In this document: positions 1 to 64,000 of the stretch, one piece after another
Layout: every line of letters begins with the position of its first letter
Position numbering within the stretch: position 1 is the stretch's first letter
Assembly (NCBI RefSeq): GCF_003258315.1
Contig: NZ_CP030032.1
Coordinates: 3,660,501-3,724,500, forward strand
Length of the DNA: 64,000 nucleotides
Reading direction: 5' to 3'
From: Bradymonas sediminis
Lineage (GTDB): Bacteria; Myxococcota_A; Bradymonadia; Bradymonadales; Bradymonadaceae
Program-made: the position numbers and the translations under genes
Notes under the pieces: model-generated
Databases searched by the model: none
What the model was told of the DNA's origin: nothing
What the model saw: the letters and a program-made list of their open reading frames with translations, nothing else

Positions 1-570
1 GACTTCGACATAGAGAAGGCCGGCCAGGGTGGTCCAGTCCTCCTGAGCGCGCGCCATATCCTGGTGCGCCCAGCGCGCCGCGACGTTGGCCGGGTCGAGC
101 TCGAGCGCGTAGCCATATGCATCGCTCGCCTGGTCGGTATCACTGAGGATCCACCCAAGAATGGTGCCCATGCGCAGATACAGTCGGCTCTGATGGCTGG
201 CGTCAGCCGCGTGCTCGAGCGCCTCCGTGAAGAACTCGACCAGCGCCGCATCCTCGCCGCGAAGCGCGAGGTTGAAAAGATGCGCCTCCACCGACACCAG
301 GGTATTCTCGCCGACGTCCAACGCCGCGGCGATATACTCCAAGCTCGCGTCCAGCTCGCCCAGATGTATCGCCGTCAAGCGACCCGCCTCCAGGAGCAGT
401 CGCGCCATCGAGTCAGCATCTTGGCTGCTCTGCGCTTGCTCGTGGAAAACAGAAATCAGGGCCCCCATCTGGTCTGCATACAGCCGTTCAAGTCGTTTGA
501 GCGGCCCCAGATTATAAGGGTTGGCTAGAAGTCGCGAAAGAAGTTCCTGCATCTGTGTCTCACGATTCAT
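1..570 (-). CDS. TPR-like helical repeat protein, C-terminus outside the window
   Basis: The reading frame is open from an ATG at 570 leftward past the window edge, giving about 190 residues. The product starts MNRETQMQELLSRLLANPYN and has no signal peptide. It consists of paired amphipathic helices with TPR-type spacing, for example the stretch ending YGYALELDPANVAARWAHQD, which is a typical TPR helix B / helix A join. It probably acts as a protein-interaction scaffold. It is the last visible gene of the minus-strand TPR-rich envelope locus, but a terminator at 773-816 separates it from the upstream gene, so it probably has its own promoter. The Shine-Dalgarno is weak. Specific function is unknown. 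Confidence 0.75.
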   Translation of the reverse strand, partial: MNRETQMQELLSRLLANPYNLGPLKRLERLYADQMGALISVFHEQAQSSQDADSMARLLLEAGRLTAIHLGELDASLEYIAAALDVGENTLVSVEAHLFNLALRGEDAALVEFFTEALEHAADASHQSRLYLRMGTILGWILSDTDQASDAYGYALELDPANVAARWAHQDMARAQEDWTTLAGLLYVEV

Positions 571-772
571 GAGCTGTCGTCTTACCTTAGCAAGTCAGTT
601 AAAAGCCCGGTTGGCATTTGGTGCCTCAAAGGGCCTATGCGGCTGGCGCGGATTGCGTTGGAGGATGTATAGCACAGCCCCACCAATACGGGCAATCAAT
701 GCCAGGTGGAATAATAGGCGAATATTTTATTTCATGCTTGAATCTACGGGGCAAACGCGAAGCCCGAGATTC

Positions 773-816
773 AAAAAAAGACGCGTCGCCCGAAATGAAT
801 TTCGGGCGACGCGTCT
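773..816 (-). terminator. Intrinsic terminator of the TPR lipoprotein gene
   Basis: A long perfect hairpin (arms about 780-797 and 800-816, AGACGCGTCGCCCGAAAT and its complement) is followed in the minus direction by seven U residues (A-run 773-779). It lies 33 bp after the stop of the 849-1772 gene. Confidence 0.9.
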
Positions 817-848
817 CTAATTTTGCGTGCGAGTCGAAGACGCTTTGA

Positions 849-1772
849 TCACTGCTGAGCGACCTCGCTATCGGTGGTTCGAAGGCTTTGAAGCAACCCC
901 TGCGCCGCCTGCCGGCGCGCCGGGTCACTGGCGCGGTTCAGGAAATTCTCCAGCACCTTTATCGCGCCGTCCTTCTGCCCCAGCGAATGCTTGGCGACGG
1001 CCAGGTTGAAGGTCGCCGCGACATTCTGCGGGTCCATCTCCAATGCCTTCTCCAGGCTCTTCTCGGCGTCGGCCGGCCGCTTAAGGCTCTGCTCGGCCAT
1101 GCCGCGGCCCGCGTACAGCTGCGAGGACTCCTGATTATTCAGGATGCCATTCTCATACACGGCCAATGACTTATCGTAGAAGCTAAAGCGCGCGTAGAGG
1201 TCGCCGAGCGCGTGATACGCGGCCCCGCCCGGGTCGTCCTTGTCAATCTTCATGCGCGGGTTGGCGCGAATCGACTTCATATAGCTCTCGACCGCTTCGG
1301 GATAAGAGCCAATCGCCGCCTGACTCAGGCCCATGCGAAACCAGGCCTTCGCGTGGGTCTCGTCCTTCTGGACGACCTGCTGAAAAGCAGCGACCGCCTG
1401 CGAAGCGTCCCCCTTATCAAAGAGCACCGCGCCGAGCTTATAATAGGCGTCGATATTCTCCGGGTCTCGCTTAATCGCCTCGCGATACGAGGCCTCGGCC
1501 TCCACCAGGTTATTCACCCGCTGGTAGTATATATCGCCGAGGAATAGCGCCGGTTCGGCATAGGTCGGGTCCTGGTCGCGCGCCAGCTTAAGCTCCTTAA
1601 TCGCCGTCATCGACTCGCCGGCCTGATAACTCTGCACGCCCTTATTCAGGTGGTCGACCGCGATGGCCCGGTCCTGGTTGCACCCCACCGACACCATCGC
1701 AAGGGCAAGCAAGCCCGGGAGGACGAATTTGATCGGAAGACTCATCAGATTTGCGCCAATTACTTTTCTCAT
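849..1772 (-). CDS. TPR lipoprotein
   Basis: The 307-residue product has a basic N-region, a hydrophobic core and a lipobox ending VSVGC near residue 31, so it should be lipid-anchored. The rest is a row of at least six TPR units, recognisable from repeats such as DPTYAEPALFLGDIYYQ, DPENIDAYYKLGAVLFDKGD and DPQNVAATFNLAVAKHSLGQ. The start at 1772 is preferred over an internal ATG at 1745 because AGGGCGAT precedes it. It lies 17 bp downstream of the tail-domain lipoprotein gene and ends at a strong terminator, so it closes that transcription unit. It probably serves as an envelope scaffold for the upstream Glt-like complex; that role is inferred from position. Confidence 0.85.
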   Translation of the reverse strand: MRKVIGANLMSLPIKFVLPGLLALAMVSVGCNQDRAIAVDHLNKGVQSYQAGESMTAIKELKLARDQDPTYAEPALFLGDIYYQRVNNLVEAEASYREAIKRDPENIDAYYKLGAVLFDKGDASQAVAAFQQVVQKDETHAKAWFRMGLSQAAIGSYPEAVESYMKSIRANPRMKIDKDDPGGAAYHALGDLYARFSFYDKSLAVYENGILNNQESSQLYAGRGMAEQSLKRPADAEKSLEKALEMDPQNVAATFNLAVAKHSLGQKDGAIKVLENFLNRASDPARRQAAQGLLQSLRTTDSEVAQQ

Positions 1773-1789
1773 ATCGCCCTATGCTCGCT

Positions 1790-2227
1790 TCAATGGTTCG
1801 AGAAATCAAACGGGTACTCAACCTCGACGCCGTCACCATCCTCAGTGGTCGGGAAGACCCAAAGTTGAACTTCCTTGAGGATACACGTCTCGACGTCGTC
1901 ATTCTTGAGCGTCGAATTCGTGAGCAATGCAGCCTGCACACCCCCGGTCGGCGCGATGGACAAGCGAATATTCACCTGCCCGCTGAGCGCGCGATCGTCG
2001 GCCAACCCCATCTGGTAGCAGCGGGTCAAGTCGCGGCGATTCTCTCCGGCCACCTGACGCACAACGGCGTCGTCGAGCGATCCATTGATCAATGGATCGC
2101 CAAGGGTCGCGGTGGCGCTACTTTCGCCGGCCCGCGCGCCCACCTGGGTGCTGCACCCAGATGAGACAAGCGCTAGAAACAGAATAAGAAGGCTAAAGAT
2201 GTGTCGCTCTCTGAGCTCAAGCTTCAT
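1790..2227 (-). CDS. Lipoprotein with an AgmX/PglI-type C-terminal domain
   Basis: About 145 residues. A signal peptide ends in the lipobox LVSSGC, followed by a short linker and one copy of the tail domain found at the C-terminus of myxobacterial AgmX and PglI. Recognisable elements are the conserved Cys-Tyr in LTRCYQMGL, the strand LSGQVNIRLSIAPTGGV, VETCILKEVQLWVFP and the terminal VEYPFDF. The domain has two conserved cysteines and a TonB-C-like layout. Starts at 2242 and 2272 are also possible; 2227 gives the best signal peptide but has no clear Shine-Dalgarno. It is the third consecutive gene in this locus to end in this domain. A periplasmic role in the Glt-like complex is inferred. 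Confidence 0.82.
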   Translation of the reverse strand: MKLELRERHIFSLLILFLALVSSGCSTQVGARAGESSATATLGDPLINGSLDDAVVRQVAGENRRDLTRCYQMGLADDRALSGQVNIRLSIAPTGGVQAALLTNSTLKNDDVETCILKEVQLWVFPTTEDGDGVEVEYPFDFSNH

Positions 2228-2472
2228 AGATACGCAGACCATTTCTAAGTTCGTTTGCCTCATTTTCAACATAAGAAGCCGCTGAGTTCAAGAGGTAAGT
2301 GAGCGACACCCTAACATTAACGCTGGACTCCGGGAAGGTCCGCAGGTTGAATTTAGTCGCCACTCACGCCCTCCCAGTGACGCTACGAAGCTCGAGATAA
2401 GACAAGTGTGCTGCATCGCAGCGGCTTGCGTTCACACCGAGCGGCGCCCACAACGATAAAAGAACCCGCTCC

Positions 2473-3342
2473 TCACAAATAAGGCTGCTTGATCCGAAAC
2501 GCGAAGGTTTTGGTCGCCACGACGTCACCGTCGGCCGACGGCGGAAAACGCCAGGTCAGCATCGTATAGGTGATACACGACTCCACCTCGCTGCTTTGAA
2601 GGGTCGAGCTCATGACCACCGCGTCAGTGACCGCCCCGGAATTTTCGATGGTAAACTTAACCGCCACGTCTCCGGCAAGCGACGGATGTTTTTCGAGCGT
2701 CTCCTGATAGCATTTTTGAAGTTGAGGCTCGTTCGCCTTAACGATGTTGCTAATGGTCGCGGCATCCAAAACCGGGGCGCCTTTTTTTGCCTTGGCATCT
2801 TTACCCTCACCGCCCCTGGAGAAATTGAAGGGGTAGTTCACCACCACAATCCCATCCCCCTCCGGCTCGGGGAACCGCCACCGTGCGATATTTGCCACGA
2901 TGCAGGATTCCACGATCGGGTTATCTAGCGTCGAGCGAGAGACGCTCACGGAGTCCACATCGCCAGAGTTGGCGATCCTAAACCTAACATTCACCTGACC
3001 GGCTAGCGTCGGATCGCGCCGCAATTCCGCTTCATAGCAGGCGACGAGTTCGGACGTGTTCTCGGTGACGACGCGAAGGATTACCGAGCGGGGAAGCGAG
3101 CCTTTCGGTGGGGCACCTTCGTCTGACGAGCCCGCGCGCGTATCGTCCGCGCCTTCAGGCCCAGCGGTCGCGCCCACCTTGTCGTCGGCTCGCACCTGCG
3201 CCGGCACGCTCGCATCTTCGGCGACAACCTGCGATTGGGTGCTACAAGCCGAGAGGGCGAGCGCCACAGACCAGGCAAGCAGGCTCATTAAGTGGCGCGT
3301 CCCGAGACCAACCCTTGTCGCTGCCCAGATCCTTAGCGGCAT
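2473..3342 (-). CDS. Lipoprotein with two tandem AgmX/PglI-type tail domains
   Basis: About 289 residues from the ATG at 3342, which follows a strong GGAGG-type Shine-Dalgarno (GAAAGGAGGCGAGCGT); a longer reading frame upstream lacks this support. The signal peptide ends in the lipobox ALSAC. After an acidic, low-complexity linker come two copies of the tail domain. The first contains LVACYEAELRRDP and WRFPEPEGDG, ending VVVNYPFNF. The second contains LQKCYQETLEKHPSLAGDV and WRFPPSADGD. Each copy keeps the Cys-Tyr and the later VESCI cysteine. The tandem arrangement in one lipoprotein is unusual. It lies between the FHA protein gene and another single-tail lipoprotein, so local duplication is likely. 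Confidence 0.85.
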   Translation of the reverse strand: MPLRIWAATRVGLGTRHLMSLLAWSVALALSACSTQSQVVAEDASVPAQVRADDKVGATAGPEGADDTRAGSSDEGAPPKGSLPRSVILRVVTENTSELVACYEAELRRDPTLAGQVNVRFRIANSGDVDSVSVSRSTLDNPIVESCIVANIARWRFPEPEGDGIVVVNYPFNFSRGGEGKDAKAKKGAPVLDAATISNIVKANEPQLQKCYQETLEKHPSLAGDVAVKFTIENSGAVTDAVVMSSTLQSSEVESCITYTMLTWRFPPSADGDVVATKTFAFRIKQPYL

Positions 3343-3707
3343 ACGCTCGCCTCCTTTCTCCGCACGGCGTGGTCTCGTGCAAGTAATCCTGATTAGGTAC
3401 GCAAATATTCGCGCGTGACTCCCGGTTCCCGGCCTTAACAGATCACACAACCAGTGAACACGGGCAAAGACAATGTTGGTGCTCACGCACGCGCAGGCAC
3501 CCCGTTATACGGCTATAACTCACCGTGTCCGTAGGGCTCGCCAAGGCGCACGGCTGTGGTTCGAAATAGAATGCATCACAGATCAGTACGGGGTCACGGC
3601 AACCTACTAACACGCCGCAAATTAACAAGAAAGCAGCAAGGGCGAGCTTTTAAGAGGCGCTCGCCCTCGCAATTTGAGTCCCACTCAACACTGGGCCGAT
3701 TCTCAAC
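3343..3707. other. Intergenic region, 365 bp
   Basis: The gap between the FHA-protein gene and the double-tail lipoprotein gene. It holds a GC-rich hairpin at 3639-3667 just after the FHA gene and, near 3343-3360, the Shine-Dalgarno of the lipoprotein gene. A 61-codon frame at 3443-3628 has atypical codon use and no start signal, so I do not call it a gene. Confidence 0.6.
3639..3667 (-). terminator. Probable terminator after the FHA protein gene
   Basis: Nine-bp perfect stem AGGGCGAGC / GCTCGCCCT with an 11-nt loop, 41 bp downstream of the stop at 3708. In the minus direction it is followed by TTGCTGCTTTCTTG, a poor U-tract, so termination may be partial. Confidence 0.55.
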
Positions 3708-5798
3708 TTATTGCTTCGAGAAGTTGAAGGGGTAGTTGACCACGACGATGCCGCCGCCCTTGGGCTCCGGGAAGATCCAACGCTGAATCTTACCGGTGAT
3801 GCAGGACTCGACCGTGCGGTTCTTCATCGTTGAGCTCGACACCACGGCGGCGATGACGCTGCCGCTGCCGGCGATGGTGAACTTGACCTTGACCTGACCG
3901 GCCAGGTTTTTGTTCTTCTGCAGCTCCATCTGATAGCAGTTGGTCAACTCACGGCGATGCTTGCGCACGACACGGCGAATGATCTCTTTGTCCAGCGAGC
4001 CGGTGATCTGAGGCTTACCCGGAACGATGGTCGGAAGCTTATCGTCTTTCTCACCGAGGTTGCTGGCGCCCTTCCCGTAGCCAGTTCCGCCGCCTCCGCC
4101 GCCACCACCGCGACCTGCGGTGCCAACGTTCGCCATGCCGATGCCGCTCTCGGAGACGCCGCCGCCGCCGCGACCCGCGCCACGCACGCCGAGTCCGCCG
4201 AAGCCTTTGGATGCGCCGAATTCAGCGCCCTTATCCAGGCTGCCAATGGCGTGAACCGCGTCCGAGCCAATCGAGCTCTCGCCGCTGCCCCACATGCTGC
4301 TGATCTGGTTGTCATTGAAGACCTTCATGACACCGGCGTTCATCGCGATATTGGTGTCCTCGGCCTTCTTGATCTCCATATCGGTATTATCCGGCGGCCC
4401 TTTAACCGCCATGCGGTTATCCTCGTCAGGCGCGTCCTCTTCACCCGCCTGGCCCTCGTCACCCTTATGCTTGGCGGCCTCTTCGTTATCGTCGCCCGCG
4501 CCCAGCCAGTCGGGCTCGACCTCTTCTTCCTGCTCGGGCTTCATCAACATCTCAACGAAGCGGTCTTGCGCGCTGAACCCGTCGAGGTCCAGGCTATCGG
4601 CGCTGCTCGGGACGTTGAGCACGAGGAGGATGAACAAAATATGAGCGACGGCACTGACCGCAAGATAGGGCAGCGGCGCGGTATCGATCGCGAAGCCACC
4701 ACCGATCACCGCCGGCATATCGGTAAAGTGGATCAAAAAGGTCGTCTCGCCGACGTCCACGCGTGCGCTGGTGCGGGCGCCAAGGCGGACTTCGAAGGCG
4801 CCGGACACCGTCGAACTCGGACGCGCGATATTCTGCGCGACCGCCTCTTCGAGGGTATATTGGGTGTCCTGGTCCCTGATAACGCCGTTCATGCCGGGCA
4901 GGAAAACCACAGCATAAGAGTTGGCCTCATAGGAGACCAGCGGGAAGGACTCGCTCTGCGCGATGCCCTCTTCGTGAACGATAAAGTCGTTCTTGGTATC
5001 CGGACCGATAGAGACGGTGCGGGCGGTATTGTAGCTATTGACCGACAAAACGTGGTCGGACCAGAGCATCGCGACCTCGAGCGTGTCGCCGCCCGAGCTT
5101 TCAAAGAATTCGTCCTGATAGATCTCGCTGTCGGGAGTGCGCGCATAAGCCGGCTCGCTGGGGGCGCCGCCGCCAAACCCGATGGGTGACTCCGTCGCGA
5201 TCCACTCGCCTTCGGGGTCGTAATACCCGTAGACGACCTGCCAAGCCCCTTGCTCGTCATAATAACCGTAGCCGGGGTTCGACTGACCGCTCTCGTCGTA
5301 CCAGAATGGAATATAGTTGCTATTTTCGTCGTAATACCCCTGCTGAGCGAAAGCCTCTACGACGCTTCCGTCCTCGAGGGTGACCATGGTCGGGCCGGTC
5401 GGCTCTGGGGCAACTTCAGCCTGAGCCTGCTGGGTGACACCGGCGTTGACGGTCGCGCTCGCTGCCGGCGCCGCGGCCTGCGCCGTGGCGTCGACAAACT
5501 CAACGCGAACCACCGTGTCGCCGAAGGTCAGCTCGTCGCCCGACTTCAGCTCGTCTTTGGTGATCTTCTCACCATTGAGGAAGCTGCCGCTCGCGCTCCC
5601 GAGATCGATGACACTATAGGCTCCGCCCGACCCCTTCTCGATCACCGCATGGATGCGAGACACGTTTGGATCGTCGAGACGCAGATGCGAGCTGGCAAGC
5701 TTGCCAACTTTAATCACGTCCTGGTCAAGCTCTTCCGTCCGAATTACTTCCCCATTCTGGACGATTTCAAAGCGAAGTCTTCGGCTGTTTTGACTCAT
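3708..5798 (-). CDS. gltG: FHA-transmembrane-AgmX/PglI tail protein (GltG/PglI-like)
   Basis: About 696 residues from the ATG at 5798. Domains in order: an N-terminal FHA domain (about 5-105, with VGKLASSHLRLDDPNVSRIH and GSASGSFLNGE, the phosphothreonine-binding loops); a cytosolic aromatic segment with three GYYD-type repeats (about 150-205); an FHA-like or pleckstrin-like beta region (about 235-360); a transmembrane helix near 375-395 (LAVSAVAHILFILLVLNV); a periplasmic acidic and then glycine-rich linker; and the AgmX/PglI tail with LTNCYQMELQKNKNLAGQV and a terminal VVVNYPFNF. This order matches GltG/PglI of the Myxococcus gliding machinery, an inner-membrane protein linking cytosolic signalling to the periplasmic complex. 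The TPR lipoprotein upstream supports the match. Confidence 0.85.
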   Translation of the reverse strand: MSQNSRRLRFEIVQNGEVIRTEELDQDVIKVGKLASSHLRLDDPNVSRIHAVIEKGSGGAYSVIDLGSASGSFLNGEKITKDELKSGDELTFGDTVVRVEFVDATAQAAAPAASATVNAGVTQQAQAEVAPEPTGPTMVTLEDGSVVEAFAQQGYYDENSNYIPFWYDESGQSNPGYGYYDEQGAWQVVYGYYDPEGEWIATESPIGFGGGAPSEPAYARTPDSEIYQDEFFESSGGDTLEVAMLWSDHVLSVNSYNTARTVSIGPDTKNDFIVHEEGIAQSESFPLVSYEANSYAVVFLPGMNGVIRDQDTQYTLEEAVAQNIARPSSTVSGAFEVRLGARTSARVDVGETTFLIHFTDMPAVIGGGFAIDTAPLPYLAVSAVAHILFILLVLNVPSSADSLDLDGFSAQDRFVEMLMKPEQEEEVEPDWLGAGDDNEEAAKHKGDEGQAGEEDAPDEDNRMAVKGPPDNTDMEIKKAEDTNIAMNAGVMKVFNDNQISSMWGSGESSIGSDAVHAIGSLDKGAEFGASKGFGGLGVRGAGRGGGGVSESGIGMANVGTAGRGGGGGGGGTGYGKGASNLGEKDDKLPTIVPGKPQITGSLDKEIIRRVVRKHRRELTNCYQMELQKNKNLAGQVKVKFTIAGSGSVIAAVVSSSTMKNRTVESCITGKIQRWIFPEPKGGGIVVVNYPFNFSKQ

Positions 5799-5959
5799 CG
5801 CTCTCTTATCCCTCAAAAGTCGGGCATCTGTGGAAGCGCTGGCTCCCGCTGGAATGCCCTTTTGTTTTGCTTAGCAAATTCATCGTAAACCGGAGCATCT
5901 CATTGCTCCAAACCCCTCGGCCGGCGCGGCGACTTGCACCGCCGCGCGCCATCGTGGGG

Positions 5960-6247
5960 TTAAATATCCTCGACAGACTCAAGCATCTCCGGGATGAAGT
6001 CCGCCCGGATATTGATCAAGCTGCTGGTCTTACCGTGCGTCTCGCCGGTGATATTCTCGCCGTCGGGTTTGATCAGGCTACCCGTGACGTCATCGCCTTC
6101 GAAGTCGTACTCGGTGCGTTCTTTATATTGGACATCGGAGCCTGTTTGCTCGGCGCCAACTTCAGCCACCGGCCCGCCCTGGGCGAAGGCCGAGGCGGGA
6201 ATGAGAAACAGCGCGAGCGCGGCGATCAAGATGAAATGTTTAGACAT
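5960..6247 (-). CDS. Small exported protein at the GltF position
   Basis: 95 residues from the ATG at 6247. A clear Sec signal peptide (MSKHFILIAALALFLIPASAFAQ, cut after AFA) precedes about 72 mature residues rich in acidic amino acids, with YDFEGDDVTGSLIKPDGE and a C-terminal helix ending MLESVEDI. It lies between the GltE-like and GltG-like genes. In Myxococcus that position holds the small gene gltF, so I suggest the same role, but the sequence itself is too short for me to claim homology. Alternative: an unrelated conserved periplasmic protein of this operon. Confidence 0.75.
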   Translation of the reverse strand: MSKHFILIAALALFLIPASAFAQGGPVAEVGAEQTGSDVQYKERTEYDFEGDDVTGSLIKPDGENITGETHGKTSSLINIRADFIPEMLESVEDI

Positions 6248-6461
6248 TTTTGCTTCTCGTTTTATGAGGGGCGACTCTATCGAGACCAAATAACGGGTTC
6301 TTGGTACTTAGACACCGTATCCCGCGGGGGGTTCCAAAGAATCTTGCGCAGAACTGCTAAGGGTCGAACACGTTCAATAAAGCTATCATAGCAACGCGAA
6401 CGGTCAAAGAGAAACCCGATTGGCGGCGGCGCGCATCGCGCGCCGTGCTCCGCCATCGACA

Positions 6462-7934
6462 TCAGGCGCCATCGCCGCCGGCGTTGGCCTCCACCGGCGC
6501 CTCCTCAGCGTCGGCGTCCGGGGCCTCCTGTTCGGCTTCTTGCGCCGCGGCGGCCTCTTCACGCGCGAACTCTTCGGCCTGCTGTCGAAGTTCCTCAGCG
6601 GTCGACTCCAGCGAGGGAATCTGCTCGCGCGTCGCGCCGATCAACTCCGAGACCTGACCGATGCGCTTATTCGCCTCGGCGCGCCGCGCCTCGTTGCCGC
6701 TTTTGTCGTAGGCAAGAAAGCTGCGATAATGCTCGATGGATGCCTGGTAATGCTCGACGGCGCTCTTGATATTGGCGACGTTCCACTCAATCTGCTCGGC
6801 GCTGGCGCGCATCTGAGCCGACGCGGTTTGCTCCTCGGCGGGCTTCGGCGGCTCGCGGTCTGCGCCGATCATCGCCTGCTGCGCCTTGTGCTCATGCTCG
6901 AGCACGCCCAGGTTAAACTGAACCACGGCGTTCTCGGGGTCCTTTGTAAGAATCTCCTGGTAGATCTTGTCCGCCGCAGCCAGGTCTCCCATGCCGCGCT
7001 TGGCGACCGCGATCGAGATCTCGGCGGTGATGCTGTCGGGCTCAAGCGCCAGGACGCGCTCAAAGAGCTCCAACGCGCGCGGGTAGTCACGAACGTTAAG
7101 CACGACCGCCCCGAGGTTAAGCAACGCCGGCACATGTTTGGGCGCCAACTCAACCGCTTTCTCAAACTGACGGATGCCCTCGGTGACGTCGTTTCGCTCG
7201 ATCTCGACCAACCCCAGGATATTATGAAGGTCCGGGTTATTCGGCCCGTCGGGCATCTTAAGCGCGTTGAGGATAACGAGCTTGGCCACGTCGAAGTTGC
7301 CGCGGCGATAATAGATGCGCGCGAGGTTTGAGTACGCCTCGATATTGCTCGCGTCACCGGCCAGCGACAGGCGCGCGTGGCGCACGGCGGCCGGGAAGTC
7401 GCGGTCCTGGCGATAGAAAACGCTCAGGTTATTATGCGCCGCGGCGTTATAGCTCTCAGCCTCCAACGCCCGGTCGAAATAGCGGCGAGCCTCATCGGGC
7501 TTGCCGTCATCGAGGGCCAACATGCCCAGGTTCACAAAGGAATCACCGAGCTTAACCGACGCCTCGGACGCCTTCGTATACGCCTTGACGGCTTCGCCCT
7601 TCTCGCCCTTCTTCTCGTAGAGCACGCCCAGGTTAAACCAGGCCTTGCCAAAGGCCGGGTCCACGTCGACCGCGTCTTCGAGCTTCGAGATGGCATCATC
7701 CAATCCGGCGTCGCCCCGCTTCTCGTAAACCTCCACCGCTTCGGTGAATTTCTCGATCGCGTCCTGACTCGCCGTGCCGCCTTCGGCTGCGGTGACGGGG
7801 TCCGTTTTAACCGTCGAGGAGCTGCTCGAGCAGCCCGTCGCGGCCAAAAGGAGCGCGGCGCTCAGCGAAAGTAGAATGCGCCGGAAGGTGCGTGCGGAGT
7901 TCGTTTTTGATGGCTTCATATTGAATTCGTTCAT
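6462..7934 (-). CDS. gltE: TPR lipoprotein, GltE/AglT-like
   Basis: About 490 residues. A basic N-region and hydrophobic helix end in the lipobox LLAATGC followed by serines, so it is lipid-anchored. Residues from about 50 onward form eight or more TPR units (for example DPAFGKAWFNLGVLYEKKGE, SNIEAYSNLARIYYRRGN, DPENAVVQFNLGVLEHEHK). The C-terminus is a Glu/Ala-rich coiled coil. The start at 7934 follows a GAGG element; an ATG at 7919 is the alternative. Size, lipobox and TPR content match GltE (AglT), which in Myxococcus sits between gltD and gltF. It probably anchors the periplasmic TPR scaffold to the outer membrane. Confidence 0.82.
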   Translation of the reverse strand: MNEFNMKPSKTNSARTFRRILLSLSAALLLAATGCSSSSSTVKTDPVTAAEGGTASQDAIEKFTEAVEVYEKRGDAGLDDAISKLEDAVDVDPAFGKAWFNLGVLYEKKGEKGEAVKAYTKASEASVKLGDSFVNLGMLALDDGKPDEARRYFDRALEAESYNAAAHNNLSVFYRQDRDFPAAVRHARLSLAGDASNIEAYSNLARIYYRRGNFDVAKLVILNALKMPDGPNNPDLHNILGLVEIERNDVTEGIRQFEKAVELAPKHVPALLNLGAVVLNVRDYPRALELFERVLALEPDSITAEISIAVAKRGMGDLAAADKIYQEILTKDPENAVVQFNLGVLEHEHKAQQAMIGADREPPKPAEEQTASAQMRASAEQIEWNVANIKSAVEHYQASIEHYRSFLAYDKSGNEARRAEANKRIGQVSELIGATREQIPSLESTAEELRQQAEEFAREEAAAAQEAEQEAPDADAEEAPVEANAGGDGA

Positions 7935-8015
7935 CACGGGTTCAAGCCTCGTGGGCCAGTGCTGACTGTGGGCGGCTGGCAATCAGCCGCCCGTCCTCTC
8001 GTTCAAAGACCGTTC

Positions 8016-11000
8016 TCAGGAGGCCTCGGCTCCCTCGGCGCCCTGCTCCTCGGCCCCGCCAACCTCGGCCTCGTCCTCGTCGCCGCCGAGATCCTGCAGG
8101 CGGTCCTCGTCTTTGAGGCGCTCGATAAAGCCGGCGCGCATAAACCCAGGGGTCAAGTTCTCAGGCTCGGCGCGCAACTCCGAGGGGCTTCGGTACTCAC
8201 GCGGACGAAGCTGCGCGAGCTGAACCTCCGCCTGACGGCTATATTCGTTGAACCAGCTCTCGCTGAGCGCGACCTCGAGCGCCTTCTTATAGGCATCGAC
8301 CGCCTGGACCTCGACCTTGCTGGCCTGGTCCTCAAGAAGACCGCGGTAGATCTCCTTCTGGTCGTAGGTAAGTCGCTTGGGAATCGGGCTGTTTCGCACC
8401 GTGTTGGCGAAGTCCTGATATTGCGCGCCGATTCGATACAGCGCAGCAATCGCCCAGTCGGGACGCTTAAAGAGGATGACCTCTTCGAAGATCTTCTGCG
8501 CCTTGGTGGCAACTTCCATCTTCTTGGTGATGCGCTTCTGCAGGTCCTTCTCGTTGGCAGCCTCGACAGTAATCGCGGTCATCTGCTCGAAGACGTCCTG
8601 GCCAATCATGAACTTGGCGCGCGCCGCGGCGTCGCGACCAGTGCTAAGCTCGGACTTCTTGGCGTCCGGAATCTTGTCGTAATAGGCCAGCGTCTGCTTG
8701 AACTCCTTCAGCGCGCGCCTGCGATTGCGCGGCCCCTCGATATTCCAATAATACATGCCAATGGCAGTGCGAGCTTCCAGGATACGGTCGTAATTCGACG
8801 GGTCCTTAAACTCCTTAAGGAAACGCTCGTACTGCTCCTTCGCCTTCTTGGGCTGGTCCTGAATCTCGTAGACACGCGCGATCTGGAAATACGAAATCGC
8901 GGCGCGCTCGGGCTCAGACTTGCCGAAGGTCTTGATATAATATTCGTAGTCCTGAATGGCGCGGGTGTAGTCGCCCAGGCCGTAGCGGAACTCCGAGGCG
9001 TTGGCCAACGCGGACTCCGCGTTCTCGTGCTCGGGGAAGTTCGCCACGAAAAGCTCGTAGTACTTGGCCGCCTGACTATAGGTCGCCAGGGCGTGGTAGT
9101 TACCCGCGATATTATAGAGCGTGATCGGCGCCAGCGGCGAGCTGGGCGCCGCCTGGAGCAAGAATTTACGGACCCGAATGGCCTTGCCGAGGTCGCGCAT
9201 CCGCTCGAAGTCGAGCGCCGCGTTATACAACGCCTTATCGACGTATTCCTCGTTATCCTGGTAGTCGCGGAAGAAGTCGACGAAGCAGGTTGCGGCGTCC
9301 TTCCAGCGCTCTTGCTCGTCGAAGATCGTACATTTTTTGAAGCGAATCTGCACGTCCAACTCGGCGACGGTCTCCAGGAATTCGGGGTCCTTGATCGGCT
9401 CTTTCTCCAGATAATCGACGACCGCGACGTGCAGTCCGTCGAAGTCCTGGAGCAGGTTGAGCGTGTCGAGGTGAAGGTTCGCCGAGATCACCGCCAGGCG
9501 GTGGTCGCTGTGCTTGTAGGCGATGTCCTTGAAGATCTCGAGCGACTCACCGAAGTGGTTGAAGTCGTAATAGGTACGCGCCAGGCTATACTTTACGTCG
9601 ACAATCCGCTTGCCGTCCGGGGCGAATTTAATATAGCGCTTAAGCGCGTTGATGAACTTGGCGTGCAGCTCCGAAATCTCCTTTTCTTTCGGGATTTCGA
9701 CCGGCGCTTTCTCGCCCTTCTCTTTGGCGTCGCTCTCGTCTTCGACCTTGGCGATGCTGTTCTCGTTGAGGTTCGCCTGCTCCTCGGAGGTGTCAACGAC
9801 CTTGAAATACGCGAGCACCGCGGCGTGCACCGCGTTCTCGGTATATTTGCCCTCGCCGTCGATCTCGAGCACGCGCTCGTAAGCGGCGGCGGCGTCTTCC
9901 CACTGCTGCAGTTTGTAGAGCAACTCACCGTAGAAGAACGTCATGGTGTAGACGTCTTTGGACTTCGGGTAAGTCTCGAGATAATTCTTATAGAGGAAGA
10001 ACGCCATCGCGTAGATGTCGTCGTTCTTGGTCTTCTGCGCCTCGCGGTGATATTGGGTCGTCCACTCACGCACCAGCGAGTCGACGCGCGCGCGCGTGGT
10101 CGGATAATCCTGCTCGGCGGTGTCCTCGAACTTATCCTGATCGGCGTATTGCACCAACTTCAGCAGACGCACCAACTCCTGAATCGTCTTCTCATTATAG
10201 GCGTTTGAGATCGTCTGGTTTCGCACGATCTCGTATTGATAATCGATCGTCTTCACGCTCGTTGTATTCAGCTTGATGAGCTGGCGGTACATGCGCGTGG
10301 AGTCGGTCGTATTACCCATATCGCTATAGTGAATCGCCAGGCGCTCGGCCAGGCCGATCCAGGTCTCGCGGTCATCGTTGCTGATCTCCTTAAGGAAGGG
10401 GATCGCCTTATCGGGGTTACCGATATGCGAGTAGGTGCGCACGATATCTTTGCGGGTCTGGGCGATCAGCGACTTGCTGGTGGGCTGCTCGGGGTGCTTC
10501 TCGGCGTATTTAAGCACGTCGATAAAGATCGCCAAGGCTTTATCTTTGCGGTCCAGGTTGAAATAGGACCAGCCCTCTTTATAGCGGGCGTAGGAGTAGA
10601 TATCCGAATTCTTAAATTGCGTGGCCTTCTGATAGGCCCGAAGCGCCTGCTCGGCGTCGTCATTATTGAAATAATACTCACCGAAGGATAGCAGCACGTT
10701 CGGGACGTATTTGGTGTTCGGGAAGTCACGAATCAGGCGCTTAAAGATCTCGCGGGCCTCATCGCCCCGGCCAAGCTCATTGAGGTTTGAGCCCAGATAG
10801 AAGAGGACCTTATCGAGCTCCTCGAAGTTCGGATAATTCTGATAAATCTCGACATAGAGTTGCACCGCTTCGCCCTTGAGGCGCTCGGATTCGTCGAGCA
10901 TGCGCTGCATCGACTTGCGGCAATTCTCGGCCTTTTTCGTCTCTTTGGCGTCGTCGAGGTCGTAGCATTCGTCCTGCTTCTGGAACGCCTGCTGCTGGTA

Positions 11001-11444
11001 ATAGGTCGACTTATCCCAATGCATCTCGGACAAGTTGAACATATATTCGGCGCGCCGGGGGTTGTCGGCGGCGCTATTTTTAATCAGTCGTTTCAGCTGG
11101 ACGATCTGCTCGTCGAGGCGACGCACGTTGTCGACCTTTTTGGAGCGAAGCGCGGCTGCCTCGACGTCATCGGACGGGCCAAGCTCACCTTCACGGTTGA
11201 GCGTGGGCGCCTCGATTTGGTCTTCGGCTTTCTGGACCGCGACGGCCTCTTCTTCTTTCTCTTCCTCTTCGGCAGCCGCGGGCGCCGCGACCTCCTCGGC
11301 GTCGTCCTGGGCGTACGCGGTTGCCGGAACCGAGGCCCCCGCAAGAAGCAGGCAACATCCCAAAATAAGCACCGGAGAAACTACACGGCGCTCCGGTTTC
11401 GACCTCTCTGAGTCCGAGGCAATTTGTTCGCGGGAAAAGGCCAT
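8016..11444 (-). CDS. gltD: Large exported TPR protein, GltD/AgmU-like
   Basis: About 1142 residues from the ATG at 11444, which has a strong AAGGAG Shine-Dalgarno six bases upstream; a TTG start at 11468 is not supported. A signal peptide ends near ATAYAQ, followed by an acidic coiled coil. The remainder is an almost continuous TPR superhelix (many units such as YSYARYKEGWSYFNLDRKDK and AITLYNIAGNYHALATYSQA). GltD (AgmU) of Myxococcus is a periplasmic TPR protein of about 1200 residues upstream of gltE, matching both size and position here. The assignment rests on architecture and gene order, not on an alignment. Confidence 0.8.
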   Translation of the reverse strand: MAFSREQIASDSERSKPERRVVSPVLILGCCLLLAGASVPATAYAQDDAEEVAAPAAAEEEEKEEEAVAVQKAEDQIEAPTLNREGELGPSDDVEAAALRSKKVDNVRRLDEQIVQLKRLIKNSAADNPRRAEYMFNLSEMHWDKSTYYQQQAFQKQDECYDLDDAKETKKAENCRKSMQRMLDESERLKGEAVQLYVEIYQNYPNFEELDKVLFYLGSNLNELGRGDEAREIFKRLIRDFPNTKYVPNVLLSFGEYYFNNDDAEQALRAYQKATQFKNSDIYSYARYKEGWSYFNLDRKDKALAIFIDVLKYAEKHPEQPTSKSLIAQTRKDIVRTYSHIGNPDKAIPFLKEISNDDRETWIGLAERLAIHYSDMGNTTDSTRMYRQLIKLNTTSVKTIDYQYEIVRNQTISNAYNEKTIQELVRLLKLVQYADQDKFEDTAEQDYPTTRARVDSLVREWTTQYHREAQKTKNDDIYAMAFFLYKNYLETYPKSKDVYTMTFFYGELLYKLQQWEDAAAAYERVLEIDGEGKYTENAVHAAVLAYFKVVDTSEEQANLNENSIAKVEDESDAKEKGEKAPVEIPKEKEISELHAKFINALKRYIKFAPDGKRIVDVKYSLARTYYDFNHFGESLEIFKDIAYKHSDHRLAVISANLHLDTLNLLQDFDGLHVAVVDYLEKEPIKDPEFLETVAELDVQIRFKKCTIFDEQERWKDAATCFVDFFRDYQDNEEYVDKALYNAALDFERMRDLGKAIRVRKFLLQAAPSSPLAPITLYNIAGNYHALATYSQAAKYYELFVANFPEHENAESALANASEFRYGLGDYTRAIQDYEYYIKTFGKSEPERAAISYFQIARVYEIQDQPKKAKEQYERFLKEFKDPSNYDRILEARTAIGMYYWNIEGPRNRRRALKEFKQTLAYYDKIPDAKKSELSTGRDAAARAKFMIGQDVFEQMTAITVEAANEKDLQKRITKKMEVATKAQKIFEEVILFKRPDWAIAALYRIGAQYQDFANTVRNSPIPKRLTYDQKEIYRGLLEDQASKVEVQAVDAYKKALEVALSESWFNEYSRQAEVQLAQLRPREYRSPSELRAEPENLTPGFMRAGFIERLKDEDRLQDLGGDEDEAEVGGAEEQGAEGAEAS

Positions 11445-11508
11445 CAGGTGCTCCTTGATACGGTTCAATGATGCTGAATTCTGAAGTACGACAACTGCTC
11501 TTGCTACT

Positions 11509-13143
11509 TTAGCGACTGCACTCGGAGTTCATATTGAAGACATAGAATCCGAGTTCGTCGCGCCAATATTCGCCGTCAAAAGTCCAGTAAAGCTCCTCAT
11601 CGCTCACCTGGACTCGGTCGGAAGCGGTGACGTTGCCGCCGACGCTCATGCCGGCGCGAATGTCGGCCTGAATGACGCCCTGCTCTGCGCGGGCGACCTC
11701 AAATTGGATCTCATCTTTTTGTTGGATAAGCTCTTCGAGTTCGCGCACCACGCGCTCAAGTCGCGCCCCCGCCAGTGTACCGGCGTTGTTGCGCGCAAAG
11801 CTCAGGGCGAGCTCCGACTCCTGGACCAGCGAAGACCCGAGCTCACTGGAAACCCACGCCTCCGGCATCGTCCCGATCTTCTCGGTCTCGCTCTCGATGG
11901 TGTCGACCAGGTCAAAGGTACGGGTCACCTCGGCGTCGCTTAGCGCGGCGCTCAGGATACGATAAACCTGCGGGTCGAAGTCGACCTCGCCCTTCTGCAG
12001 CGAGCGGATCCAGTCGAAGATCTCGGTGGGGTCTTCGTACTGAAGAATCACCGACTGCACCTCGTCTTTGAGCGGCGCATAATAATAGTCGAAGTCCGAC
12101 AACACCGAGCGCACGCGCGGGTATTTGCAGTTATAGAAATAGATCACCGCCGACAGAATCGGTCCCTCGGGGAAGTAGGCGTCGGCGAAGAACGGGGAGT
12201 TCAGGCTGTGCAGGTTACCGAGCGCCTTATTATAGTCGTCGGTCTGGAAGAACGCCCAGCTCGACTCGAAGAGGGCCTTGGGCCACTTGTCCGAGCGACG
12301 CTTGATCTTGGAATAATACTTCAGGCTCGTCTGGTAATCGCCGGTTGAGTAGAAGGTTCGCGCCATGCCGAGCGTGGTCGTCTCAAGCAGCTCGCGCTCC
12401 TTCGCGCTCAATTCCCCGTCGTCGTCCTTCTGTTGCAGGTAGCGCAGCGCTTCTTTGAACTCCTCGATCGCCGGCTCGGCCTTATAGGCGGAGACGTTGG
12501 CGATGGCCGCGATATAGCGCGAACGCGCATAGTACGGGCTGCGCGGGCTCACCGCGGTGAGCAGCCGCAGCGCCTCGTCGGTGTTCATCTCCTGGTAGAG
12601 ATATCGCCCGACCAGATAGGCGAATTGGTCGCGGTATTTCTCGGGGACATTCTCGGGGAAATAGCTCGCGAATTGCGCCAGACGCTCCATCAGCGAGGGG
12701 TCACCGGGGATCGCGTCGGTCAGCAGAATCAGCCCGCGCAGCGACGGAAGATAGTAGGGATGCATCTCCCCTTCGTCGACGATGGCGCCGAAATAGCTCA
12801 GCGCGCCCTGGTACAGCTCCATGCGCAGCAGCGCCTTGCCCAGCTCGTACTCGGCCTCGGGACGCACAACCTCCGCCGCGGCGTCGGTCGCGCTGGTCAC
12901 CTTATAGAACATCAGGCTGGCTTCGTCGTATTTCTCGGCTTCGTAGAGCTTTTTGCCCTCGTCCATAAACTCTTGGTAGGGACCGGCATCGACGGGCGCA
13001 GCCGCGTCGGCAGCATCCTCGGCCCCAAAGTCCATGGTCTCGTCAGCCCCAAAATCCATCGAGTCTTGGGCCTGACTCATCTGTACAAAACCAAATTGAA
13101 CGGCGGCGATCACTACCAAATATTTCAAGACGCGCTGGGGCAT
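11509..13143 (-). CDS. Exported TPR-like protein, GltC-like
   Basis: About 544 residues. The ATG at 13143 gives a compact signal peptide ending QMSQAQ; a TTG at 13179 would add 12 residues. The mature N-terminus has two MDFGA(D/E) repeats, then TPR/Sel1-like helical repeats (AEYELGKALLRMELYQGAL, GMARTFYSTGDYQTSLKYY), a coiled coil near 470-500 and a C-terminal motif WTFDGEYWRDELGFYVF. From memory, a WxFDGExWRDELG ending also occurs in the gliding protein GltC. It is the first gene of the minus-strand run that continues with the GltD-, GltE-, GltF- and GltG-like genes. A periplasmic scaffold role is inferred. Confidence 0.75.
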   Translation of the reverse strand: MPQRVLKYLVVIAAVQFGFVQMSQAQDSMDFGADETMDFGAEDAADAAAPVDAGPYQEFMDEGKKLYEAEKYDEASLMFYKVTSATDAAAEVVRPEAEYELGKALLRMELYQGALSYFGAIVDEGEMHPYYLPSLRGLILLTDAIPGDPSLMERLAQFASYFPENVPEKYRDQFAYLVGRYLYQEMNTDEALRLLTAVSPRSPYYARSRYIAAIANVSAYKAEPAIEEFKEALRYLQQKDDDGELSAKERELLETTTLGMARTFYSTGDYQTSLKYYSKIKRRSDKWPKALFESSWAFFQTDDYNKALGNLHSLNSPFFADAYFPEGPILSAVIYFYNCKYPRVRSVLSDFDYYYAPLKDEVQSVILQYEDPTEIFDWIRSLQKGEVDFDPQVYRILSAALSDAEVTRTFDLVDTIESETEKIGTMPEAWVSSELGSSLVQESELALSFARNNAGTLAGARLERVVRELEELIQQKDEIQFEVARAEQGVIQADIRAGMSVGGNVTASDRVQVSDEELYWTFDGEYWRDELGFYVFNMNSECSR

Positions 13144-13308
13144 GGCAACTGGCTCGATGAAAAGATTCAATAAACTCAACCGGGGACAACCGGCGCATTA
13201 TCCTAACCGCCGCGTCGTTTGAGTGGCCGATATGTTTTGAATGGCCAAACGCGGCGTTTCCACTGCTGACAGACGCGCCCGAGGCAGACGCGCTGGCAGC
13301 ACTAAGAC

Positions 13309-13641
13309 CTAGGCGTCGGACTCTTCGACGCAATACCCGGTGCTCGACCCGAAGGGCGAGAAGATCCGGCAAACCCCCGCGGTGCAGTCATCGTCGACTT
13401 CGCAGGTGGTGGTGCAATACGGGTCGCTGCCTTCGTAGCGCGCGCAGACCTGGGTCTCACACTGAAGGTTTTGCTCTTCAACACAGCTAATATTTGTTTG
13501 AGAGGGATCCTCACACCGGCTGCCGGCCTCAAGCGAGCAACTCGCGTAGAGGTCGTCTGTGCAGGCACTCGCCCCCAAAAGTAGCGCGAGCGCTGCGCCC
13601 ACGAGCAGCGAGCTTCCCCAATTTCGACGCAATCGTTGCAT
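13309..13641 (-). CDS. Small cysteine-rich lipoprotein
   Basis: 110 residues from the ATG at 13641, preceded by GAGGTG. The lipobox is LLGASAC. The mature part has about 12 cysteines in a pattern (CSLEAGSRC, CVEEQNLQC, CARYEGSDPYC, CEVDDDCTAGVC) resembling disulfide-rich extracellular modules common in myxobacteria-type lipoproteins. It is probably exposed on the outer membrane. It stands alone between the Glt-like locus and an acidic lipoprotein gene. Function unknown. Confidence 0.75.
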   Translation of the reverse strand: MQRLRRNWGSSLLVGAALALLLGASACTDDLYASCSLEAGSRCEDPSQTNISCVEEQNLQCETQVCARYEGSDPYCTTTCEVDDDCTAGVCRIFSPFGSSTGYCVEESDA

Positions 13642-13805
13642 CTGCTTCACCTCGGTACAAAAAATAGAGTGTTCAGTCAGGTATCAGAAATCATCTTCGC
13701 TGAAGGATGCACTCGACAGCCTATCGGCGTCAAGGTCGCTCTGGCCTCGCTTTGCTCAAACAATTTAGCCTTCCACATCAAAGTTGCCCTCGCACAAACA
13801 AATGC

Positions 13806-13855
13806 AAAAAAAAAGCTCAAAACCAGCGGCTTGAACCGCTGATTCTGAGCTTTTT
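13806..13855 (-). terminator. Intrinsic terminator, bidirectional
   Basis: The inner stem CAGCGG/CCGCTG extends by an outer AAAAGCTCA/TGAGCTTTT pairing. In the minus direction it ends in a nine-residue U-run, 17 bp after the stop of the acidic lipoprotein gene at 13873. Confidence 0.85.
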
Positions 13856-13872
13856 CTCGACCCGTTCAGGTC

Positions 13873-14142
13873 TTATTCAGCGGCTTCGACCGCTGCACCT
13901 TCTTCAGCAACCACTTCTTCTTCGGCTGCTTCTTCCTCTACGCCTTCTTCTTCGACCACTTCTTCTTCAACAGCCTCTTCTTCGACCGGTGCTTCTTCGA
14001 CAACTTCTTCTTCTTCAGCTTCCGGCTGCGCCAGTTCTTGCTGAGCGGTTTCGGTGTCGGGTTTCGGCTCACTGCTGCCGCAAGCGGTAGCGAAAGCGAA
14101 GGAAACTGCAACGAGAGCGATCAAGATATTTCTGAGTTTCAT
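13873..14142 (-). CDS. Acidic low-complexity lipoprotein
   Basis: 89 residues from the ATG at 14142, which has an ideal AAAGGAG Shine-Dalgarno. The signal peptide ends in a lipobox-like AFATAC. The mature protein is almost entirely Glu, Val and Ala in imperfect EEEVVEE / PVEEEAVEE repeats, so it should be a highly negative, extended lipid-anchored tail. The strong Shine-Dalgarno and terminator suggest high expression as a single gene. The repeat tract (about 13880-14020) is prone to length change. Function unknown. Confidence 0.8.
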   Translation of the reverse strand: MKLRNILIALVAVSFAFATACGSSEPKPDTETAQQELAQPEAEEEEVVEEAPVEEEAVEEEVVEEEGVEEEAAEEEVVAEEGAAVEAAE

Positions 14143-14587
14143 GGTGCGACTCCTTTCGGCATTAACCAATTACAAATGGTTCTTTATTCTCATTAAAAAC
14201 CAGCCCAATTTAATACCACTCGACGCCATGCCGAAGGTATTTTGACTGACCCTAATCAACACGCCGCGTACTTGCTCGAACAGACTCATCGACATCAACG
14301 CCGGGAGTGCCCGAGTGCGCGGTGTTGGCGTATTAGCACGCGGCGCACCATTCTCAAGAAATTTTATTCCCTGTCTAGCGTCATTTGACCAATTTCCGGG
14401 GATATTAAGGTTATTTTGGGAATAATTCGATTAATATCTAAGATTCTCCGGGGATATGGGTATAGTTGTGCGCGAATTTCGTCGCAATTTCACGCTCGCC
14501 CGAACGCGACTTGGAGTGACTTGTTGGCTGGGCTATAACTGAGCGCTGGCAGCTAACCATAATTTTGATGGCCAGGAACAGACCCGA
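14143..14587. promoter_or_regulatory. Divergent intergenic region with an 11-bp direct repeat
   Basis: 445 bp between the divergent acidic-lipoprotein and HExxH genes; much of it is AT-rich. The word TCCGGGGATAT occurs at 14395-14405 and again at 14447-14457, 52 bp apart (about five helical turns), upstream of the HExxH gene. An AACCA/TGGTT inverted repeat lies near 14163-14180, just upstream of the lipoprotein Shine-Dalgarno. I could not place a convincing -35/-10 pair. Confidence 0.4.
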
Positions 14588-16186
14588 ATGATGCCCTCCT
14601 CCCGTTGTTTTCACCGCCCGCTTCTCACCCTTCTTCCACTCGGCTTCGCCCTCCTTATTGGGGGCACGCCCGCGACCGTTGGCGCCCAACAAAATGCAGA
14701 AAGCGGCGCGGAAGTTGCTAAGAAGACGTCGAACCCCGACCCCAGCGGCCTGCAATTACTCCAGGAGGCCACCACGATCGCCGAGAAGGTCGGCCAATTT
14801 CGCGGCCTGGCGCTGGAGACCGAGATCCACAAGGGACTGCGCAACCGCGACCAACTCCGCCAGATCCTCATCGAGCGCCTCGCCGAAGAGGTCAGCGATG
14901 AGGATGTCGAGAACGAGGCGAAGGTCTTCAAAAAGCTGGGACTCCTCCCCCAGGACCTCGACTACCGGCAGGTTTTGCTCGACGTATTAACCGAGCAAAT
15001 CGCCGGGTTTTACGACCAGCAGGCCAAAGAATTGTATATCATGGAGGGCATTCCGCTGGACCTGCAGCGCCCGGCGATGGCCCACGAGATATTCCACGCC
15101 ATCCAGGACCAACACTTCGACATTAAGCGCATGATTGAGCCGGTCAGCGACCGCGAGAACGGGGACTTCGCCCTGGCGCGCTCGGCCTTTATCGAGGGCG
15201 ACGCGAGCATGGTCATGATCGACTTTTCGCTCTACGAAGAAGGCGTACTGCCGCACGGCCCGATTCGCAGCGTCATCGACATCCCGATGATGGCCAATAT
15301 GCTCAACCAATTGACCCGCCAGGATATCGGGGCGCTGCAGCAACTCCTCCCCGACGACGCCGAGGGGGACCCTCTGGCGGTGGACCCGAACGCGGTCGCC
15401 AAGACCGCCCTGGGCGAGGCACCGCGGATGCTGCGAAAGATGCTCACCTTCCCGTATTTCGCGGGCATGCAGTTCGTCATCGAGGCGCGCAAGGGCCACG
15501 ATTGGGAGCGCGTCAACGCGATCTATGAGAACGCGCCGGTGTCCAGTGAGCAAATCCTGCACCCCGAGCGCTATTTTGCCGGCGACGAGCCGACGCTGCT
15601 GGACTTTCGCACCTCGCCGGTGCTCCCGGCGGAGACGCTCATCTATGACACCACGCTCGGCGAGTACCAGATGCGCCTGCTCCTCGAGGAGCACCTGCAG
15701 GATGCCAAGAGCCAGCGGGCCTACGACGCGATCATCGATCGCGCGATGCTTGGCTGGGGCGGCGACCGGCTTCGCGCCTATGAGCCGAGCCCAGGCAAGA
15801 TCCTACTGACTCACCTGAGCGCCTGGGATAGCCAGCTCGACGCCGCCGAGTATTTCGACGCACTGGCCAAGGTCACGGCCATGCGCTTCCCCAAAGCCAC
15901 GATCCTGCGCAACCAGGGCCGCTTCGGGCGCTCGCTATGCATCCTGACCGCAGGCGAGCGCATCTATCTGGAGCAATGGGGCGACCTGGTGCTCCACCTG
16001 GAGGGCATGCCGAGCGCGCTGGACGCCAAGGGCAACGAAACCGACCCGACCAGCGCGATGCTGCGCGATCAGATCATGCACACCGTCCAGCGCACCCCTT
16101 TCGCCCAGGTCTACCGGGAGAAGCTCGACGCCTACGACGCCGCGGCACAGGCAGCGGCTGTCGAGGCCGCGCCCGCTGGCGAATAA
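14588..16186 (+). CDS. Secreted HExxH metalloprotease-like protein
   Basis: 532 residues with an N-terminal signal peptide (cut near VGAQQ). The zinc-binding motif HEIFH is at 166-170 (AHEIFHAIQDQHFD). About 35 residues later SAFIEGDAS supplies a Glu placed like the third ligand of gluzincin-type peptidases, next to a conserved Asp. The region before the helix (IAGFYDQQAKELYI) resembles the edge strand of such folds. The C-terminal 250 residues are helical and have no domain I recognise. It is transcribed alone and convergent with the yraN-like gene. Either a periplasmic/secreted peptidase or a catalytically altered relative; the substrate is unknown. Confidence 0.8.
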   Translation: MMPSSRCFHRPLLTLLPLGFALLIGGTPATVGAQQNAESGAEVAKKTSNPDPSGLQLLQEATTIAEKVGQFRGLALETEIHKGLRNRDQLRQILIERLAEEVSDEDVENEAKVFKKLGLLPQDLDYRQVLLDVLTEQIAGFYDQQAKELYIMEGIPLDLQRPAMAHEIFHAIQDQHFDIKRMIEPVSDRENGDFALARSAFIEGDASMVMIDFSLYEEGVLPHGPIRSVIDIPMMANMLNQLTRQDIGALQQLLPDDAEGDPLAVDPNAVAKTALGEAPRMLRKMLTFPYFAGMQFVIEARKGHDWERVNAIYENAPVSSEQILHPERYFAGDEPTLLDFRTSPVLPAETLIYDTTLGEYQMRLLLEEHLQDAKSQRAYDAIIDRAMLGWGGDRLRAYEPSPGKILLTHLSAWDSQLDAAEYFDALAKVTAMRFPKATILRNQGRFGRSLCILTAGERIYLEQWGDLVLHLEGMPSALDAKGNETDPTSAMLRDQIMHTVQRTPFAQVYREKLDAYDAAAQAAAVEAAPAGE

Positions 16187-16194
16187 CCCGCGCG

Positions 16195-16650
16195 TCAACG
16201 AATCTCGGCGTCCGCGTCAAAGGCGCCGGGAAAATGCGTGATCGTCGGCTCCTCGGTGCTCAGGTCCACGGCGATCACGTCGAAGCGAATATTGACCCGG
16301 CGGATCTTCTGGCGCTCCATAAATACGCACGCGAGGCGCACCAAACGCTTGCGTTTTGCGTGAGTGACCGAGGCCTCCGGAGGCGGCCCACGCCGGTCCC
16401 GCTTGGTCTTCACCTCCACGATCGCCAGGGTATCCTCGCGGCGCCCGTAGACCTCTTCACTGCGGCGCACCACCAGGTCAATCTCACCGATATTGAGCTG
16501 ATAATTGCGCGCGACGACGTCCCAGCCCTGCTCAACCATAAAGTCAGCCGCGATATCCTCGCCCCGAAACCCAACCTCTCGCCGAAGATCCGGGGCGACC
16601 TCCTCGTCACCTCCCGCCGCTACAACTCGCTTCCCTTCCTCGTGTCCCAT
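16195..16650 (-). CDS. YraN/UPF0102-family nuclease-like protein
   Basis: 151 residues from the ATG at 16650, chosen because GGAGGCGAG precedes it; the open frame upstream is poor. The core has the family signature: RGEDIAADFMVEQGW, then NIGEIDLVV with the catalytic-type Glu-Asp, then LAIVEVKTK (the ExK of the restriction-endonuclease-like fold). YraN proteins are predicted endonuclease-fold proteins usually encoded beside rnhB, as here. The exact substrate is unsettled; a role in DNA processing or uptake has been proposed. The N-terminal 30 residues are a variable extension. Confidence 0.88.
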   Translation of the reverse strand: MGHEEGKRVVAAGGDEEVAPDLRREVGFRGEDIAADFMVEQGWDVVARNYQLNIGEIDLVVRRSEEVYGRREDTLAIVEVKTKRDRRGPPPEASVTHAKRKRLVRLACVFMERQKIRRVNIRFDVIAVDLSTEEPTITHFPGAFDADAEIR

Positions 16651-16863
16651 CTCGCCTCCTGCTCTTAGATTGTCGAAAAATGCGGCCGCCAACAGCGGCG
16701 CCACCCCGCACCCTATTGTCTTCGACAGATCAGCTACAAATGTTGCGGGATTTCGAAAATAAGATGCAAAAACCGCCTCTCCTGAGCGCGAGAGCGCGGC
16801 CAGGCCGAGGCGGCTGTGATCTGGAGAGCCGGCTATCGCGGGACAAGCCATGCCCGAGCAACG

Positions 16864-17544
16864 CTATTTAATAAATTCGCGCACGCCCCGAAACGAGCGC
16901 CGATGAATGGGGCACGGGCCGAACTCCTCGACCGCCGCCCGATGCGCGCGCGTCGGGTAGCCCTTATGAGAGCCAAATCCGTAGACAGGCCATTTTTCGT
17001 GGTAGGACTGCATCACCCGGTCACGCGAGACCTTCGCCAAAATACTCGCCGCCGCGATGGCGCGGCTTCGAGCATCCCCCTTGACCACCGCCCGCTGCGG
17101 AAGTTGCAAATTAACCGTCTTATTGCCGTCGATGAAGACACAGTCGATCCGCTCCTCGAAGCCGTCCAACGCCGCGTGGACTGCGGCTTCCATCGCGCGA
17201 AATGTCGCCTGGAGAATATTGATCTCGTCGATGACCTGATGGTCCATCTGGGCGATGCCGAAGCTCAGAGCCGCGCGCTGAATCTCATCAAAAGCCTCGT
17301 CGCGAAGCGCATCATTGAGCTTCTTGGAGTCGTCGAGCTTCGCCAACCAATCGGCATCCAGCGCCTGGAGATCGAGCACGACGGCCGCGGCGTGCACAGG
17401 CCCAGCCAGCGGGCCCCGGCCAGCCTCATCGACCCCAATAATATAGCGATGCCCTCGCCCCACACACCACTGCTCGAGCTCGCCGATCGCGGGAGGGCCA
17501 GCGCCGAATTCGGCGGCGATATCAAATAATTTTTGCTGAGACAT
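16864..17544 (-). CDS. rnhB: Ribonuclease HII
   Basis: 226 residues from the ATG at 17544. It cleaves RNA in RNA-DNA hybrids and removes misincorporated ribonucleotides, acting in the cytosol with two metal ions. Visible signatures are GVDEAGRGPLAGPV (catalytic Asp-Glu at 39-40), VFIDGNK with the third Asp, and AAASILAKVSRDRVM. Length is usual for the family, with about 25 extra residues before the first strand. Encoded between the yraN-like gene and the degenerate YhaN-like gene; the stop of the latter is 17 bp upstream of this start, so they are probably co-transcribed. Confidence 0.96.
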   Translation of the reverse strand: MSQQKLFDIAAEFGAGPPAIGELEQWCVGRGHRYIIGVDEAGRGPLAGPVHAAAVVLDLQALDADWLAKLDDSKKLNDALRDEAFDEIQRAALSFGIAQMDHQVIDEINILQATFRAMEAAVHAALDGFEERIDCVFIDGNKTVNLQLPQRAVVKGDARSRAIAAASILAKVSRDRVMQSYHEKWPVYGFGSHKGYPTRAHRAAVEEFGPCPIHRRSFRGVREFIK

Positions 17545-17561
17545 AGATAACGATTGGGGGG

Positions 17562-19301
17562 TTAGCTGCACAAAATAATATGACTCTTCTTCGCCGCGCT
17601 GGCGAAAACGTCATCAAAGGCGGCGGCGGCGTTGACGCCAAAATCATCGCGGGGATCACGCACCCAGATGGTTTCGATAAATCCAGCGCTGCGCTCGGCC
17701 GCGCTGACGTGCAGGGCGAGCGCGAGGGCGGCGCCAACGATGCGCTCCTCGGAGGAGCGGGTGCGTCGCCACATGCCGAGCTGCTCCGGGCTCATCTCGG
17801 CGATCGCCAACTCGCCGTCTTCGCCGAGATCGACGCCCTTAAACCGGTCATTAAGCACATGACCGCAGATCTTTCCCCACATCTTACGCACGCGCTCGTC
17901 GAGCTTTCCGTCGACATATTGCCCGGTATTCTGCGCGGCCAGGATTAGCCGGCCAAAGGAGGTCGTCGGCATCTCGGCGGCCTGCGCGGGCTCATCGCGC
18001 AACGCCGCTTCGGGCTGGACGCCCAGGGAGCGAAGGTCCTCCTCCATCTGGTAGCTCGAGATAACGTCGGAGGGCAAATTCGCGCGCTCGTTGACGCGCT
18101 CTTCGAGCTCGGCGCGTAACCCATCAAGCTCCGCCTTGGCCCGCTTATGCGCGGGATTGCGGCGCACCTCGGCCGCCTTCGCCTCAAGCTGGGCAACGAT
18201 AACCTTGAGCTGCTCGCTCTTCTCAACGCGCTGAAGCAGCTCGTCTTCATCGTCGACGCGCGCGTGGATCAACATATGATTAACCTTCTCTCGGAAGCTC
18301 AAATCATCGTCGCGCACCTGATTCATCCGGCGCTTAATGGACTCCAGGCGCGCCTGGTGCACGCCTGCGCGCTCCATGCCGGTGAAATACTTGAGCAAGA
18401 CCCAGGCGACCATGCCGAAACCCACGATATTCAGCGCCGCGATGGGCCGCCACGCGCCACCCAGCGCGATCGACGCGCCCAGCGACACAATACCGATGGC
18501 GATACCCGCCCAGAAGATGCCAACGCGCCAGGGCTTCTGGGGCAATTTCTCCTCAATATCGCGGCGCTCAACCTCTTCCTCGCCCAGCAGGCGCTCCAAT
18601 AGCTGCTCGAACTCGGCGAGGCGCTCTTCCTTCTGGCGCAGCAAAGCGATCTCTTCCTCAGCCAACCCACTCACCCGCAACTCGTCGAGCTTGGCGCGGG
18701 CTTGTTCGAGCTTCTCCTCGATCTTTGCCCCCATGCCAAGTGCGCTTCGTTGCTCGGCGATCTCAACCTCAAGGGTTTGGATGCGATGATCGATCTCCTC
18801 GACCTGGAGCGCGACCTTATATTGCTCGATGAGCGAGCGCAGGCGCTTGTCTTCGTCGATGCTTTCGGCGGGCGGCTGAAAGAGGTGTTCATCGTCAAAA
18901 CCCCACAGATTCAGGGCGACGAAGGTCTCGAAAGAAGGCGGGCCGGCGGTTTCGGCGAGGCGCTGCTGAACCTCGGCGGCCCCAGAGGCCAGGGTCTGAA
19001 ACCCGCCGCCCTGCTTGGTCTGCAGTCGAAGCGAGCTCAGCTCGCCGCGGCGCAGCGCGCGGTACACCTGCCCGTCGCGCTCGAAGACAATGGCCATTTT
19101 AACCGCGGCGCCGCTGTCTAACTCCGCCTGCAAGCTGGCCGGGGTGCGCGCCGGAAAGAACACCGCGATGAGCAACGCGTGGATATCACTGACGCGCAGA
19201 CCGCGCGGCAAGGTCATGCGATCGACGCCTGGGGCGGTCGCGAGCCGTACCGGCGAATTGCATCCCAAAATACCCTGAAAAATTATCTCTCGAATACGCA
19301 T
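17562..19301 (-). CDS. Degenerate YhaN/Rad50-like membrane coiled-coil protein
   Basis: 579 residues. The N-terminus (MRIREIIFQGILGCNSPVRL) has the shape of a Rad50/YhaN ATPase head, including a later FVALNLWGFDDEHLF like the YhaN post-Walker region, but I see no GxxGxGKS Walker A. The middle is a long charged coiled coil interrupted near 275-330 by two hydrophobic segments (WAGIAIGIVSLGASIAL and ALNIVGFGMVAWVLLKYF). The C-terminal part has a signature-like RTRSSEERIVGAALALAL, but the expected Walker B acidic pair is altered. I infer a membrane-bound pseudo-ATPase relative. Its neighbours rnhB and yraN suggest a link with DNA metabolism. Confidence 0.7.
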   Translation of the reverse strand: MRIREIIFQGILGCNSPVRLATAPGVDRMTLPRGLRVSDIHALLIAVFFPARTPASLQAELDSGAAVKMAIVFERDGQVYRALRRGELSSLRLQTKQGGGFQTLASGAAEVQQRLAETAGPPSFETFVALNLWGFDDEHLFQPPAESIDEDKRLRSLIEQYKVALQVEEIDHRIQTLEVEIAEQRSALGMGAKIEEKLEQARAKLDELRVSGLAEEEIALLRQKEERLAEFEQLLERLLGEEEVERRDIEEKLPQKPWRVGIFWAGIAIGIVSLGASIALGGAWRPIAALNIVGFGMVAWVLLKYFTGMERAGVHQARLESIKRRMNQVRDDDLSFREKVNHMLIHARVDDEDELLQRVEKSEQLKVIVAQLEAKAAEVRRNPAHKRAKAELDGLRAELEERVNERANLPSDVISSYQMEEDLRSLGVQPEAALRDEPAQAAEMPTTSFGRLILAAQNTGQYVDGKLDERVRKMWGKICGHVLNDRFKGVDLGEDGELAIAEMSPEQLGMWRRTRSSEERIVGAALALALHVSAAERSAGFIETIWVRDPRDDFGVNAAAAFDDVFASAAKKSHIILCS

Positions 19302-19378
19302 GAGGTCTAGCCTAACCCGCCCTTAGCAGCCATGTCCACCTGGTTCTTTCAACGGAAGGTTTTCCTATCTTCAGATAC

Positions 19379-19415
19379 CAAAAAAGCCGACATCCACGCA
19401 ATCGTGGATGTCGGC
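19379..19415 (-). terminator. Intrinsic terminator of the rpsP-rimM-trmD-rplS operon
   Basis: A 13-bp perfect stem GCCGACATCCACG / CGTGGATGTCGGC with a 4-nt loop, followed in the minus direction by a run of U (A-run 19379-19385), 27 bp after the rplS stop. Confidence 0.95.
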
Positions 19416-19441
19416 CAATCTCATCAGGCACTGAGGTTAAA

Positions 19442-19801
19442 TCAGTTGCCTTTGCGCTCGCGCTTGCTGCGGATACGCGCGGATTTACCGCTGAGCTCAC
19501 GCAGGTAATACAGTTTCGCGCGACGCACGCGGCCAATCTTGGCCACTTCGATCTGATCGATACGCGGGCTGTGGACCGGGAAGACACGCTCAACGCCGAT
19601 GCCGCCGGCGGAGATTTTGCGCACGGTTACGGTCTCTTTGAGGCCGGCGCCGCTTCGCGCCAAGACGACGCCTTCGAAGACCTGAATACGCTCTTTAGCG
19701 CCTTCACGAATGCGGAAGTGGACGCGGACCGTATCACCGGCGCGGAATTCCGGAATGTCTTCACGAAGCTGCTGCTGTTCGATTCTATCAAGTAAGTTCA
19801 T
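19442..19801 (-). CDS. rplS: 50S ribosomal protein L19
   Basis: 119 residues, full length. L19 lies at the 30S-50S interface. Family features are [55 protein letters not shown] and the basic C-terminus [20 protein letters not shown]. It is the last gene of the rpsP-rimM-trmD-rplS operon and is followed by an intrinsic terminator. The 214-bp gap from trmD is longer than usual, leaving room for extra regulation or an internal promoter. Confidence 0.97.
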
Positions 19802-20015
19802 AATGGCTCTCCACCTATGAGGCGATCCTTCAATTAGCTTAAATTTTAACTCTCAGGCTTTCGTTGCGGCGTTCCGACGAAAGTGCGCGGCGAAACGCAT
19901 TGGGCAATAACCATAAGAGGTGCGCCCCCTACTCGGCGGGCGCGCTGATATAACACCACATTTTGCCAGTTGCAAGCTATAATCGTTTTTACCGCAAAGC
20001 AACCCCGATTTAGCG

Positions 20016-20702
20016 CTATGCTTTGGGGTCCAGCAGGTCGGGGCGCCGCTTGCGCGTGCGCTCCAACGCCCTGTCGCGACGCCACTGGGCGATCTTGGCG
20101 TGGTCGCCGCTCAATAGGATCTCCGGCACCTCCCTGCCCCGAAAGTCGCGCGGTCGCGTATATTGAGGGTATTCGAGGCTCGGCGCCGAAAAGCTCTCTT
20201 CGCGGATCGAATCAAAATTACCCAATACGCCCGGAATAAGCCGGGTGATCGCGTCGAGCAAGACCAGGGCGCCGGGCTCACCGCCGCTGAGCACGTAGTC
20301 GCCCAGCGAGATCTCCCGGTCAATCCACCCCTCGCGCACCCGCTCATCGACCCCCTCGTAGCGCCCGCAGGTCAAGATAAGCCCTCCGGGCTGGTCCGCC
20401 AATTCCTGGGCGAGCGCCTGGGTCAGCGGCTCTCCCTGCGGGCTCATCAGGATCCGAGTCGCCCCGGGATCCTGCTCGCGCGCGTACTCCAACGCGCCGA
20501 CCAGCGGCTCGGGCTTCATCAACATCCCCGCGCCGCCACCGTAGGGAAGATCGTCGGTCTTGCGATGGCGATCGGTCGCGAACTCCCGAATGTCGACCAA
20601 CGCATATTCGACCAACTCTTTTTCTTGCGCGCGCCCCAAAATACTGGTCGACAAGGGCGACTCAAAGAACTCGGGGAAGATTGTCAGGAGCTGGAACTTC
20701 AC
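20016..20702 (-). CDS. trmD: tRNA (guanine-N1)-methyltransferase TrmD
   Basis: 228 residues with a GTG start (GTGAAGTTCCAG) at 20702. It methylates G37 of tRNAs using S-adenosylmethionine, preventing +1 frameshifts. Visible features: the N-terminal [20 protein letters not shown], the SAM-binding trefoil-knot segments [15 protein letters not shown] and [13 protein letters not shown], and the catalytic [20 protein letters not shown] followed by [11 protein letters not shown]. Its place between rimM and rplS is the standard order. Confidence 0.97.
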
Positions 20703-20755
20703 AGGCTAGACCGGGCGGCAGGATTGGGGATTCTCGACGATTGATCAACGGGCTC

Positions 20756-21304
20756 TCAGGGGATCTCGGTATCTTCGGGCGCCCAGATTTCCAGCGGAAA
20801 GAGCAGCACGCGCGCGCCCGGGTCGACCTCAGCGACCGCGTCTTCGATCATCGGGACCAGCAGATCTGGATACCCCGGGACCGTCACGATCATGACATCA
20901 TTGGCGCCGGTCTCCAGGAAGCCGTCAACCGTGCCGATGACTCGAAAGTCGTCGCCGTCTTCGGTCTCCAGCACCCCCACCTCAACGCCGATCAGATCGC
21001 GATAATAAAACTCGCCATCCTCAAGCTCCGGGAAGTCATCCGGGTCCACGAAGAGCTCCAAATTGGTCAGCGCTTCGGCCTCGTCTCGCCCCTCGACCTG
21101 GTCGAAGGCGAGGATGTCGAATTTGGCGGCGTGGCGCACCTTGGAGAGCATGAGCTCGGTTTCCTGGCCGGCGCGACGCACAAAAACCCGAAACCCCGGC
21201 TCAAGCAGCTCGGAGGTCGGGTTCAATGGGAAAAAGCGAATCTCCCCGCGCACGCCGTGCGCGCGGCCCAATGTGCCGATCTGAATGCGTTCGTTCTCTT
21301 TAAT
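20756..21304 (-). CDS. rimM: 16S rRNA processing protein RimM, apparent AUU start
   Basis: About 182 residues. RimM assists maturation of the 30S head and binds S19. The N-terminal signature IQIGTLGRAHGVRGEIRFFP lies upstream of the first conventional start (TTG at 21271, inside the signature). Reading back, the frame stays open to a TGA at 21314-21316 with no ATG, GTG or TTG before that TTG. ATT at 21302-21304 sits six bases after GAGGT (21311-21315), ideal Shine-Dalgarno spacing, and gives (M)KENERIQIGTLG. I therefore propose AUU initiation, known for infC. The C-terminal PRC-barrel half follows (DLIGVEVGVLETEDGDDF). A start-codon mutation or sequence error is the alternative. Confidence 0.88.
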   Translation of the reverse strand: MKENERIQIGTLGRAHGVRGEIRFFPLNPTSELLEPGFRVFVRRAGQETELMLSKVRHAAKFDILAFDQVEGRDEAEALTNLELFVDPDDFPELEDGEFYYRDLIGVEVGVLETEDGDDFRVIGTVDGFLETGANDVMIVTVPGYPDLLVPMIEDAVAEVDPGARVLLFPLEIWAPEDTEIP

Positions 21305-21320
21305 AACTCTACCTCAACGG

Positions 21321-21360
21321 TTTTCAGGCCCTATGGATCACGATCCGTAGGGCCTGAAAA
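21321..21360 (-). promoter_or_regulatory. Hairpin in the rpsP-rimM spacer
   Basis: The arms TTTTCAGGCCCTA (21321-21333) and TAGGGCCTGAAAA (21348-21360) pair perfectly for 13 bp, and an internal GGAT/ATCC extends the stem. In the minus direction it is followed by CCG and then the rimM Shine-Dalgarno, with no U-tract, so it is not a typical terminator. It starts 33 bp after the rpsP stop and could lower rimM expression or protect the rpsP mRNA end. Confidence 0.75.
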
Positions 21361-21393
21361 TCAAGGAAGAAGCGCCCGAGGGCGCTCATTCAC

Positions 21394-21954
21394 TTATTCT
21401 TTTGCGTCGTCAGCGGCCGGCTCTTCAGCGGCGGCTTCGGCTGCGGGAGCCTCAGCTTCGGCCGGAGCGGCTTCTTCTTTGGCAGCTTCAGCAGCTTCGG
21501 CTTTCTTGGCCTCTTCAGCGGCTTTGGCGGCAGCGGCGGCTTCGGCTTTCTTGGCCTCTTCAGCAGCTTTGGCTTCGGCTTCTTTGGCAGCTTTAGCGGC
21601 CTTTGCAGCTTCAGCGGCTTTGGCGCGCATTTCTTTTTGGGCTTCGAGCTTGCTGGCGGCTTTGGCCTTGCGCGCAGCCTTGTCGGCTCCTTCCACGCTA
21701 AGGTCAACCACGTCGCCGCGACGCATTCTGCGCACGAGCGAACCAACGGTCTCGGAGGGTTGAGCACCCACGCCAATCCAATACTCAACGCGCTCGCTAT
21801 TCATACGAACAACGGGCGGATCTTGGAGCGGGTCATAGGTGCCGAGAAGTTCAATAAAGCGACCGTCACGCGAATTGCGCTGATCGGTGGCTACAACACG
21901 GTAGTGAGGACGCTTCTTCGCGCCGTGGCGCTGCAGTCTGAGTCGTACGGACAT
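21394..21954 (-). CDS. rpsP: 30S ribosomal protein S16 with a long Ala/Lys/Glu tail
   Basis: 186 residues from the ATG at 21954, preceded by AGGAT; the longer open frame has no support. Residues 1-85 are a normal S16 (SVRLRLQRHGAKKRPHYRVV, GRFIELLGTYDP, ERVEYWIGVGAQPSETV). The remaining 100 residues are an Ala/Lys/Glu-rich helical tail with AAKAAEEAKKAEA-type repeats, ending in an acidic Pro/Ala/Glu stretch. Most S16 proteins stop near residue 80-90. The tail probably projects from the ribosome and is prone to repeat-length change. First gene of the operon, behind the promoter at 22177-22205. Confidence 0.95.
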   Translation of the reverse strand: MSVRLRLQRHGAKKRPHYRVVATDQRNSRDGRFIELLGTYDPLQDPPVVRMNSERVEYWIGVGAQPSETVGSLVRRMRRGDVVDLSVEGADKAARKAKAASKLEAQKEMRAKAAEAAKAAKAAKEAEAKAAEEAKKAEAAAAAKAAEEAKKAEAAEAAKEEAAPAEAEAPAAEAAAEEPAADDAKE

Positions 21955-22176
21955 CGTTATCCTGGGTCGTCTTTTAGAAAAGCTAAATTGGTGCACATCG
22001 CCCGCAATCATTGTGTCGGACAACGCTCTATATCGACAAATGGTAAATCGAGCCATTAATAAATTGGCTGGCCAGGATTACCATTGGCAACCCTCGCTAT
22101 CGACTAACCACACTATTCAAATCTAATACGCATCAATTCTGACGCCCCGCATTTCCGGGACGTTCAAAGAGCGCGA

Positions 22177-22205
22177 ACATTAAAGACGGGATTGCACTAT
22201 GTCAA
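22177..22205 (-). promoter_or_regulatory. Sigma-70-type promoter of the rpsP operon
   Basis: On the minus strand TTGACA (22205-22200) is separated by exactly 17 bp from TAATGT (22182-22177), a near-consensus housekeeping promoter. Transcription would begin near 22170, leaving a leader of about 215 nt before rpsP. Confidence 0.75.
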
Positions 22206-22225
22206 GCGCCTATTGCGATCCCGTC
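22185..22225 (-). terminator. Hairpin after the glutaredoxin gene, overlapping the rpsP promoter
   Basis: GACGGGAT / ATCCCGTC pair across a 25-nt loop, 14 bp after the glutaredoxin stop; a short UUU follows in the minus direction. The loop contains the TTGACA -35 element of the rpsP promoter, so termination and initiation signals overlap. Confidence 0.5.
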
Positions 22226-22238
22226 TGATCCAGCCAAA

Positions 22239-22649
22239 TTACTGCGCGCTGGCCATGGCCGCGTCGATGACCTTGGCCAGGTCACCGGATTCGTGCATCT
22301 GACGCACGATATCCGAGCCACCCACCAGCTCACCGCCGACATAAAGCTGCGGGATCGTGGGCCAATCGCCGTACTCTTTGATGCCCTGGCGGATCTCAGG
22401 ATCGGCCAGCACGTTTACCGCCGCGTAGGGCTTGCCGTAGCTCGAGAGCACCGCCGAAGCCGCCGCGGAGAATCCGCACATCGGCTGATCCGGCGTCCCC
22501 TTCATATAGAGCACGATCGTGTTGTCTCTGTTGATCTTGGCGATCTCGGACATGATATCGCCGCCTTCGTCGCGACTTTTGGGGGAGTCATTCTGCTCGA
22601 CCGACGCCGATCCTGCGATCGGCAACGAAATACTTTTGGAATCGCTCAT
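22239..22649 (-). CDS. Monothiol CGFS glutaredoxin (Grx4 type)
   Basis: 136 residues from the ATG at 22649 (GGAGA precedes). It coordinates and transfers [2Fe-2S] clusters, usually as a dimer or with BolA. Seen: GTPDQPMCGFSAAAS with the CGFS active site, WPTIPQLYVGGELVGGSDI (the cis-Pro and glutathione-binding region), and a C-terminal helix. The 32 residues before MSEIAKINRDN are extra and polar; an internal ATG at 22553 would give the usual family length. The bolA gene lies 68 bp upstream on the same strand, supporting a BolA-Grx4 iron-sulfur pair. Confidence 0.93.
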   Translation of the reverse strand: MSDSKSISLPIAGSASVEQNDSPKSRDEGGDIMSEIAKINRDNTIVLYMKGTPDQPMCGFSAAASAVLSSYGKPYAAVNVLADPEIRQGIKEYGDWPTIPQLYVGGELVGGSDIVRQMHESGDLAKVIDAAMASAQ

Positions 22650-22717
22650 GGTGCTGTCTCCAACTCGAAAAGGATTTGTATGTGTTTGTGCGAGATGAAC
22701 GCTCGGGGGCGCGCAAC

Positions 22718-22963
22718 TTATTGCGCGTCCCACTCGTCGGGCGTCAAGGTCTTCAAGGCGAGGGCGTGAATTGGGCCCTTCATCTCTTCGGCCAGCGCGG
22801 CGTAGACCATGCGGTGGCGCTTGATCGGCATGAGCCCATCAAATGATGGCGAAATAACAGTCGCTTCAAAATGATCGCGGGTGCCGGTCAGATCCACAAC
22901 GCGAACCTGAGCATCTGCAATAGCAGCCTGAATCTTCGACACGATCTCTTCGGGTTCCATCAT
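22718..22963 (-). CDS. bolA: BolA-family protein
   Basis: 81 residues from the ATG at 22963. BolA proteins bind CGFS glutaredoxins and help handle [2Fe-2S] clusters. Visible features: the helix MEPEEIVSKIQAAIADAQV, the strand DHFEATVISPSFDG, and the conserved KRHRMVYAALAEEM loop-helix with the cluster-ligand His-Arg, then IHALALKTLTPDEW. Upstream starts at 22993 and 23002 have no better ribosome site. Directly upstream of, and probably co-transcribed with, the glutaredoxin gene. Confidence 0.92.
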   Translation of the reverse strand: MMEPEEIVSKIQAAIADAQVRVVDLTGTRDHFEATVISPSFDGLMPIKRHRMVYAALAEEMKGPIHALALKTLTPDEWDAQ

Positions 22964-23709
22964 CGTTTTCAACTCGCTTTTTATAATCACCATATGCGGC
23001 ACAGTCGCGCCGCAAAGACACCTCAGCGGCGCCGGATCGCGACGCCAAGCATGAGGATTAACGCTGACTCAACTAACGACTTCAACGCGGTATTTCAAGT
23101 GCGAACTCCAAACCCGCGCCGGCGTGCCTCAATTCCCCTAACTCACCGCAAAATATTCACTATCGCTGCGGCAAAAGGCAAAGTTTAGCCGGCATTTATT
23201 GCGTTGACCGGTCGTGCGCGAAGATCGCCCACGATCCTCTCGCCCAAGGCGCCGCTCCACGACGCCGATGCACACCCCGATCGCCCCGCTTGGGTCGTGC
23301 ACCTTCGCCCAATTCGGCCCGCACTCGCCGCCTCGGATATACTTGACCGAATCGCCCCCGAGGACGTATAAATGCGCCGATGAATGACGATTCATTTTTT
23401 GTGGCATACCGCCCGTTCATCTTAGACATTCAAGCGCTCTCGAGGCGCCTGGGTGCAAAAATTGTGCATAAATCACTTGACACTCGTCAATCGGTCCCCA
23501 GCTTTGCCCGAACTTCGCGCCCGAGCGCACGGGACGCACGAAGCCGACCCCAAAACGAGGCGTGACTCACGAGCCCATTTTAATCAATTGGCTCGCGGCG
23601 ATTTCCTTCGCGAACCCACGCAGTCTATCAATGATTGAGCACCCTAATTTTAGCATTTTTATATACGCGCAATACTTAACGCTACTCTAGCAGGAAAGAG
23701 GCAAGTCTT
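22964..23709. other. Intergenic region with one doubtful reading frame
   Basis: 746 bp between bolA and the divergent fadN-like gene. Apart from the doubtful frame at 23138-23407 (listed separately) I see no gene. The last 60 bp before fadN are AT-rich and end in an AGGAAAGAGG ribosome site. Confidence 0.5.
23138..23407 (-). CDS. Doubtful small gene or gene remnant
   Basis: 89 codons from an ATG at 23407. The central part (SVKYIRGGECGPNWAKVHDP, then SGAIGVCIG) has codon use like the neighbours and vaguely recalls a bacterial SH3-like segment. The C-terminal third does not look protein-like, and there is no clear ribosome site or signal peptide. Best read as a possible decayed gene. Confidence 0.3.
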   Translation of the reverse strand: MPQKMNRHSSAHLYVLGGDSVKYIRGGECGPNWAKVHDPSGAIGVCIGVVERRLGREDRGRSSRTTGQRNKCRLNFAFCRSDSEYFAVS

Positions 23710-26115
23710 ATGGCAACCCAAGAGAATGCAGGAAAATCAACGCGGCAGATTCGCAAGGCTGTGGTCATCGGCGCCGGTGTGATGGGGCGCGGAATCGCCG
23801 CTCAACTTGCCAACGCCCGCATCCCCTGCCATCTGCTCGACATCGTGCCGCGCAGCGCAGCCGAAGGCGAAGATGAATCCAGCCCGGCGTTCCGCAATAA
23901 GATCGCGACCGGCGCGCTTGAGCTCATCAAAAAGAGCAGCCCCGCCCTTCTGCTTACCAAACGCGACCTTTCCCTGATCACCCCGGGCAATATTGAAGAC
24001 CACCTCGACGCGCTGAACGACGCGGACTGGGTTGTCGAAGCGGTTCCGGAGCGGATGTCGATCAAGCAGGCGACCTTCGACAAGATCGAAGCCAACGCCG
24101 GGCCCGACACGATCATCACCTCGAACACCTCGGGCCTGTCGATCGCCGGCATGCTGGAAGGGCGCTCGGAGGCTTTCCGCCGCCGCTTCCTGGTGACGCA
24201 CTTCTTCAACCCCGTGCGTTATATGAACCTGCTTGAGCTGGTCGAGGGCGCGGACACCGACCCCGAGATCACCAAGGCATTCGTCAAATTCGGCCGCGAC
24301 CAGCTCGGCAAGGGCATCGTCTTCGGCAAAGACACCACCAACTTCATCGGCAACCGCATCGGCGTGCACGGCATCATGAGCATCATGCACCTGATGGGCG
24401 AGTATGACCTGACGGTGGAAGACGTCGATAATATCTTCGGCAAGCCCATGGGCCGCCCGAAATCGGCCGTCTTCCGCACCGGTGATGTCGTCGGCCTCGA
24501 TACCTTTATCGACGTCGCGACCAACTGCTACGACACCCTCACCGAGGACGAAGAGCGCGACGTCTTCAAAGTCCCGGGCTTCCTCAAAGAGATGGTCGAG
24601 AAGGGATGGACCGGCTCCAAGGCTGGCCAGGGCTTCTACAAAAAGACCAAAGAGGGCATCCTCGCCCTGCGCCCCGAGTCCATGGAGTACGAGGCGCGCA
24701 ACGTCACGAAATTCGAAAGCCTCAAAGGCGCCAAAGGCAAGCCCGCCAAGCGCATCGCGCACGTGATCCGCGAGGGCAAAGACAAGGCCGCCGACTTCGC
24801 ACGCGCCGCCACCTTCGGCTCGCTTGCTTATACCGCGCGTCGCATGGGCGAAATCGCCGACGATATCGTCAACATCGACAACGCGATGCGTTGGGGCTTC
24901 AACTGGGACCTCGGCCCCTTCGAAATCTGGGACGCCATCGGCCTGAAATGGTCGATCGACCAATTCGCCGAAGCTGGCATTGAACTCCCGGCATGGATCC
25001 ACGAGATGGTCGATGCGGGCCACGAGGTCTTCTACCAGTGGAACGGCGCGACCCTCGAGTATTACGACCCGAGCAGCAAATCCTATAAAGCCGTGCCGGC
25101 CGACGAACGCGATATCCAGATCGAGGTGCTTAAGCGCTCCGACAAAAAGGTCATGGGTAACGACGGCGCCACGCTCTATGACATCGGCGACGGTGTCGCG
25201 CTGCTCGAGTTCCACACCAAGATGAACTCCATCGATAACGAGATTATCGAGATGATGGAGAAGGCCGCCGACGAAGTCGAGAACGGCGATTGGAAAGGTC
25301 TCGTCATCGGCAACGGTTCGGCCCACTTCTCGGCCGGCGCGAACCTGATGCTCATCCTGATGTACTCGCGCCAGAAAGACTGGGCGCCCATCGAAGAGAT
25401 GATCACTCGCTTCCAGAACGTCAACCAGCGCATGCATTATCTGAGCAAGCCGGTCGTCGCCGCGCCGCAGGGCATGGCGCTTGGCGGTGGTGCAGAGGTT
25501 TGCCTGGGCGCCGGACATATCCAGGCTTCGGGCGAGCTCTATATGGGCCTCGTTGAAGTCGGCGTCGGCCTTATCCCCGGCGGCGCCGGTAACGTCGCGC
25601 TGATGCGCAATATCTTCGGGCGCCACTCGGCGGACAAGGACTTCGCCGCGCTTCCGTTTTTGCAGAAAGTGTTCATGCAGATCGGCATGGGTCAGGTCTC
25701 CCCGAGCGCCGAAGGCGCGCGTGAGGCCGGCTATCTGACCGAAGCCGACGGCGTGTCGCTCAACGCCGACCTGCGCATCTACCACGCCAAGCAGCGCGTC
25801 CTCGGCCTGACCGCCAGCGGCTACCAGGCTCCGCGCAAGACCCTGTTCCGCCTGCCCGGCGAGAACGGCGCCGCGACCATCGACATGATGCTCTACGGCA
25901 TGGAGAGCCAGCACCAGATCTCGGCCTACGACCGCCACGTCGGCAACGTCCTGGCCAAGGTCCTCACCGGTGGAGACACCAGCCGCGCGAACCTCGTGAC
26001 CGAAGATCGCCTCATCGAGCTGGAGCGCGAAGCGTTCCTCTCGCTGTGCGGCGAAGAGAAGAGTCAGGATCGCATGCAGCATATGCTGATGAATAATAAG
26101 CCGCTTCGTAACTGA
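23710..26115 (+). CDS. fadN: 3-hydroxyacyl-CoA dehydrogenase / enoyl-CoA hydratase, FadN type
   Basis: 801 residues. It carries the hydration and NAD-dependent oxidation steps of beta-oxidation in one chain. The dehydrogenase comes first: the Rossmann motif VIGAGVMGRGIAAQLA at about 20-35, the catalytic-His region FLVTHFFNPVRYMNL, and the C-terminal dehydrogenase domain through about 470. The hydratase fold follows (about 490-690), with NGSAHFSAGANLML and the oxyanion region GMALGGGAEVCLGAGH. Dehydrogenase-first order and length match Bacillus FadN rather than FadB/FadJ. A thiolase gene follows 139 bp downstream. AGGAAAGAGG lies before the ATG. Confidence 0.93.
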   Translation: MATQENAGKSTRQIRKAVVIGAGVMGRGIAAQLANARIPCHLLDIVPRSAAEGEDESSPAFRNKIATGALELIKKSSPALLLTKRDLSLITPGNIEDHLDALNDADWVVEAVPERMSIKQATFDKIEANAGPDTIITSNTSGLSIAGMLEGRSEAFRRRFLVTHFFNPVRYMNLLELVEGADTDPEITKAFVKFGRDQLGKGIVFGKDTTNFIGNRIGVHGIMSIMHLMGEYDLTVEDVDNIFGKPMGRPKSAVFRTGDVVGLDTFIDVATNCYDTLTEDEERDVFKVPGFLKEMVEKGWTGSKAGQGFYKKTKEGILALRPESMEYEARNVTKFESLKGAKGKPAKRIAHVIREGKDKAADFARAATFGSLAYTARRMGEIADDIVNIDNAMRWGFNWDLGPFEIWDAIGLKWSIDQFAEAGIELPAWIHEMVDAGHEVFYQWNGATLEYYDPSSKSYKAVPADERDIQIEVLKRSDKKVMGNDGATLYDIGDGVALLEFHTKMNSIDNEIIEMMEKAADEVENGDWKGLVIGNGSAHFSAGANLMLILMYSRQKDWAPIEEMITRFQNVNQRMHYLSKPVVAAPQGMALGGGAEVCLGAGHIQASGELYMGLVEVGVGLIPGGAGNVALMRNIFGRHSADKDFAALPFLQKVFMQIGMGQVSPSAEGAREAGYLTEADGVSLNADLRIYHAKQRVLGLTASGYQAPRKTLFRLPGENGAATIDMMLYGMESQHQISAYDRHVGNVLAKVLTGGDTSRANLVTEDRLIELEREAFLSLCGEEKSQDRMQHMLMNNKPLRN

Positions 26116-26254
26116 TATATAGCGGTGAGCAAACCGGCAGTGGGCGCCCATACGCGCCCACTGCCGGCTAAGAGTTCCTTTCATATCAATCCATCGAGCG
26201 CGCTCTTTCGAAAAGAAGCCGCTTCGACGACATACAGAGCTTGGAGATACATCA

Positions 26255-27436
26255 ATGGAAACACGCGACGTCGTTATCGTTTCTTACGCCCGTACGCCCT
26301 TCTGCAAGGCGAACCGTGGCCTGCTCAAAGACACCCGCCCCGACACCCTCGCCGCGCTGGCGATTGAAGCCGCTATGGAGCGCGCGCCGGGGCTTAAACC
26401 CGAAGAGGTCGAAGACGTGATCATCGGCTGCGCCATGCCCGAAGGCGAGCAAGGCATGAACGTCGCGCGCATCGCGGCCCTGATGGCCGGCCTGCCCGAC
26501 AGCGTCCCCGCCATGACCGTCAACCGCTTCTGCTCCTCCGGCCTGCAGTCCGTGTCGCAGATCGCTGAGCGCATCATGCTCGGCGCCATCGACGTGGGCA
26601 TCGCCGGCGGCACCGAGTCCATGAGCATGGTGCCGATGGGCGGCAATAAGCCCTCGGCCAACCCGGAACTCATGAAGGAGAACCCCGGCGTTTATATCCC
26701 CATGGGCGCCACCGCTGAGAACGTCGCCAAGCGCTTCGAGGTGAGCCGCGAAGAGCAGGACGCGTTCGCGCTGCGCAGCCACACCCGCGCCGTCGACGCC
26801 TGGGAGCGCGGCTTCATGCAGGGAGAGGTCATTCCGGTCGAAACCGAAGTCATCAATCATGACGGCGCCGTGCAGAAGATCACCGTCAGCAAAGACGACG
26901 GCCCGCGCCCCTCGACCACCCTGGAGAAGTTGGCGAGACTTCCCACCGTCTTCGACCGCAAAAACGGCTCGGTCACCCCGGGCAACTCGTCGCCGCTGAC
27001 CGACGGCGCCGCCGCCATCGTCCTGATGTCCAAAGAGAAAGCCGACGAGTTGGGTCTTGAGATCCTCGGCTATTATCGCGGATTCCAGGTCGCCGGCGTG
27101 GACCCCGAGATCATGGGCATCGGCCCGGTCGCGGCCGTCGAGAAGCTTCTCAAGAAGCACGACATGACCGTGGACGATATCGACCTCTACGAGGTCAACG
27201 AAGCCTTCAGCAGCCAGTCGGTCTACTCGGCCAAAAAGCTCGGCCTGGACATGGACAAGGTCAACGTCAACGGCGGCGCCCTCGCCCTGGGTCACCCCCT
27301 GGGCGTCTCGGGCACGCGCATGACCGGCACGCTCTTGCGCGCCCTCGAGGAGCAGGACGGCCGCTTCGGCGTCGTCACGATGTGCATCGGCGGCGGCATG
27401 GGCGCAGCCGGCCTGTTTGAGCGCGTCAAGAAGTAA
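26255..27436 (+). CDS. fadA: Acetyl-CoA acyltransferase (thiolase)
   Basis: 393 residues. It cleaves 3-ketoacyl-CoA to acetyl-CoA plus a shortened acyl-CoA. Signatures: the nucleophilic Cys in VNRFCSSGLQSV (about residue 91), YEVNEAFSSQSV, the catalytic His in LALGHPLGVSGTRM, and the second Cys in VTMCIGGGMGAAGLFE. It works with the FadN-like enzyme directly upstream, giving a short beta-oxidation operon. The start is preceded by GGAGAT. A strong bidirectional terminator follows at 27453-27509. Gene named by role; paralogues would need phylogeny to separate. Confidence 0.94.
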   Translation: METRDVVIVSYARTPFCKANRGLLKDTRPDTLAALAIEAAMERAPGLKPEEVEDVIIGCAMPEGEQGMNVARIAALMAGLPDSVPAMTVNRFCSSGLQSVSQIAERIMLGAIDVGIAGGTESMSMVPMGGNKPSANPELMKENPGVYIPMGATAENVAKRFEVSREEQDAFALRSHTRAVDAWERGFMQGEVIPVETEVINHDGAVQKITVSKDDGPRPSTTLEKLARLPTVFDRKNGSVTPGNSSPLTDGAAAIVLMSKEKADELGLEILGYYRGFQVAGVDPEIMGIGPVAAVEKLLKKHDMTVDDIDLYEVNEAFSSQSVYSAKKLGLDMDKVNVNGGALALGHPLGVSGTRMTGTLLRALEEQDGRFGVVTMCIGGGMGAAGLFERVKK

Positions 27437-27452
27437 TTCGCACGCGCTTGCG

Positions 27453-27509
27453 CGCACATAAAAAAAGCCGCGCGGTTCAATGAAAGAGCCGCGCGGCTTT
27501 TTTATGTGC
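27453..27509. terminator. Bidirectional terminator between thiolase and RCC1 lipoprotein genes
   Basis: A long hairpin with arms GCACATAAAAAAAGCCGCGCGG and its near complement, a 12-nt loop and U-runs on both strands. It serves the plus-strand thiolase and the minus-strand lipoprotein gene. The start of the tandem duplication lies in this hairpin. Confidence 0.95.
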
Positions 27510-27532
27510 AGCAACTGCATGCAGGAGGTTTT

Positions 27533-29311
27533 CTAAAACGTTTGTACCCGCTGGGCGCTCGGCTCGCACTCGAGCGGACGTATTGGATTGCCCGTGCTTT
27601 GCGAAAGACCCCAGCACCAGATATCGCCGCCTTCGGTGAGTACGCACTGCCCGGCCAGCGACTCCCAATCTTCGGGAATATTCTGTATCGCGGCCTGTGG
27701 CACCTCATAATATTGACTTTCTGAGTTCGGCACCCACGCCCGCTGGCCGACAGTGCAGGGCGAGAGCTGGCCCCAACACTGAATCTGTCGCTCCGGTGTC
27801 GCGCTACAAAACCCCAGGCCCAATGGACTGATATCGACCATTTCATCGCTCCAGGGCTTGCGCTGCGGTACGCTGCCCACCCCTCCCCCCCAGCACCAAA
27901 TATGAAGTTGTTCGTCGATACCACAGATACCATCACGAACCGCAGCCCCATTTTTGGCAGCAATTTCCAAAAATATGCCAGGTTCACCTATCGCGAGGAG
28001 TTCATCCTGGTCGTCGAGGCTGCCGTTGCCCAGGTACCCATATTCGCCCGAGCCCATACAGTGCCACCGTTTTGTTTTCGTTTCCTCTGCGCATAACGCA
28101 TTGCGCGTCATGAAGATTCGTGCAAACGGTCCTGAATCAATAAGCACCGGCTCGTATGAATGGGTTTCGAGCAAATTAGTGGCCCGTTCTTCGTAATTGC
28201 CGCTGATTAATAGATCGCCCCAACAATAGATCGAACCTTCCGCGCTAAGCCCGCATGTTGAATGCGCGCCCATCGCCAATGATTCAAAGCGAAGCGCTGT
28301 TTCGAGTAATGTGGGTGACTCAAGCTGCGGGGTCTGAAAATCTGCGCCGAGTTTTCCCAAGGTATTTTGTCCCCAGCAATAAACACGCCCGTCCGTAGAT
28401 AACGCGCAATTCGCAGAACCGTCCTGTGTCGTCATCGACTTAAAATGGACGTCGCCATCGACCTCAATCTGCTCAAACTTTGGAATCCATAATGCATCGC
28501 TATTCTCAACGGAGTCATTAAATTTGACCCAATAAATCTGACCTCCGGTGCTGATCGCATAATGCGCGCCCTGGTCGCCAAACGCCTTAAACTTCAACTC
28601 AACCCGAAAATTTGCCCGAGCTTGTAGCCCACCTACCGTCGCCTTGACTTCCACCTCGCCGCGTTCAATGCCGCTGAGCAGGCCGTTCGGGTCGATGGTC
28701 GCGCGCTCGGGTGTATCGCTATGCCAATCAACGGGCAGATTCAGATTCACAATTTCGGTGCCGTCAGCCCGGTAGGCCTCGACCTCCAAGGCGAGGCTCT
28801 CTCCCACCCCGACCTCACGCTGCGCGGGGATGATCTCGATGCGCTCAAGCTCATCAAACGGGCGTACGATAACTTCGAGCGAAGCCTGAGCGTCCCCACT
28901 TGTTGCGCTGAGGGTCGTTTGCCCGGCCTCCAACCCGAGGAGAAGGCCCGACTCATCCACCGTCGCAACCTGCGCGTTCTCAACCCGCCACGTGACATCC
29001 GCATCATCTAACTGTATTCCATGATCGTTATACGCCCGGAAATTTATCTGGACGGTCTGCGTGACGAATGCTTCAACCGGATCGGGTGAGAGGATCAACT
29101 GAGCGACGTGCGCCGAGTCATCGACATCGGCCACATCTTCGGGCACATCCTGTCGAATATCGGTTGCTTCCTCCTCGGATTTCGCCGCGTCCTGCCCTGT
29201 ATCCGAAGAGCAGGCTGCTGTGAGACAGGTCATGCAGAGGATGGAAAACACGATAAACACGGACGGAGAATAATGAACGCGCGTTTTGAACATATGGCGG
29301 AGGGTATTCAT
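27533..29311 (-). CDS. Ig-like/RCC1-repeat lipoprotein, copy 1
   Basis: 592 residues from the ATG at 29311 (GGTGA upstream). The signal peptide ends in the lipobox LTAAC. Two BIG2-type Ig domains follow (about 70-150 and 155-240; VTWRVENAQVATVDESGLLL is a typical BIG2 strand pair). The C-terminal 340 residues form an RCC1/BLIP-II-like beta-propeller: repeats with CWG cores such as RVYCWGQNTLGKLG, IYCWGDLLISGN and IWCWGLSQSTGNP, plus many cysteines likely in disulfides. Probably an outer-surface binding protein. Copy 2 at 30347-32125 is nearly identical at both ends but differs through the propeller. Confidence 0.9.
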   Translation of the reverse strand: MNTLRHMFKTRVHYSPSVFIVFSILCMTCLTAACSSDTGQDAAKSEEEATDIRQDVPEDVADVDDSAHVAQLILSPDPVEAFVTQTVQINFRAYNDHGIQLDDADVTWRVENAQVATVDESGLLLGLEAGQTTLSATSGDAQASLEVIVRPFDELERIEIIPAQREVGVGESLALEVEAYRADGTEIVNLNLPVDWHSDTPERATIDPNGLLSGIERGEVEVKATVGGLQARANFRVELKFKAFGDQGAHYAISTGGQIYWVKFNDSVENSDALWIPKFEQIEVDGDVHFKSMTTQDGSANCALSTDGRVYCWGQNTLGKLGADFQTPQLESPTLLETALRFESLAMGAHSTCGLSAEGSIYCWGDLLISGNYEERATNLLETHSYEPVLIDSGPFARIFMTRNALCAEETKTKRWHCMGSGEYGYLGNGSLDDQDELLAIGEPGIFLEIAAKNGAAVRDGICGIDEQLHIWCWGGGVGSVPQRKPWSDEMVDISPLGLGFCSATPERQIQCWGQLSPCTVGQRAWVPNSESQYYEVPQAAIQNIPEDWESLAGQCVLTEGGDIWCWGLSQSTGNPIRPLECEPSAQRVQTF

Positions 29312-29432
29312 ACTTTTCACCGAGTAGTCTGACAGATCATAAAGATTTGTTAGACTTCCTTATTTCAGGGCGTTGAGCGTTTACATACCATCATGCATTA
29401 ATAGATGCAAAATTCGAAGAGTGCGCGACGTG

Positions 29433-29539
29433 ATCCGCGGGCCCCCTACGCTTCGCTCCGGTCACCGCGCGGCTACAAGGCCCATGCTACGCATGGTGGA
29501 GAGGCCTTCGAACAATGGAGCGAATTCACCGGGCGAACC
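29433..29539. repeat. 107-bp dispersed repeat, copy a
   Basis: Starts ATCCGCGGG, includes CGCTCCGGTCACCGCGCGGC and the hairpin CCATGC-TAC-GCATGG, and ends at GCGAACC. Three further copies lie at 29783-29889, 32247-32353 and 32597-32703. The next 50 bp contain GAAGCGTAGCGGAGTCC, an inverted echo of the repeat's TACGCTTCGCTCCGG. Confidence 0.8.
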
Positions 29540-29782
29540 ACCGACCACGCGACGCCTCCCCCACGGACGAAGCGTAGCGGAGTCCGGATTGATAGCCGTG
29601 GGTGAGTCCACGAAAGAAAAGAAGTCCCCGGACACCACAAAATACCGAAATCCCACGATACCCCGCGCCGCAAGGAGCCCTCGGGAGGCGTCATGAACCC
29701 GAACCACGTTTAATCATTACAATATCGTGCGTCGCGAACCCGAATCATACCTTATTCATCGCGTTCATCGCGCCCGCGCACA

Positions 29783-29889
29783 TCCGCGGGTTCCCTACGC
29801 TCCGCTCCGGTCACCGCGCGGCTACAAGGCCCATGCTACGCATGGTGGAGAGGCATTCGATTGGTGGGGCGAATTCACGGCGCGAACCG
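29783..29889. repeat. 107-bp dispersed repeat, copy b
   Basis: Same orientation as copy a, about 350 bp downstream, with scattered differences (TTCCCTACGCTCCGC for CCCCCTACGCTTCGC; ATTGGTGGGG for ACAATGGAG). The hairpin CCATGC-TAC-GCATGG is retained. Confidence 0.8.
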
Positions 29890-29906
29890 CGCCTCTGAGT
29901 AAAACA

Positions 29907-29940
29907 CAAAAAAACCGGGCCGCCCCAAAGGGCAGCCCGG
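29907..29940 (-). terminator. Duplicated sdhB terminator, unit 1
   Basis: Stem CCGGGC(C)GCCC / GGGC(A)GCCCGG with a U-run in the minus direction; a copy of the sdhB terminator at 32721-32754, now following the truncated sdhB fragment. Confidence 0.85.
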
Positions 29941-29970
29941 CTCTTTAAATCCATCACGCCGAAAATCCTA

Positions 29971-30264
29971 TCAGGACTCGGTGACGCGCCCGCCGGTGCG
30001 GAGCACCGCGCGCACATAATCGCGGCGCATCCGCGAGATATTGTTGATGCTGATGCCTTTGGGGCACACAGCCTCACACTCGCCGATATTGGAGCAGTTG
30101 CCGAAGCCCTCGTCGTCCATGGTGGTGACCATGCGGATGGTGCGGATGTCGCGCTCGGGCTGGCCCTGCGGGAGCTTCGCAAATTGCGTGAGCTTCGCGC
30201 TGGTGAAGAGCGAGGCCGAGGAGTTCGGGCACGCGGCGACGCAGGCGCCGCAGCCGATGCAGGT
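29971..30264 (-). pseudogene. Truncated duplicate of sdhB (C-terminal third)
   Basis: Matches the last 98 codons of the intact sdhB at 32785-33564 with about four base differences. It keeps the cluster-binding CIGCGACVAACPN and GECEAVCPKGI motifs but lacks the N-terminal [2Fe-2S] domain. The break at 30264 joins it to a terminator copy, the junction of the tandem duplication. A TTG at 30294 could in theory start a 107-residue ferredoxin-like product, but there is no promoter or ribosome site. Confidence 0.92.
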
Positions 30265-30268
30265 AAGC

Positions 30269-30323
30269 GCACATAATAAGGCCACGCGGTTCAATGAAAG
30301 AACCGCGCGGCTTTTTTATGTGC
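30269..30323. terminator. Altered copy of the thiolase/RCC1 terminator
   Basis: The hairpin arms GGCCACGCGG and CCGCGCGGC pair imperfectly; the minus-strand U-run is now interrupted (AATAAGG). It still lies just after the RCC1 copy-2 stop and may terminate less well than 27453-27509. Confidence 0.65.
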
Positions 30324-30346
30324 AGCAACTGCATGCAGGAGGTTTT

Positions 30347-32125
30347 CTAAAACGTTTGTACCCGCTGGGCGCTCGGCTCGCACTCGAGTGGACGTATTGG
30401 ATTGCCCGTGCTCTGCGAAAGACCCCAGCACCAGATATCGCCGCCTTCGGTGAGTACGCATCGACCGGCTAGCGACTCCCAGTCGGGTGGCAGGCCTTCA
30501 ATGGGCGCCTGTGGCACCTCATAATATGCGGTTTCGGAGTTCGGCACCCATGCCCGTCGACCGACCGCGCAGGGCGATAAGCGTCCCCAACATTGAATAT
30601 GTCGATCGGGTGTCACGCTACAAAAACCCAAGCCCTGGGGCTGAATATCAACCATCTCATCCGTCCAACTTACCGGTTGAGGTATACTGCCTGACGCGCG
30701 TCCCCAGCACCAGACCTGGAACTGCGCGTCGATTCCACAAATGCCTTCACCTACCGTCGTCCCATTGCGGCTGGCCAGTTTCAGGAATACGCGGGGTTCG
30801 CCGATGGCAACCAATTCATCCTGATCATCAAGGCTTCCGTTGCCCAATGTTCCATATTCACCAGAGCCCATGCAATACCATGCGTTCGTTTTGATTTCCT
30901 GCGCGCATAGCGTATTGCGTGTCATCATTATCCGTTCATATCGACCCGCATCAATAAGTGCCGGCTCGTAGGATTGTCCTACAAGAAAATCAGGATATCT
31001 GTCTTCGAAATTGCCACTTATCAAAAGGTCCCCCCAACAGTAAATCGAGCCGCTTCCCGTAAGCCCGCAGGTTGAATACTGACCCATCGCCAGCGATTCG
31101 AAGCGAAGCTCCGTTTCGAGTAGTGTGGGTGATTCAAGCACGGTCGTCACAAAATCAACACCCAAATTGCCTAATACATTTTGCCCCCAACAATAGACAC
31201 GACCGTCGCGAGTGAGCGCGCATCTTCCCCCATTTTGGTTGTTCCCTATTGATATAAAATGCGCGTCATCATTGATTCGGATCTGATTAAATTCAGGCAT
31301 CCATAATCCGTCACTGTTTTCAGTGACTTCATCAAAGTACATCGTATATATTTGCCCCCCGGTGCTGATCACATAACCTCCACCGTTGTTACCAAATGCC
31401 TTAAACTTTAACTCCACCCTAAAACCGGCCTCTGCCCGAAGCTCTCCAACACTCGCCTGAATATTTACCCATCCACGTGCAATCCCGCGGAGAAGACCGC
31501 TTGCGTCGACACTCGCGCGCTCAGGGGCATCGCTATGCCAGTCCACCGGCAGACTCAACGGTGTGACTTTCGTGCCGTCGGCTCGAAAGGCCTCGACCTC
31601 CAAGGCGAGGCTCTCTCCCACCCCGACCTCACGCTGCGCGGGGATGATCTCGATGCGCTCAAGCTCATCAAACGGGCGTACGATAACTTCGAGCGAAGCC
31701 TGAGCGTCCCCACTTGTTGCGCTGAGGGTCGTTTGCCCGGCCTCCAACCCGAGGAGAAGGCCCGACTCATCCACCGTCGCAACCTGCGTGTTCTCAACTC
31801 GCCACGTGACATCCGCATCATCTAACTGTATTCCATGATCGTTATACGCCCGGAAATTTATCTGGACGGTCTGCGTGACGAATGCTTCAACCGGATCGGG
31901 TGAGAGGATCAACTGAGCGACGTGCGCCGACTCATCGACATCGGCCACATCTTCGGGCACATCCTGTCGAATATCGGTTGCTTCCTCCTCGGATTTCGCC
32001 GCGTCCTGCCCTGTATCCGAAGAGCAGGCTGCTGTGAGACAGGTCATGCAGAGGATGGAAAACACGATAAACACGGACGGAGAATAATGAACGCGCGTTT
32101 TGAACATATGGCGGAGGGTATTCAT
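30347..32125 (-). CDS. Ig-like/RCC1-repeat lipoprotein, copy 2
   Basis: 592 residues from the ATG at 32125, with the same signal peptide, LTAAC lipobox and first Ig domain as copy 1 (a couple of substitutions, for example D to E and A to T). From the middle of the second Ig domain (AFRADGTKVTPLSLPVDW here) to about 35 residues before the end the two proteins differ by many substitutions and small indels, while the CWG propeller cores remain (RVYCWGQNVLGNLG, IYCWGDLLISGNFEDR, QVWCWGRASG). The last residues, from CVLTEGGDIWCWGLSQST onward, are identical. Likely surface-exposed, with ligand variation between copies. Confidence 0.9.
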   Translation of the reverse strand: MNTLRHMFKTRVHYSPSVFIVFSILCMTCLTAACSSDTGQDAAKSEEEATDIRQDVPEDVADVDESAHVAQLILSPDPVEAFVTQTVQINFRAYNDHGIQLDDADVTWRVENTQVATVDESGLLLGLEAGQTTLSATSGDAQASLEVIVRPFDELERIEIIPAQREVGVGESLALEVEAFRADGTKVTPLSLPVDWHSDAPERASVDASGLLRGIARGWVNIQASVGELRAEAGFRVELKFKAFGNNGGGYVISTGGQIYTMYFDEVTENSDGLWMPEFNQIRINDDAHFISIGNNQNGGRCALTRDGRVYCWGQNVLGNLGVDFVTTVLESPTLLETELRFESLAMGQYSTCGLTGSGSIYCWGDLLISGNFEDRYPDFLVGQSYEPALIDAGRYERIMMTRNTLCAQEIKTNAWYCMGSGEYGTLGNGSLDDQDELVAIGEPRVFLKLASRNGTTVGEGICGIDAQFQVWCWGRASGSIPQPVSWTDEMVDIQPQGLGFCSVTPDRHIQCWGRLSPCAVGRRAWVPNSETAYYEVPQAPIEGLPPDWESLAGRCVLTEGGDIWCWGLSQSTGNPIRPLECEPSAQRVQTF

Positions 32126-32246
32126 ACTTTTCACCGAGTAGTCTGACAGATCATAAAGATTTGTTAGACTTCCTTATTTCAGGGCGTTGAGCGTTTACAT
32201 ACCATCATGCATTAATAGATGCAAAATTCGAAGAGTGCGCGACGTG

Positions 32247-32353
32247 ATCCGCGGGCCCCCTACGCTTCGCTCCGGTCACCGCGCGGCTACAAGGCCCATG
32301 CTACGCATGGTGGAGAGGCCTTCGAACAATGGAGCGAATTCACCGGGCGAACC
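32247..32353. repeat. 107-bp dispersed repeat, copy c
   Basis: Counterpart of copy a in unit 2; identical as far as I can see, including the CCATGC-TAC-GCATGG hairpin. Confidence 0.8.
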
Positions 32354-32596
32354 ACCGACCACGCGACGCCTCCCCCACGGACGAAGCGTAGCGGAGTCCG
32401 GATTGATAGCCGTGGGTGAGTCCACGAAAGAAAAGAAGTCCCCGGACACCACAAAATACCGAAATCCCACGATACCCCGCGCCGCAAGGAGCCCTCGGGA
32501 GGCGTCATGAACCCGAACCACGTTTAATCATTACAATATCGTGCGTCGCGAACCCGAATCATACCTTATTCATCGCGTTCATCGCGCCCGCGCACA

Positions 32597-32703
32597 TCCG
32601 CGGGTTCCCTACGCTCCGCTCCGGTCACCGCGCGGCTACAAGGCCCATGCTTCGCATGGTGGAGAGGCCTTCGATTGGTGGGGCGAATTCACGGCGCGAA
32701 CGG
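32597..32703. repeat. 107-bp dispersed repeat, copy d
   Basis: Counterpart of copy b in unit 2; the hairpin loop reads TTC instead of TAC (CCATGC-TTC-GCATGG), and a few other bases differ. Confidence 0.8.
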
Positions 32704-32720
32704 CGCCTCTCAGTAAAACA

Positions 32721-32754
32721 AAAAAAAACCGGGCCGCCCCAAAGGGCAGCCCGG
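32721..32754 (-). terminator. Intrinsic terminator of the sdhCAB operon
   Basis: Stem CCGGGC(C)GCCC / GGGC(A)GCCCGG with a short loop, followed by nine U in the minus direction, 30 bp after the sdhB stop. Confidence 0.93.
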
Positions 32755-32784
32755 CTCTTCAAATCCATCACGCCGAAAATCCTA

Positions 32785-33564
32785 TCAGGACTCGGTGACG
32801 CGCCCGCCGGTGCGGAGCACCGCGCGCACATAGTCGCGGCGCATGCGCGAGATATTGTTGATGCTGATGCCTTTGGGGCACACAGCCTCACACTCGCCGA
32901 TATTCGAGCAGTTGCCGAAGCCCTCGTCATCCATGGTGGTGACCATGCGGATGGTGCGGATGTCGCGCTCGGGCTGGCCCTGCGGGAGCTTCGCAAATTG
33001 CGTGAGCTTCGCGCTGGTGAAGAGCGAGGCCGAGGAGTTCGGGCACGCGGCGACGCAGGCGCCGCAGCCGATGCAGGTGGCGGCCTCGAAGGCGGCGTCG
33101 GCGTCGGGCTTCGAGATAAGCGTGGCGTTGGCGTCGGCGTGCGGGCCGGTGGTCACCGAGTTATAGCCGCCGGCCTGGATGATGCGGTCGAGCGCGGCGC
33201 GGTCGACGACCAGGTCCTTGACGACCGGGAAGGCGCGCGCGCGGAACGGCTCGATGACGATGGTGTCGCCGTCGGAGAAGCTGCGCATATGCAGCTGGCA
33301 GACCGCCGTGCCCAGGTCCGGCCCGTGGGCCTTGCCGTTAATGGTAAGACTGCAGGTCCCGCAGATTCCCTCGCGGCAATCGCTGTCGAATTCAATCGGC
33401 AATTTGCCGTCATGAACCAGACGCTCATTGACCAGGTCGAGCATCTCCAGGAACGACATCTCAGGCGAGATACCGTGGGCGACCACCGCCTCAAGGGAGC
33501 CGGCGGAGTCCGCGCCTGATTGACGCCAGACCTTCAAATTAAGGGTCATCTCTTTGGAAGCCAT
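32785..33564 (-). CDS. sdhB: Succinate dehydrogenase / fumarate reductase iron-sulfur subunit
   Basis: 259 residues from the ATG at 33564 (AAGGAGT Shine-Dalgarno). It passes electrons from the FAD in SdhA to quinone through three clusters. The [2Fe-2S] cysteines lie in CREGICGTCSLTINGKAHG and TAVCQL; the [4Fe-4S] and [3Fe-4S] cysteines lie in CIGCGACVAACPN and GNCSNIGECEAVCPKGI. Last gene of sdhC-sdhA-sdhB and followed by a terminator. Its 3' third was copied during the tandem duplication; codons from about 163 to the end exist twice. Confidence 0.97.
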   Translation of the reverse strand: MASKEMTLNLKVWRQSGADSAGSLEAVVAHGISPEMSFLEMLDLVNERLVHDGKLPIEFDSDCREGICGTCSLTINGKAHGPDLGTAVCQLHMRSFSDGDTIVIEPFRARAFPVVKDLVVDRAALDRIIQAGGYNSVTTGPHADANATLISKPDADAAFEAATCIGCGACVAACPNSSASLFTSAKLTQFAKLPQGQPERDIRTIRMVTTMDDEGFGNCSNIGECEAVCPKGISINNISRMRRDYVRAVLRTGGRVTES

Positions 33565-33679
33565 CGTGGGTACTCCTTGCATTGTGTGCGCGATTGAGGC
33601 GCGCACAACCTAAAAATCGATGCCGCAGCGTAACGCCGACAGGGCCCACAAAGGGCCCAATCACCGAGTATGCGGCGTA

Positions 33680-35632
33680 TTATTCGTAGCTACGCTGCTT
33701 CAGTTCCACAAATTCGAATTCCAATTCTTCTTTGTGCAAAACTGGCTTCTCGCCGCGTCCCTTATACTCCCAGGCCGCGACGTACGCGAAGTCCTCGTCG
33801 TTTCGCAGCGCCTCGCCCTTGGGGGTCTGGTGGTCGGCGCGGAAATGACAACCGCAGGACTCATCGCGGTCCAGCGCGTCGCGCGCCATCAGCTCACCGA
33901 CTTCCAGGAAGTCAGCGACGCGCCCGGCGATCTCGAGGTACTTATTGAAGGTATCGTCGGAGCCCGGGATCAGCACGCCGGAGTAGAACTCCTCGCGCAG
34001 CCTCGGGATCGCCTCAAGAGCGTGCTCCAGGCCTTCGGCGGTGCGCTCAATGCCCACGTCATCCCACAGGATTTTGCCGAGTTCGCTATAGATGTCGATG
34101 ACGGTGCGCCGCTCTTCGGCGGGCTTTTTGAGCGCCAGCTCGTTGAGCTTAAGCAGCTCGTCGATATTGGCGCGCACGTCTTTCTCGACCGCCTTGAACT
34201 CGGCCTGGTCGTCTTTGACCGGCGTGAGGTTGAAGCGCTCGGTGGCCAGGTAGTTGCTGACCGAAGCCGGCACAATGAAATAGCCGTCGGCCAGACCCTG
34301 CATCAGCGCGCTCGCGCCCAGGCGGTTGGCGCCGTGGTCGCTGAAGTTCGCCTCGCCGGCCACGAAGAGCCCGGGCAGGTTGCTCATCAGGTCGTAGTCA
34401 ACCCACAGACCACCCATCACATAGTGAACCGCCGGGAAGATGCGCATCGGCTGCTCATAGGGATTCTCGTCGGTGATCTTCTGGTACATATCGAAGAGGT
34501 TGCCGTATTTGGCCTCAATCGCGGCTTTGCCCTTCTCTTTGATCGCCGTGGAGAAGTCCAGATAGACAGCGTTTCGCAGCGGGCCGACACCGTAACCCTG
34601 CTTGACCATATAATGGGCGTTACGCGAGGCCACGTCGCGCGGCACCAGGTTTCCGAAGGCGGGGTATTTGCGCTCCAGATAATAGTCGCGGTCTTCGGGC
34701 GGGATCGAGTTCGGCGGCTTGCCGACGTCCTCTTTATTCTTGGGCACCCAGATGCGTCCGTCGTTTCGCAGACTCTCACTCATGAGCGTGCGCTTGGACT
34801 GATACTCGGTCGAGGCCGGGATGCAGGTCGGGTGAATCTGGACGTAGGACGGGTTCGCCATCAGCGCGCCGCGCTTGTGGCAGCGCCAGGCGGCGGTCGC
34901 GTTCGAGTTCACCGCGTTGGTCGACAGGAAGTACGCGCGACCATAACCGCCGGTGCAAAGGACCACGGCGTCAGCGGCGTGGCGCTCCAGCGCGCCGGTG
35001 AAGAGGTTGCGCGTGATGATGCCGCGGGCGCGCCCGTCGACCATCACCAGGTCCAGCATCTCGCGGTGAGCGAACATCTCACAATTGCCGCCGTCGACCT
35101 GGCGCATCAGCGCGCCGTAGGCGCCCAGCAGCAATTGCTGGCCCGTCTGGCCGCGTGCATAGAAGGTTCGCGAAACCAGCGCGCCACCGAAGGAGCGCGT
35201 CGCCAGCTCGCCGCCGTACTCACGCGCGAACGGCACGCCCTGGGCGACCGCCTGGTCGATGATATTCGAGCTAAGCTGGGCGAGCCGGTAGGTGTTGGCC
35301 TCGCGCGAGCGATAGTCGCCGCCTTTGATCGTGTCATAAAAAAGACCCCAGGTGCTGTCACCGTCGTTGGGGTAGTTTTTATTGGCGTTGATACCGCCCT
35401 GAGCCGCGATGGAGTGCGCACGCCGGGGCGAATCCGAGATGCAAAAGTTCTTAACCTTATAGCCCATCTCCGCCAGCGAGGCCGCCGAGGACGCCCCCGC
35501 CAGACCGGTTCCGACCACAATAATGGTGTGCTTTTTCTTATTATTGGGGGAAACCAGCCCGTAATGGTGCTTGCGGTTATCCCACTTCTCGTGAAGCGGA
35601 CCTTCTGGGACTTTCGATTCCAACTTCGTCAT
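33680..35632 (-). CDS. sdhA: Succinate dehydrogenase / fumarate reductase flavoprotein subunit
   Basis: 650 residues. It oxidises succinate to fumarate using covalent FAD at the inner face of the membrane. Seen: the dinucleotide fold [20 protein letters not shown], the FAD-linking His region [33 protein letters not shown], the catalytic Arg region [12 protein letters not shown], and [19 protein letters not shown]. The sequence type ([20 protein letters not shown]) is the non-classical form paired with a single five-helix cytochrome b subunit, as encoded directly upstream. Confidence 0.97.
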
Positions 35633-35706
35633 GGCAACGACTCGTTCACTTAGATATTAACATGCTACGCGAGCCCGACGGGCTCGCAGGCGGGTGCCCA
35701 AAAAAC

Positions 35707-36402
35707 TTAGAGGCTTCCGACGTACAAATAGATCGGCAGGACGAAGAACCCCAGGGCGAGCAGCAGGCCGATAACGGCGGCGACTGCGTAGGAGGTCTTT
35801 CCACCACCGCGGTTCATCGACCCGATGCTGTGCACCATGCTCCACACGCCGTGGCGAAGGTGCCAGCCGAGGAACAGGATCGCGCCGCAGTAGAAGGCCA
35901 CCCAGCCCGGGTTGCTGAAGACATCGGCGACCAGCGCGTAGAGGTCGAGCCCGCCGCCTTCCAGCGCGTATTGCTCGACGTCCGAGGTGAATAATTGGAA
36001 GCGAAATTGGGCCACGTGAATGATCACAAAGGCTGCGATCGCAATGCCCGAAATCGCCATCTTGGTCGACGACAGGTTATAGTGGCTCGGGCCATTCTTG
36101 GACTTCTGGCCGGCGACGTATTTCTGCGGGCGCGCGGCGCGATTCTGGCGCCACATCGTGATGCCGGAGTAGATGTGGAAGACGAAGAGGAGCAGAAGCC
36201 CGATCTCGATCAGGTAGAACGCCGGCCCCAGGCTGTGCAGCGCCGCGGCGTACGCGTTGAATGCCGTGCCGTCATCATTGGCGAAGAGCGTGAGATTGCC
36301 GAGCAAATGCATGACGACAAAACCGAACAAACCGACGGCCGTAGCCCAGTTGATCAGTTTGCGTCCAATGCCCGAGGTCAATAAGGTTTTTAATGAATAC
36401 AT
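35707..36402 (-). CDS. sdhC: Succinate dehydrogenase cytochrome b558 subunit (type B)
   Basis: 231 residues with five transmembrane helices (for example AVGLFGFVVMHLLGNLTLF, IEIGLLLLFVFHIYSGITMW, AISGIAIAAFVIIHVAQF). It anchors SdhAB and binds two haems and quinone; candidate haem His residues are in VVMHLLGN, LFVFHIYSG, FVIIHVAQF and FLGWHLRHGVW. The di-haem, single-subunit anchor is the type B form found in Bacillus, epsilon- and deltaproteobacteria and Bacteroidetes. GGAG lies 8 bases before the ATG; a palindrome lies just upstream. Confidence 0.95.
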   Translation of the reverse strand: MYSLKTLLTSGIGRKLINWATAVGLFGFVVMHLLGNLTLFANDDGTAFNAYAAALHSLGPAFYLIEIGLLLLFVFHIYSGITMWRQNRAARPQKYVAGQKSKNGPSHYNLSSTKMAISGIAIAAFVIIHVAQFRFQLFTSDVEQYALEGGGLDLYALVADVFSNPGWVAFYCGAILFLGWHLRHGVWSMVHSIGSMNRGGGKTSYAVAAVIGLLLALGFFVLPIYLYVGSL

Positions 36403-36421
36403 TTTCTGGCTCCGGCCAATC

Positions 36422-36437
36422 CCTTATCTTGATAAGG
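36422..36437. promoter_or_regulatory. Palindrome CCTTATC-TT-GATAAGG upstream of sdhC
   Basis: Perfect 7-bp inverted repeat with a 2-bp centre, 20 to 35 bp upstream of the sdhC start. The position suits an operator overlapping the promoter/leader or a small hairpin near the ribosome site. No regulator can be named from the sequence. Confidence 0.4.
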
Positions 36438-36626
36438 ATGACCCAGTTGGAGAGTGACAGGACTTTCAATGGAAACACACGCGCAGCCGAAATCCTTGCC
36501 GACTCGGCCTCCTCAATCCATATTTGCATGGAAGATGCCCAGCTTGGCGCGGCTGCAGGCGGGACTCATAGCACACTATGCGGGTGTCCTAAAGATCATT
36601 TTTTCAATTAAACTGAGCGTTCGGTT

Positions 36627-38102
36627 TTGACGAGCGAAATCCGCGAAAACACAGGTGAATTCGCGCCGCTGGGCCCTCACGGCCCGATATTCACGGCGCT
36701 CGGGCGGCGAGCCGAGCATCCCATCGTGCGGGTCGTGGCGCTGGTCTTCGCCTTCGCGTCGCTGTGCCACCTGTGGTTGCTCGACGCCGCCCATCCCGAT
36801 TGGTACCCGGCCAACGCCATCTACCTCGCCGGCCTCCTCGCCCTCTGCTGGCCTCGCCATATTGGCAACGCGGCGGGTTGGCTGCTCAGCGCAGTGGGCG
36901 TGGGCATCCCGCTCTTTTTTCACCGAGACCCGCTGACGCAGTCGATGATTCTGCTCTTCTTCTCGACAAGCGCGGGCGGGTCATTGCTCATCAGCAACCT
37001 CTTGCATCTTCGAAAGCGCGACGCCCAAGCCGGCGCCTCATGGCTTATCCTGCGCGTCTTCCAGGGCATCACCGTCTGCACCTATTTGCTGGCGGCGCTG
37101 CACAAATTGAACCGGGAGTTCTTTGCCCCGGACTATAGCTGCGCGGTCTACGGGGTCGATAAGCTTTTCAATTATTGGCACCTCAACCTGGCGCTGCTGC
37201 CGGCCGGGTGGCGTGGGCTGGCGCCCTGGTCGGTGCTGGTGGGTGAGCTGGGTATCGCTCTTTTATATCTGGTCGGGAAGCGTCGGTGGGCGTGGGCCTG
37301 GGCGGTCGTGTTTCATATCCCGCTGACCCTCACCATGGCGCCGGCGTTTGCGTTCGTGATGTTCGCCGGGCACGCCGCGTTCCTTCGCCCCGCGGACCTC
37401 GCCCATCTTCGGCGGACGCTCCAGCGCAATCTTTTGCCGACGCTTATCGGCGCGACCGCGCTCACCGCGGCGAGCCTCTGGATGCACCGGGCGCTGCCCG
37501 AGTGGACGATGATTCCGCGCGAGTGGCTGCTCTGGGCGATGCTTATTACCCTGGTCGGCGCCCTCCTCTCGCCGAGCGCGCAGACCGACTCAGAAGTCGC
37601 GCCATGCGAGAAGCCTAGTCGATGGCTTCGGGCCCTCACAGCCTGCATCGTCGGGCTGTTTTTGCTCAACGGACTCACGCCCTATCTGGGCGTGCAATAC
37701 CAGCACGCGGGCGCGATGGTCAGTGGGCTTCGCGTCGACAAAGGTTGCTGGAATAGCCTGGTCTTCCCGGAGTCGGTGCGCCTTCGCGACGACTATATCC
37801 GCGTCGACGCGGTCTATTTTCACACCCCCGGGCACCTGCCCGAATATGAAAAGAAGGTGCGCACCACACTCTGGAGCCCGCCGCAGCTTCGCCAGATGCG
37901 GCGCAATTGGTGCCGCGAAGATCTTCGCCCCCTCTACCTGAGCGGGACGTTCCACGCGCGCCGCTTTGAGATTGACGACCTCTGCGCGGACACCCCGCTG
38001 CCGTTTGGGGACGCGGGCGCCTTCGGCGTCGAGCTCTTCGGCGGCTATCTACGCTTTCAGAAAAACCTCAAACGCGCGTGCCCGCAGACCTGCATTCATT
38101 GA
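36627..38102 (+). CDS. HTTM/DoxX-like multi-pass membrane protein
   Basis: 491 residues if the TTG at 36627 is used; there is no ATG until about residue 107, and an in-frame TAA at 36609-36611 limits the start. About ten hydrophobic segments are visible. The motif LLAALHKLNREFFAPDYSCA, followed by a helix containing VGELGIALLYLVGKRR, resembles the HTTM (vitamin-K-carboxylase-like) membrane family. The C-terminal 130 residues are soluble (WNSLVFPESVRLRDDYIRVD) and contain several cysteines. It is transcribed alone, convergent with the YetF gene. Catalytic activity cannot be asserted. Confidence 0.75.
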   Translation: MTSEIRENTGEFAPLGPHGPIFTALGRRAEHPIVRVVALVFAFASLCHLWLLDAAHPDWYPANAIYLAGLLALCWPRHIGNAAGWLLSAVGVGIPLFFHRDPLTQSMILLFFSTSAGGSLLISNLLHLRKRDAQAGASWLILRVFQGITVCTYLLAALHKLNREFFAPDYSCAVYGVDKLFNYWHLNLALLPAGWRGLAPWSVLVGELGIALLYLVGKRRWAWAWAVVFHIPLTLTMAPAFAFVMFAGHAAFLRPADLAHLRRTLQRNLLPTLIGATALTAASLWMHRALPEWTMIPREWLLWAMLITLVGALLSPSAQTDSEVAPCEKPSRWLRALTACIVGLFLLNGLTPYLGVQYQHAGAMVSGLRVDKGCWNSLVFPESVRLRDDYIRVDAVYFHTPGHLPEYEKKVRTTLWSPPQLRQMRRNWCREDLRPLYLSGTFHARRFEIDDLCADTPLPFGDAGAFGVELFGGYLRFQKNLKRACPQTCIH

Positions 38103-38115
38103 ACCCGCGTTGGCC

Positions 38116-38682
38116 TCAGCGAGCTTCGACGATGAGCGGGTTCGACTTGGGTTCCGGGGCATCGCGCACGCCTTCGAGCAACCAGAGTTCGAGCTCGACG
38201 CTGGCGTCGGCGCTATGGAGCACCGAAATATCGCCGGTGGTCTCAAAGACAACCGCCCGCACCTGTGAGAGCTCGAGCACATTCGCCTCCCGAAGCTTTG
38301 AGCGCAGGTCATCCAGGGTCACCCGCGAGCGCTCCATATTATCAAGCAACAACTCGCCGCCTTTCATCAGGAGCACCGGCTCGTTGTCGACAACCTGCTG
38401 AAACCATCGGTACTGACGCAGAATATTGGTCACCTTCTGGAGCACGAAGATAATCGACAGCGCCACCGCGCCCTGCAAAATAACCGGCTCCTTGGTGGTC
38501 AGCGTGGACGCGATAATTGAGCCCACCGCGATGGTCATCGCGAAATCAAAGCTCGACATCTTCGAGAAGCTTCGAAGCCCGGCGATGCGGGTCAATAAAA
38601 TGATCCCGGCGAACATGATGATCGCCGAAATGACGACCATCAAAAGATCCGAAAATGACGTTAAAAACCAGTCTTCTATCAT
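38116..38682 (-). CDS. YetF/DUF421-family membrane protein
   Basis: 188 residues. Three N-terminal transmembrane helices (LMVVISAIIMFAGIILLTRI, FAMTIAVGSIIAST, GAVALSIIFVLQKVTNIL) are followed by the soluble DUF421 domain: VVDNEPVLLMKGGELLLDNM, DDLRSKLREANVLELSQVRA, VVFETTGDISVL. In Bacillus this family has been linked to spore or membrane functions, but its biochemistry is unclear. A G-rich Shine-Dalgarno (GGGGGGA) lies before the ATG. It follows the P-type ATPase gene by 48 bp on the same strand, so the two may form an operon. Confidence 0.9.
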   Translation of the reverse strand: MIEDWFLTSFSDLLMVVISAIIMFAGIILLTRIAGLRSFSKMSSFDFAMTIAVGSIIASTLTTKEPVILQGAVALSIIFVLQKVTNILRQYRWFQQVVDNEPVLLMKGGELLLDNMERSRVTLDDLRSKLREANVLELSQVRAVVFETTGDISVLHSADASVELELWLLEGVRDAPEPKSNPLIVEAR

Positions 38683-38730
38683 GGGTCCCCCCTTTTTATA
38701 TGTTCCGATAACGGGTCGGCCAGCGCCGGC

Positions 38731-40758
38731 TCAGGCCGCCATCTCGGGTATATCTTCGACGGCGCCAGCTTCGTCGGACTCCTTGGCGCGGCGCGGCAAG
38801 AGCCGCGCGGCGTTGAGCAAAAGGAAGAACTCCGAGCCCACGTGAATGCCGGCGGCCATCAGCGGATTGAGAAAGCCCATGGCGGCCAAGGCCACGCCGA
38901 TCACGTCGACGATGAGCGTCCCCGCGAAGTTCTGCCAGATGACGCCGCGGGTCTTCTGGGCGACCTTGAGCGTATCGACGAAGCGCTCCAGATCGTTTCC
39001 GAGCAGCACGATATCGGCGCTCTCCTGGGCGACGTCGGTGCCCGAGCCCATCGCCACGCCCACGTTGGCCTCGGCGAGCGCGGGAGCGTCGTTGACCCCA
39101 TCTCCGACCATAGCCACGACGCGCCCTTTTGCGAGCAGCGCCTGGACGCGGTCGAGCTTATCCTCGGGCAGCATATGCGCCTCGATCTCGTCGATGCCGA
39201 GCGCCTCGCCCACCGCGCTCGCCACGCGCTGGGCGTCGCCGGTCAACAAAACCGTGCGGATCTTCAACTCGCGCAGCGCCTCGATGGCGCGCATGGCCTC
39301 GGGGCGGATCGGGTCGGCAACCTCGACCGAGCCCAAAAAGCGCCCGTCGCGCGCCACATAGATCTCGGAGCCGGTCGAATTCTCGTGGCGCGCGAGGTCC
39401 TCAATGGTGACGTCATGGTCGGCCATCAACGCGCGATTGCCGACAAAAACGGTCGACTCACCGACCCGCGCGCGGATGCCCTTGCCCAGAATATATTTGA
39501 ACTCATCGGGCTCAATGACCGGCTCATTTCGCTCATGCGCCAGCGAAATAATCGCGGTGGCCAGCGGGTGCTCGGAGCGAACCTCAGCGGTGGCGGCGGC
39601 CGAGAGGAGCTCAGATTGCTCCACCCCATCCGCGCAAATTAACTGCTGCACCACGGGCTTGCCGTAGGTGAGCGTGCCGGTTTTATCGAGCACGACCGTG
39701 TCGACGGTGCTCAGCGTTTCGAGGTGAACGCCACCCTTGATAATCGCGCCGAGCCGCGCGGAGCGCCCGATGCCGCCAAGAATCGCCAGCGGCGTGCCGG
39801 CCGCGATGCCGCAGGCGCCGGCGACGATGACCACCGAGATCGTGGCGTAAATATCGCGGGTGATAATATAGGTGAGGATCGCCGCAACAATCGCGAATTG
39901 GACCAGGTAGCCGGCGAGTCGATCGGCCAGGCGCTGCACGGGCGCACGGGATTTTTCGGCGTGCTCGACGGCCTCGATAATCTTGCCGTAGCTGGTGTCG
40001 CGCCCGACGCGCTCGACGATGATCTCGAGCGCTCCGGTTTGGTTGATCGAGCCGGCGAAGACGTGTGCTTCGGCGCGCTTCTCGACCGGCATCGACTCGC
40101 CGGTGATGCGCGACTCATCGACATAGGAATGCCCCGCGGCGACGACGCCGTCGACCGGGATTCGGCCGCCCGGAGACACCAGCACCGCGTCGCCCGGCTG
40201 CACCGCGTCGCTGGACACGCTGGCGATCGCACCGGCGCGGCGCACCGCCACCTCGTCGGGCAAAAACTCAAGCAAATCCCCGATGGCCTTGCGCCCGCGC
40301 CCGATGGTCATCCCCTCCAGGACCTCGGCCACCAGCACGAAGACCATGATCACCAGAGCGGTAAAGAACTCCCCGATCGCCGCCGCCGCGATGATCGCGA
40401 TCGACATCGACAGCTCCATGGTCATGCGACGCGCGAAGATATTCTGGATCGCCTCTTTGGCGATCCGCCAGCCGCCAAAGGCCAGGCCGAAGACGCCAAT
40501 GACGCTCACCGTCGGGAAGGGCTCCCACACCTCAAACCACACCAACGCCGCCGCGATTGCGCTGACCGCGATTTGAAGGCCATCGCTGCGCAAAAACCCG
40601 CCGGACTCCTCGTCATCGGGCTGACAATGCGCCTCCTCTTGCTGCCGAGCGCGCTTGCGCAACTCGACGGCGGTCGACGCCGCGCCATCATTGGGTCGCG
40701 GCTTCGCCGAAGCGCCGTTTTTTACGTCAACCTCAACTTGGGCATCTTGCTCGCTCAT
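38731..40758 (-). CDS. P1B-type cation ATPase lacking the CPC motif
   Basis: About 675 residues from the ATG at 40758. Seen: [11 protein letters not shown] with the phosphorylated Asp at about 358, TGESMPVEK in the actuator domain, SEHPLATAI (the HP of P1B ATPases), [20 protein letters not shown], and a C-terminal pair of helices ending in [18 protein letters not shown]. The membrane helix that normally reads CPC(A/S)LGLATP reads [10 protein letters not shown], so the intramembrane CPC is GAC. There is no N-terminal CxxC metal-binding domain, and the first 55 residues are charged and disordered. The family is clear; the transported ion is uncertain. Confidence 0.9.
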
Positions 40759-41036
40759 CACTTTCGTCCCGGTCACATTTATATACGCAATATTCTACAA
40801 ATTTCGCGGCGAATCGATGCATATCAACCCGCCCTTCCCCTTACTCCGGTGAACCGCTTTACGCGAGAATCATTCCACGACGCCAACCGCTTGTGACCTT
40901 GCCCATACGATGCACCGGCCGCTCCCTATCCTTCACATATCACCATCGAACCCGCCAGTTGCACAAGCGCGCGTCCCCTACTATTAGATCGGGGCAGAAA
41001 TACGCAAATTATTCCCCCTCCCGAGACGAGCAAAAG

Positions 41037-44000
41037 ATGAGCGGCAGCTACAAAAAAGCAGGTCAAATCGCCAGCGAACCGATCGCGCTTAAAAACCACG
41101 TGCGTTTTGTCACCGCCGCGAGCCTCTTCGACGGCCACGACGCCGCGATCAACGTGATGCGCCGCATCATCCAGGACAGCGGCGCCGAGGTCATCCACCT
41201 CGGGCATAACCGCTCGGTGGTCGATATCGTCGAGGCGGCGATCCAGGAGGACGCGCAGGGCATCGCGATTTCGAGCTATCAGGGCGGTCATATCGAATTC
41301 TTCAAATATATGCACGACCTGCTCGAAGAGCGCGGCGCCGGGCATATCCAGATCTTCGCCGGCGGCGGCGGCGTCATCGTCCCCGAAGAGATCAAAGAGC
41401 TCGAAGACTACGGAATCGTAAAGATTTTCAGCCCCGATGACGGCCGCTCGATGGGCCTGCAGGGCATGATCAATTTTATGCTCGAGAAGACCGATTATGA
41501 TGTCACCGAGCAGGGTTCGACGCCGAGCGCGGAGCTGATCGCCCAGAAGAATACGCTCGCCATCAGCCGGGCGATTAGCTTTGCCGAGCACGCGAAATTC
41601 GACGCGCTCGCGCTGCCCAAACCGACAAACCCCGCCCCGGTGGTCGGCATCACGGGCACCGGCGGCGCCGGCAAATCGAGCCTCACCGACGAGTTCGTGC
41701 GCCGCTATGTGCATGATTTCGAAGACAAAACCGTCGCGATTATCTCCATCGACCCGACCCGGCGCCGCAGCGGCGGCGCCCTTTTGGGCGACCGCATCCG
41801 CATGAACTCGCTGACGCCCGAGCGCACGTTTATGCGCTCGATGGCCACCCGCCAGAGCAAGGGTGAGCTGGCCGCGGCCATCGACGAGGCGGTCCATATC
41901 GCCCAATGCGCGGGCTTCGACCTCATCGTCGTCGAGACCAGCGGCATCGGCCAGGGCGACGCCGATATCGTCGACCACTGCGACCACTCGATCTACGTGA
42001 TGACCAGCGAATTCGGGGCGAGCAGCCAGCTCGAGAAGATCGATATGCTGGACCTGTCGGACTTCGTCGTCATCAATAAATACGAGAAGGCCGGCAGCCT
42101 GGACTCGCTGCGCGCGGTGCGAAAACAGGTGCGCCGAAACCGCAAATTATGGGACGCCGAGGACGATGACCTGCCCGTATTTGCCACCATCGCCAGCCAA
42201 TTCGGCGACAGCGGCGTCACCGCCCTTTATCAGGCGGTGATCAAGAAGGCGTTCGGCGAAGTGCCCCCGTCGAAATGGAAGGCCGACGGACCGGTCACCC
42301 AAAAACAAAACGAGATCATCCCGCCGGCCCGCGAGCGCTACCTGGCCGAGCTCGCCGAGACCTGCCGCGACTACCGCGCCCAGGTCGAGGCCCAGGCCGA
42401 GCTTGCCAGCCGCCTCTACCGCATCGAGGGCGCGCGCGCCGAGTTGGCCGACGCGGACGCCGACGATTTGACCCAGGCTCTGGAGGCGCGCCACACCGCC
42501 ATCGAGGCCGACCTCACCCGCGAAACCCAGAAGCTCCTGGAGGGTTGGGAAGACCTCAAAGCGGCCTATGACGGCGACGAGACGATCATCGAAATCCGCG
42601 GCAAAGGCGTCCCCTTTGAGCTGGTGACCGAGTCGCTCTCGGGCACCAAGATCCGCAAGGTCGCGCTGCCTAAATACCGCGATTGGGGCGACCAGATCCG
42701 CTGGCAGATGCTCGAAAACGTCCCGGGACGCTTCCCCTACACCGCCGGCGTCTTCCCCTTTAAGCGCGTCGACGAGCACCCCGCGCGCATGTTCGCCGGC
42801 GAGGGCACGCCCGAGCGCACCAACCAGCGCTTCCATTATTTGAGCCAGGGCGAGAAGGCCAAGCGCCTGTCCACCGCGTTTGACTCGGTGACGCTCTACG
42901 GCGAGGACCCGGCGCTTCGCCCCGATATCTACGGCAAGATCGGCAACTCAGGGGTGAGCATCTGCTCGCTCGACGATATGAAAAAGCTGTACGCAGGCTT
43001 TGATTTGGCCGACCCCTACACCAGCGTGTCGATGACGATTAACGGCCCCGCGCCGATCATCCTGGCGATGTTTTTGAACACCGCCATCGACCAGCAGGTC
43101 GAGGCCTACCGCACAGAAAATGGGCATGTGCCCGAGGGCGAAGCCTACGAAAAACTCTACGACGACACGCTTCGCGCAGTGCGCGGCACCGTGCAGGCCG
43201 ACATCCTCAAAGAGGACCAGGCCCAGAATACCTGCATCTTCTCGACCGACTTCGCGCTGAAGATGATGGGCGATATCCAGGCGTATTTTATCGACAAAAA
43301 GGTGCGCAATTATTATTCGGTCTCGATCAGCGGCTATCATATCGCCGAGGCCGGCGCGAACCCGATCACCCAGCTCGCCTTCACGCTGGCCAACGGCTTT
43401 ACCTACGTCGAATATTATCTGTCACGCGGCATGCATATCGACGACTTCGCCCCGAACCTGTCGTTCTTTTTCTCCAACGGTATGGACCCCGAATACACGG
43501 TGCTCGGGCGCGTCGCCCGGCGCATCTGGTCGGTCGTGATGCGCGAGAAATACGGCGCAAACGCGCGCTCGCAGCGGCTCAAATACCATATCCAGACCTC
43601 CGGGCGCTCCCTGCACGCCCAGGAAGTTCAGTTCAACGATATCCGCACCACCCTGCAGGCGCTCCTCGCCCTCTTCGACAATTGCAATAGCCTGCACACC
43701 AACGCCTATGACGAGGCCATCACCACGCCCACCGAGGCGAGCGTGCGCCGCGCCCTGGCCATCCAGCTCATCATCAATAAGGAGTTCGGCCTGGCCAAAA
43801 ACGAGAACCCCAATCAGGGCTCGTTTATCGTCGAGGAGCTCACCGACCTGGTCGAAGAGGCGGTGCTCCAGGAGTTCGAGAATATCAGCAACCGCGGCGG
43901 CGTCCTCGGCGCGATGGAGCGCCAATACCAGCGCAGCCAGATCCAAGAAGAGTCGATCTATTACGAGCGCAAAAAGCACTCGGGCGCCCTGCCGATCATC

Positions 44001-44279
44001 GGCGTGAACACCTTCTTGTCCGACGCCGACGAGGACGAGCACGACCTGGAGCTTATCCGCTCCACCGAAGCCGAAAAGAAGGCCCAGATCGCCAACCTCG
44101 CCGCGTTCCAGCAGGCCCGCGCCGACCAGGCCGAAGCCGCGCTCGAGCGGCTCAAGCAGGCCGCGCTCAACCACGGCAATATTTTTGCTGAGTTGATGCA
44201 CACGGTGCGCTACGCGAGCCTTGGGCAGATCACCCACGCGCTTTATGAGGTGGGTGGGCAGTATCGGCGGGCGATGTGA
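41037..44279 (+). CDS. icmF: Fused isobutyryl-CoA mutase IcmF
   Basis: 1080 residues from the ATG at 41037; an upstream GTG-type frame from 40893 is not protein-like. Domains: B12-binding (1-150) with the axial-ligand motif LFDGHDAA (His34), then a MeaB-type GTPase (about 200-480) with Walker A GTGGAGKS (207-214) and a distal NKYEKAG, then the mutase barrel (about 530-1050) with [11 protein letters not shown], whose Phe is typical of IcmF rather than methylmalonyl-CoA mutase, and [14 protein letters not shown]. It interconverts isobutyryl- and butyryl-CoA using adenosylcobalamin. Length and order match known IcmF proteins. The gene stands alone. Confidence 0.96.
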
Positions 44280-44337
44280 GTAGGACGGAGCCCGGACGGC
44301 CCTGGCTTCAATGCTCTTGCTATTGTGGGTCACACTC

Positions 44338-44371
44338 TTGGGCTTCGCCCAATGCGGGCCGGGAGGCCCGC
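44338..44371. repeat. Twin hairpins between icmF and the Mrr gene
   Basis: TTGGGC-TTC-GCCCAA (44338-44352) is followed directly by GCGGGCC-GGGA-GGCCCGC (44354-44371). Neither has a U-tract. They look like a small REP-type structure or an mRNA-stabilising element 3' of icmF. Confidence 0.5.
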
Positions 44372-44414
44372 ACTCCGATAAATCAAACGGACGGCCAAGC
44401 AAGGAACTCAACAG

Positions 44415-45887
44415 ATGACTCAAGAAAACCCCACATACGATCTCTATATTGAACCACTGTTGGCTCTACTTGCCGAATACCCGTCAGGGCTCAAAACATC
44501 GCAAATCTACGAAGACCTCGCCACACGCATGAGCCTTTCGCAGGCGCAACGCGCCGCCCTACTGCCCAGTGGTACCCAACCGGTCTATCACAACCGAATT
44601 GGCTGGGCGCACGACCGCCTAAAGCGCGCGGGGCTTTCGCGGAGCATCAAACGCGGCACCTGGGCGTTGACTCAACGCGGCAGGGCGGCTGCCGAACTAT
44701 ACGCCGCCGGAATGCCGGCCGAACTCCATCAGGCGATTGCCAGGCCACGAGATAAAGGCGTCCCGGATGAATTAATCAAGCTCGACCCATATGAGTTTGA
44801 CGGCGGCGAAATGCTCCCGCCAAACCTCGAGGTACAAATTGACGCGTTCGACGCTGAGACATTCACCGCAGTCGAAGCCGCCAAAATCGTGCTCGCCGAG
44901 GTCGACGGGCCGCTCCATTATGGCGAAATTACCCGGCGTATATTGGAGCGCGGCTTGTGGACGACCAGCGGCGCCACGCCCGATGCCACCATCGGCGCGA
45001 AGCTAGCCGTGGACATCAAAAACAAAGGCGACGCGTCGGATTTTATACGAATAAAACCGGGCATTTATGACCTAAATCGAGACGGGCTCGAGACTGCATC
45101 AGAGGCCGAAATCGAGTGTATCCCCGAAGACCCAGACACGTCAGCACCTGAATATATATCGACGCTTGAGCCGCTGTCCTTTACCGACGCCGCCGAGCGC
45201 ATCCTGCAGGTCTTCGCCGAGCGCGAGCCGATGCATTACGCAGAGATCACGGACCGCGCGCTCGATCTGGGGCTGCTCGTTAGCGAGAGCAAAAACCCGT
45301 CGACCACCCTCAACGCGTCCATCCTTCAGGAGACCAAACGACGCAAAGAGCGCGGCGACACGCAGCGCTTTGAGATGCTCGGCGACGGCATGATCGGGCT
45401 TACACGGTGGAACCAGACCGGGCTGACCGCCTATATTGAGGCTCACAACGAAAGCGTACGTCGCAGGCTTCACGAGCAACTTCACGAGATGGACCCCACC
45501 GAGTTTGAGGAGTTAGCCGGGCAATTGCTCGTCGCGCTCGGGTTCACCGACGTGGCCGTCACGACGCGTCATAACGACGGCGGAATCGATGTGCGTGGCA
45601 CCCTGGTCGTCGGCGATGTCATTCGCACCAAGATGGCCGTCCAGGTCAAACGCTGGAAGAGCAATATTCAAACGCCCATCGTCCAACAGGTCCGCGGAAG
45701 CCTTGGCTCTCATGAGCAAGGCCTGATCATCACCACCAGCGACTTTAGCGCGGGTGCCCGCGCAGAGGCCGAGCGCTCCGACGCCGTGCCGGTCGGGCTG
45801 ATGGACGGTCAGCAATTGGTGCGGCTGCTCGTCGAATATGGTCTGGGCGTCGAGAAGGACGCGTTGAATCTGCTGCGCCTTAGTTAA
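44415..45887 (+). CDS. Mrr-type restriction endonuclease with two HARE-HTH domains
   Basis: 490 residues. Residues about 8-95 are an Mrr N-terminal winged helix (YHNRIGWAHDRLKRAGL, RGTWALTQRGR). Residues 151-222 (TAVEAAKIVLAEVDGPLHYG to KPGIYDLN) and 254-331 (SFTDAAERILQVFAEREPMH onward) are two HARE-HTH modules, predicted to sense DNA modification. Residues 359-480 are the Mrr catalytic domain, with Glu363/365, Asp392 in GGIDVRG and the QVK motif at 410-412. It probably cuts DNA bearing modified bases (type IV restriction). No partner methylase is nearby, consistent with type IV. AAGGA precedes the start. Confidence 0.9.
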   Translation: MTQENPTYDLYIEPLLALLAEYPSGLKTSQIYEDLATRMSLSQAQRAALLPSGTQPVYHNRIGWAHDRLKRAGLSRSIKRGTWALTQRGRAAAELYAAGMPAELHQAIARPRDKGVPDELIKLDPYEFDGGEMLPPNLEVQIDAFDAETFTAVEAAKIVLAEVDGPLHYGEITRRILERGLWTTSGATPDATIGAKLAVDIKNKGDASDFIRIKPGIYDLNRDGLETASEAEIECIPEDPDTSAPEYISTLEPLSFTDAAERILQVFAEREPMHYAEITDRALDLGLLVSESKNPSTTLNASILQETKRRKERGDTQRFEMLGDGMIGLTRWNQTGLTAYIEAHNESVRRRLHEQLHEMDPTEFEELAGQLLVALGFTDVAVTTRHNDGGIDVRGTLVVGDVIRTKMAVQVKRWKSNIQTPIVQQVRGSLGSHEQGLIITTSDFSAGARAEAERSDAVPVGLMDGQQLVRLLVEYGLGVEKDALNLLRLS

Positions 45888-45953
45888 GCTGGGCGCCTCG
45901 CGCAGGCCGCCCCCCTCGACGATCACTCCCATACCGCGTCTGACCCGCCCTCA

Positions 45954-46118
45954 CCCCTCAAAAAACGTCGGCCTTAGCCTAAAATCGAGGGCTATCGCCT
46001 CAAAAACCGGCCCTTTGCCCCATTTTTTGAGCCCCAAGCCCTCAAAAATCGTCACTGTCGACGCAAATTTGTCGGGCCAAGCCCTCAAAAATGAGGCAGG
46101 TGGCTCATTTTTGAGGGC
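45954..46118. repeat. Cluster of CCTCAAAAA words with a 15-bp hairpin
   Basis: Copies on the plus strand begin at about 45955, 45998, 46039 and 46082; reverse copies lie near 46024-46031 and 46108-46117. The last pair forms GCCCTCAAAAATGAG (46081-46095), loop GCAGGTGG, and the perfect complement to 46118. The spacing is irregular, so it is not a CRISPR. No U-tract follows. Confidence 0.75.
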
Positions 46119-46232
46119 AAAGGCCTTCTAAGTTACGGTTGAGGTTCCGAATTTGTCGGGCGCAGCCCTCCCGGCGCGGGGTGCCGGGCGGGTGCATCAG
46201 GCCGAGAGCCCGGACTCCTTCGTTTGCGCCGC

Positions 46233-46283
46233 TCGCACCAACGACAAAACGCCCCGCCCCATTCGATGGGGCGGGGCGTTTTT
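46233..46283. terminator. Terminator-like hairpin, copy 1
   Basis: CGCCCCGCCCCAT-TCG-ATGGGGCGGGGCG followed by TTTTT on the plus strand, and preceded by TCGCACCAACGACAAAA. The whole 47-bp stretch recurs at 46915-46961. The nearest plus-strand gene that it could terminate is the Mrr gene, about 360 bp upstream. Confidence 0.8.
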
Positions 46284-46443
46284 ATGTGCGCCTGGGCTTC
46301 AACCGCCCTGACCCACGTAATTTTAACAAAAATTTAACGCCATTCGCCTCCATACACACCGCTCCAATCCTTGCCACCCAAATAAACAGGTGACATTCTA
46401 AAGGCACATCTTTGTAAAATATTACTATGGACGGGAGCCACAC

Positions 46444-46914
46444 ATGGCGAAGAGAACGTATGCGTTTCTATTCTTGCTATTCTTTGTATTTGCTTGCGGC
46501 GATGACGCGCCAAGCGCGAAAGAAGAAATCGATTCTAGTTTAGCCGATCTAGAAGAGAGCAGCGAAGAGTACAGCAAGGAGTTTTGTGTTTGCTATGCAG
46601 ATATTACCAATAATGGCGATATGAACCAGTGTATCATGGAGCAAGGGACCACCAACCCGCTCCCCACGGCATGTGAGCGCGATGTTGCCGAGTGCTATGC
46701 CGAAGATTATACCGTATTTATCCGCTGCGCCACGAACGCGATCGACGAGTTTCGCCGCTGCATCTCCTCATGCCCAACCTCCAGCTCTCAGATCGACAGT
46801 TGCGTCAACACGCTCAACATGCGCCAGTCGACCTGCGACAAAAATTTACCGGCGGATGTGAAAATCCATATGGATGCGTGTACTTCCGGTCAAAAATTCA
46901 CCTGCGATAACTAA
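46444..46914 (+). CDS. Cysteine-rich lipoprotein
   Basis: 156 residues. A short signal peptide ends in a lipobox-like FVFAC, followed by GDDAPSAKEE and a Ser/Glu-rich helix. The rest contains about 12 cysteines in pairs (FCVCYADI, CERDVAECYAEDYTVFIRC, CISSCPTSSSQIDSCVN, STCDKN, MDACTSGQKFTC), probably all in disulfides. It is a single gene with GGGAG before its ATG, flanked by two copies of the same 47-bp terminator element. The lower GC in its 5' third differs from its neighbours. Function unknown; probably exposed on the cell surface. Confidence 0.8.
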   Translation: MAKRTYAFLFLLFFVFACGDDAPSAKEEIDSSLADLEESSEEYSKEFCVCYADITNNGDMNQCIMEQGTTNPLPTACERDVAECYAEDYTVFIRCATNAIDEFRRCISSCPTSSSQIDSCVNTLNMRQSTCDKNLPADVKIHMDACTSGQKFTCDN

Positions 46915-46961
46915 TCGCACCAACGACAAAATGCCCCGCCCCATTCGATGGGGCGGGGCGT
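46915..46961. terminator. Terminator-like hairpin, copy 2 (bidirectional)
   Basis: GCCCCGCCCCAT-TCG-ATGGGGCGGGGC, part of a 47-bp direct repeat of 46233-46279 with one clear mismatch. In the minus direction it is followed by AUUUUG, so it probably ends the sulfur operon (stop at 46989) as well as the lipoprotein gene. Confidence 0.82.
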
Positions 46962-46988
46962 CTGTGTGTCAGCTTCCGAACAATACTC

Positions 46989-47864
46989 TCACTCCGCCGA
47001 TGCCGGCATCGCCTCGGCCTGGCCGCGGGCGGCCAGGCGGCGCACGCTGAGCACCACAAAGACCACGACCGTGGCCGCAAACCCGCTGCGGATCATCGGG
47101 GCGCCGAGCTGCTCGCCGAGGATCAACGTGCCGGCGATGAGCACGAAATAGGCGAAGCCGATGCGCAGACGGCTGGCGTCGATGCGTTTGTTGACCTCGG
47201 CGCCCACAAACGAGCCGATGATGGAGGCGACCAGGAAGGCGACCGCCAACTTATAGTCGATGGTGACGTGGCTGATATGGCCGAGGAAGCCGGCGTAGGA
47301 GTTCATCGTGACGACCAGCAGGGAGGTGCCGATGGCGCGGCGGATCGGCAGGCCGGCGACGACGACCAGGGTCGGCACGACGATAAATCCGCCGCCTGCG
47401 CCGACCAATCCGGTCAGAAGGCCGACGCCAATCCCCAGCGGGATGAGCTTTCGAAACGGGACGCGCCTCGGCTTGGGGGCGTCGTGGGTGACCGCGGCGG
47501 CGGCGGGGGTTTTGCGCCCCCGAAGCATCATCACCGCGGCGAGCAACATGATCAGCGAGAAGCCGGCGAGCAACATTTCACCGGGGAAGAGGCTGGCGAG
47601 GTTGCCGCCCACGAAGGCGCCTGCCATGGCGCAGATGCCGAAGACCACCCCGGCCCGCCAGGCCACATTGCCGGCGCGCGCGTGCGAGACCACCGCGACC
47701 GCGCTGGTCGTCCCGATGACGAAGAGGCTCGTCGCGATGGCCGACTTTTCGCTGAGTTCGACCAGATAGACCAGGGTCGGCACGGCCATAATCGAGCCGC
47801 CCCCGCCCAACAAACCCACGACAAAACCCACGATGAGCGCTGCGATGATTGCGATCGTCGACAT
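46989..47864 (-). CDS. TauE/SafE-family sulfite or sulfur-oxyanion exporter, paralogue 1
   Basis: 291 residues with about eight transmembrane helices in the two-fold repeat typical of TauE/SafE: IVGFVVGLLGGGGSIMAVPT in the first half and VGLLTGLVGAGGGFIVVPTL in the second, each with the conserved glycine-rich loop. It probably exports sulfite or another sulfur compound. It is the last gene of the six-gene operon starting at 51233 and is a paralogue of the first gene (shared LVGAGGGF(I/V)(V/I)P and YFVLIAGTLILGEQL). The gap of 133 bp from the DsrE gene is the longest in the operon. Confidence 0.92.
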   Translation of the reverse strand: MSTIAIIAALIVGFVVGLLGGGGSIMAVPTLVYLVELSEKSAIATSLFVIGTTSAVAVVSHARAGNVAWRAGVVFGICAMAGAFVGGNLASLFPGEMLLAGFSLIMLLAAVMMLRGRKTPAAAAVTHDAPKPRRVPFRKLIPLGIGVGLLTGLVGAGGGFIVVPTLVVVAGLPIRRAIGTSLLVVTMNSYAGFLGHISHVTIDYKLAVAFLVASIIGSFVGAEVNKRIDASRLRIGFAYFVLIAGTLILGEQLGAPMIRSGFAATVVVFVVLSVRRLAARGQAEAMPASAE

Positions 47865-47997
47865 GCGATTTCCGGCAAGAAAAACACGATACCAGGCGTC
47901 GACGACCTCGCGCGCGCTGCGCGAAGTCGCCGGGTCGAACGCCTGATTTTAGATGCTGCGATTCAGAGGTGATGAGGAGGAGACGCGGGCGCCTGAC

Positions 47998-48480
47998 TCA
48001 GAGCACTACCGCCTCGTAACCCGCCGCCTGGAGACGGGCAAGCTCGATAAACCCGTTGGGGACCACCTCGACGCTCGGGGCGAGCGCGGCGGGGTCGATA
48101 TTCATGGCCTCCAGGGTGATGCCGCAGGCGACCACGCGCACGTCGCCCTCTTTTTCGGTGCGCTCGATCTCGGCCTGAATATCGGTGTCGGCGAGCAAAA
48201 ACTCCACCGCCGGACCGCAGACCACGATCGTGACCTGGTCGGCCTGGTAGCCGCCGACTCCCTGGAACATCTGGCGCGCGGTGAGCAGGCCGACCTGCAG
48301 GTGGCGCTCGGTGCGCACCCCGATGGCGGCCTTATGGGGTTGCTCGGCTTGCTGCGCGTTGGCGCCGAGCGCCTGCGGCTGCGACTCGGCGCCCGCCGTC
48401 GCGCAGCCCGAGGCGAGCGCGGTCAGACCGACCAGTAAAATCATCAGCGACAGCAGCTTCTTCGTCGTACTCAACAACAT
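47998..48480 (-). CDS. DsrE-family lipoprotein
   Basis: 160 residues from the ATG at 48480 (GGAG upstream); the longer open frame lies over the neighbouring hydrolase gene and is not real. The signal peptide ends in the lipobox ALASGC. A DsrE-like alpha/beta domain follows: DQVTIVVCGPAVEFLL, VRVVACGITLEAMNID with the conserved Cys, and a closing EVVPNGFIELARLQAAGYE. DsrE proteins normally carry sulfur on a Cys in the cytosol; this one should be periplasmic and lipid-anchored. Its place in the sulfur operon suggests sulfane-sulfur binding outside the cytoplasm (inference). Confidence 0.88.
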   Translation of the reverse strand: MLLSTTKKLLSLMILLVGLTALASGCATAGAESQPQALGANAQQAEQPHKAAIGVRTERHLQVGLLTARQMFQGVGGYQADQVTIVVCGPAVEFLLADTDIQAEIERTEKEGDVRVVACGITLEAMNIDPAALAPSVEVVPNGFIELARLQAAGYEAVVL

Positions 48481-48529
48481 ATTAGGCTCCGTAAAAGACA
48501 TGCTCCAAGAGACGCCCGGGCGTGGGGGC

Positions 48530-49429
48530 TCAGACCTCGTTAAGCTCGGTCTCGCCCTCGTCGCGGCTCGGCTTAAAGACGTTGACCGGGATGCGCAGGT
48601 AGCGCACTTCGTTGCCGCTGGGCTGCGGCAGATGCCCGGCGTCGACGTTGACCTGCACGCTCTGGAACAGCAGGCGCGGAGCCTCGAGACCGGCGTCGCG
48701 CTCGTCGCGGAATTTGATGAACTCCTCTTTGCTGCGCCCGGCCGGGATCTGAATATTATTGGCCTTTTGCTCGCCGATGGTCGTCTCCCACGCCAGCTCG
48801 CGCCCCCCGGGCTGATAGTCGTGGCCGACGAAGACGCGGGTGTCATCGGGCAGCGCGTAGAGCTTTTGCACCGACTCGTAGAGGTCGGCGGAGCTGCCGC
48901 CGGGGAAGTCGCAACGCCCGGTGCCCATATCGGGCATAAAGAGCGCGTCGCCGGTGAAGATCGCGTCCTCTACCTTATAGGTCACGCACGCCGGGGTGTG
49001 CCCCGGGGTGAAGATGGTCTCAATGGTGAGCGTTCCCACCTGGAGCGGCTCATCCTCATTGAGGAGCAGGTCGAATTGACGCCCGTCGGTGGGGAAATCA
49101 GCCGGCAGGTCGAAGACGTTTTTAAAGACCTTCTGCACCTCGGTGATGCGCTCGCCGACGGCGAGTTTCGCCTGCGGGAAGGCCTGTTGGACGATCTGCG
49201 AGCCCGACAGATGGTCGGCGTGGGCGTGGGTCTCCAGGATATATTGGAGCTTGAGGTCGTTGTCCTTGACGAAGGCGATCAGCGCGTCGGCCGACTCGGT
49301 CCAGGTCTTCGAGGACTTCGGCTCATAGTCGAGCACCGGGTCGATCACCACGGCGTCGCGGGTGTCGACGTCGTAGACAACATAGGAGAGCGTGGACGTA
49401 CGAGTGTCATAAAACGATTTAATTTCCAT
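48530..49429 (-). CDS. blh: MBL-fold persulfide-dioxygenase-like hydrolase (Blh/ETHE1 type)
   Basis: 299 residues, start with an excellent AGGAGGT. Metal ligands of the family are visible: [10 protein letters not shown] (HxHxDH, about 67-72), the GHTPACV His, [11 protein letters not shown] (Asp), and VGHDYQPGG (His). [11 protein letters not shown] corresponds to the Arg/Asp substrate region of ETHE1. These enzymes oxidise glutathione persulfide to sulfite in an iron-dependent reaction; Blh relatives occur with YeeE-type proteins and TauE exporters. Here sulfite produced could leave through the two TauE proteins. The C-terminal 50 residues ([16 protein letters not shown]) extend the usual fold. 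Confidence 0.92.
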
Positions 49430-49454
49430 GGTGCAACCTCCTAGTTTGGGTGGA

Positions 49455-49877
49455 TTATGACTTCTTCAACTGTTTATCGAAGGCCGTGAAGAGGAACATC
49501 CCTGCGGCCATGGCAATAACAAAAATAAACGCGGGCGCCTGCAATGAGACCAGCGAGGTGATCCCGGGGCCGGGGCAAAAGCCCGCGATACCCCAACCGA
49601 TGCCGAAGAGCGCGCCGCCGGTCACCAGTCGCCAGTCGATATCCTTGCTGGTGGGCAGGTGGAATTTCTCGGCAAAGAGCGGACGCTGGCGCTTAAAGAT
49701 GAAGCGAAAGAGCACCAGGTTGACCAGCACCGCGCCGCCCATGACAAAAGCGAGGCTGGGGTCCCAATTGCCAAAGAAGTCCAAAAACCCGATGACCTTG
49801 CTCGGCTGAGTCATGCCCGACAAGACCAGCCCGATGCCGAAGAGAATACCTGAAATTAACACGATAGAGCGGTTCAT
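49455..49877 (-). CDS. YeeE/YedE-type sulfur transporter half, second gene
   Basis: 140 residues from the ATG at 49877, preceded by GGAGGTG and overlapping the upstream stop as TAATG (translational coupling). Four hydrophobic helices; family motifs [20 protein letters not shown] and [16 protein letters not shown] with the conserved Cys of the pore-like loop. YeeE/YedE proteins import thiosulfate or sulfur species; this is the short DUF6691-type half. With the upstream half it makes a two-gene PmpAB-like pair. The direction of transport here is not known. Confidence 0.9.
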
Positions 49878-50305
49878 TATGCACCTCCAAGGAGCAGATT
49901 CATCACGAAGACGGTGATCGCGCCGGTGGCCATAAAGGACACCGTCGCGACCAGCGAGCGGGCCGAGAAGCGCGGCAGGCCGCACACGCCGTGGCCGCTG
50001 GTGCAGCCGCTGCCGAGGCGGGTGCCAAAGCCCACCAGCAGCCCGGCGAGCGCGACCATCCAGGGCGCGCGCTCCACCGTGATGGCGAAGGACTCGGGGG
50101 TAAAGAGCATCATGAACGCTCCGCCCACCAGGAGTCCGCCGATGAACAGCGCGCGCCAGCCGAACTCGCCTTTTTGGGGCTGAATCACCCCGTTGAAGAT
50201 CCCGCTGATGCCCGCGATGCGCCCGTTTGCGCCGAGCATAATCGCGGCGGACAGCCCGATGAGAATGCCCCCGATGGTTGATGCGAATGGCGTGAAGTTT
50301 TCCAT
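49877..50305 (-). CDS. YeeE/YedE-type sulfur transporter half, first gene
   Basis: 142 residues with four transmembrane helices. The family signature [19 protein letters not shown] holds the two conserved cysteines that relay sulfur through YeeE. The first helix, [20 protein letters not shown], is also typical. It pairs with the overlapping downstream half. Located 64 bp after the TauE paralogue 2 gene in the sigma-54-type operon. Confidence 0.93.
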
Positions 50306-50369
50306 AACTATTATCCTACTGCGTTGATATATAACGTGAATTCGTTGCGAAAGCGTTCGAGACTTGAGT

Positions 50370-51233
50370 TCAGGGTGTGGCCACCGATTTCTTGGCGGCG
50401 CGCCGGGTGCCTAAATAGCGCAGGCCGAAGGCGACCGCCGCGATCACCACGGCGAGTATCATATTGAGAATCAGAGGCGATTCGAGCTGCTCGCCGAGGA
50501 TGAGCGTGCCGGCGATGAGGACGAAATAGGCGAAGCCGGTGCGCAAGCGGGCGGCGTTGATGCGCTGGCTGACCGCCGCGCCGGCAAAAGTGCCGATGAC
50601 CGAGGCGACCGCGAAGCCGCCCGCCAGGAGGAAGTCGATCTCCACGTGACCGAGATAACCGGCGAAGCCTGCGAAAGATTTCAGCGCGATGATCGCCAGC
50701 GAGGTCCCAATGGCCAGGCGCATCGAAATGCCACCGAATATCACCAGGGCAGGCACGATGACAAACCCGCCACCGGCGCCGACAAGGCCGGACAAAAGCC
50801 CGACCGCCCCGCCCAGGGCGAGCAACTTCGCGGCCGAGACCCGGGGCTCGGCGCCCGGCTGGGCCGCGACCGGCACCTTCGCCCCGCCGCGAAGCATCAG
50901 CGTCGCCGACAGCAACATGATGGCCGCGAAGCCCCCGATCAACAACTGACCGGGGATCAATTTGGCAAAACTGCCGCCCAGGTAGGCGGCGGCCATCGCG
51001 GCGCCGCCGAAGATGCCGCCGGTGCGCCAGTCGACGTTGCCGGCGCGGGCGTGTGAGATCACGGCCCCCAGGCCGGTCGCGCCGACCACCAGGAGGCTGG
51101 TCGCGATGGCGACCTTATCCTCCAGACCGATTAAATACATCAGGATTGGCACCGCGAGGATCGAGCCGCCCCCGCCCAATAGGCCAAGTACGAATCCCAT
51201 CGCGAGCGCGGCGATGATTGCTGTGATTGTCAT
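50370..51233 (-). CDS. TauE/SafE-family exporter, paralogue 2
   Basis: 287 residues from the ATG at 51233, which has a strong AAGGAGAT. Eight helices in two halves: LAMGFVLGLLGGGGSILAVP and VGLLSGLVGAGGGFVIVPAL. First gene of the sulfur operon, about 50 nt downstream of the predicted sigma-54 start site. It is clearly paralogous to 46989-47864 but diverged throughout, so the duplication is not recent. Sulfite or related anion export is inferred from family and context. Confidence 0.92.
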   Translation of the reverse strand: MTITAIIAALAMGFVLGLLGGGGSILAVPILMYLIGLEDKVAIATSLLVVGATGLGAVISHARAGNVDWRTGGIFGGAAMAAAYLGGSFAKLIPGQLLIGGFAAIMLLSATLMLRGGAKVPVAAQPGAEPRVSAAKLLALGGAVGLLSGLVGAGGGFVIVPALVIFGGISMRLAIGTSLAIIALKSFAGFAGYLGHVEIDFLLAGGFAVASVIGTFAGAAVSQRINAARLRTGFAYFVLIAGTLILGEQLESPLILNMILAVVIAAVAFGLRYLGTRRAAKKSVATP

Positions 51234-51292
51234 AATATCTCCTTGGCAACGGTGCACCAAATAAGTCAATAGCTACTTCCGCCAGCCTATAG

Positions 51293-51309
51293 TGCATTTG
51301 GCGTGCCAA
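51293..51309 (-). promoter_or_regulatory. Sigma-54 (-24/-12) promoter of the sulfur operon
   Basis: Minus strand TTGGCACGCCAAATGCA, read from 51309 to 51293. GG and GC are separated by exactly 10 bp, and TGGCACG matches the -24 consensus; the -12 box is ATGC for TTGC. The start site would be near 51282, about 50 nt before the TauE gene. A divergent sigma-54 activator gene begins at 51519. Confidence 0.85.
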
Positions 51310-51427
51310 CATTGAAAAAGCCCGCGCTGCGCCGGCCAAATGCGGCCATCACGCCGTTGTGGAGGCGATCGCTGAGCTTAACCTTACCGAAGCTCGCTAT
51401 TGCATGAGATGCTAAAACGGGCATAAT

Positions 51428-51465
51428 GTTTCAAATTGTTTCGACAACGCCCAATAAAACGAAAC
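51428..51465. promoter_or_regulatory. Candidate activator-binding region
   Basis: GTTTCA (51428-51433), GTTTCG (51438-51443) and CGAAAC (51460-51465) lie 119 to 172 bp upstream of the -24 box, a usual distance for an upstream activator site; the last two are an inverted pair. Weak evidence. Confidence 0.3.
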
Positions 51466-51518
51466 CCCCTTAATAATCTCGAACGTGACATCGCAGCAGC
51501 GCGGGACCACCGAACCCT

Positions 51519-52490
51519 ATGCACTATCCTCCACAAACCGACGCGACCTCCTTTTATGGCATGCTCACCGTCTCCGAGAAGATGCTCGAGTTTTTTGAGC
51601 TCGTGCGGCGCGTGGCGCGCACAGATGCGCCGGCGCTGATCCGAGGGCAGACGGGCACCGGAAAAGAGTTGGTGGCCAGCGCGATTCAGCAGCTCAGCCA
51701 ACGGGCCGACAAGCCCTTCGAGGTGCTCAACTGCGCGACGCTGACCCGCGACCTGCTCGAGTCGCGGCTCTTCGGGCATAAGAAGGGGTCGTTTACCGGC
51801 GCGATTCGCGACCAGGAGGGACTCTTCGCGCGGGCCGACGGGGGGACGATCTTCTTGGATGAGATCGCCGAGGTCCCGCTGGATTTACAGGCGAAGCTGT
51901 TGCGGGTGCTCGAGGAGCGCACCTACACGCCGGTGGGTGGCACCGAATCGGTGAAGGTGGACATCCGGCTCATCTCGGCGACCCACGTGTCGCTGCGCGA
52001 GGCGGTCAATCAGGGGCGATTTCGCGAAGATCTTATGTACCGAATTCGGGTGGTGCCGCTCTTCTTGCCGCCGCTCAACGAGCGCGCGGGCGATATCGAG
52101 CTGTTGACCTGGCATTTTGTCGAGCGATTCTCCCGGGAGTCGGGCCGCGATATCACGGGCATCGAGGGCCCCGCGATGCGCGCGATCCTCGAGTATCCCT
52201 GGCCGGGCAATGTACGGGAGCTAAGAAATGTGGTGCGCCGCGCGCTGATTATTGGCAGCGGCCCGACGATTCAACTCAAAGACCTCACGCCCGAGCTGCG
52301 TGGGGAGACGGTGCCCGGAGACACCGAGCAGGAGGCGCCGGCGTTGACCGAGCGGCAGCTTGAATATCAGCGGCTGGTCGCCGCGCTGCAGGAGAGTGGC
52401 GGCAAAAAACAGGAGGCGGCCGCGCTGCTGGGCATCAGCCGCACGACCTTGTGGAGAAAGCTGCGGGAGCATGGGATCGCGCAGCCCTGA
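51519..52490 (+). CDS. Sigma-54-dependent activator, AAA+ plus Fis-type HTH
   Basis: 323 residues. An AAA+ domain starts almost at once: Walker A GQTGTGKE, the sigma-54 contact loop GHKKGSFTGA (GSFTGA rather than the usual GAFTGA), Walker B GGTIFLDEIAEV, arginine-finger region RFREDLMYRIRVV and WPGNVRELRNVVRRALI. A Fis-type helix-turn-helix ends the protein (KKQEAAALLGISRTTLWRKL). There is no N-terminal sensor of note (about 15 residues). Divergent from the sulfur operon with its sigma-54 promoter, so it is the likely regulator, comparable in context to FisR of sulfane-sulfur operons, which does have a sensor domain. Confidence 0.94.
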   Translation: MHYPPQTDATSFYGMLTVSEKMLEFFELVRRVARTDAPALIRGQTGTGKELVASAIQQLSQRADKPFEVLNCATLTRDLLESRLFGHKKGSFTGAIRDQEGLFARADGGTIFLDEIAEVPLDLQAKLLRVLEERTYTPVGGTESVKVDIRLISATHVSLREAVNQGRFREDLMYRIRVVPLFLPPLNERAGDIELLTWHFVERFSRESGRDITGIEGPAMRAILEYPWPGNVRELRNVVRRALIIGSGPTIQLKDLTPELRGETVPGDTEQEAPALTERQLEYQRLVAALQESGGKKQEAAALLGISRTTLWRKLREHGIAQP

Positions 52491-52528
52491 TCGGGGTGAT
52501 TCGGGCTGCGCGCCACGCCGAGCCCAGG

Positions 52529-53848
52529 TCAGGGCTTCTCGATCTCGACGTCGACCCAGACCAGGTGGTGGTCCGAGATCTTGATGAGGTCGGCGTGCTC
52601 AGCGTCGCTGGCCGGCCAGAAGACGCCTTTGTCGACGACGGTCAGATCTGCGGAGGCCAAGGCGTAATCGACCCGCAGATTCCCGACGCTATTGTCGTTG
52701 AAGTCGGCGGTGTCGAGCGCGGGGTCGCCCGTATGAGCGGTATTAACTCGACCGTCGCGCTCGTTCGCCTCGACTGCCCCGTCGCTGGTCGGCTTGGGGT
52801 CCTGGACACGCGGATGGGAGAGCAATCCGAGCAGCGCTTCGCGCCGGCTATTGCCGTCGTTCGGGTCGCTATTGAGGTCGCCGAGCAGCACAAATGCCTC
52901 GTCGCCGAGCCCGCCGCTGACGCCCGAATCGTCGGTCAGGTACGCGCTCTGCTCGGCGCCCGAGATATAGTCGACCCACACACGAATCTCGTCGTGGTTT
53001 CGCCGGCCGTTGCGGTCCTCGGGGCCGTCGAAGCTCGGCGGCGTCGGGTGACTGATGAGAAGATGCAGCGGCGTGCCGCCCACGTCGATCGCGACATCAG
53101 CGTGGTTCTTCGACGACAGGCGCATTACGTCGACGGCCTCGGCCGAATACCAGTCGGTGGGCTGCAGGTTATCGGGCATATCGCGCCATAAGAAATTCTG
53201 AAATGTGCGCACCTGGTCGGCCTTAATCGGGAAGCGCGACAGCACGACCATGCCGTATTGGCCGGGGAATTGGCCGAATCCGAAGGCGTCGTCGCCGTAG
53301 CCGCGCGAGCCGGGCGTCATCACGACGCCGTCCTTATTATTGAGGTCGACGCCGCTGGGGATGCCCGTGTTGGTGGTCGGGATATAGTGATGGGCGTACT
53401 CGATCGCCCCGGCGCCGTTCTGGTCGACGCTGAGGTAGTCGCGCATAAAGATCTTCGCGCTCTCGCCGTCGGCGTCCCAGTCGAATTCGTTGAGCAGGAC
53501 GATATCGGGGCGCACCCGCTGAATGAGCTCGGCGACCTTGCGCGCCTGGGCGTCCTCGCCGCCGGTAAGCCCCTGGAGCAATCCACCGTCGGTGCTGCGA
53601 AACAGCGAGGTATTATAGGTCGCCACGCGGATCTGCTGAACTTCGACGGGGGTGGTGTCGGCCCCCTCACCGTCGGCTTGCTGGACGTCCCCGGTCGCCG
53701 CATCGGCGCCGGTGTGGTCATCGACCGTTTCGGGCGAGGAGCACCCACCCAGCATCATCGTCAGGCCGACGCAAAGCGCGCCTAATAGACCAACCTTCGG
53801 GAGGTGAGCGAATCGTGGAGAGTGCAGCGAGGCGGGTTGAGCGGTCAT
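52529..53848 (-). CDS. Endonuclease/exonuclease/phosphatase-fold lipoprotein
   Basis: 439 residues from the ATG at 53848 (AGGGA upstream). The signal peptide ends in the lipobox MLGGC. The EEP fold follows: RVATYNTSLFRS (first strand with the metal-site Asn), RPDIVLLNEFDWD (Glu), LLISHPTPPSFDG, LLGDLNSDPNDG (Asp-Asn pair) and ISDHHLVWVDVEI (terminal His). It should hydrolyse phosphodiesters (nucleic acid or lipid head groups) outside the cytoplasm, anchored to the outer membrane. The stop lies 39 bp from that of the convergent activator gene. Separated from the upstream gene by a terminator. Confidence 0.9.
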   Translation of the reverse strand: MTAQPASLHSPRFAHLPKVGLLGALCVGLTMMLGGCSSPETVDDHTGADAATGDVQQADGEGADTTPVEVQQIRVATYNTSLFRSTDGGLLQGLTGGEDAQARKVAELIQRVRPDIVLLNEFDWDADGESAKIFMRDYLSVDQNGAGAIEYAHHYIPTTNTGIPSGVDLNNKDGVVMTPGSRGYGDDAFGFGQFPGQYGMVVLSRFPIKADQVRTFQNFLWRDMPDNLQPTDWYSAEAVDVMRLSSKNHADVAIDVGGTPLHLLISHPTPPSFDGPEDRNGRRNHDEIRVWVDYISGAEQSAYLTDDSGVSGGLGDEAFVLLGDLNSDPNDGNSRREALLGLLSHPRVQDPKPTSDGAVEANERDGRVNTAHTGDPALDTADFNDNSVGNLRVDYALASADLTVVDKGVFWPASDAEHADLIKISDHHLVWVDVEIEKP

Positions 53849-53945
53849 ATTTAAATCCCTAATAAACGCGAAGATAAGTCGTCCGAGACGAGCAATCGCA
53901 TAGCAGTCGTTCTCGCGCGATGCCATAGCATATTCGTATAACGTT

Positions 53946-53978
53946 AAAAACGCCCCGAGGCGCGAGCGCTCGGGGCGT
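53946..53978 (-). terminator. Intrinsic terminator after the anchored unknown gene
   Basis: CGCCCCGA / TCGGGGCG stem with an 11-nt loop, followed in the minus direction by UUUUU, 31 bp after the stop at 54009. Confidence 0.92.
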
Positions 53979-54008
53979 GGGAGACAACGCATCGCATCTT
54001 CAAATTAT

Positions 54009-55070
54009 TCAGGGAGATTCGAAGACGTGGACCTGGGTTTCGCCGCCCATACCGCTGGGATAGGCGACCACCGTGGCGAATTTGCCGTCCTTATTAAAGG
54101 AGACCGTGCGGGCCGCGCTCGGCGGGATCACGCCTTGCTCAGCAAGTCGGCGCAAAATAATCGACGCCGTTGCGGGCTTCCACCCACGGTTTTGCATGGC
54201 GCGGTCATAAAATTGGATGGTCTCATCGACGTGCTGGTAGCCGACGAAGACATTGGTGCCGTAATTCGCCTCTTTACCGGTGCCGCCAAAGCTCATGATG
54301 CGGCGGCACCCAAGACACGCGGGCGCCTCGGAAGACACGGCGAGGTCGGAGCGCTTGGAGTCCGGGGCAAATTTGTCCATCTCCAATTTATCGTCACTCC
54401 AGACCGCGGAGATCATCGTCTTTGCCTCGTCGGGCGCGCGACGCGCCTCGACATAGCGCATAATCTTGACGCTATCCTCAAGCGAGCGTTTCGCCGCGAT
54501 CTGCTCTTTGAAGAAATCGACCGCGTTGTCGGCCTCGCCTTTGGAGGTCGCGCCCGCCATGGCCACATAGCCCGGGCGGATCGTTATGGGGACCAGGCCA
54601 CCGGCGAAAAAATCATCGAGCTGCGCCCGCTTGCTCTCGCTCCATCGCTCGACCTTCTTACTCTCACTCTTCTTGCCCAGCGCCTCGAAGGAATCGACGC
54701 GCGGGAAGCTGGGCAAAATGCGCGTGTGCATCTTTTTGTTTACGCCGTTTTGCACCAACTCTTGCTGAAAAGCGTGCAGCACTTCCATAGGCGAGGCGTC
54801 GGTGGTGGCCATCGAAAAATAGACGGTGTTGCCGTTCCAATCGTAGGCCCGGGGCTCCTCCATGTCGAAGGCCTCCAGGGTATCGGCGAAGCGCTTGCTT
54901 TTGGAGGCGGGCGCGAACATATCCATCGAGAGGATGGTCGCCTCGGCCGGCTCGACCTCGCCGCCGGGCGAACTGAAGGTGACGACCGCCCACGCGATGG
55001 CGCAGATCAGCGCGCCGCTGGCGCCCAGCTTTAAACCGCTGATCAACAGTTTATTAAAATCTATCGTCAT
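54009..55070 (-). CDS. Membrane-anchored protein of unknown function in the Tad-like operon
   Basis: 353 residues from the second ATG of an ATGATG pair (55070), which has GGAG six bases upstream. One N-terminal transmembrane helix (ASGALICAIAWAVVTF) without a lipobox, then a soluble periplasmic part. A repeated lobe seems present: SMATTDASPMEVLHAFQQEL near 90 and FVGYQHVDETIQFYDRAMQN near 285, both of which look like small alpha/beta units ending in a helix. A single CLGC sits near 255. It follows the TadE-like gene by 74 bp and ends at a terminator. No family recognised. Confidence 0.75.
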   Translation of the reverse strand: MTIDFNKLLISGLKLGASGALICAIAWAVVTFSSPGGEVEPAEATILSMDMFAPASKSKRFADTLEAFDMEEPRAYDWNGNTVYFSMATTDASPMEVLHAFQQELVQNGVNKKMHTRILPSFPRVDSFEALGKKSESKKVERWSESKRAQLDDFFAGGLVPITIRPGYVAMAGATSKGEADNAVDFFKEQIAAKRSLEDSVKIMRYVEARRAPDEAKTMISAVWSDDKLEMDKFAPDSKRSDLAVSSEAPACLGCRRIMSFGGTGKEANYGTNVFVGYQHVDETIQFYDRAMQNRGWKPATASIILRRLAEQGVIPPSAARTVSFNKDGKFATVVAYPSGMGGETQVHVFESP

Positions 55071-55144
55071 CATCGTCTCCAATACGCTCGGGATTCATCA
55101 ACCAACAAACAGGACGCTACGTGTGAAGCAGCCAGGGGCGCGGC

Positions 55145-56128
55145 TCAACCGCCCCCTTCCGCATTCTGCTCTTTGATCTCGTCGGCTTTGTCGTTAATCG
55201 TGTCCGCATCTAGTTCATCGGCGTCAAAATCCCCGGTGTCCGGGCTGCCCTCGGCGTCCCAGCTGGGGTCGCCGCCAAAACGCATCATCTTGGAGTAATT
55301 CTCCTCGCCTCCGGCGAGCAGACGGTTCATCAAGAAGGGGCGCCACTTCGCGTCATTGCCCGTCATCGGCTTGGGGGCCACCAGAATATTTGCGTGGGCC
55401 GAGGCCGGAATGGTGACATTGAACATCACGTCGGTGTCGTAATTCGACTCGGTATAGACCTCGCCGTAGCGGATGCCCGCGCCAAGCGAGCCCACCATAC
55501 CTGCCGAGGCCACCACATTGCCGATGGCGTTTGTGACCGTCGATAGCCAACCGCCGCCGGTATTATAGTCGGTGCTGGAGTTGAGCACGCCGTCGTAGGT
55601 GACCTTCTTGGGATAAGGGCTGCCGACCTGCAAGACATCATCGGGATCGGTGGTGACGTCAGGCATCGTATGGCCCGGCACAACCTGCAGCGGCAGGGTC
55701 CTGCCGTAGGACTCACCGAGCGTACCAGTGACCGCCATCGCGCCCATCGTGGCCGAGTTAACGCCATCGATAATCTGGTTGGGGTTTTGGCTCATCCCGG
55801 CCAATGTACCGCTCTCATATGCAGCCGCGGCGCCGCCAGAGATGGGCGTAAAATGAACCCATTGCGGGTCGCTGGAGCTATCACCACTGCCTGGCGAATC
55901 GTCGGTCGCGCTGACCTCGAAGACCCCGTCCCACAGGCCGGTCTGGACATCGAGTTGGTTGGACGTGGTGTTCATCCCGAGTCGCCCCAGCGAGATGATC
56001 CCGCCGAGCATCAGAATCCAGATGGGCAACGTCATGACCATCTCGGTGAGCGCGGCGCCGTCTTCATCGCGCTGGAACCCGATGAATAATGGACGCAAAA
56101 CCTTGTTTCGAATCGTACCAATATTCAT
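55145..56128 (-). CDS. TadE-like pseudopilin-type protein
   Basis: 327 residues. The prepilin-like region DGAALTEMVMTLPIWILMLG at about 23-42 carries the Glu-five-like residue and hydrophobic helix of TadE/TadF proteins, after a basic N-terminus. The remainder is a large periplasmic domain rich in Gly, Ser and Asp, with an acidic C-terminus (TGDFDADELDADTINDKADE). Much longer than usual TadE (about 200). Its start overlaps the upstream TadG-like stop by 4 bp (ATGA), showing coupled translation. Confidence 0.85.
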   Translation of the reverse strand: MNIGTIRNKVLRPLFIGFQRDEDGAALTEMVMTLPIWILMLGGIISLGRLGMNTTSNQLDVQTGLWDGVFEVSATDDSPGSGDSSSDPQWVHFTPISGGAAAAYESGTLAGMSQNPNQIIDGVNSATMGAMAVTGTLGESYGRTLPLQVVPGHTMPDVTTDPDDVLQVGSPYPKKVTYDGVLNSSTDYNTGGGWLSTVTNAIGNVVASAGMVGSLGAGIRYGEVYTESNYDTDVMFNVTIPASAHANILVAPKPMTGNDAKWRPFLMNRLLAGGEENYSKMMRFGGDPSWDAEGSPDTGDFDADELDADTINDKADEIKEQNAEGGG

Positions 56129-57519
56129 TTGGAGAGCCCCTCAATTTTTTCGTTATCGAATGTCTGGGTCGCCATGATGAGGCGCGCCAAATCATTAATC
56201 CAACCGGTGCCGTCGACGCCCTGGCCGTCGGTCAGGTCGCCTAGCTTCTCGCCTGCGGCCAGTATAATCGACACGTCATTATAGGCGGCGCCCAGGGTCA
56301 CGCCGCTATTGCTCCACTCGTCCGGCAACGCGACGGGCCGCATACGAGCCGTCCAAGAGGGATGCCAGAGGTCGGGCATGCCGGAGTCCTGGTAGGTGAT
56401 CTCCGAGCGACTCATGGCCAAATAGCCGCCGGACTTGTAGATATGTTTTTTGAGCGTGCCGAATTTCACATCGTCGCCCATCAGGTCAAGGCGGTTTCGC
56501 CCCTGATTCATGCGCTCGGCGTCCGCCCGGTAGGCGAAGGTCAGCGTCGACGCGTTGAGCATCCATTCGGCGGGGTTGTCATATTTCGGGATGCGCCAGG
56601 GGCGTCCTGGCTCCTTATAAACGTTGTTCATCTGACTTTTGCACATCATCTTCATCTGCGCCGCCGCCAGGCCGCCGGTGACCAGATAGATGATGATCGA
56701 CTTCCAGTTGGTGTCCGAATTGATGAGGTTTTGGAGCTCATAATCGGCAAAGTGGGTGATATAATCGACGGTGGACCCGACGCGCCCGCACATGATGTCG
56801 GTACCGTCGTCCTCGGAGGCCCGCTCGACCGGCAGCTTCGCGTCGATCCCGGAGCCGTTCATATTGAGGCCGTTGATCGAGATCGGCAGGTTAATTCCAG
56901 GGAAGTCATTCTCGGGCACCGGGAAGCTCGCCGACATATGGGCGCCGTTGCGGATACCGCGCTGGATGCCCTCGGCAAATGCCCACCAGGGGGTGAGCTC
57001 GGCCATATACTTCTGGTAATTGTCCAGCGCGATCACGTCGTCCTTGAAATACCCCCCGTTTAGACTCGACTTAAACGTGCCGCCGTCCTGCGCCTCGTCG
57101 AGCACAATCTCGACGAGCTCCGCGGCAAACTCGATCATCTTTTCGCATATCGTCGCCAGAGACCCAAACGACACAACCGCCAGCACGCAGGCCGCCACCG
57201 TGGCGACCGCGGTGAGCGCCCCCAACTCGGCGAATGACACCCAGAGCGCGGCGTAGAACGAGGTCATCCCAATGGTCACGCGCTTGGCGACATTGGAGAA
57301 CGCGATCATATTCATCGAGCGCGCCTTGACCGCCGACTCGCTCCAGGCGGCGGTATCCGCAGCCTGCTGCACCCGGATCTTATCGCGCCCCGCCTCGCCG
57401 GCGTCGAACACGACCAACGCCATCATAAAAACCATGATGAGCGCCGCCAGCACCAGCAGTATAATCGCTCCGCTCTGGTTGGCGTGAAACCGTCTCAATT
57501 GCTTATCTATGAATTCCAT
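56125..57519 (-). CDS. TadG-like protein
   Basis: 464 residues. The N-terminus NQSGAIILLVLAALIMVFMM, followed by VVFDAGEAGRDKIRVQQAAD and TAAWSESAVKARSMNMIAF, is the TadG signature (transmembrane helix, then AADxAA-type helix). A further hydrophobic pair near 90-130 (LGALTAVATVAACVLAVV) is not usual. The C-terminal part is periplasmic and lacks a recognisable von Willebrand domain. Middle gene of the TadE-TadG-TadE-like series; GAGG precedes the ATG. Confidence 0.85.
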   Translation of the reverse strand: MEFIDKQLRRFHANQSGAIILLVLAALIMVFMMALVVFDAGEAGRDKIRVQQAADTAAWSESAVKARSMNMIAFSNVAKRVTIGMTSFYAALWVSFAELGALTAVATVAACVLAVVSFGSLATICEKMIEFAAELVEIVLDEAQDGGTFKSSLNGGYFKDDVIALDNYQKYMAELTPWWAFAEGIQRGIRNGAHMSASFPVPENDFPGINLPISINGLNMNGSGIDAKLPVERASEDDGTDIMCGRVGSTVDYITHFADYELQNLINSDTNWKSIIIYLVTGGLAAAQMKMMCKSQMNNVYKEPGRPWRIPKYDNPAEWMLNASTLTFAYRADAERMNQGRNRLDLMGDDVKFGTLKKHIYKSGGYLAMSRSEITYQDSGMPDLWHPSWTARMRPVALPDEWSNSGVTLGAAYNDVSIILAAGEKLGDLTDGQGVDGTGWINDLARLIMATQTFDNEKIEGLSK

Positions 57520-57589
57520 GAGCGCGTATCCTCAAAATTAATCGCAACCTTCAACATCGCTGTCGACACCACCGCTGCGGCGCTGAGAG

Positions 57590-58696
57590 TCAGCCGCTTG
57601 ACGGGGGGTTATTCGGGTCATAGCCGCCATCCTCGCTGCCCTCCCAATCAACGCCGCCTTCAAGGTCGGGCTTACCGCCGTCGGGCTGCTGCTCGGGGAC
57701 GTTGCCGACCCCATCCGGGGTCTGGGCGTTGGGCTTAAAGGGCTGGGTGCGAAAGCTATAGGTTCGCTCATAGACGCTGAAGAGCCCCTCGCGCCCATCG
57801 ACGACTTCGAACTTCCCAAAGATGCGATTCGCAAAGGGCATCACCTGCTGGAGCTTGAAGGTAAGATCGACCTTCGTGCGCCCGCTGTCTTCGCTGATCT
57901 CAACTGAGGTAGCCTGATAGGCGTGGGTAAATTTGCGCACGCTTCGGGTCATAAAGCTCGACTCATCCAGCGCCCGTGAGATGCTTAGATTGCTCCGGGT
58001 CGCCCGGGTGTTGCCGCCGGTCTCAAAGCCCGACAGAATATCCGGGATATTCAGGATCGTCCCGAGAATATCCTGAGACGAGGCCATCGCATCTCGGGTG
58101 TCCTTAAACGCGCTGTTGCTCTCGGTGTCCTTTAAGAAGTCTCCCGGGGCGACCGGCGTCATGACCAGCGCTGCCGCAATCCGCACCCGATTCTTGGCCT
58201 CCTCGGCGGTGACCTCGGTGGACACGCGCGTCACGCCAACCTCGGGCTGCCACACCCACGCGGCGCGCGCAGCCTGGTAGACCGCGACATTGGCCAAGAT
58301 CCCCCCGATATTATTGACCGCCAACTGCGCCATGCCGAAGCAGAGCAAGAAGAAGACCGGCAGCACGATCAGGGTCTCGGTCATCACGCTGCCGCGCTGG
58401 CCAAGCCGATGAATCACCTGGGGGCGAGGGCGCGTCCACAATTTGTACATGATAACGCAAAGCGCCCAGATGCAGGCGGACAATCCAATATGCAGGAGGA
58501 TCGACGGCATCGAGCGCTGAATCATCGCCGGCGCGACGCGGTGGGCCGACAGGACGAGCTTCAGCGTCGACATCGGCACGATCAACAGCGCGATGCTCGA
58601 CGCGATCAGCGTCACCGCGCCCACATGGCCCAGAGACGTAAGCATCCACGCGGAGACCCGAGACGATACGTCATCAATGGGGGGCTGTTCGTTCAT
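57590..58696 (-). CDS. TadE-like protein with extra N-terminal membrane helices
   Basis: 368 residues from the ATG at 58696. Two transmembrane helices come first (VGAVTLIASSIALLIVPM, and ILLHIGLSACIWALCVIMYK), then LGQRGSVMTETLIVLPVFFL, a clear TadE-type pseudopilin segment at about 110-130, and a periplasmic domain with two-strand features (VDLTFKLQQVMPFANRIFGK). The C-terminus is Gly/Pro/Asp-rich and disordered. A pseudopilin segment placed internally, after two helices, is unusual because prepilin peptidase normally needs an N-terminal leader. First gene of the operon; weak Shine-Dalgarno. Confidence 0.83.
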   Translation of the reverse strand: MNEQPPIDDVSSRVSAWMLTSLGHVGAVTLIASSIALLIVPMSTLKLVLSAHRVAPAMIQRSMPSILLHIGLSACIWALCVIMYKLWTRPRPQVIHRLGQRGSVMTETLIVLPVFFLLCFGMAQLAVNNIGGILANVAVYQAARAAWVWQPEVGVTRVSTEVTAEEAKNRVRIAAALVMTPVAPGDFLKDTESNSAFKDTRDAMASSQDILGTILNIPDILSGFETGGNTRATRSNLSISRALDESSFMTRSVRKFTHAYQATSVEISEDSGRTKVDLTFKLQQVMPFANRIFGKFEVVDGREGLFSVYERTYSFRTQPFKPNAQTPDGVGNVPEQQPDGGKPDLEGGVDWEGSEDGGYDPNNPPSSG

Positions 58697-58863
58697 TATT
58701 TTTATATCGCTCTTAGGGGAGCCTAACAACCTTATTATACAACCATCAACACCTTACTCGCCTGCCATTCATCAGAAAACTTCAATCAATTCTCTGAGAC
58801 TGAAACTACAAAATCATCGCGACTAGATTGGAAGGCGTGCCCTTCAAGCTACCAACACGCGCA

Positions 58864-59124
58864 TTACCAGTCAATTACATCGGGCTCATCGCGGCCGCCG
58901 ACCGGGTTTACCGTCCAAATCTGGCGGCCCGTCTTGAGTAATTTTTTCTCAATCGTGACCTCCGTGCCCTCACGCATCGCCGTCTCCTCGATTTCGAGCT
59001 CATCGGCGGGCGTCCCTGCGCAAAACCCGATCACCGTCCCGGTGCTCCCCGATTTAATCATCACCTGGAATTCACCACGGTCCCACAGCGTCTGGGTCTC
59101 GTTTGAATGCGATTCAATGGTCAT
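58864..59124 (-). CDS. Small conserved-looking protein of unknown function
   Basis: 86 residues, with GGGAGAG before the ATG. No signal peptide or membrane helix. It reads as a small all-beta protein: LWDRGEFQVMIKSGSTGTVI, then FCAGTPADELEIEETAMREG, then VTIEKKLLKTGRQIWTVNP. Codon use matches the neighbours. It lies alone between the SDR and TadE-like genes, with about 170 bp on each side. No family recognised. Confidence 0.7.
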   Translation of the reverse strand: MTIESHSNETQTLWDRGEFQVMIKSGSTGTVIGFCAGTPADELEIEETAMREGTEVTIEKKLLKTGRQIWTVNPVGGRDEPDVIDW

Positions 59125-59308
59125 ATTTCTCTCCCTGATTGTCTAGAATTTAGCGCTGCCGATTCGGATGCACTTTGGATGCATTTTGGATGAATTTTCG
59201 CCGCACGAAGCCAACGGGTGCTAATTTTGAGCAAAGACCCAGTCTACAGACCGCAGCCCTCGCTTTCAAATCGCCCATCACGCCCGCTGACTTCGTGGCG
59301 AAATACGC

Positions 59309-60829
59309 TCACCAGTCCGTAATCTTATAATCTTTTAGGAACTGGCCCCACACATGCTCGCCGGTGTTAATGCCGTGGAGAATCGGGTCGACGATTCGCG
59401 CCGCCCCGTCCACGATATCAAGCGGCGGGTGAAAACGGTGCAGCTCGCGCTTCAGCCGCGCGTGGTGGTCCGGGTCCTCATCGGTCACCCAGCCGGTGTC
59501 CACGCTATTCATATGAATGCCCGACTCAATATAGTCGGGCGCGCTGGTGCGCGTCATCATATTCAGCCCGGCCTTGGCCATGTTGGTATGCGGATGCCGG
59601 TCGGTCTTAAAGACCCGGTAGAACTGCCCCTCCATGGCCGAGACGTTCACGATATGCTTGTCGGCCGTGGGCACCTTTTCCATCAGACGTTTGAGGCGCG
59701 CGTTGATAATAAACGGCGCGACCGCGTTGACCAGGTGAACCTCCAACATTTCGATCGCGGAGACCTCGTCGAGCTTGAGACGCCAGCTATTTACCTTGCG
59801 CAGATCAACCTGCTGAAGGTCAGCATCCAGCTCACCGGCCGGAAAAAGATGATGCCCACGCTCGCCATCTTCGGCGAGCAGTTCGACTTGGCTGAGGTGG
59901 GCCGAAGTGACCTTTTGGGTGGTGTCCAATTCACTGCCACCGTCGGCGAGCAACCCGCTGGCGGCGGTGGTCGGGTTGAAGGTACCGACCAGGGCAAGTT
60001 CGTCGGGGGACATCTCCTCGGCGCCAAGCTCCGCCGCCATCAGATGGTCGTAGAATCCGGACGGGCGCCGCACCGTTTGACAGGCGTTATTGATGATAAA
60101 ATCGAGGCGATCGAGCGTGCGATTGAGCTCCGCGCAGAAATTCTCGACGCTCGGGGTATGGCGAAGGTCGATGCCATAGATCTTGAGGCGATCTTTCCAC
60201 TCGTCGAAATCCTCCTCAGCGGCGTAGCGGCGCGCGGCGTCGTGGGGAAAGCGCGTGGTACAGATCACCGACGCCCCCGCCCGCAGCAGCAGGATCGCCG
60301 CCTGGTAGCCGATCTTGACGCGCGACCCGGTCACCAGCGCCACGCGCCCGCGCAAATCGGCGGTCTGTGAGCGCTTGGCGTAGTTGAAATCACCGCATTT
60401 GATACACATCTGATCGTAGAAAAAATGCACGTCCGTGAAGGCGTCGCGGCAGACATAGCAGGTGCGCTCCTCCTCGGTCTGGCCGATGGGCTCGGAGGCC
60501 GGCGCAGCCGCCAACTCCTTGAACTTCGACGCGTCGCGCCAACGCGGCGTCAGGAACACCGGGTTGCTGCGTTTTTCGCGGATCTCGGTCTGATCCATCA
60601 GCGCCTCGTCGTGCTCGCGGCGCTGCTGCTTTTCTTTTTTGAGCCGCGCCCGCGCGAGCTTTTTGCGCGCGCGTTTCCCCGGCCGAGACACCATGCCGGC
60701 GGCCATCAAAAACCGATTGCGCACCTCGGTCTCGACGTCAGCCAACAGCCCGCGATCCTCCTGGATTTCCTCAAGTAATTGCGTCGCATTCTCGATGCGC
60801 GCGAGCAGATCTTTTAATTCGTCAGTCAC
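59309..60829 (-). CDS. Atypical short-chain dehydrogenase with N-terminal CxxC pairs
   Basis: About 506 residues; the GTG at 60829 has AAAGGG nine bases upstream, and a TTG at 60838 is the alternative. A basic coiled-coil N-terminus is followed by CYVC and CIKC (about 124-127 and 142-145), a likely zinc ribbon. Then an SDR domain: TGSRVKIGYQAAILLLRAGA (nucleotide site), FIINNACQTV, VNVSAMEGQFYRVF with the catalytic-type Ser. At the YxxxK position the sequence is TNMAKAGLNMM, so the Tyr is Thr while the Lys stays. An insertion of about 100 residues lies between NNAC and the Ser. Substrate unknown. Confidence 0.85.
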   Translation of the reverse strand: MTDELKDLLARIENATQLLEEIQEDRGLLADVETEVRNRFLMAAGMVSRPGKRARKKLARARLKKEKQQRREHDEALMDQTEIREKRSNPVFLTPRWRDASKFKELAAAPASEPIGQTEEERTCYVCRDAFTDVHFFYDQMCIKCGDFNYAKRSQTADLRGRVALVTGSRVKIGYQAAILLLRAGASVICTTRFPHDAARRYAAEEDFDEWKDRLKIYGIDLRHTPSVENFCAELNRTLDRLDFIINNACQTVRRPSGFYDHLMAAELGAEEMSPDELALVGTFNPTTAASGLLADGGSELDTTQKVTSAHLSQVELLAEDGERGHHLFPAGELDADLQQVDLRKVNSWRLKLDEVSAIEMLEVHLVNAVAPFIINARLKRLMEKVPTADKHIVNVSAMEGQFYRVFKTDRHPHTNMAKAGLNMMTRTSAPDYIESGIHMNSVDTGWVTDEDPDHHARLKRELHRFHPPLDIVDGAARIVDPILHGINTGEHVWGQFLKDYKITDW

Positions 60830-60848
60830 AGCTACCAACCCTTTGAAA

Positions 60849-60872
60849 GCCGCCCTCTTTTGGGCGGCTTAG
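60849..60872 (-). terminator. Hairpin between the DbpA and SDR genes
   Basis: AAGCCGCCC / GGGCGGCTT with a short loop, 36 bp after the DbpA stop and about 10 bases before the SDR Shine-Dalgarno. The U-tract is only UUU, so termination may be partial and the two genes could be linked. Confidence 0.6.
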
Positions 60873-60907
60873 TTGAAAGTACCACCTTGCAAACAGGTCC
60901 AGACGAT

Positions 60908-62299
60908 TTATTCGCTGCCGAGCATAAAGGCCCGGAACGTCTTCGCCTTGATCTTGCCACGATTGATGCGCGCCAGCGCCTTCTCGGCCACCGCGTGATG
61001 CATCGCCACAAAAGTGATGCGGTCGCGCACCGAGATCAGCCCGATGGTGCCGCCGTCGAACCCCATATCGCCGGTGAGCGCGCCGACGATATCCCCGGGG
61101 CGCAGCTTATCCTTGCGCCCGCCCTGAATGGCGATGGTCATCATATCAGCCGGCTTGGGGTCGGGGAAACGGTCGGGAAGATCGCCCGCGCGGGTGATCT
61201 CAACGCCGTTAAAATACTCGTCCAGCTCGACGATCTTCTTCTGGTCCTTGTGCCCGATGATGCTGATCGCGAGCCCCTCACCGCCGGCGCGCGCGGTGCG
61301 CCCGATGCGGTGCACAAACGCCTTGGTGTCGCGCGGCAGCTCGTAGTTAATCACCGCGTCGACCTCATCCACGTCGAGCCCGCGCGCCGCCACGTTGGTC
61401 GCGACCAGCAGGCGCACGCTCTTATTGCTAAACATCAGCAGCATATCGTCGCGCTCGCGCTGCTCCAGCCCGCCGTGCAAAGCCCGCGCGGAATGCCCGG
61501 CGGCCTCCAACTCGTGGACCACCTCATCGCAGGTGTCGCGCTGGTTGCAGAAGATAATCGCCGACTCGGGCTTATGCCGGGCAAGCACCCGCTCAAGCGC
61601 GTCGATCCGCTCCACGCCCGCGATATGATAGAGAAATTGCGTGATCTCGGGGGCGTCCTCCTGGGAGACGACCGACACGAATTTCGCGTCATTCTGGAAC
61701 TCCTCGCTCAGCTCGCGCACCGCGTCGGTGAGCGTGGCCGAGAAAAACAGCGTCTGGCGCGAGGCCGGCGCAAAATCGGCCACCTCAGACACGTCGTGCA
61801 CAAAGCCCATATCGAGCATGCGATCGGCCTCGTCGAGCACCAGCGTTGACAGCTCAGACAGGTCCAGGGTCTCGCGGCGAAGATGGTCGAGCACACGCCC
61901 CGGCGTCCCCACCACCACGTCGACCCCGTGCCCCAGCGACTCGCGCTGGCGCGAGAAGGGATGCCCGCCGCACAGCGTCACGATATTGGTATTGGCCAGC
62001 GGCCGGGCGAGCGCGCGCAGATTGTCGGTGACCTGGGCGGCGAGCTCGCGGGTGGGGCACAAAACGAGGGCGCCGGGGCGCGCGCCGCCGGGCTTAATAT
62101 TGCGCAAGAGCGCCAGCCCGAAGGCCGCCGTCTTGCCGGTTCCGGTGCTCGCGTGGCCGAGCACATCGGCCCCCTCGAGCATCATCGGCAGGGCCTCTGC
62201 CTGGATCGCTGTCATCTTCTCGTAGCCAAGTTGGTCGAGGTTCTCGACCCATTCCGGGCCCAGATTAAGGGTTCGAAAGGTCTTATCGCTGAAAATCAT
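60908..62299 (-). CDS. dbpA: DEAD-box RNA helicase, DbpA type
   Basis: 463 residues from the ATG at 62299; an ATG at 62332 is possible, and neither has a clear Shine-Dalgarno. Helicase motifs: Q-motif MTAIQAEALP, Walker A ASTGTGKTAAF, PTRELAAQV, GTPGRVLDHL, VLDEADRMLD, SATL, ATNVAARGLDV and HRIGRTARAG. The C-terminal 75 residues (MTIAIQGGRKDKLRPGDIVG, ISVRDRITFVAMHHAVAEKA) are the DbpA RNA-binding domain that recognises hairpin 92 of 23S rRNA. It assists 50S assembly in an ATP-dependent manner. Its gene follows the LLM gene but a terminator separates them. Confidence 0.95.
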   Translation of the reverse strand: MIFSDKTFRTLNLGPEWVENLDQLGYEKMTAIQAEALPMMLEGADVLGHASTGTGKTAAFGLALLRNIKPGGARPGALVLCPTRELAAQVTDNLRALARPLANTNIVTLCGGHPFSRQRESLGHGVDVVVGTPGRVLDHLRRETLDLSELSTLVLDEADRMLDMGFVHDVSEVADFAPASRQTLFFSATLTDAVRELSEEFQNDAKFVSVVSQEDAPEITQFLYHIAGVERIDALERVLARHKPESAIIFCNQRDTCDEVVHELEAAGHSARALHGGLEQRERDDMLLMFSNKSVRLLVATNVAARGLDVDEVDAVINYELPRDTKAFVHRIGRTARAGGEGLAISIIGHKDQKKIVELDEYFNGVEITRAGDLPDRFPDPKPADMMTIAIQGGRKDKLRPGDIVGALTGDMGFDGGTIGLISVRDRITFVAMHHAVAEKALARINRGKIKAKTFRAFMLGSE

Positions 62300-62367
62300 A
62301 GGTATGGGGTCTATCTGGTAAATTTGTCTCATCGCGATTCGGATTCGCGACGTGGAATTCTGCGCAC

Positions 62368-62398
62368 AAAAAAGCTCCGGAGCAAATCGCTCCGGAGC
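62368..62398 (-). terminator. Intrinsic terminator of the LLM gene
   Basis: GCTCCGGAGC repeated in both arms (the word is itself a palindrome) with a 5-nt loop, followed by UUUUUU in the minus direction, about 70 bp after the LLM stop. Confidence 0.92.
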
Positions 62399-62466
62399 GG
62401 TTCCCTATCACGACTGGGGCGATTCGCGAAGCTAGGCCGCCAGTCGCCCCTTCACCTCGGATGTGC

Positions 62467-63750
62467 TCAGGTTGGTTTGGCCAGGCCCAGATGCCCGCGC
62501 AGCGTGTCGCTCTCGTAGTCTTTGCGGAAAAGCCCGCGGCGCTGCAGTTCCGGCACGACCTGCTCCACAAAATCCTCGACGCTGTGCGGCAGCGACGGCG
62601 GCATCAGGTTAAACCCGTCGGCGCCCTCATTCTTAAACCACAGCTCCATCTGGTCGACGATCTTTTTGGGCGTCCCCACGATGGTGCAATGCCCGCCGCC
62701 GGCGGCCAGGCGCCCCAGCAATTGGCGCACCGTGGGCTGCTCCGCCTCGATAATGCGCAGGATCGTGCTGTAGCGCCCCTTGGGCCCCGTAAACTCCTCC
62801 AGTGGCGGCAGCGGCGGCACCGGCGCGTCCAACTCCCAATCCATGCAATCTTTCTCGACGAACATCCCCAACTGCCGAAGCGACGCCTCGGTCGGCAATA
62901 GCTCATCCAACTCACGCTGCTTGGCCTTCGCCTCGGCTTCGGTGGAGGCCACATAGGTCACCAAACCGGGCATGATCGGAACCCCCACCGTGCGCCCCGC
63001 CGCCTTCGCGCGCCGGTTGATATCCCGATAATATTCCTGGGCGGCGGGCAAATCATAGGCCACCGCGTAGATCGCCTCGGCCCGGCTCGACGCCAGGTCG
63101 CGCCCGGGCTCGGACGCCCCCGCCTGAAACAACACCGGATGCCCCTGCGGCGGGCGCGGCACGTTCAGCGGTCCGTCCACCGAGAAGAACTCCCCTTGAT
63201 GATTGATGGGCTGGACTTTTTCGGGGTCCGCGTAATGCCCCGCGCGGTCAAAGCTCAGCGCGTCCTCATGCCAGGAATCCCACAACCTGAGCACCACGTC
63301 GACGAACTCCCCGGCTCGCCGGTAGCGGTCGGCGTGCTTGGGCATGCTCTCGTAATTGTGGTTTCGCGCCTCGGCGTCGAACATCGAGGTCACGACGTTC
63401 CACCCGATACGCCCGCCCGAAATATGGTCGAGCGAGGCGAGCATGCGCGCGGCGTGAAACGGGGTATAGAAGGTGCTTGAGACGGTACTGATCAGACCGA
63501 TCTTCTCGGTCGCCCGGCTCATCGCCGACAGCGCGGTCAGCGGCTCCAAAAACCACCAACTTCCGTCGGAGACGTTGCCGGCGGAGTGCCCGTCCGCCAA
63601 AAAAACGGCGTCGAATTTACCGCGCTCAGCGAGCTGGGCCAATCGCTCATAATAGCGAATATCGCCCAATTGCTCGACCGAGGAATCCGGGTGGCGCCAG
63701 GCAGCGCTGTGGTGACCGCAACCAAAAATAAATAGATTAAGATGCATCAT
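62467..63750 (-). CDS. LLM-class flavin-dependent monooxygenase under a TPP riboswitch
   Basis: 427 residues from the ATG at 63750 (a second ATG follows at once). The bacterial-luciferase-like barrel of the NtaA/SnaA/DszA group is clear: YYERLAQLAERGKFDAVFLA, GRIGWNVVTSMFDAEARNHN (the NVVTS flavin contact), HPVLFQAGASEPGRDLASS (the FQAG(A/S)S phosphate-binding loop) and SLPHSVEDFVEQVVPELQRR. Such enzymes use reduced FMN and oxygen to attack small organic substrates, often C-S or C-N bonds. It is a single gene between a TPP riboswitch and a terminator, so its substrate is probably a thiamine-related compound (inference). Confidence 0.93.
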   Translation of the reverse strand: MMHLNLFIFGCGHHSAAWRHPDSSVEQLGDIRYYERLAQLAERGKFDAVFLADGHSAGNVSDGSWWFLEPLTALSAMSRATEKIGLISTVSSTFYTPFHAARMLASLDHISGGRIGWNVVTSMFDAEARNHNYESMPKHADRYRRAGEFVDVVLRLWDSWHEDALSFDRAGHYADPEKVQPINHQGEFFSVDGPLNVPRPPQGHPVLFQAGASEPGRDLASSRAEAIYAVAYDLPAAQEYYRDINRRAKAAGRTVGVPIMPGLVTYVASTEAEAKAKQRELDELLPTEASLRQLGMFVEKDCMDWELDAPVPPLPPLEEFTGPKGRYSTILRIIEAEQPTVRQLLGRLAAGGGHCTIVGTPKKIVDQMELWFKNEGADGFNLMPPSLPHSVEDFVEQVVPELQRRGLFRKDYESDTLRGHLGLAKPT

Positions 63751-63758
63751 TGAAACGA

Positions 63759-63774
63759 CCTCTTGGATAAGAGG
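63759..63774 (-). promoter_or_regulatory. SD-sequestering hairpin (riboswitch expression platform)
   Basis: On the minus strand CCTCTT-ATCC-AAGAGG forms a 6-bp stem whose 3' arm AAGAGG is the Shine-Dalgarno of the LLM gene (ATG at 63750, eight bases later). This is the expected off-state of a translation-controlling TPP riboswitch. Confidence 0.8.
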
Positions 63775-63814
63775 CGAAGGCATGGATGGGCAAGACGTTG
63801 CCGCAAGCCGCTAG

Positions 63815-63905
63815 GCTGACATCCCTTCGCCAGTATGAACTGGATCAGGTTCGACGGGTATTATCTCAGCCCACAGCGGCCCTGGCCGCCGGGACACCCC
63901 GTGTC
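63815..63905 (-). ncRNA. TPP riboswitch (THI element)
   Basis: On the minus strand the conserved parts occur in order: ACACGGGGTG (P1/P2 5' side), a variable P3 arm, GGGCTGAGATAATACCC (CUGAGA pyrimidine-sensor loop), GAACCTGATCCAGTT (P4/P5) and ACTGGCGAAGGGA (closing part). All the usual thiamine-pyrophosphate contacts are present. It begins about 2 nt after the predicted transcription start and lies 65 nt upstream of the LLM start. TPP binding normally turns expression off. Confidence 0.96.
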
Positions 63906-63913
63906 GCAACTCG

Positions 63914-63941
63914 TCTATAACACACAAATTTTTCGATTCAA
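63914..63941 (-). promoter_or_regulatory. Putative promoter of the TPP-riboswitch transcript
   Basis: Minus strand TTGAAT (63941-63936), 16-bp spacer, TATAGA (63919-63914); start near 63907, right at the riboswitch 5' end. Confidence 0.55.
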
Positions 63942-63964
63942 GATGGCCCGCCCCCCCGCGCGCC

Positions 63965-64000
63965 AAAAGGCCCCGAAGCGTCTCGCTTCGGGGCCTTTTT
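63965..64000. terminator. Terminator hairpin at the window edge
   Basis: AAAAGGCCCCGAAGCG-TCT-CGCTTCGGGGCCTTTTT, a perfect 16-bp arm pair with runs of A and T on both sides; can act in both directions. It isolates the riboswitch transcript from whatever lies beyond 64000. Confidence 0.92.

Follow-up and report, generated by a model that had tools for sequence, protein, structure and literature searches.

Probable initiation of rimM at an AUU codon behind a structured rpsP-rimM spacer in Bradymonas sediminis

The rimM gene of Bradymonas sediminis FA350, a marine predator belonging to the order Bradymonadales (PMC7188933), very probably starts at an AUU codon, at positions 21304-21302 on the minus strand of the window (the whole 64,000-nucleotide stretch of this genome that was analysed). 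This start is likely because the codon falls in the initiator-Met column of related RimM proteins, has the best Shine-Dalgarno, and leaves no canonical alternative that would keep the first conserved strand. For the locus as a whole, the explanation we favour, and consider likely, is an AUU-initiated rimM behind a structured spacer, with an inefficient start that IF3 would discriminate against.

The genome is complete, at 5,045,683 bases, and carries a single rimM copy; NCBIfam profiles assign the order rpsP, rimM, trmD, rplS on the minus strand (Table 1). Translated from its upstream end, the rimM frame reaches 119.5 bits with TIGR02273 (cut-off 66.2) and 51.1 bits with Pfam PF01782 (cut-off 23.5), and with these curated cut-offs exceeded and the gene in its rpsP-rimM-trmD-rplS operon position we assign the product to RimM. 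The closest relative by RimM is G010 (genome of 8,047,206 bases, probably Persicimonas caeni), whose protein is 59% identical over residues 3-182, with no internal stops. A gene conserved over its full length without stops is a maintained gene, which must therefore start somewhere. The rpsP product carries a long C-terminal tail rich in Ala, Lys and Glu, and the tails seen in G010 and in another family member, G012, resemble it.

Table 1. Features of the rpsP-rimM-trmD-rplS locus, in window coordinates.
Feature	Coordinates	Strand	Evidence
rpsP (bS16), long Ala/Lys/Glu-rich tail, directly upstream of rimM	21394..21957	-	S16 profiles
Possible 21-codon upstream ORF across both hairpins, ATG 21389 to TGA 21326-21324	21324..21389	-	Mechanical ORF only
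Small G+C-rich hairpin after rpsP stop, then pyrimidine stretch able to pair with rimM Shine-Dalgarno	21371..21386	-	Fold
13-bp perfect hairpin with short inner stem, not followed by a T run	21321..21360	-	Fold, shuffles
TGA closing rimM frame upstream	21314..21316	-	Sequence
GAGGT Shine-Dalgarno, 6 bases before ATT	21311..21315	-	16S tail duplex -7.0 kcal/mol
ATT, proposed rimM start codon	21302..21304	-	Aligned with initiator Met of G010, G004
TTG, first canonical in-frame start, 11 codons downstream of ATT; judged ordinary Leu codon	21269..21271	-	Weak Shine-Dalgarno, inside IGTLGRAHG
rimM CDS, proposed AUU to stop codon	20756..21304	-	TIGR02273 E 9.5e-35; Pfam RimM
trmD, GTG start	20016..20702	-	TIGR00088
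rplS (bL19), ATG start	19442..19801	-	TIGR01024

The sequence-only reading had described a RimM signature upstream of any ATG, GTG or TTG, in a frame closed by TGA and with an ATT six bases after GAGGT, and all of its coordinates proved correct on the minus strand. No ATG, GTG or TTG occurs in the rimM frame between the TGA at 21316-21314 and the TTG at 21271, and the codons after ATT read AAA GAG AAC GAA CGC ATT CAG ATC GGC ACA up to that TTG. When the N-terminus is aligned with that of G010 (MADRELIQTGTFGRAHG here against IKENERIQIGTLGRAHG in the relative), ATT occupies the column in which both G010 and G004 (loci L082 and L096) have their initiator Met, nine codons before the Gly of the GxxGRxHG motif, as in G010. 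This spacing is typical of the family (rimM matched in 19 of 21 genomes), with a canonical start 7-11 codons before the motif Gly at 16 of the 18 other loci and the exceptions being G007, with a start at 18 codons, and G012, with a TTG at 20. The N-terminus predicted from ATT would be (M)KENERIQIGTLGR. The duplex with the 16S tail (the genome has five 16S 3' ends with CCTCC) is estimated at -7.0 kcal/mol for ATT as against -2.9 for a later ATT, -2.9 for an ATC and -1.7 for the TTG. On the opposing side, a Shine-Dalgarno of -7.0 kcal/mol or better precedes 5.7% of 3000 random window positions. The rimM gene has no canonical start compatible with its conserved N-terminus, and has an AUU with a Shine-Dalgarno at the homologous position, which leaves the proposed AUU start well supported.

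A conventional annotation would place the start at the internal TTG, which is the first canonical in-frame start and the one chosen by mechanical ORF listing, giving a RimM that lacks its first 11 residues and begins MGRAHGVRG... We consider this very unlikely, as the Shine-Dalgarno energy there is so low and as the TTG sits within the conserved IGTLGRAHG segment, at a position occupied by Phe, Leu, Ile or Val across the family. A start at this codon would delete the I-Q-I-G-T segment, which is covered wholly or partly by RimM profiles and solved RimM chains, and this therefore counts for AUU. Upstream of the TTG position, a canonical start is present at each of the 18 other family loci (in G012 only a poor TTG), and none of the relatives compared begins at the internal TTG.

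The AUU could also be an artefact of sequencing or assembly, with ATG as the true codon or an indel concealing an upstream start, since one substitution would be enough and the case comes from a single genome of a single strain. We give this reading hardly any credence: the complete genome was assembled from both Illumina and PacBio data (PMC7460792), ATT matches the Met column with no indel needed, and canonical starts are likewise absent from the two infC genes in this assembly, as they are in several relatives.

Among relatives, such a start is rare. In the class sample (57 genomes searched, of which 51 had a rimM match and G001, G020, G029, G039, G044 and G053 had none; 50 loci analysed, as 30 + 20, with the G054 match left out), a canonical start lies between the frame-closing stop and the GxxGRxHG motif at 49 of 50 loci, the exception being this genome. 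A canonical start also precedes the motif at all 80 loci from genome_contigs, taken as the best 80 of 545 confirmed relatives, which is a narrow control because these are mostly Pseudomonas. The rimM of E. coli starts at ATG, and a limited literature search on rimM start codons returned no report of a non-canonical one. Neither this AUU nor this hairpin is itself conserved in any of the relatives compared. In G012 (L095, 1426-1490), the only canonical candidate is a TTG located 20 codons upstream of the motif, inside a hairpin and with no Shine-Dalgarno (+1.1 kcal/mol), while ATT and ATC come straight behind that hairpin, where the Shine-Dalgarno is weak (-3.2 kcal/mol), and the gene follows a 60-base structured spacer. 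The G012 gene may thus represent a second, independent AUU or AUC start, judging from its sequence, and it is not included in the count above.

The proposed start is preceded by a strong hairpin, as the sequence-only reading had it, and its strength turned out to exceed what had been stated. For the spacer between rpsP and rimM (21393-21305), the folding energy is -46.3 kcal/mol, with a z of -6.59 and none of 200 shuffles equally stable, and a larger stretch (21396-21265) still gives a z of -4.84. The earlier placement of a 13-bp hairpin 5 nt upstream of the Shine-Dalgarno holds for the inverted repeat, a perfect 13-bp match with arms at 21360-21348 and 21333-21321, but not for the predicted fold, which extends further by pairing CCUUGA (21366-21361) with UUGAGG (21317-21312), so that the Shine-Dalgarno is mostly paired in the model. 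Across three sequence contexts, the mean probability of being unpaired is 0.21-0.32 for GAGGT and 0.81-0.87 for ATT. Such a mostly paired Shine-Dalgarno argues against strong use of the ATT site, although this pairing does not go beyond shuffles: with the start region fixed and the upstream sequence shuffled, GAGGT was closed as much in 113 of 300 cases. In these folding models, then, the spacer hairpin is real, and the predicted burial of the Shine-Dalgarno in particular is not beyond chance.

Other roles for the spacer were considered. An intrinsic terminator is ruled out in this direction because no T run follows the stem, and neither spacer hairpin was called in the terminator scan. The hairpin is not a dispersed repeat either (the significant matches were confined to the element and its inverted arm, all others having E-values of 0.44 or worse), and the promoter scan yielded none inside the rpsP-rimM spacer. 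Alternatively, the upstream ORF of Table 1 might be translated by ribosomes re-initiating after rpsP, which would melt the hairpins and deliver ribosomes to the AUU in a form of leader-peptide coupling. The geometry is suitable, with an ATG 4 bases after the rpsP TAA, a stop 19 bases before ATT and both hairpins spanned, yet the ORF has no notable Shine-Dalgarno and an open frame of 21 codons is possible by chance, which makes this coupling quite unlikely in our view.

The comparison with the family adds the loss of a gene as context to the original observation. In relatives, khpA, which encodes a KH-domain RNA-binding protein, lies between rpsP and rimM, and at all 18 other family loci a gene for such a KhpA-like protein ends directly before rimM. 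In this genome khpA was found neither with the family model (best match 22.6 bits, below the cut-off of 32.1) nor with the G010 protein as query (best E-value 0.033); the same model recognised KhpA of the two relatives G010 and G012, at 46.5 and 48.6 bits. With no match above the cut-off, a relocation of khpA elsewhere in the genome is rejected. The khpA-rimM gap is at most 38 bases at 15 of the 18 loci and reaches 58 bases in G007, 60 in G012 and 97 in G003, counted from mechanically chosen starts (G012 being set to ATC, and the starts of G013 and G009 differing from those used in the start-codon count). Each of these three long gaps is structured, with z values of -2.9 in G007, -5.4 in G012 and -3.5 in G003. 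Our reading is that a rimM separated from its preceding gene acquires a structured leader, and that here, with khpA gone, this leader carries an AUU start. The loss of khpA would account for the separate spacer and initiation site of this rimM, the structured spacer presumably replacing the close khpA-rimM junction of relatives.

AUU is a start codon against which IF3 discriminates, as for E. coli infC and pcnB (PMC9410913; for pcnB, Binns and Masters 2002 as cited there), and IF3 is described as excluding weak third-base pairs (PMC10158994). In the present genome, two infC paralogs occur (G000:C1:2675685-2676185, L129, and G000:C1:1016478-1016972, L135, G000 being this genome), and neither frame has a canonical start. 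G010 likewise has two infC genes. Over 19 genomes, 7 of 21 infC loci lack any canonical start, and several others have one only far upstream; AUU or AUC initiation therefore appears at home in this lineage. This is not a feature common to 30S maturation genes, since rbfA, which encodes another 30S maturation factor, starts here at ATG.

With the proposed start, the initiator tRNA would begin rimM at AUU by way of GAGGU, after the structured spacer. Being inefficient and IF3-discriminated like those of infC and pcnB, this start would keep RimM well below bS16 and bL19, and the hairpin might lower initiation further or isolate rimM from ribosomes finishing rpsP. We infer the low RimM level relative to bS16 and bL19, as well as the sensitivity to IF3, from the literature on AUU and IF3 and on the E. 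coli rimM mRNA, whose own structure limits its translation (Wikstrom et al. 1992, described in PMC5318159). Non-canonical starts also gave lower protein yields in S. aureus reporters (PMC13009471). That the weak start limits RimM seems somewhat probable from this analysis, whereas physiological control of rimM by the IF3 level would be a tentative proposal, plausible because both infC copies are without canonical starts. Both effects had been put forward in the sequence-only reading, which is supported in part.

Each known system resembles this rimM in part. As in infC, a non-canonical AUY start stands on a translation-machinery gene, but infC encodes IF3 itself and is thereby autoregulated, whereas control of rimM would be cross-regulation. 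E. coli pcnB is likewise a non-infC gene limited by AUU, though a different one, while rimM here combines AUU with a hairpin. Streptomyces sigR, with its GTC start repressed by IF3 (PMC5472188), shows that IF3 can control a gene other than infC through the start codon; there the codon is GTC, the product is a sigma factor and the control was shown by experiment, whereas for rimM it would be a matter of analogy. For E. coli rimM, gene and operon are the same and translation is attributed to mRNA structure.

Another view is that AUU is a tolerated mutation in a low-demand gene and the hairpin a processing or stability element, for instance a site for RNase III or a barrier shielding the end of rpsP, with no regulatory role for IF3. 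This would fit the single clear case among 50 class loci, the structured spacers that also precede ATG-started rimM in G003 and G007, and a Shine-Dalgarno burial not beyond shuffles. Conversely, one transversion would let selection restore ATG, and conservation over the full length indicates that RimM matters. On balance, we regard the chances of this view as about even.

At the other extreme, one may speculate about a start-codon homeostat built from RimM and IF3, in which RimM shortage would let immature 30S particles accumulate and hold IF3, free IF3 would drop, AUU discrimination would relax, and both infC and rimM would be translated more until 30S maturation is restored. Loss of khpA would have freed rimM from its close upstream junction and let it join infC-type control, with G012, whose AUU or AUC candidate follows an unrelated hairpin, as an independent second case. 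RimM shortage would relax AUU discrimination because immature 30S particles of the E. coli delta-rimM strain hold more IF3, as reported in PMC13246957, a study in which IF3 levels were also raised. We consider such a homeostat unlikely.

With the AUU-initiated rimM as the preferred reading, rimM is probably a further gene to which a known mechanism applies, in an uncommon use of an AUU start whose regulatory meaning would be attractive. Outside infC, few genes naturally start at AUU, the examples in the literature cited here being E. coli pcnB and S. aureus cvfC1 (PMC9410913, PMC13009471). Gene callers restricted to ATG, GTG and TTG would truncate this RimM inside its first conserved segment. 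If true, an AUU on the gene of a ribosome-maturation factor would tie the assembly of 30S subunits to the proofreading of start codons, and the E. coli delta-rimM work hints at such a connection from the other side (PMC13246957).

What the first reader, a model, noticed from the sequence alone, without database searches (positions are those of the whole stretch)
44415..45887. Mrr restriction enzyme with two HARE-HTH modification-reader domains
The order Mrr-N, HARE-HTH, HARE-HTH, Mrr catalytic (Asp392, QVK 410-412) combines a nuclease with two copies of a domain predicted to read DNA modification or link with modified-base biology. Two readers could demand paired modified sites. It stands alone with no methyltransferase, next to a repeat-rich region. 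A candidate anti-phage system against hypermodified genomes.
Basis: partly seen in the sequence, partly recalled or inferred. Interest (0 to 1): 0.6.

Follow-up and report, generated by a model that had tools for sequence, protein, structure and literature searches.

The report
Mrr-type restriction nuclease with HARE domains
The gene encodes an ordinary-looking but well-built bacterial DNA-cutting defence enzyme of the Mrr kind, with three DNA-binding winged-helix domains in front of an intact nuclease; it belongs to a widespread, mobile, already catalogued group, and what DNA mark (if any) it reads is still untested.

Summary
The 490-aa ORF at 44415-45887 (+) is Mrr_N, HARE-HTH, HARE-HTH, Mrr_cat, all above Pfam cut-offs. 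E365, D392 and Q410-V-K412 are invariant in 31 aligned proteins. A model gives four folded modules on flexible linkers; the nuclease resembles the modification-dependent enzymes MspJI and AspBHI. HARE-HARE-Mrr_cat is a broad family: archaea and about a dozen bacterial phyla, mostly 45-57% identity, mostly without Mrr_N. In the host family it is sporadic (4 of 21 genomes), at unrelated places, and absent behind icmF in relatives: an acquired gene. Relatives often sit in restriction operons, some sharing 4-bp overlaps with hsdM or a GmrSD_N gene. Best reading: a stand-alone type IV-like restriction nuclease. Modification reading by HARE, hypermodified phages as targets, and paired sites remain untested. 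Cytosine-C5 methyltransferases are absent here but present in the three closest carriers, so plain 5mC is not supported as a universal trigger. New member of a known kind. Side finding: a core, syntenic HARE protein with a dead Mrr domain, apparently domesticated.

The parts
44415..45887 (+). Whole gene: Mrr_N - HARE-HTH - HARE-HTH - Mrr_cat protein, 490 aa
   Evidence: ORF and Pfam domains; orthologues at 63-71% identity
44436..44693 (+). Mrr_N winged helix, residues 8-93
   Evidence: Pfam PF14338 80.5 bits; model pLDDT mostly above 90; winged-helix matches such as Hel308, PadR, MarR, Z 9-10
44865..45074 (+). HARE-HTH 1, residues 151-220
   Evidence: Pfam PF05066; model matches linker histone H1, Z 8.6, rmsd 2.0 over 67, and B. 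subtilis RNA polymerase delta, Z 7.3
45174..45410 (+). HARE-HTH 2, about residues 254-332
   Evidence: second Pfam stretch; model; alignment with HARE 1; match to 8x6g_E from S. aureus RNA polymerase, Z 7.4
45480..45830 (+). Mrr_cat PD-(D/E)XK nuclease domain, residues 356-472
   Evidence: Pfam PF04471 94.1 bits; MspJI 4f0q Z 10.1 over 139 residues, AspBHI 4oc8 Z 9.9 over 134
45504..45509 (+). F364-E365 of the catalytic motif
   Evidence: invariant in 31 aligned proteins
45588..45590 (+). catalytic Asp392 (DGGID motif)
   Evidence: invariant in 31 aligned proteins
45642..45650 (+). Q410-V411-K412 (QxK of the catalytic motif)
   Evidence: invariant in 31 aligned proteins
45947..46126 (.). Short degenerate repeat block behind the gene (CCTCAAAAA about every 42 nt) ending in an inverted repeat, probably terminator-like; not part of the enzyme

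Best explanation
The gene is an acquired, stand-alone restriction endonuclease of the Mrr (type IV-like) kind. Three winged-helix domains (Mrr_N, HARE 1, HARE 2) hold the protein on DNA and decide which DNA is treated as foreign; the C-terminal Mrr_cat PD-(D/E)XK domain, tethered through HARE 2, then makes double-strand cuts, probably after two protomers meet. Because no cognate methyltransferase is linked and the host survives, the winged helices most likely require something the host DNA lacks, with a base modification as the favoured candidate. Shown by sequence: domains, intact active site, mobility, family context. Inferred: DNA cleavage, defence, modification dependence, dimerisation. 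Not known: which modification and which sequence.
For: All four domains over Pfam cut-offs. Catalytic E365/D392/QVK invariant and the nuclease the best-conserved part of the shared family (median identity to relatives 0.71, against 0.48 and 0.46 for the HARE domains). PADLOC models of type IV enzymes (mREase_IV, 120.8 bits) and candidate defence gene PDC-S02 (135.3 bits) match. The nuclease fold is closest to MspJI and AspBHI, both modification-dependent. Sporadic in the host family, 4 of 21 genomes, in three unrelated neighbourhoods, while icmF in front of it is in all 21 and has no copy behind it in relatives whose flank is held. Orthologues or cousins in G013 and G016 lie among an N6/N4 methyltransferase, a DUF4435 AAA protein, GmrSD_N proteins and a type III-like restriction helicase. 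At least 13 of 40 distant loci have HsdM, GmrSD_N or Fic genes within four genes. EcoKMrr shares Mrr_N + Mrr_cat and attacks methylated DNA in vivo (PMC3874153).
Against: Nuclease kinship does not fix modification dependence: LlaGI has Mrr-like motifs but does not target methylated DNA (PMC3874153). Most relatives lack Mrr_N and several are coupled to methyltransferase operons, which fits an auxiliary nuclease as well. C5-methyltransferases occur in 21 of 37 carrier genomes, the three nearest orthologues included, so a general 5mC trigger is unlikely for the family. No background rate was computed for the defence neighbours.
Confidence: 0.6

Rival explanations
1. The HARE-HARE-Mrr_cat part is a portable nuclease used as auxiliary effector by other restriction systems (type I HsdM, GmrSD_N NTPases, Fic-linked operons). 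HARE domains bind DNA or a partner, not a modified base, and activity is licensed by the partner; here it would work with an unlinked type I system or on its own through Mrr_N.
For: 4-bp start/stop overlap with hsdM upstream in L032, L053 and L060 and with GmrSD_N downstream in L031, L050 and L058; HsdM also near L025, L056 and L068; Fic in L027, L053, L055 and L060. The host has three strong HsdM/N6_Mtase genes elsewhere. Published surveys note HARE-REase genes as accessory nucleases of Dnd and BREX loci (PMC10853773, PMC12839542). HARE matches linker histone H1 and RNA polymerase delta, which are not known as modification readers.
Against: Here, in L046 and in other loci the gene is alone among housekeeping genes; the long form carries its own Mrr_N sensor; translational coupling does not show physical partnership.
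Confidence: 0.25
2. The protein is a stress- or damage-responsive nuclease whose main role is not phage defence, as EcoKMrr cuts the chromosome under high pressure.
For: EcoKMrr causes SOS under high pressure independent of methylation (PMC3874153); same N- and C-terminal domains.
Against: Sporadic presence and restriction-operon company of relatives fit defence better.
Confidence: 0.08
3. A recently acquired gene that is silent or decaying.
For: Single copy, no linked partner genes.
Against: Full-length ORF, intact and invariant active site, all four modules fold with good confidence.
Confidence: 0.07

Closest known systems
EcoKMrr and Mrr-type type IV restriction enzymes (e.g. Rv2528c, PMC11279042)
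   Same: Mrr_N winged helix at the front and Mrr_cat nuclease at the back, no cognate methyltransferase linked
   Different: Two HARE-HTH domains and flexible linkers inserted between them; 490 aa against about 304 aa; modification dependence untested
HARE-HTH - restriction endonuclease fusions (Aravind and Iyer 2012, as cited in PMC11037411, PMC10853773, PMC12839542)
   Same: HARE-HTH fused to a restriction nuclease; the Pfam family is named for this fusion; predicted modification reader
   Different: Two tandem HARE domains plus Mrr_N here; the 2012 paper is not held, so whether this exact order is drawn there could not be checked
MspJI / AspBHI family
   Same: Mrr_cat nuclease fold, Z about 10
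   Different: They read 5mC with an SRA-like domain (PMC3874153); none was found here
PADLOC PDC-S02 (candidate single-gene phage defence)
   Same: C-terminal 155 residues match, 135.3 bits
   Different: Match covers the nuclease part only
DpnI-type and other wH-fusion 6mA-dependent enzymes (PMC11037411)
   Same: Winged helix plus nuclease, mostly stand-alone
   Different: Different wH family; that paper treats HARE-HTH as a suggested reader only, more likely for cytosine marks

Membership tests
Mrr-type restriction endonuclease | Mrr_N domain over its curated cut-off | tested here: met
   80.5 bits against 29.5
Mrr-type restriction endonuclease | Mrr_cat domain with intact (D/E)...(D/E/Q)xK active site | tested here: met
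   94.1 bits against 21; E365, D392, QVK invariant
Mrr-type restriction endonuclease | no cognate methyltransferase next to it | tested here: met
   ten flanking genes scanned, none
Type IV (modification-dependent) restriction system | cleaves modified but not unmodified DNA | not testable with these tools
   needs biochemistry or transformation assays
Type IV (modification-dependent) restriction system | host and carrier genomes lack the methyltransferases that would make the target (tried for C5-cytosine) | tested here: inconclusive
   none in the host, but 21 of 37 carriers have one; host-family base rate 12 of 21; sequence context could still allow coexistence
HARE-HTH domain (PF05066) | two stretches, protein over the curated cut-off | tested here: met
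   97.2 bits against 25.9, two stretches; models of both fold as winged helices
HARE-HTH domain (PF05066) | extra helix inserted in the winged-helix HTH | not tested
   feature quoted from PMC11037411; not measured on the model
MspJI family | SRA-like modified-cytosine reader | tested here: not met
   no such Pfam match at E up to 10; N-terminal part is winged helices

The most novel reading that the evidence does not exclude
HARE-HARE-Mrr_cat is a portable nuclease cassette that plugs into type I, GmrSD_N and Fic-linked restriction operons across archaea and bacteria and is triggered by a partner or by DNA structure rather than by base modification; the window protein is a self-contained version that carries Mrr_N, while the same lineage keeps a domesticated dead version as a chromosomal protein.
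Probability: 0.2. Interest if true: 0.5.

Novelty: new member of a known kind. Interest (0 to 1): 0.27.

Why it matters
In the papers held here HARE-HTH domains (also in human ASXL proteins) are suggested or predicted, not shown, to read modified DNA. A compact nuclease with two of them gives a direct cut/no-cut readout for that prediction. As a defence gene it is otherwise one more member of a catalogued group.

Tried and rejected
PDB sequence search: no chain at E up to 10. NCBIfam: no family. Phage and plasmid collections: no record with most of the protein; mainly separate Mrr_N or nuclease matches; two viral contigs carry the short form. 5mC as universal trigger: tested by methyltransferase co-occurrence, not supported. 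Shared synteny of the orthologues: rejected, three unrelated places. The repeats behind the gene as a dispersed or mobile element: the hairpin core occurs only twice in the genome, both here, and a CCTCAAAAA-type 20-mer has one other hit, not in an array. Tandem array: TRF none. Foldseek with the HARE pair gave no match under E 0.001, so the HARE fold rests on Pfam plus VIA-align Z 7-9.

Full report
WHAT IS THERE. The ORF at 44415-45887 (+) encodes 490 aa. Pfam places Mrr_N at 8-93, HARE-HTH in two stretches (151-220 and, from the model and alignment, about 254-332) and Mrr_cat at 356-472, every family well over its curated cut-off. The gene follows an icmF-type methylmalonyl-CoA mutase gene (40893-44279) and precedes a small lipoprotein-like ORF; none of ten scanned neighbours is a defence gene or methyltransferase.

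STRUCTURE. AlphaFold2 with 30 rows gives mean pLDDT 80 but pTM 0.47: well-folded modules with unfixed mutual orientation, and low-confidence linkers at 119-146 and 226-248. The nuclease part matches MspJI (4f0q, Z 10.1, rmsd 3.7 over 139) and AspBHI (4oc8, Z 9.9, 3.6 over 134), two modification-dependent enzymes; the first 109 residues match winged-helix proteins. A separate model of the HARE pair matches linker histone H1 (5nl0, Z 8.6, 2.0 over 67), forkhead domains and the delta subunit of B. subtilis RNA polymerase (2m4k, Z 7.3, 2.9 over 70). These are DNA-binding or transcription folds; a shared fold shows no function, and nothing in the structure says that a modified base is read.

FAMILY. 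One scan of species genomes found 38 further loci, mostly 45-57% identical over HARE-HARE-Mrr_cat, in methanogenic archaea, Chloroflexota, Planctomycetota, Armatimonadota, Verrucomicrobiota and others. Most are about 330-390 aa and start at HARE 1; Mrr_N is present in the window protein, its three family-level orthologues, Oscillochloris (L023) and a Chloroflexota MAG (L047). In L047 the first HARE appears to be replaced by another winged helix of the Mrr_N type, and in L064 the second is replaced (read by eye): the winged helices look exchangeable while the nuclease is held (median identity 0.71, HARE 0.46-0.48). In the tree the window groups with G010 (98/94) and with G013/G016 (100/100), far from other phyla.

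MOBILITY. In 21 genomes of the host family only four carry the full long form: the window genome, G010 (71%), G013 (67%), G016 (63%). Their neighbourhoods are unrelated except between the congeners G013 and G016. icmF is present in all 21, and none of the relatives whose downstream flank was held shows the nuclease gene behind it. So this is an accessory gene that arrived at this spot.

COMPANY. In G013/G016 the gene or its cousin lies near an N6/N4 methyltransferase, a DUF4435 AAA protein, GmrSD_N proteins and a type III-like restriction helicase. Among 40 distant loci at least 13 have HsdM, GmrSD_N or Fic within four genes (most of these Pfam-checked). Start/stop overlaps of 4 bp join the nuclease gene to hsdM in L032, L053 and L060 and to a GmrSD_N gene in L031, L050 and L058. 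Published surveys already list HARE-REase genes as accessory nucleases of Dnd and BREX loci (PMC10853773, PMC12839542), so the association with restriction is known in kind.

TARGET. HARE-HTH has been proposed as reader of adenine or, more likely, cytosine marks, without proof in the papers held (PMC11037411). I tested one consequence. The host genome has no C5-cytosine methyltransferase and no D12-class adenine methyltransferase, but it has three strong HsdM-type genes and one N6/N4 methyltransferase. The absence of C5 enzymes does not generalise: 21 of 37 carriers have one, including all three near orthologues, about the base rate of the host family, 12 of 21. Plain 5mC in any context is therefore unlikely as the family trigger; a context-bound 5mC, 5hmC, another mark, or no mark remains possible. 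Dcm coexists with McrA, McrBC and Mrr in E. coli (PMC3874153), so the test cannot exclude context-bound 5mC.

HOW IT LIKELY WORKS. Winged helices dock on DNA and license cutting by Mrr_cat; the foreignness signal is probably a modification, as for EcoKMrr. Steps shown: domains, intact active site, mobility, company. Steps inferred: cutting, dimerisation, defence, modification dependence. 'Two readers demand paired sites' has no evidence for or against; the pair is the usual state of the family, and the two HARE domains have diverged from each other.

SIDE FINDING. The same genome holds a second HARE protein (G000:C1:1392562-1394340, L076:6562-8340, 592 aa): a HARE domain, a long basic/Ser-rich low-complexity linker, a second winged-helix-like stretch and an Mrr_cat fold (52 bits) in which the catalytic Asp position is F/Y and the Lys position is T, V, M or similar in 12 aligned orthologues. 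It is in 20 of 21 family genomes; the exception is only 77% complete. It overlaps lipB by 4 bp in the window genome and keeps lipB and murA as neighbours in several relatives. More distant matches reach 39 of 57 genomes of the class, though many of those cover only the HARE part or only the C-terminal part. This looks like a restriction enzyme domesticated into a core chromosomal protein and may deserve its own study.

VERDICT. Observation confirmed; interpretation partly supported; new member of a known kind.

Noticed in passing
own genome G000:C1:1392562-1394340 (L076:6562-8340): Second HARE-HTH protein, 592 aa, with a basic/Ser-rich linker and an Mrr_cat fold whose catalytic Asp and Lys are lost in all 12 aligned orthologues; in 20 of 21 family genomes, near lipB and murA; a domesticated dead nuclease.
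   Followed up: partly
window 45947-46126: CCTCAAAAA repeated with ~42-nt spacing and a long inverted repeat just behind the gene; all five copies in the window are here; strong predicted fold.
   Followed up: partly
window 46233-46287 and 46915-46969: A 55-nt element with a perfect G+C-rich hairpin flanks the small ORF 46444-46914 on both sides (93% identical); its 27-nt core occurs only these two times in the genome.
   Followed up: partly
L031, L050, L058 (Methanoculleus and a Euryarchaeota MAG): HARE-HARE-Mrr_cat gene overlaps a downstream GmrSD_N (DUF262) gene by 4 bp: a possible two-gene system.
   Followed up: partly
L027, L053, L055, L060: Fic/DOC-family gene near the HARE nuclease, in L053 and L060 also with hsdM upstream.
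   Followed up: no
window 46989-51269: Cluster of two TauE/SafE permeases, a metallo-beta-lactamase-fold protein and DUF6691, followed by a sigma-54 activator at 51519-52490, probably sulfur handling.
   Followed up: no
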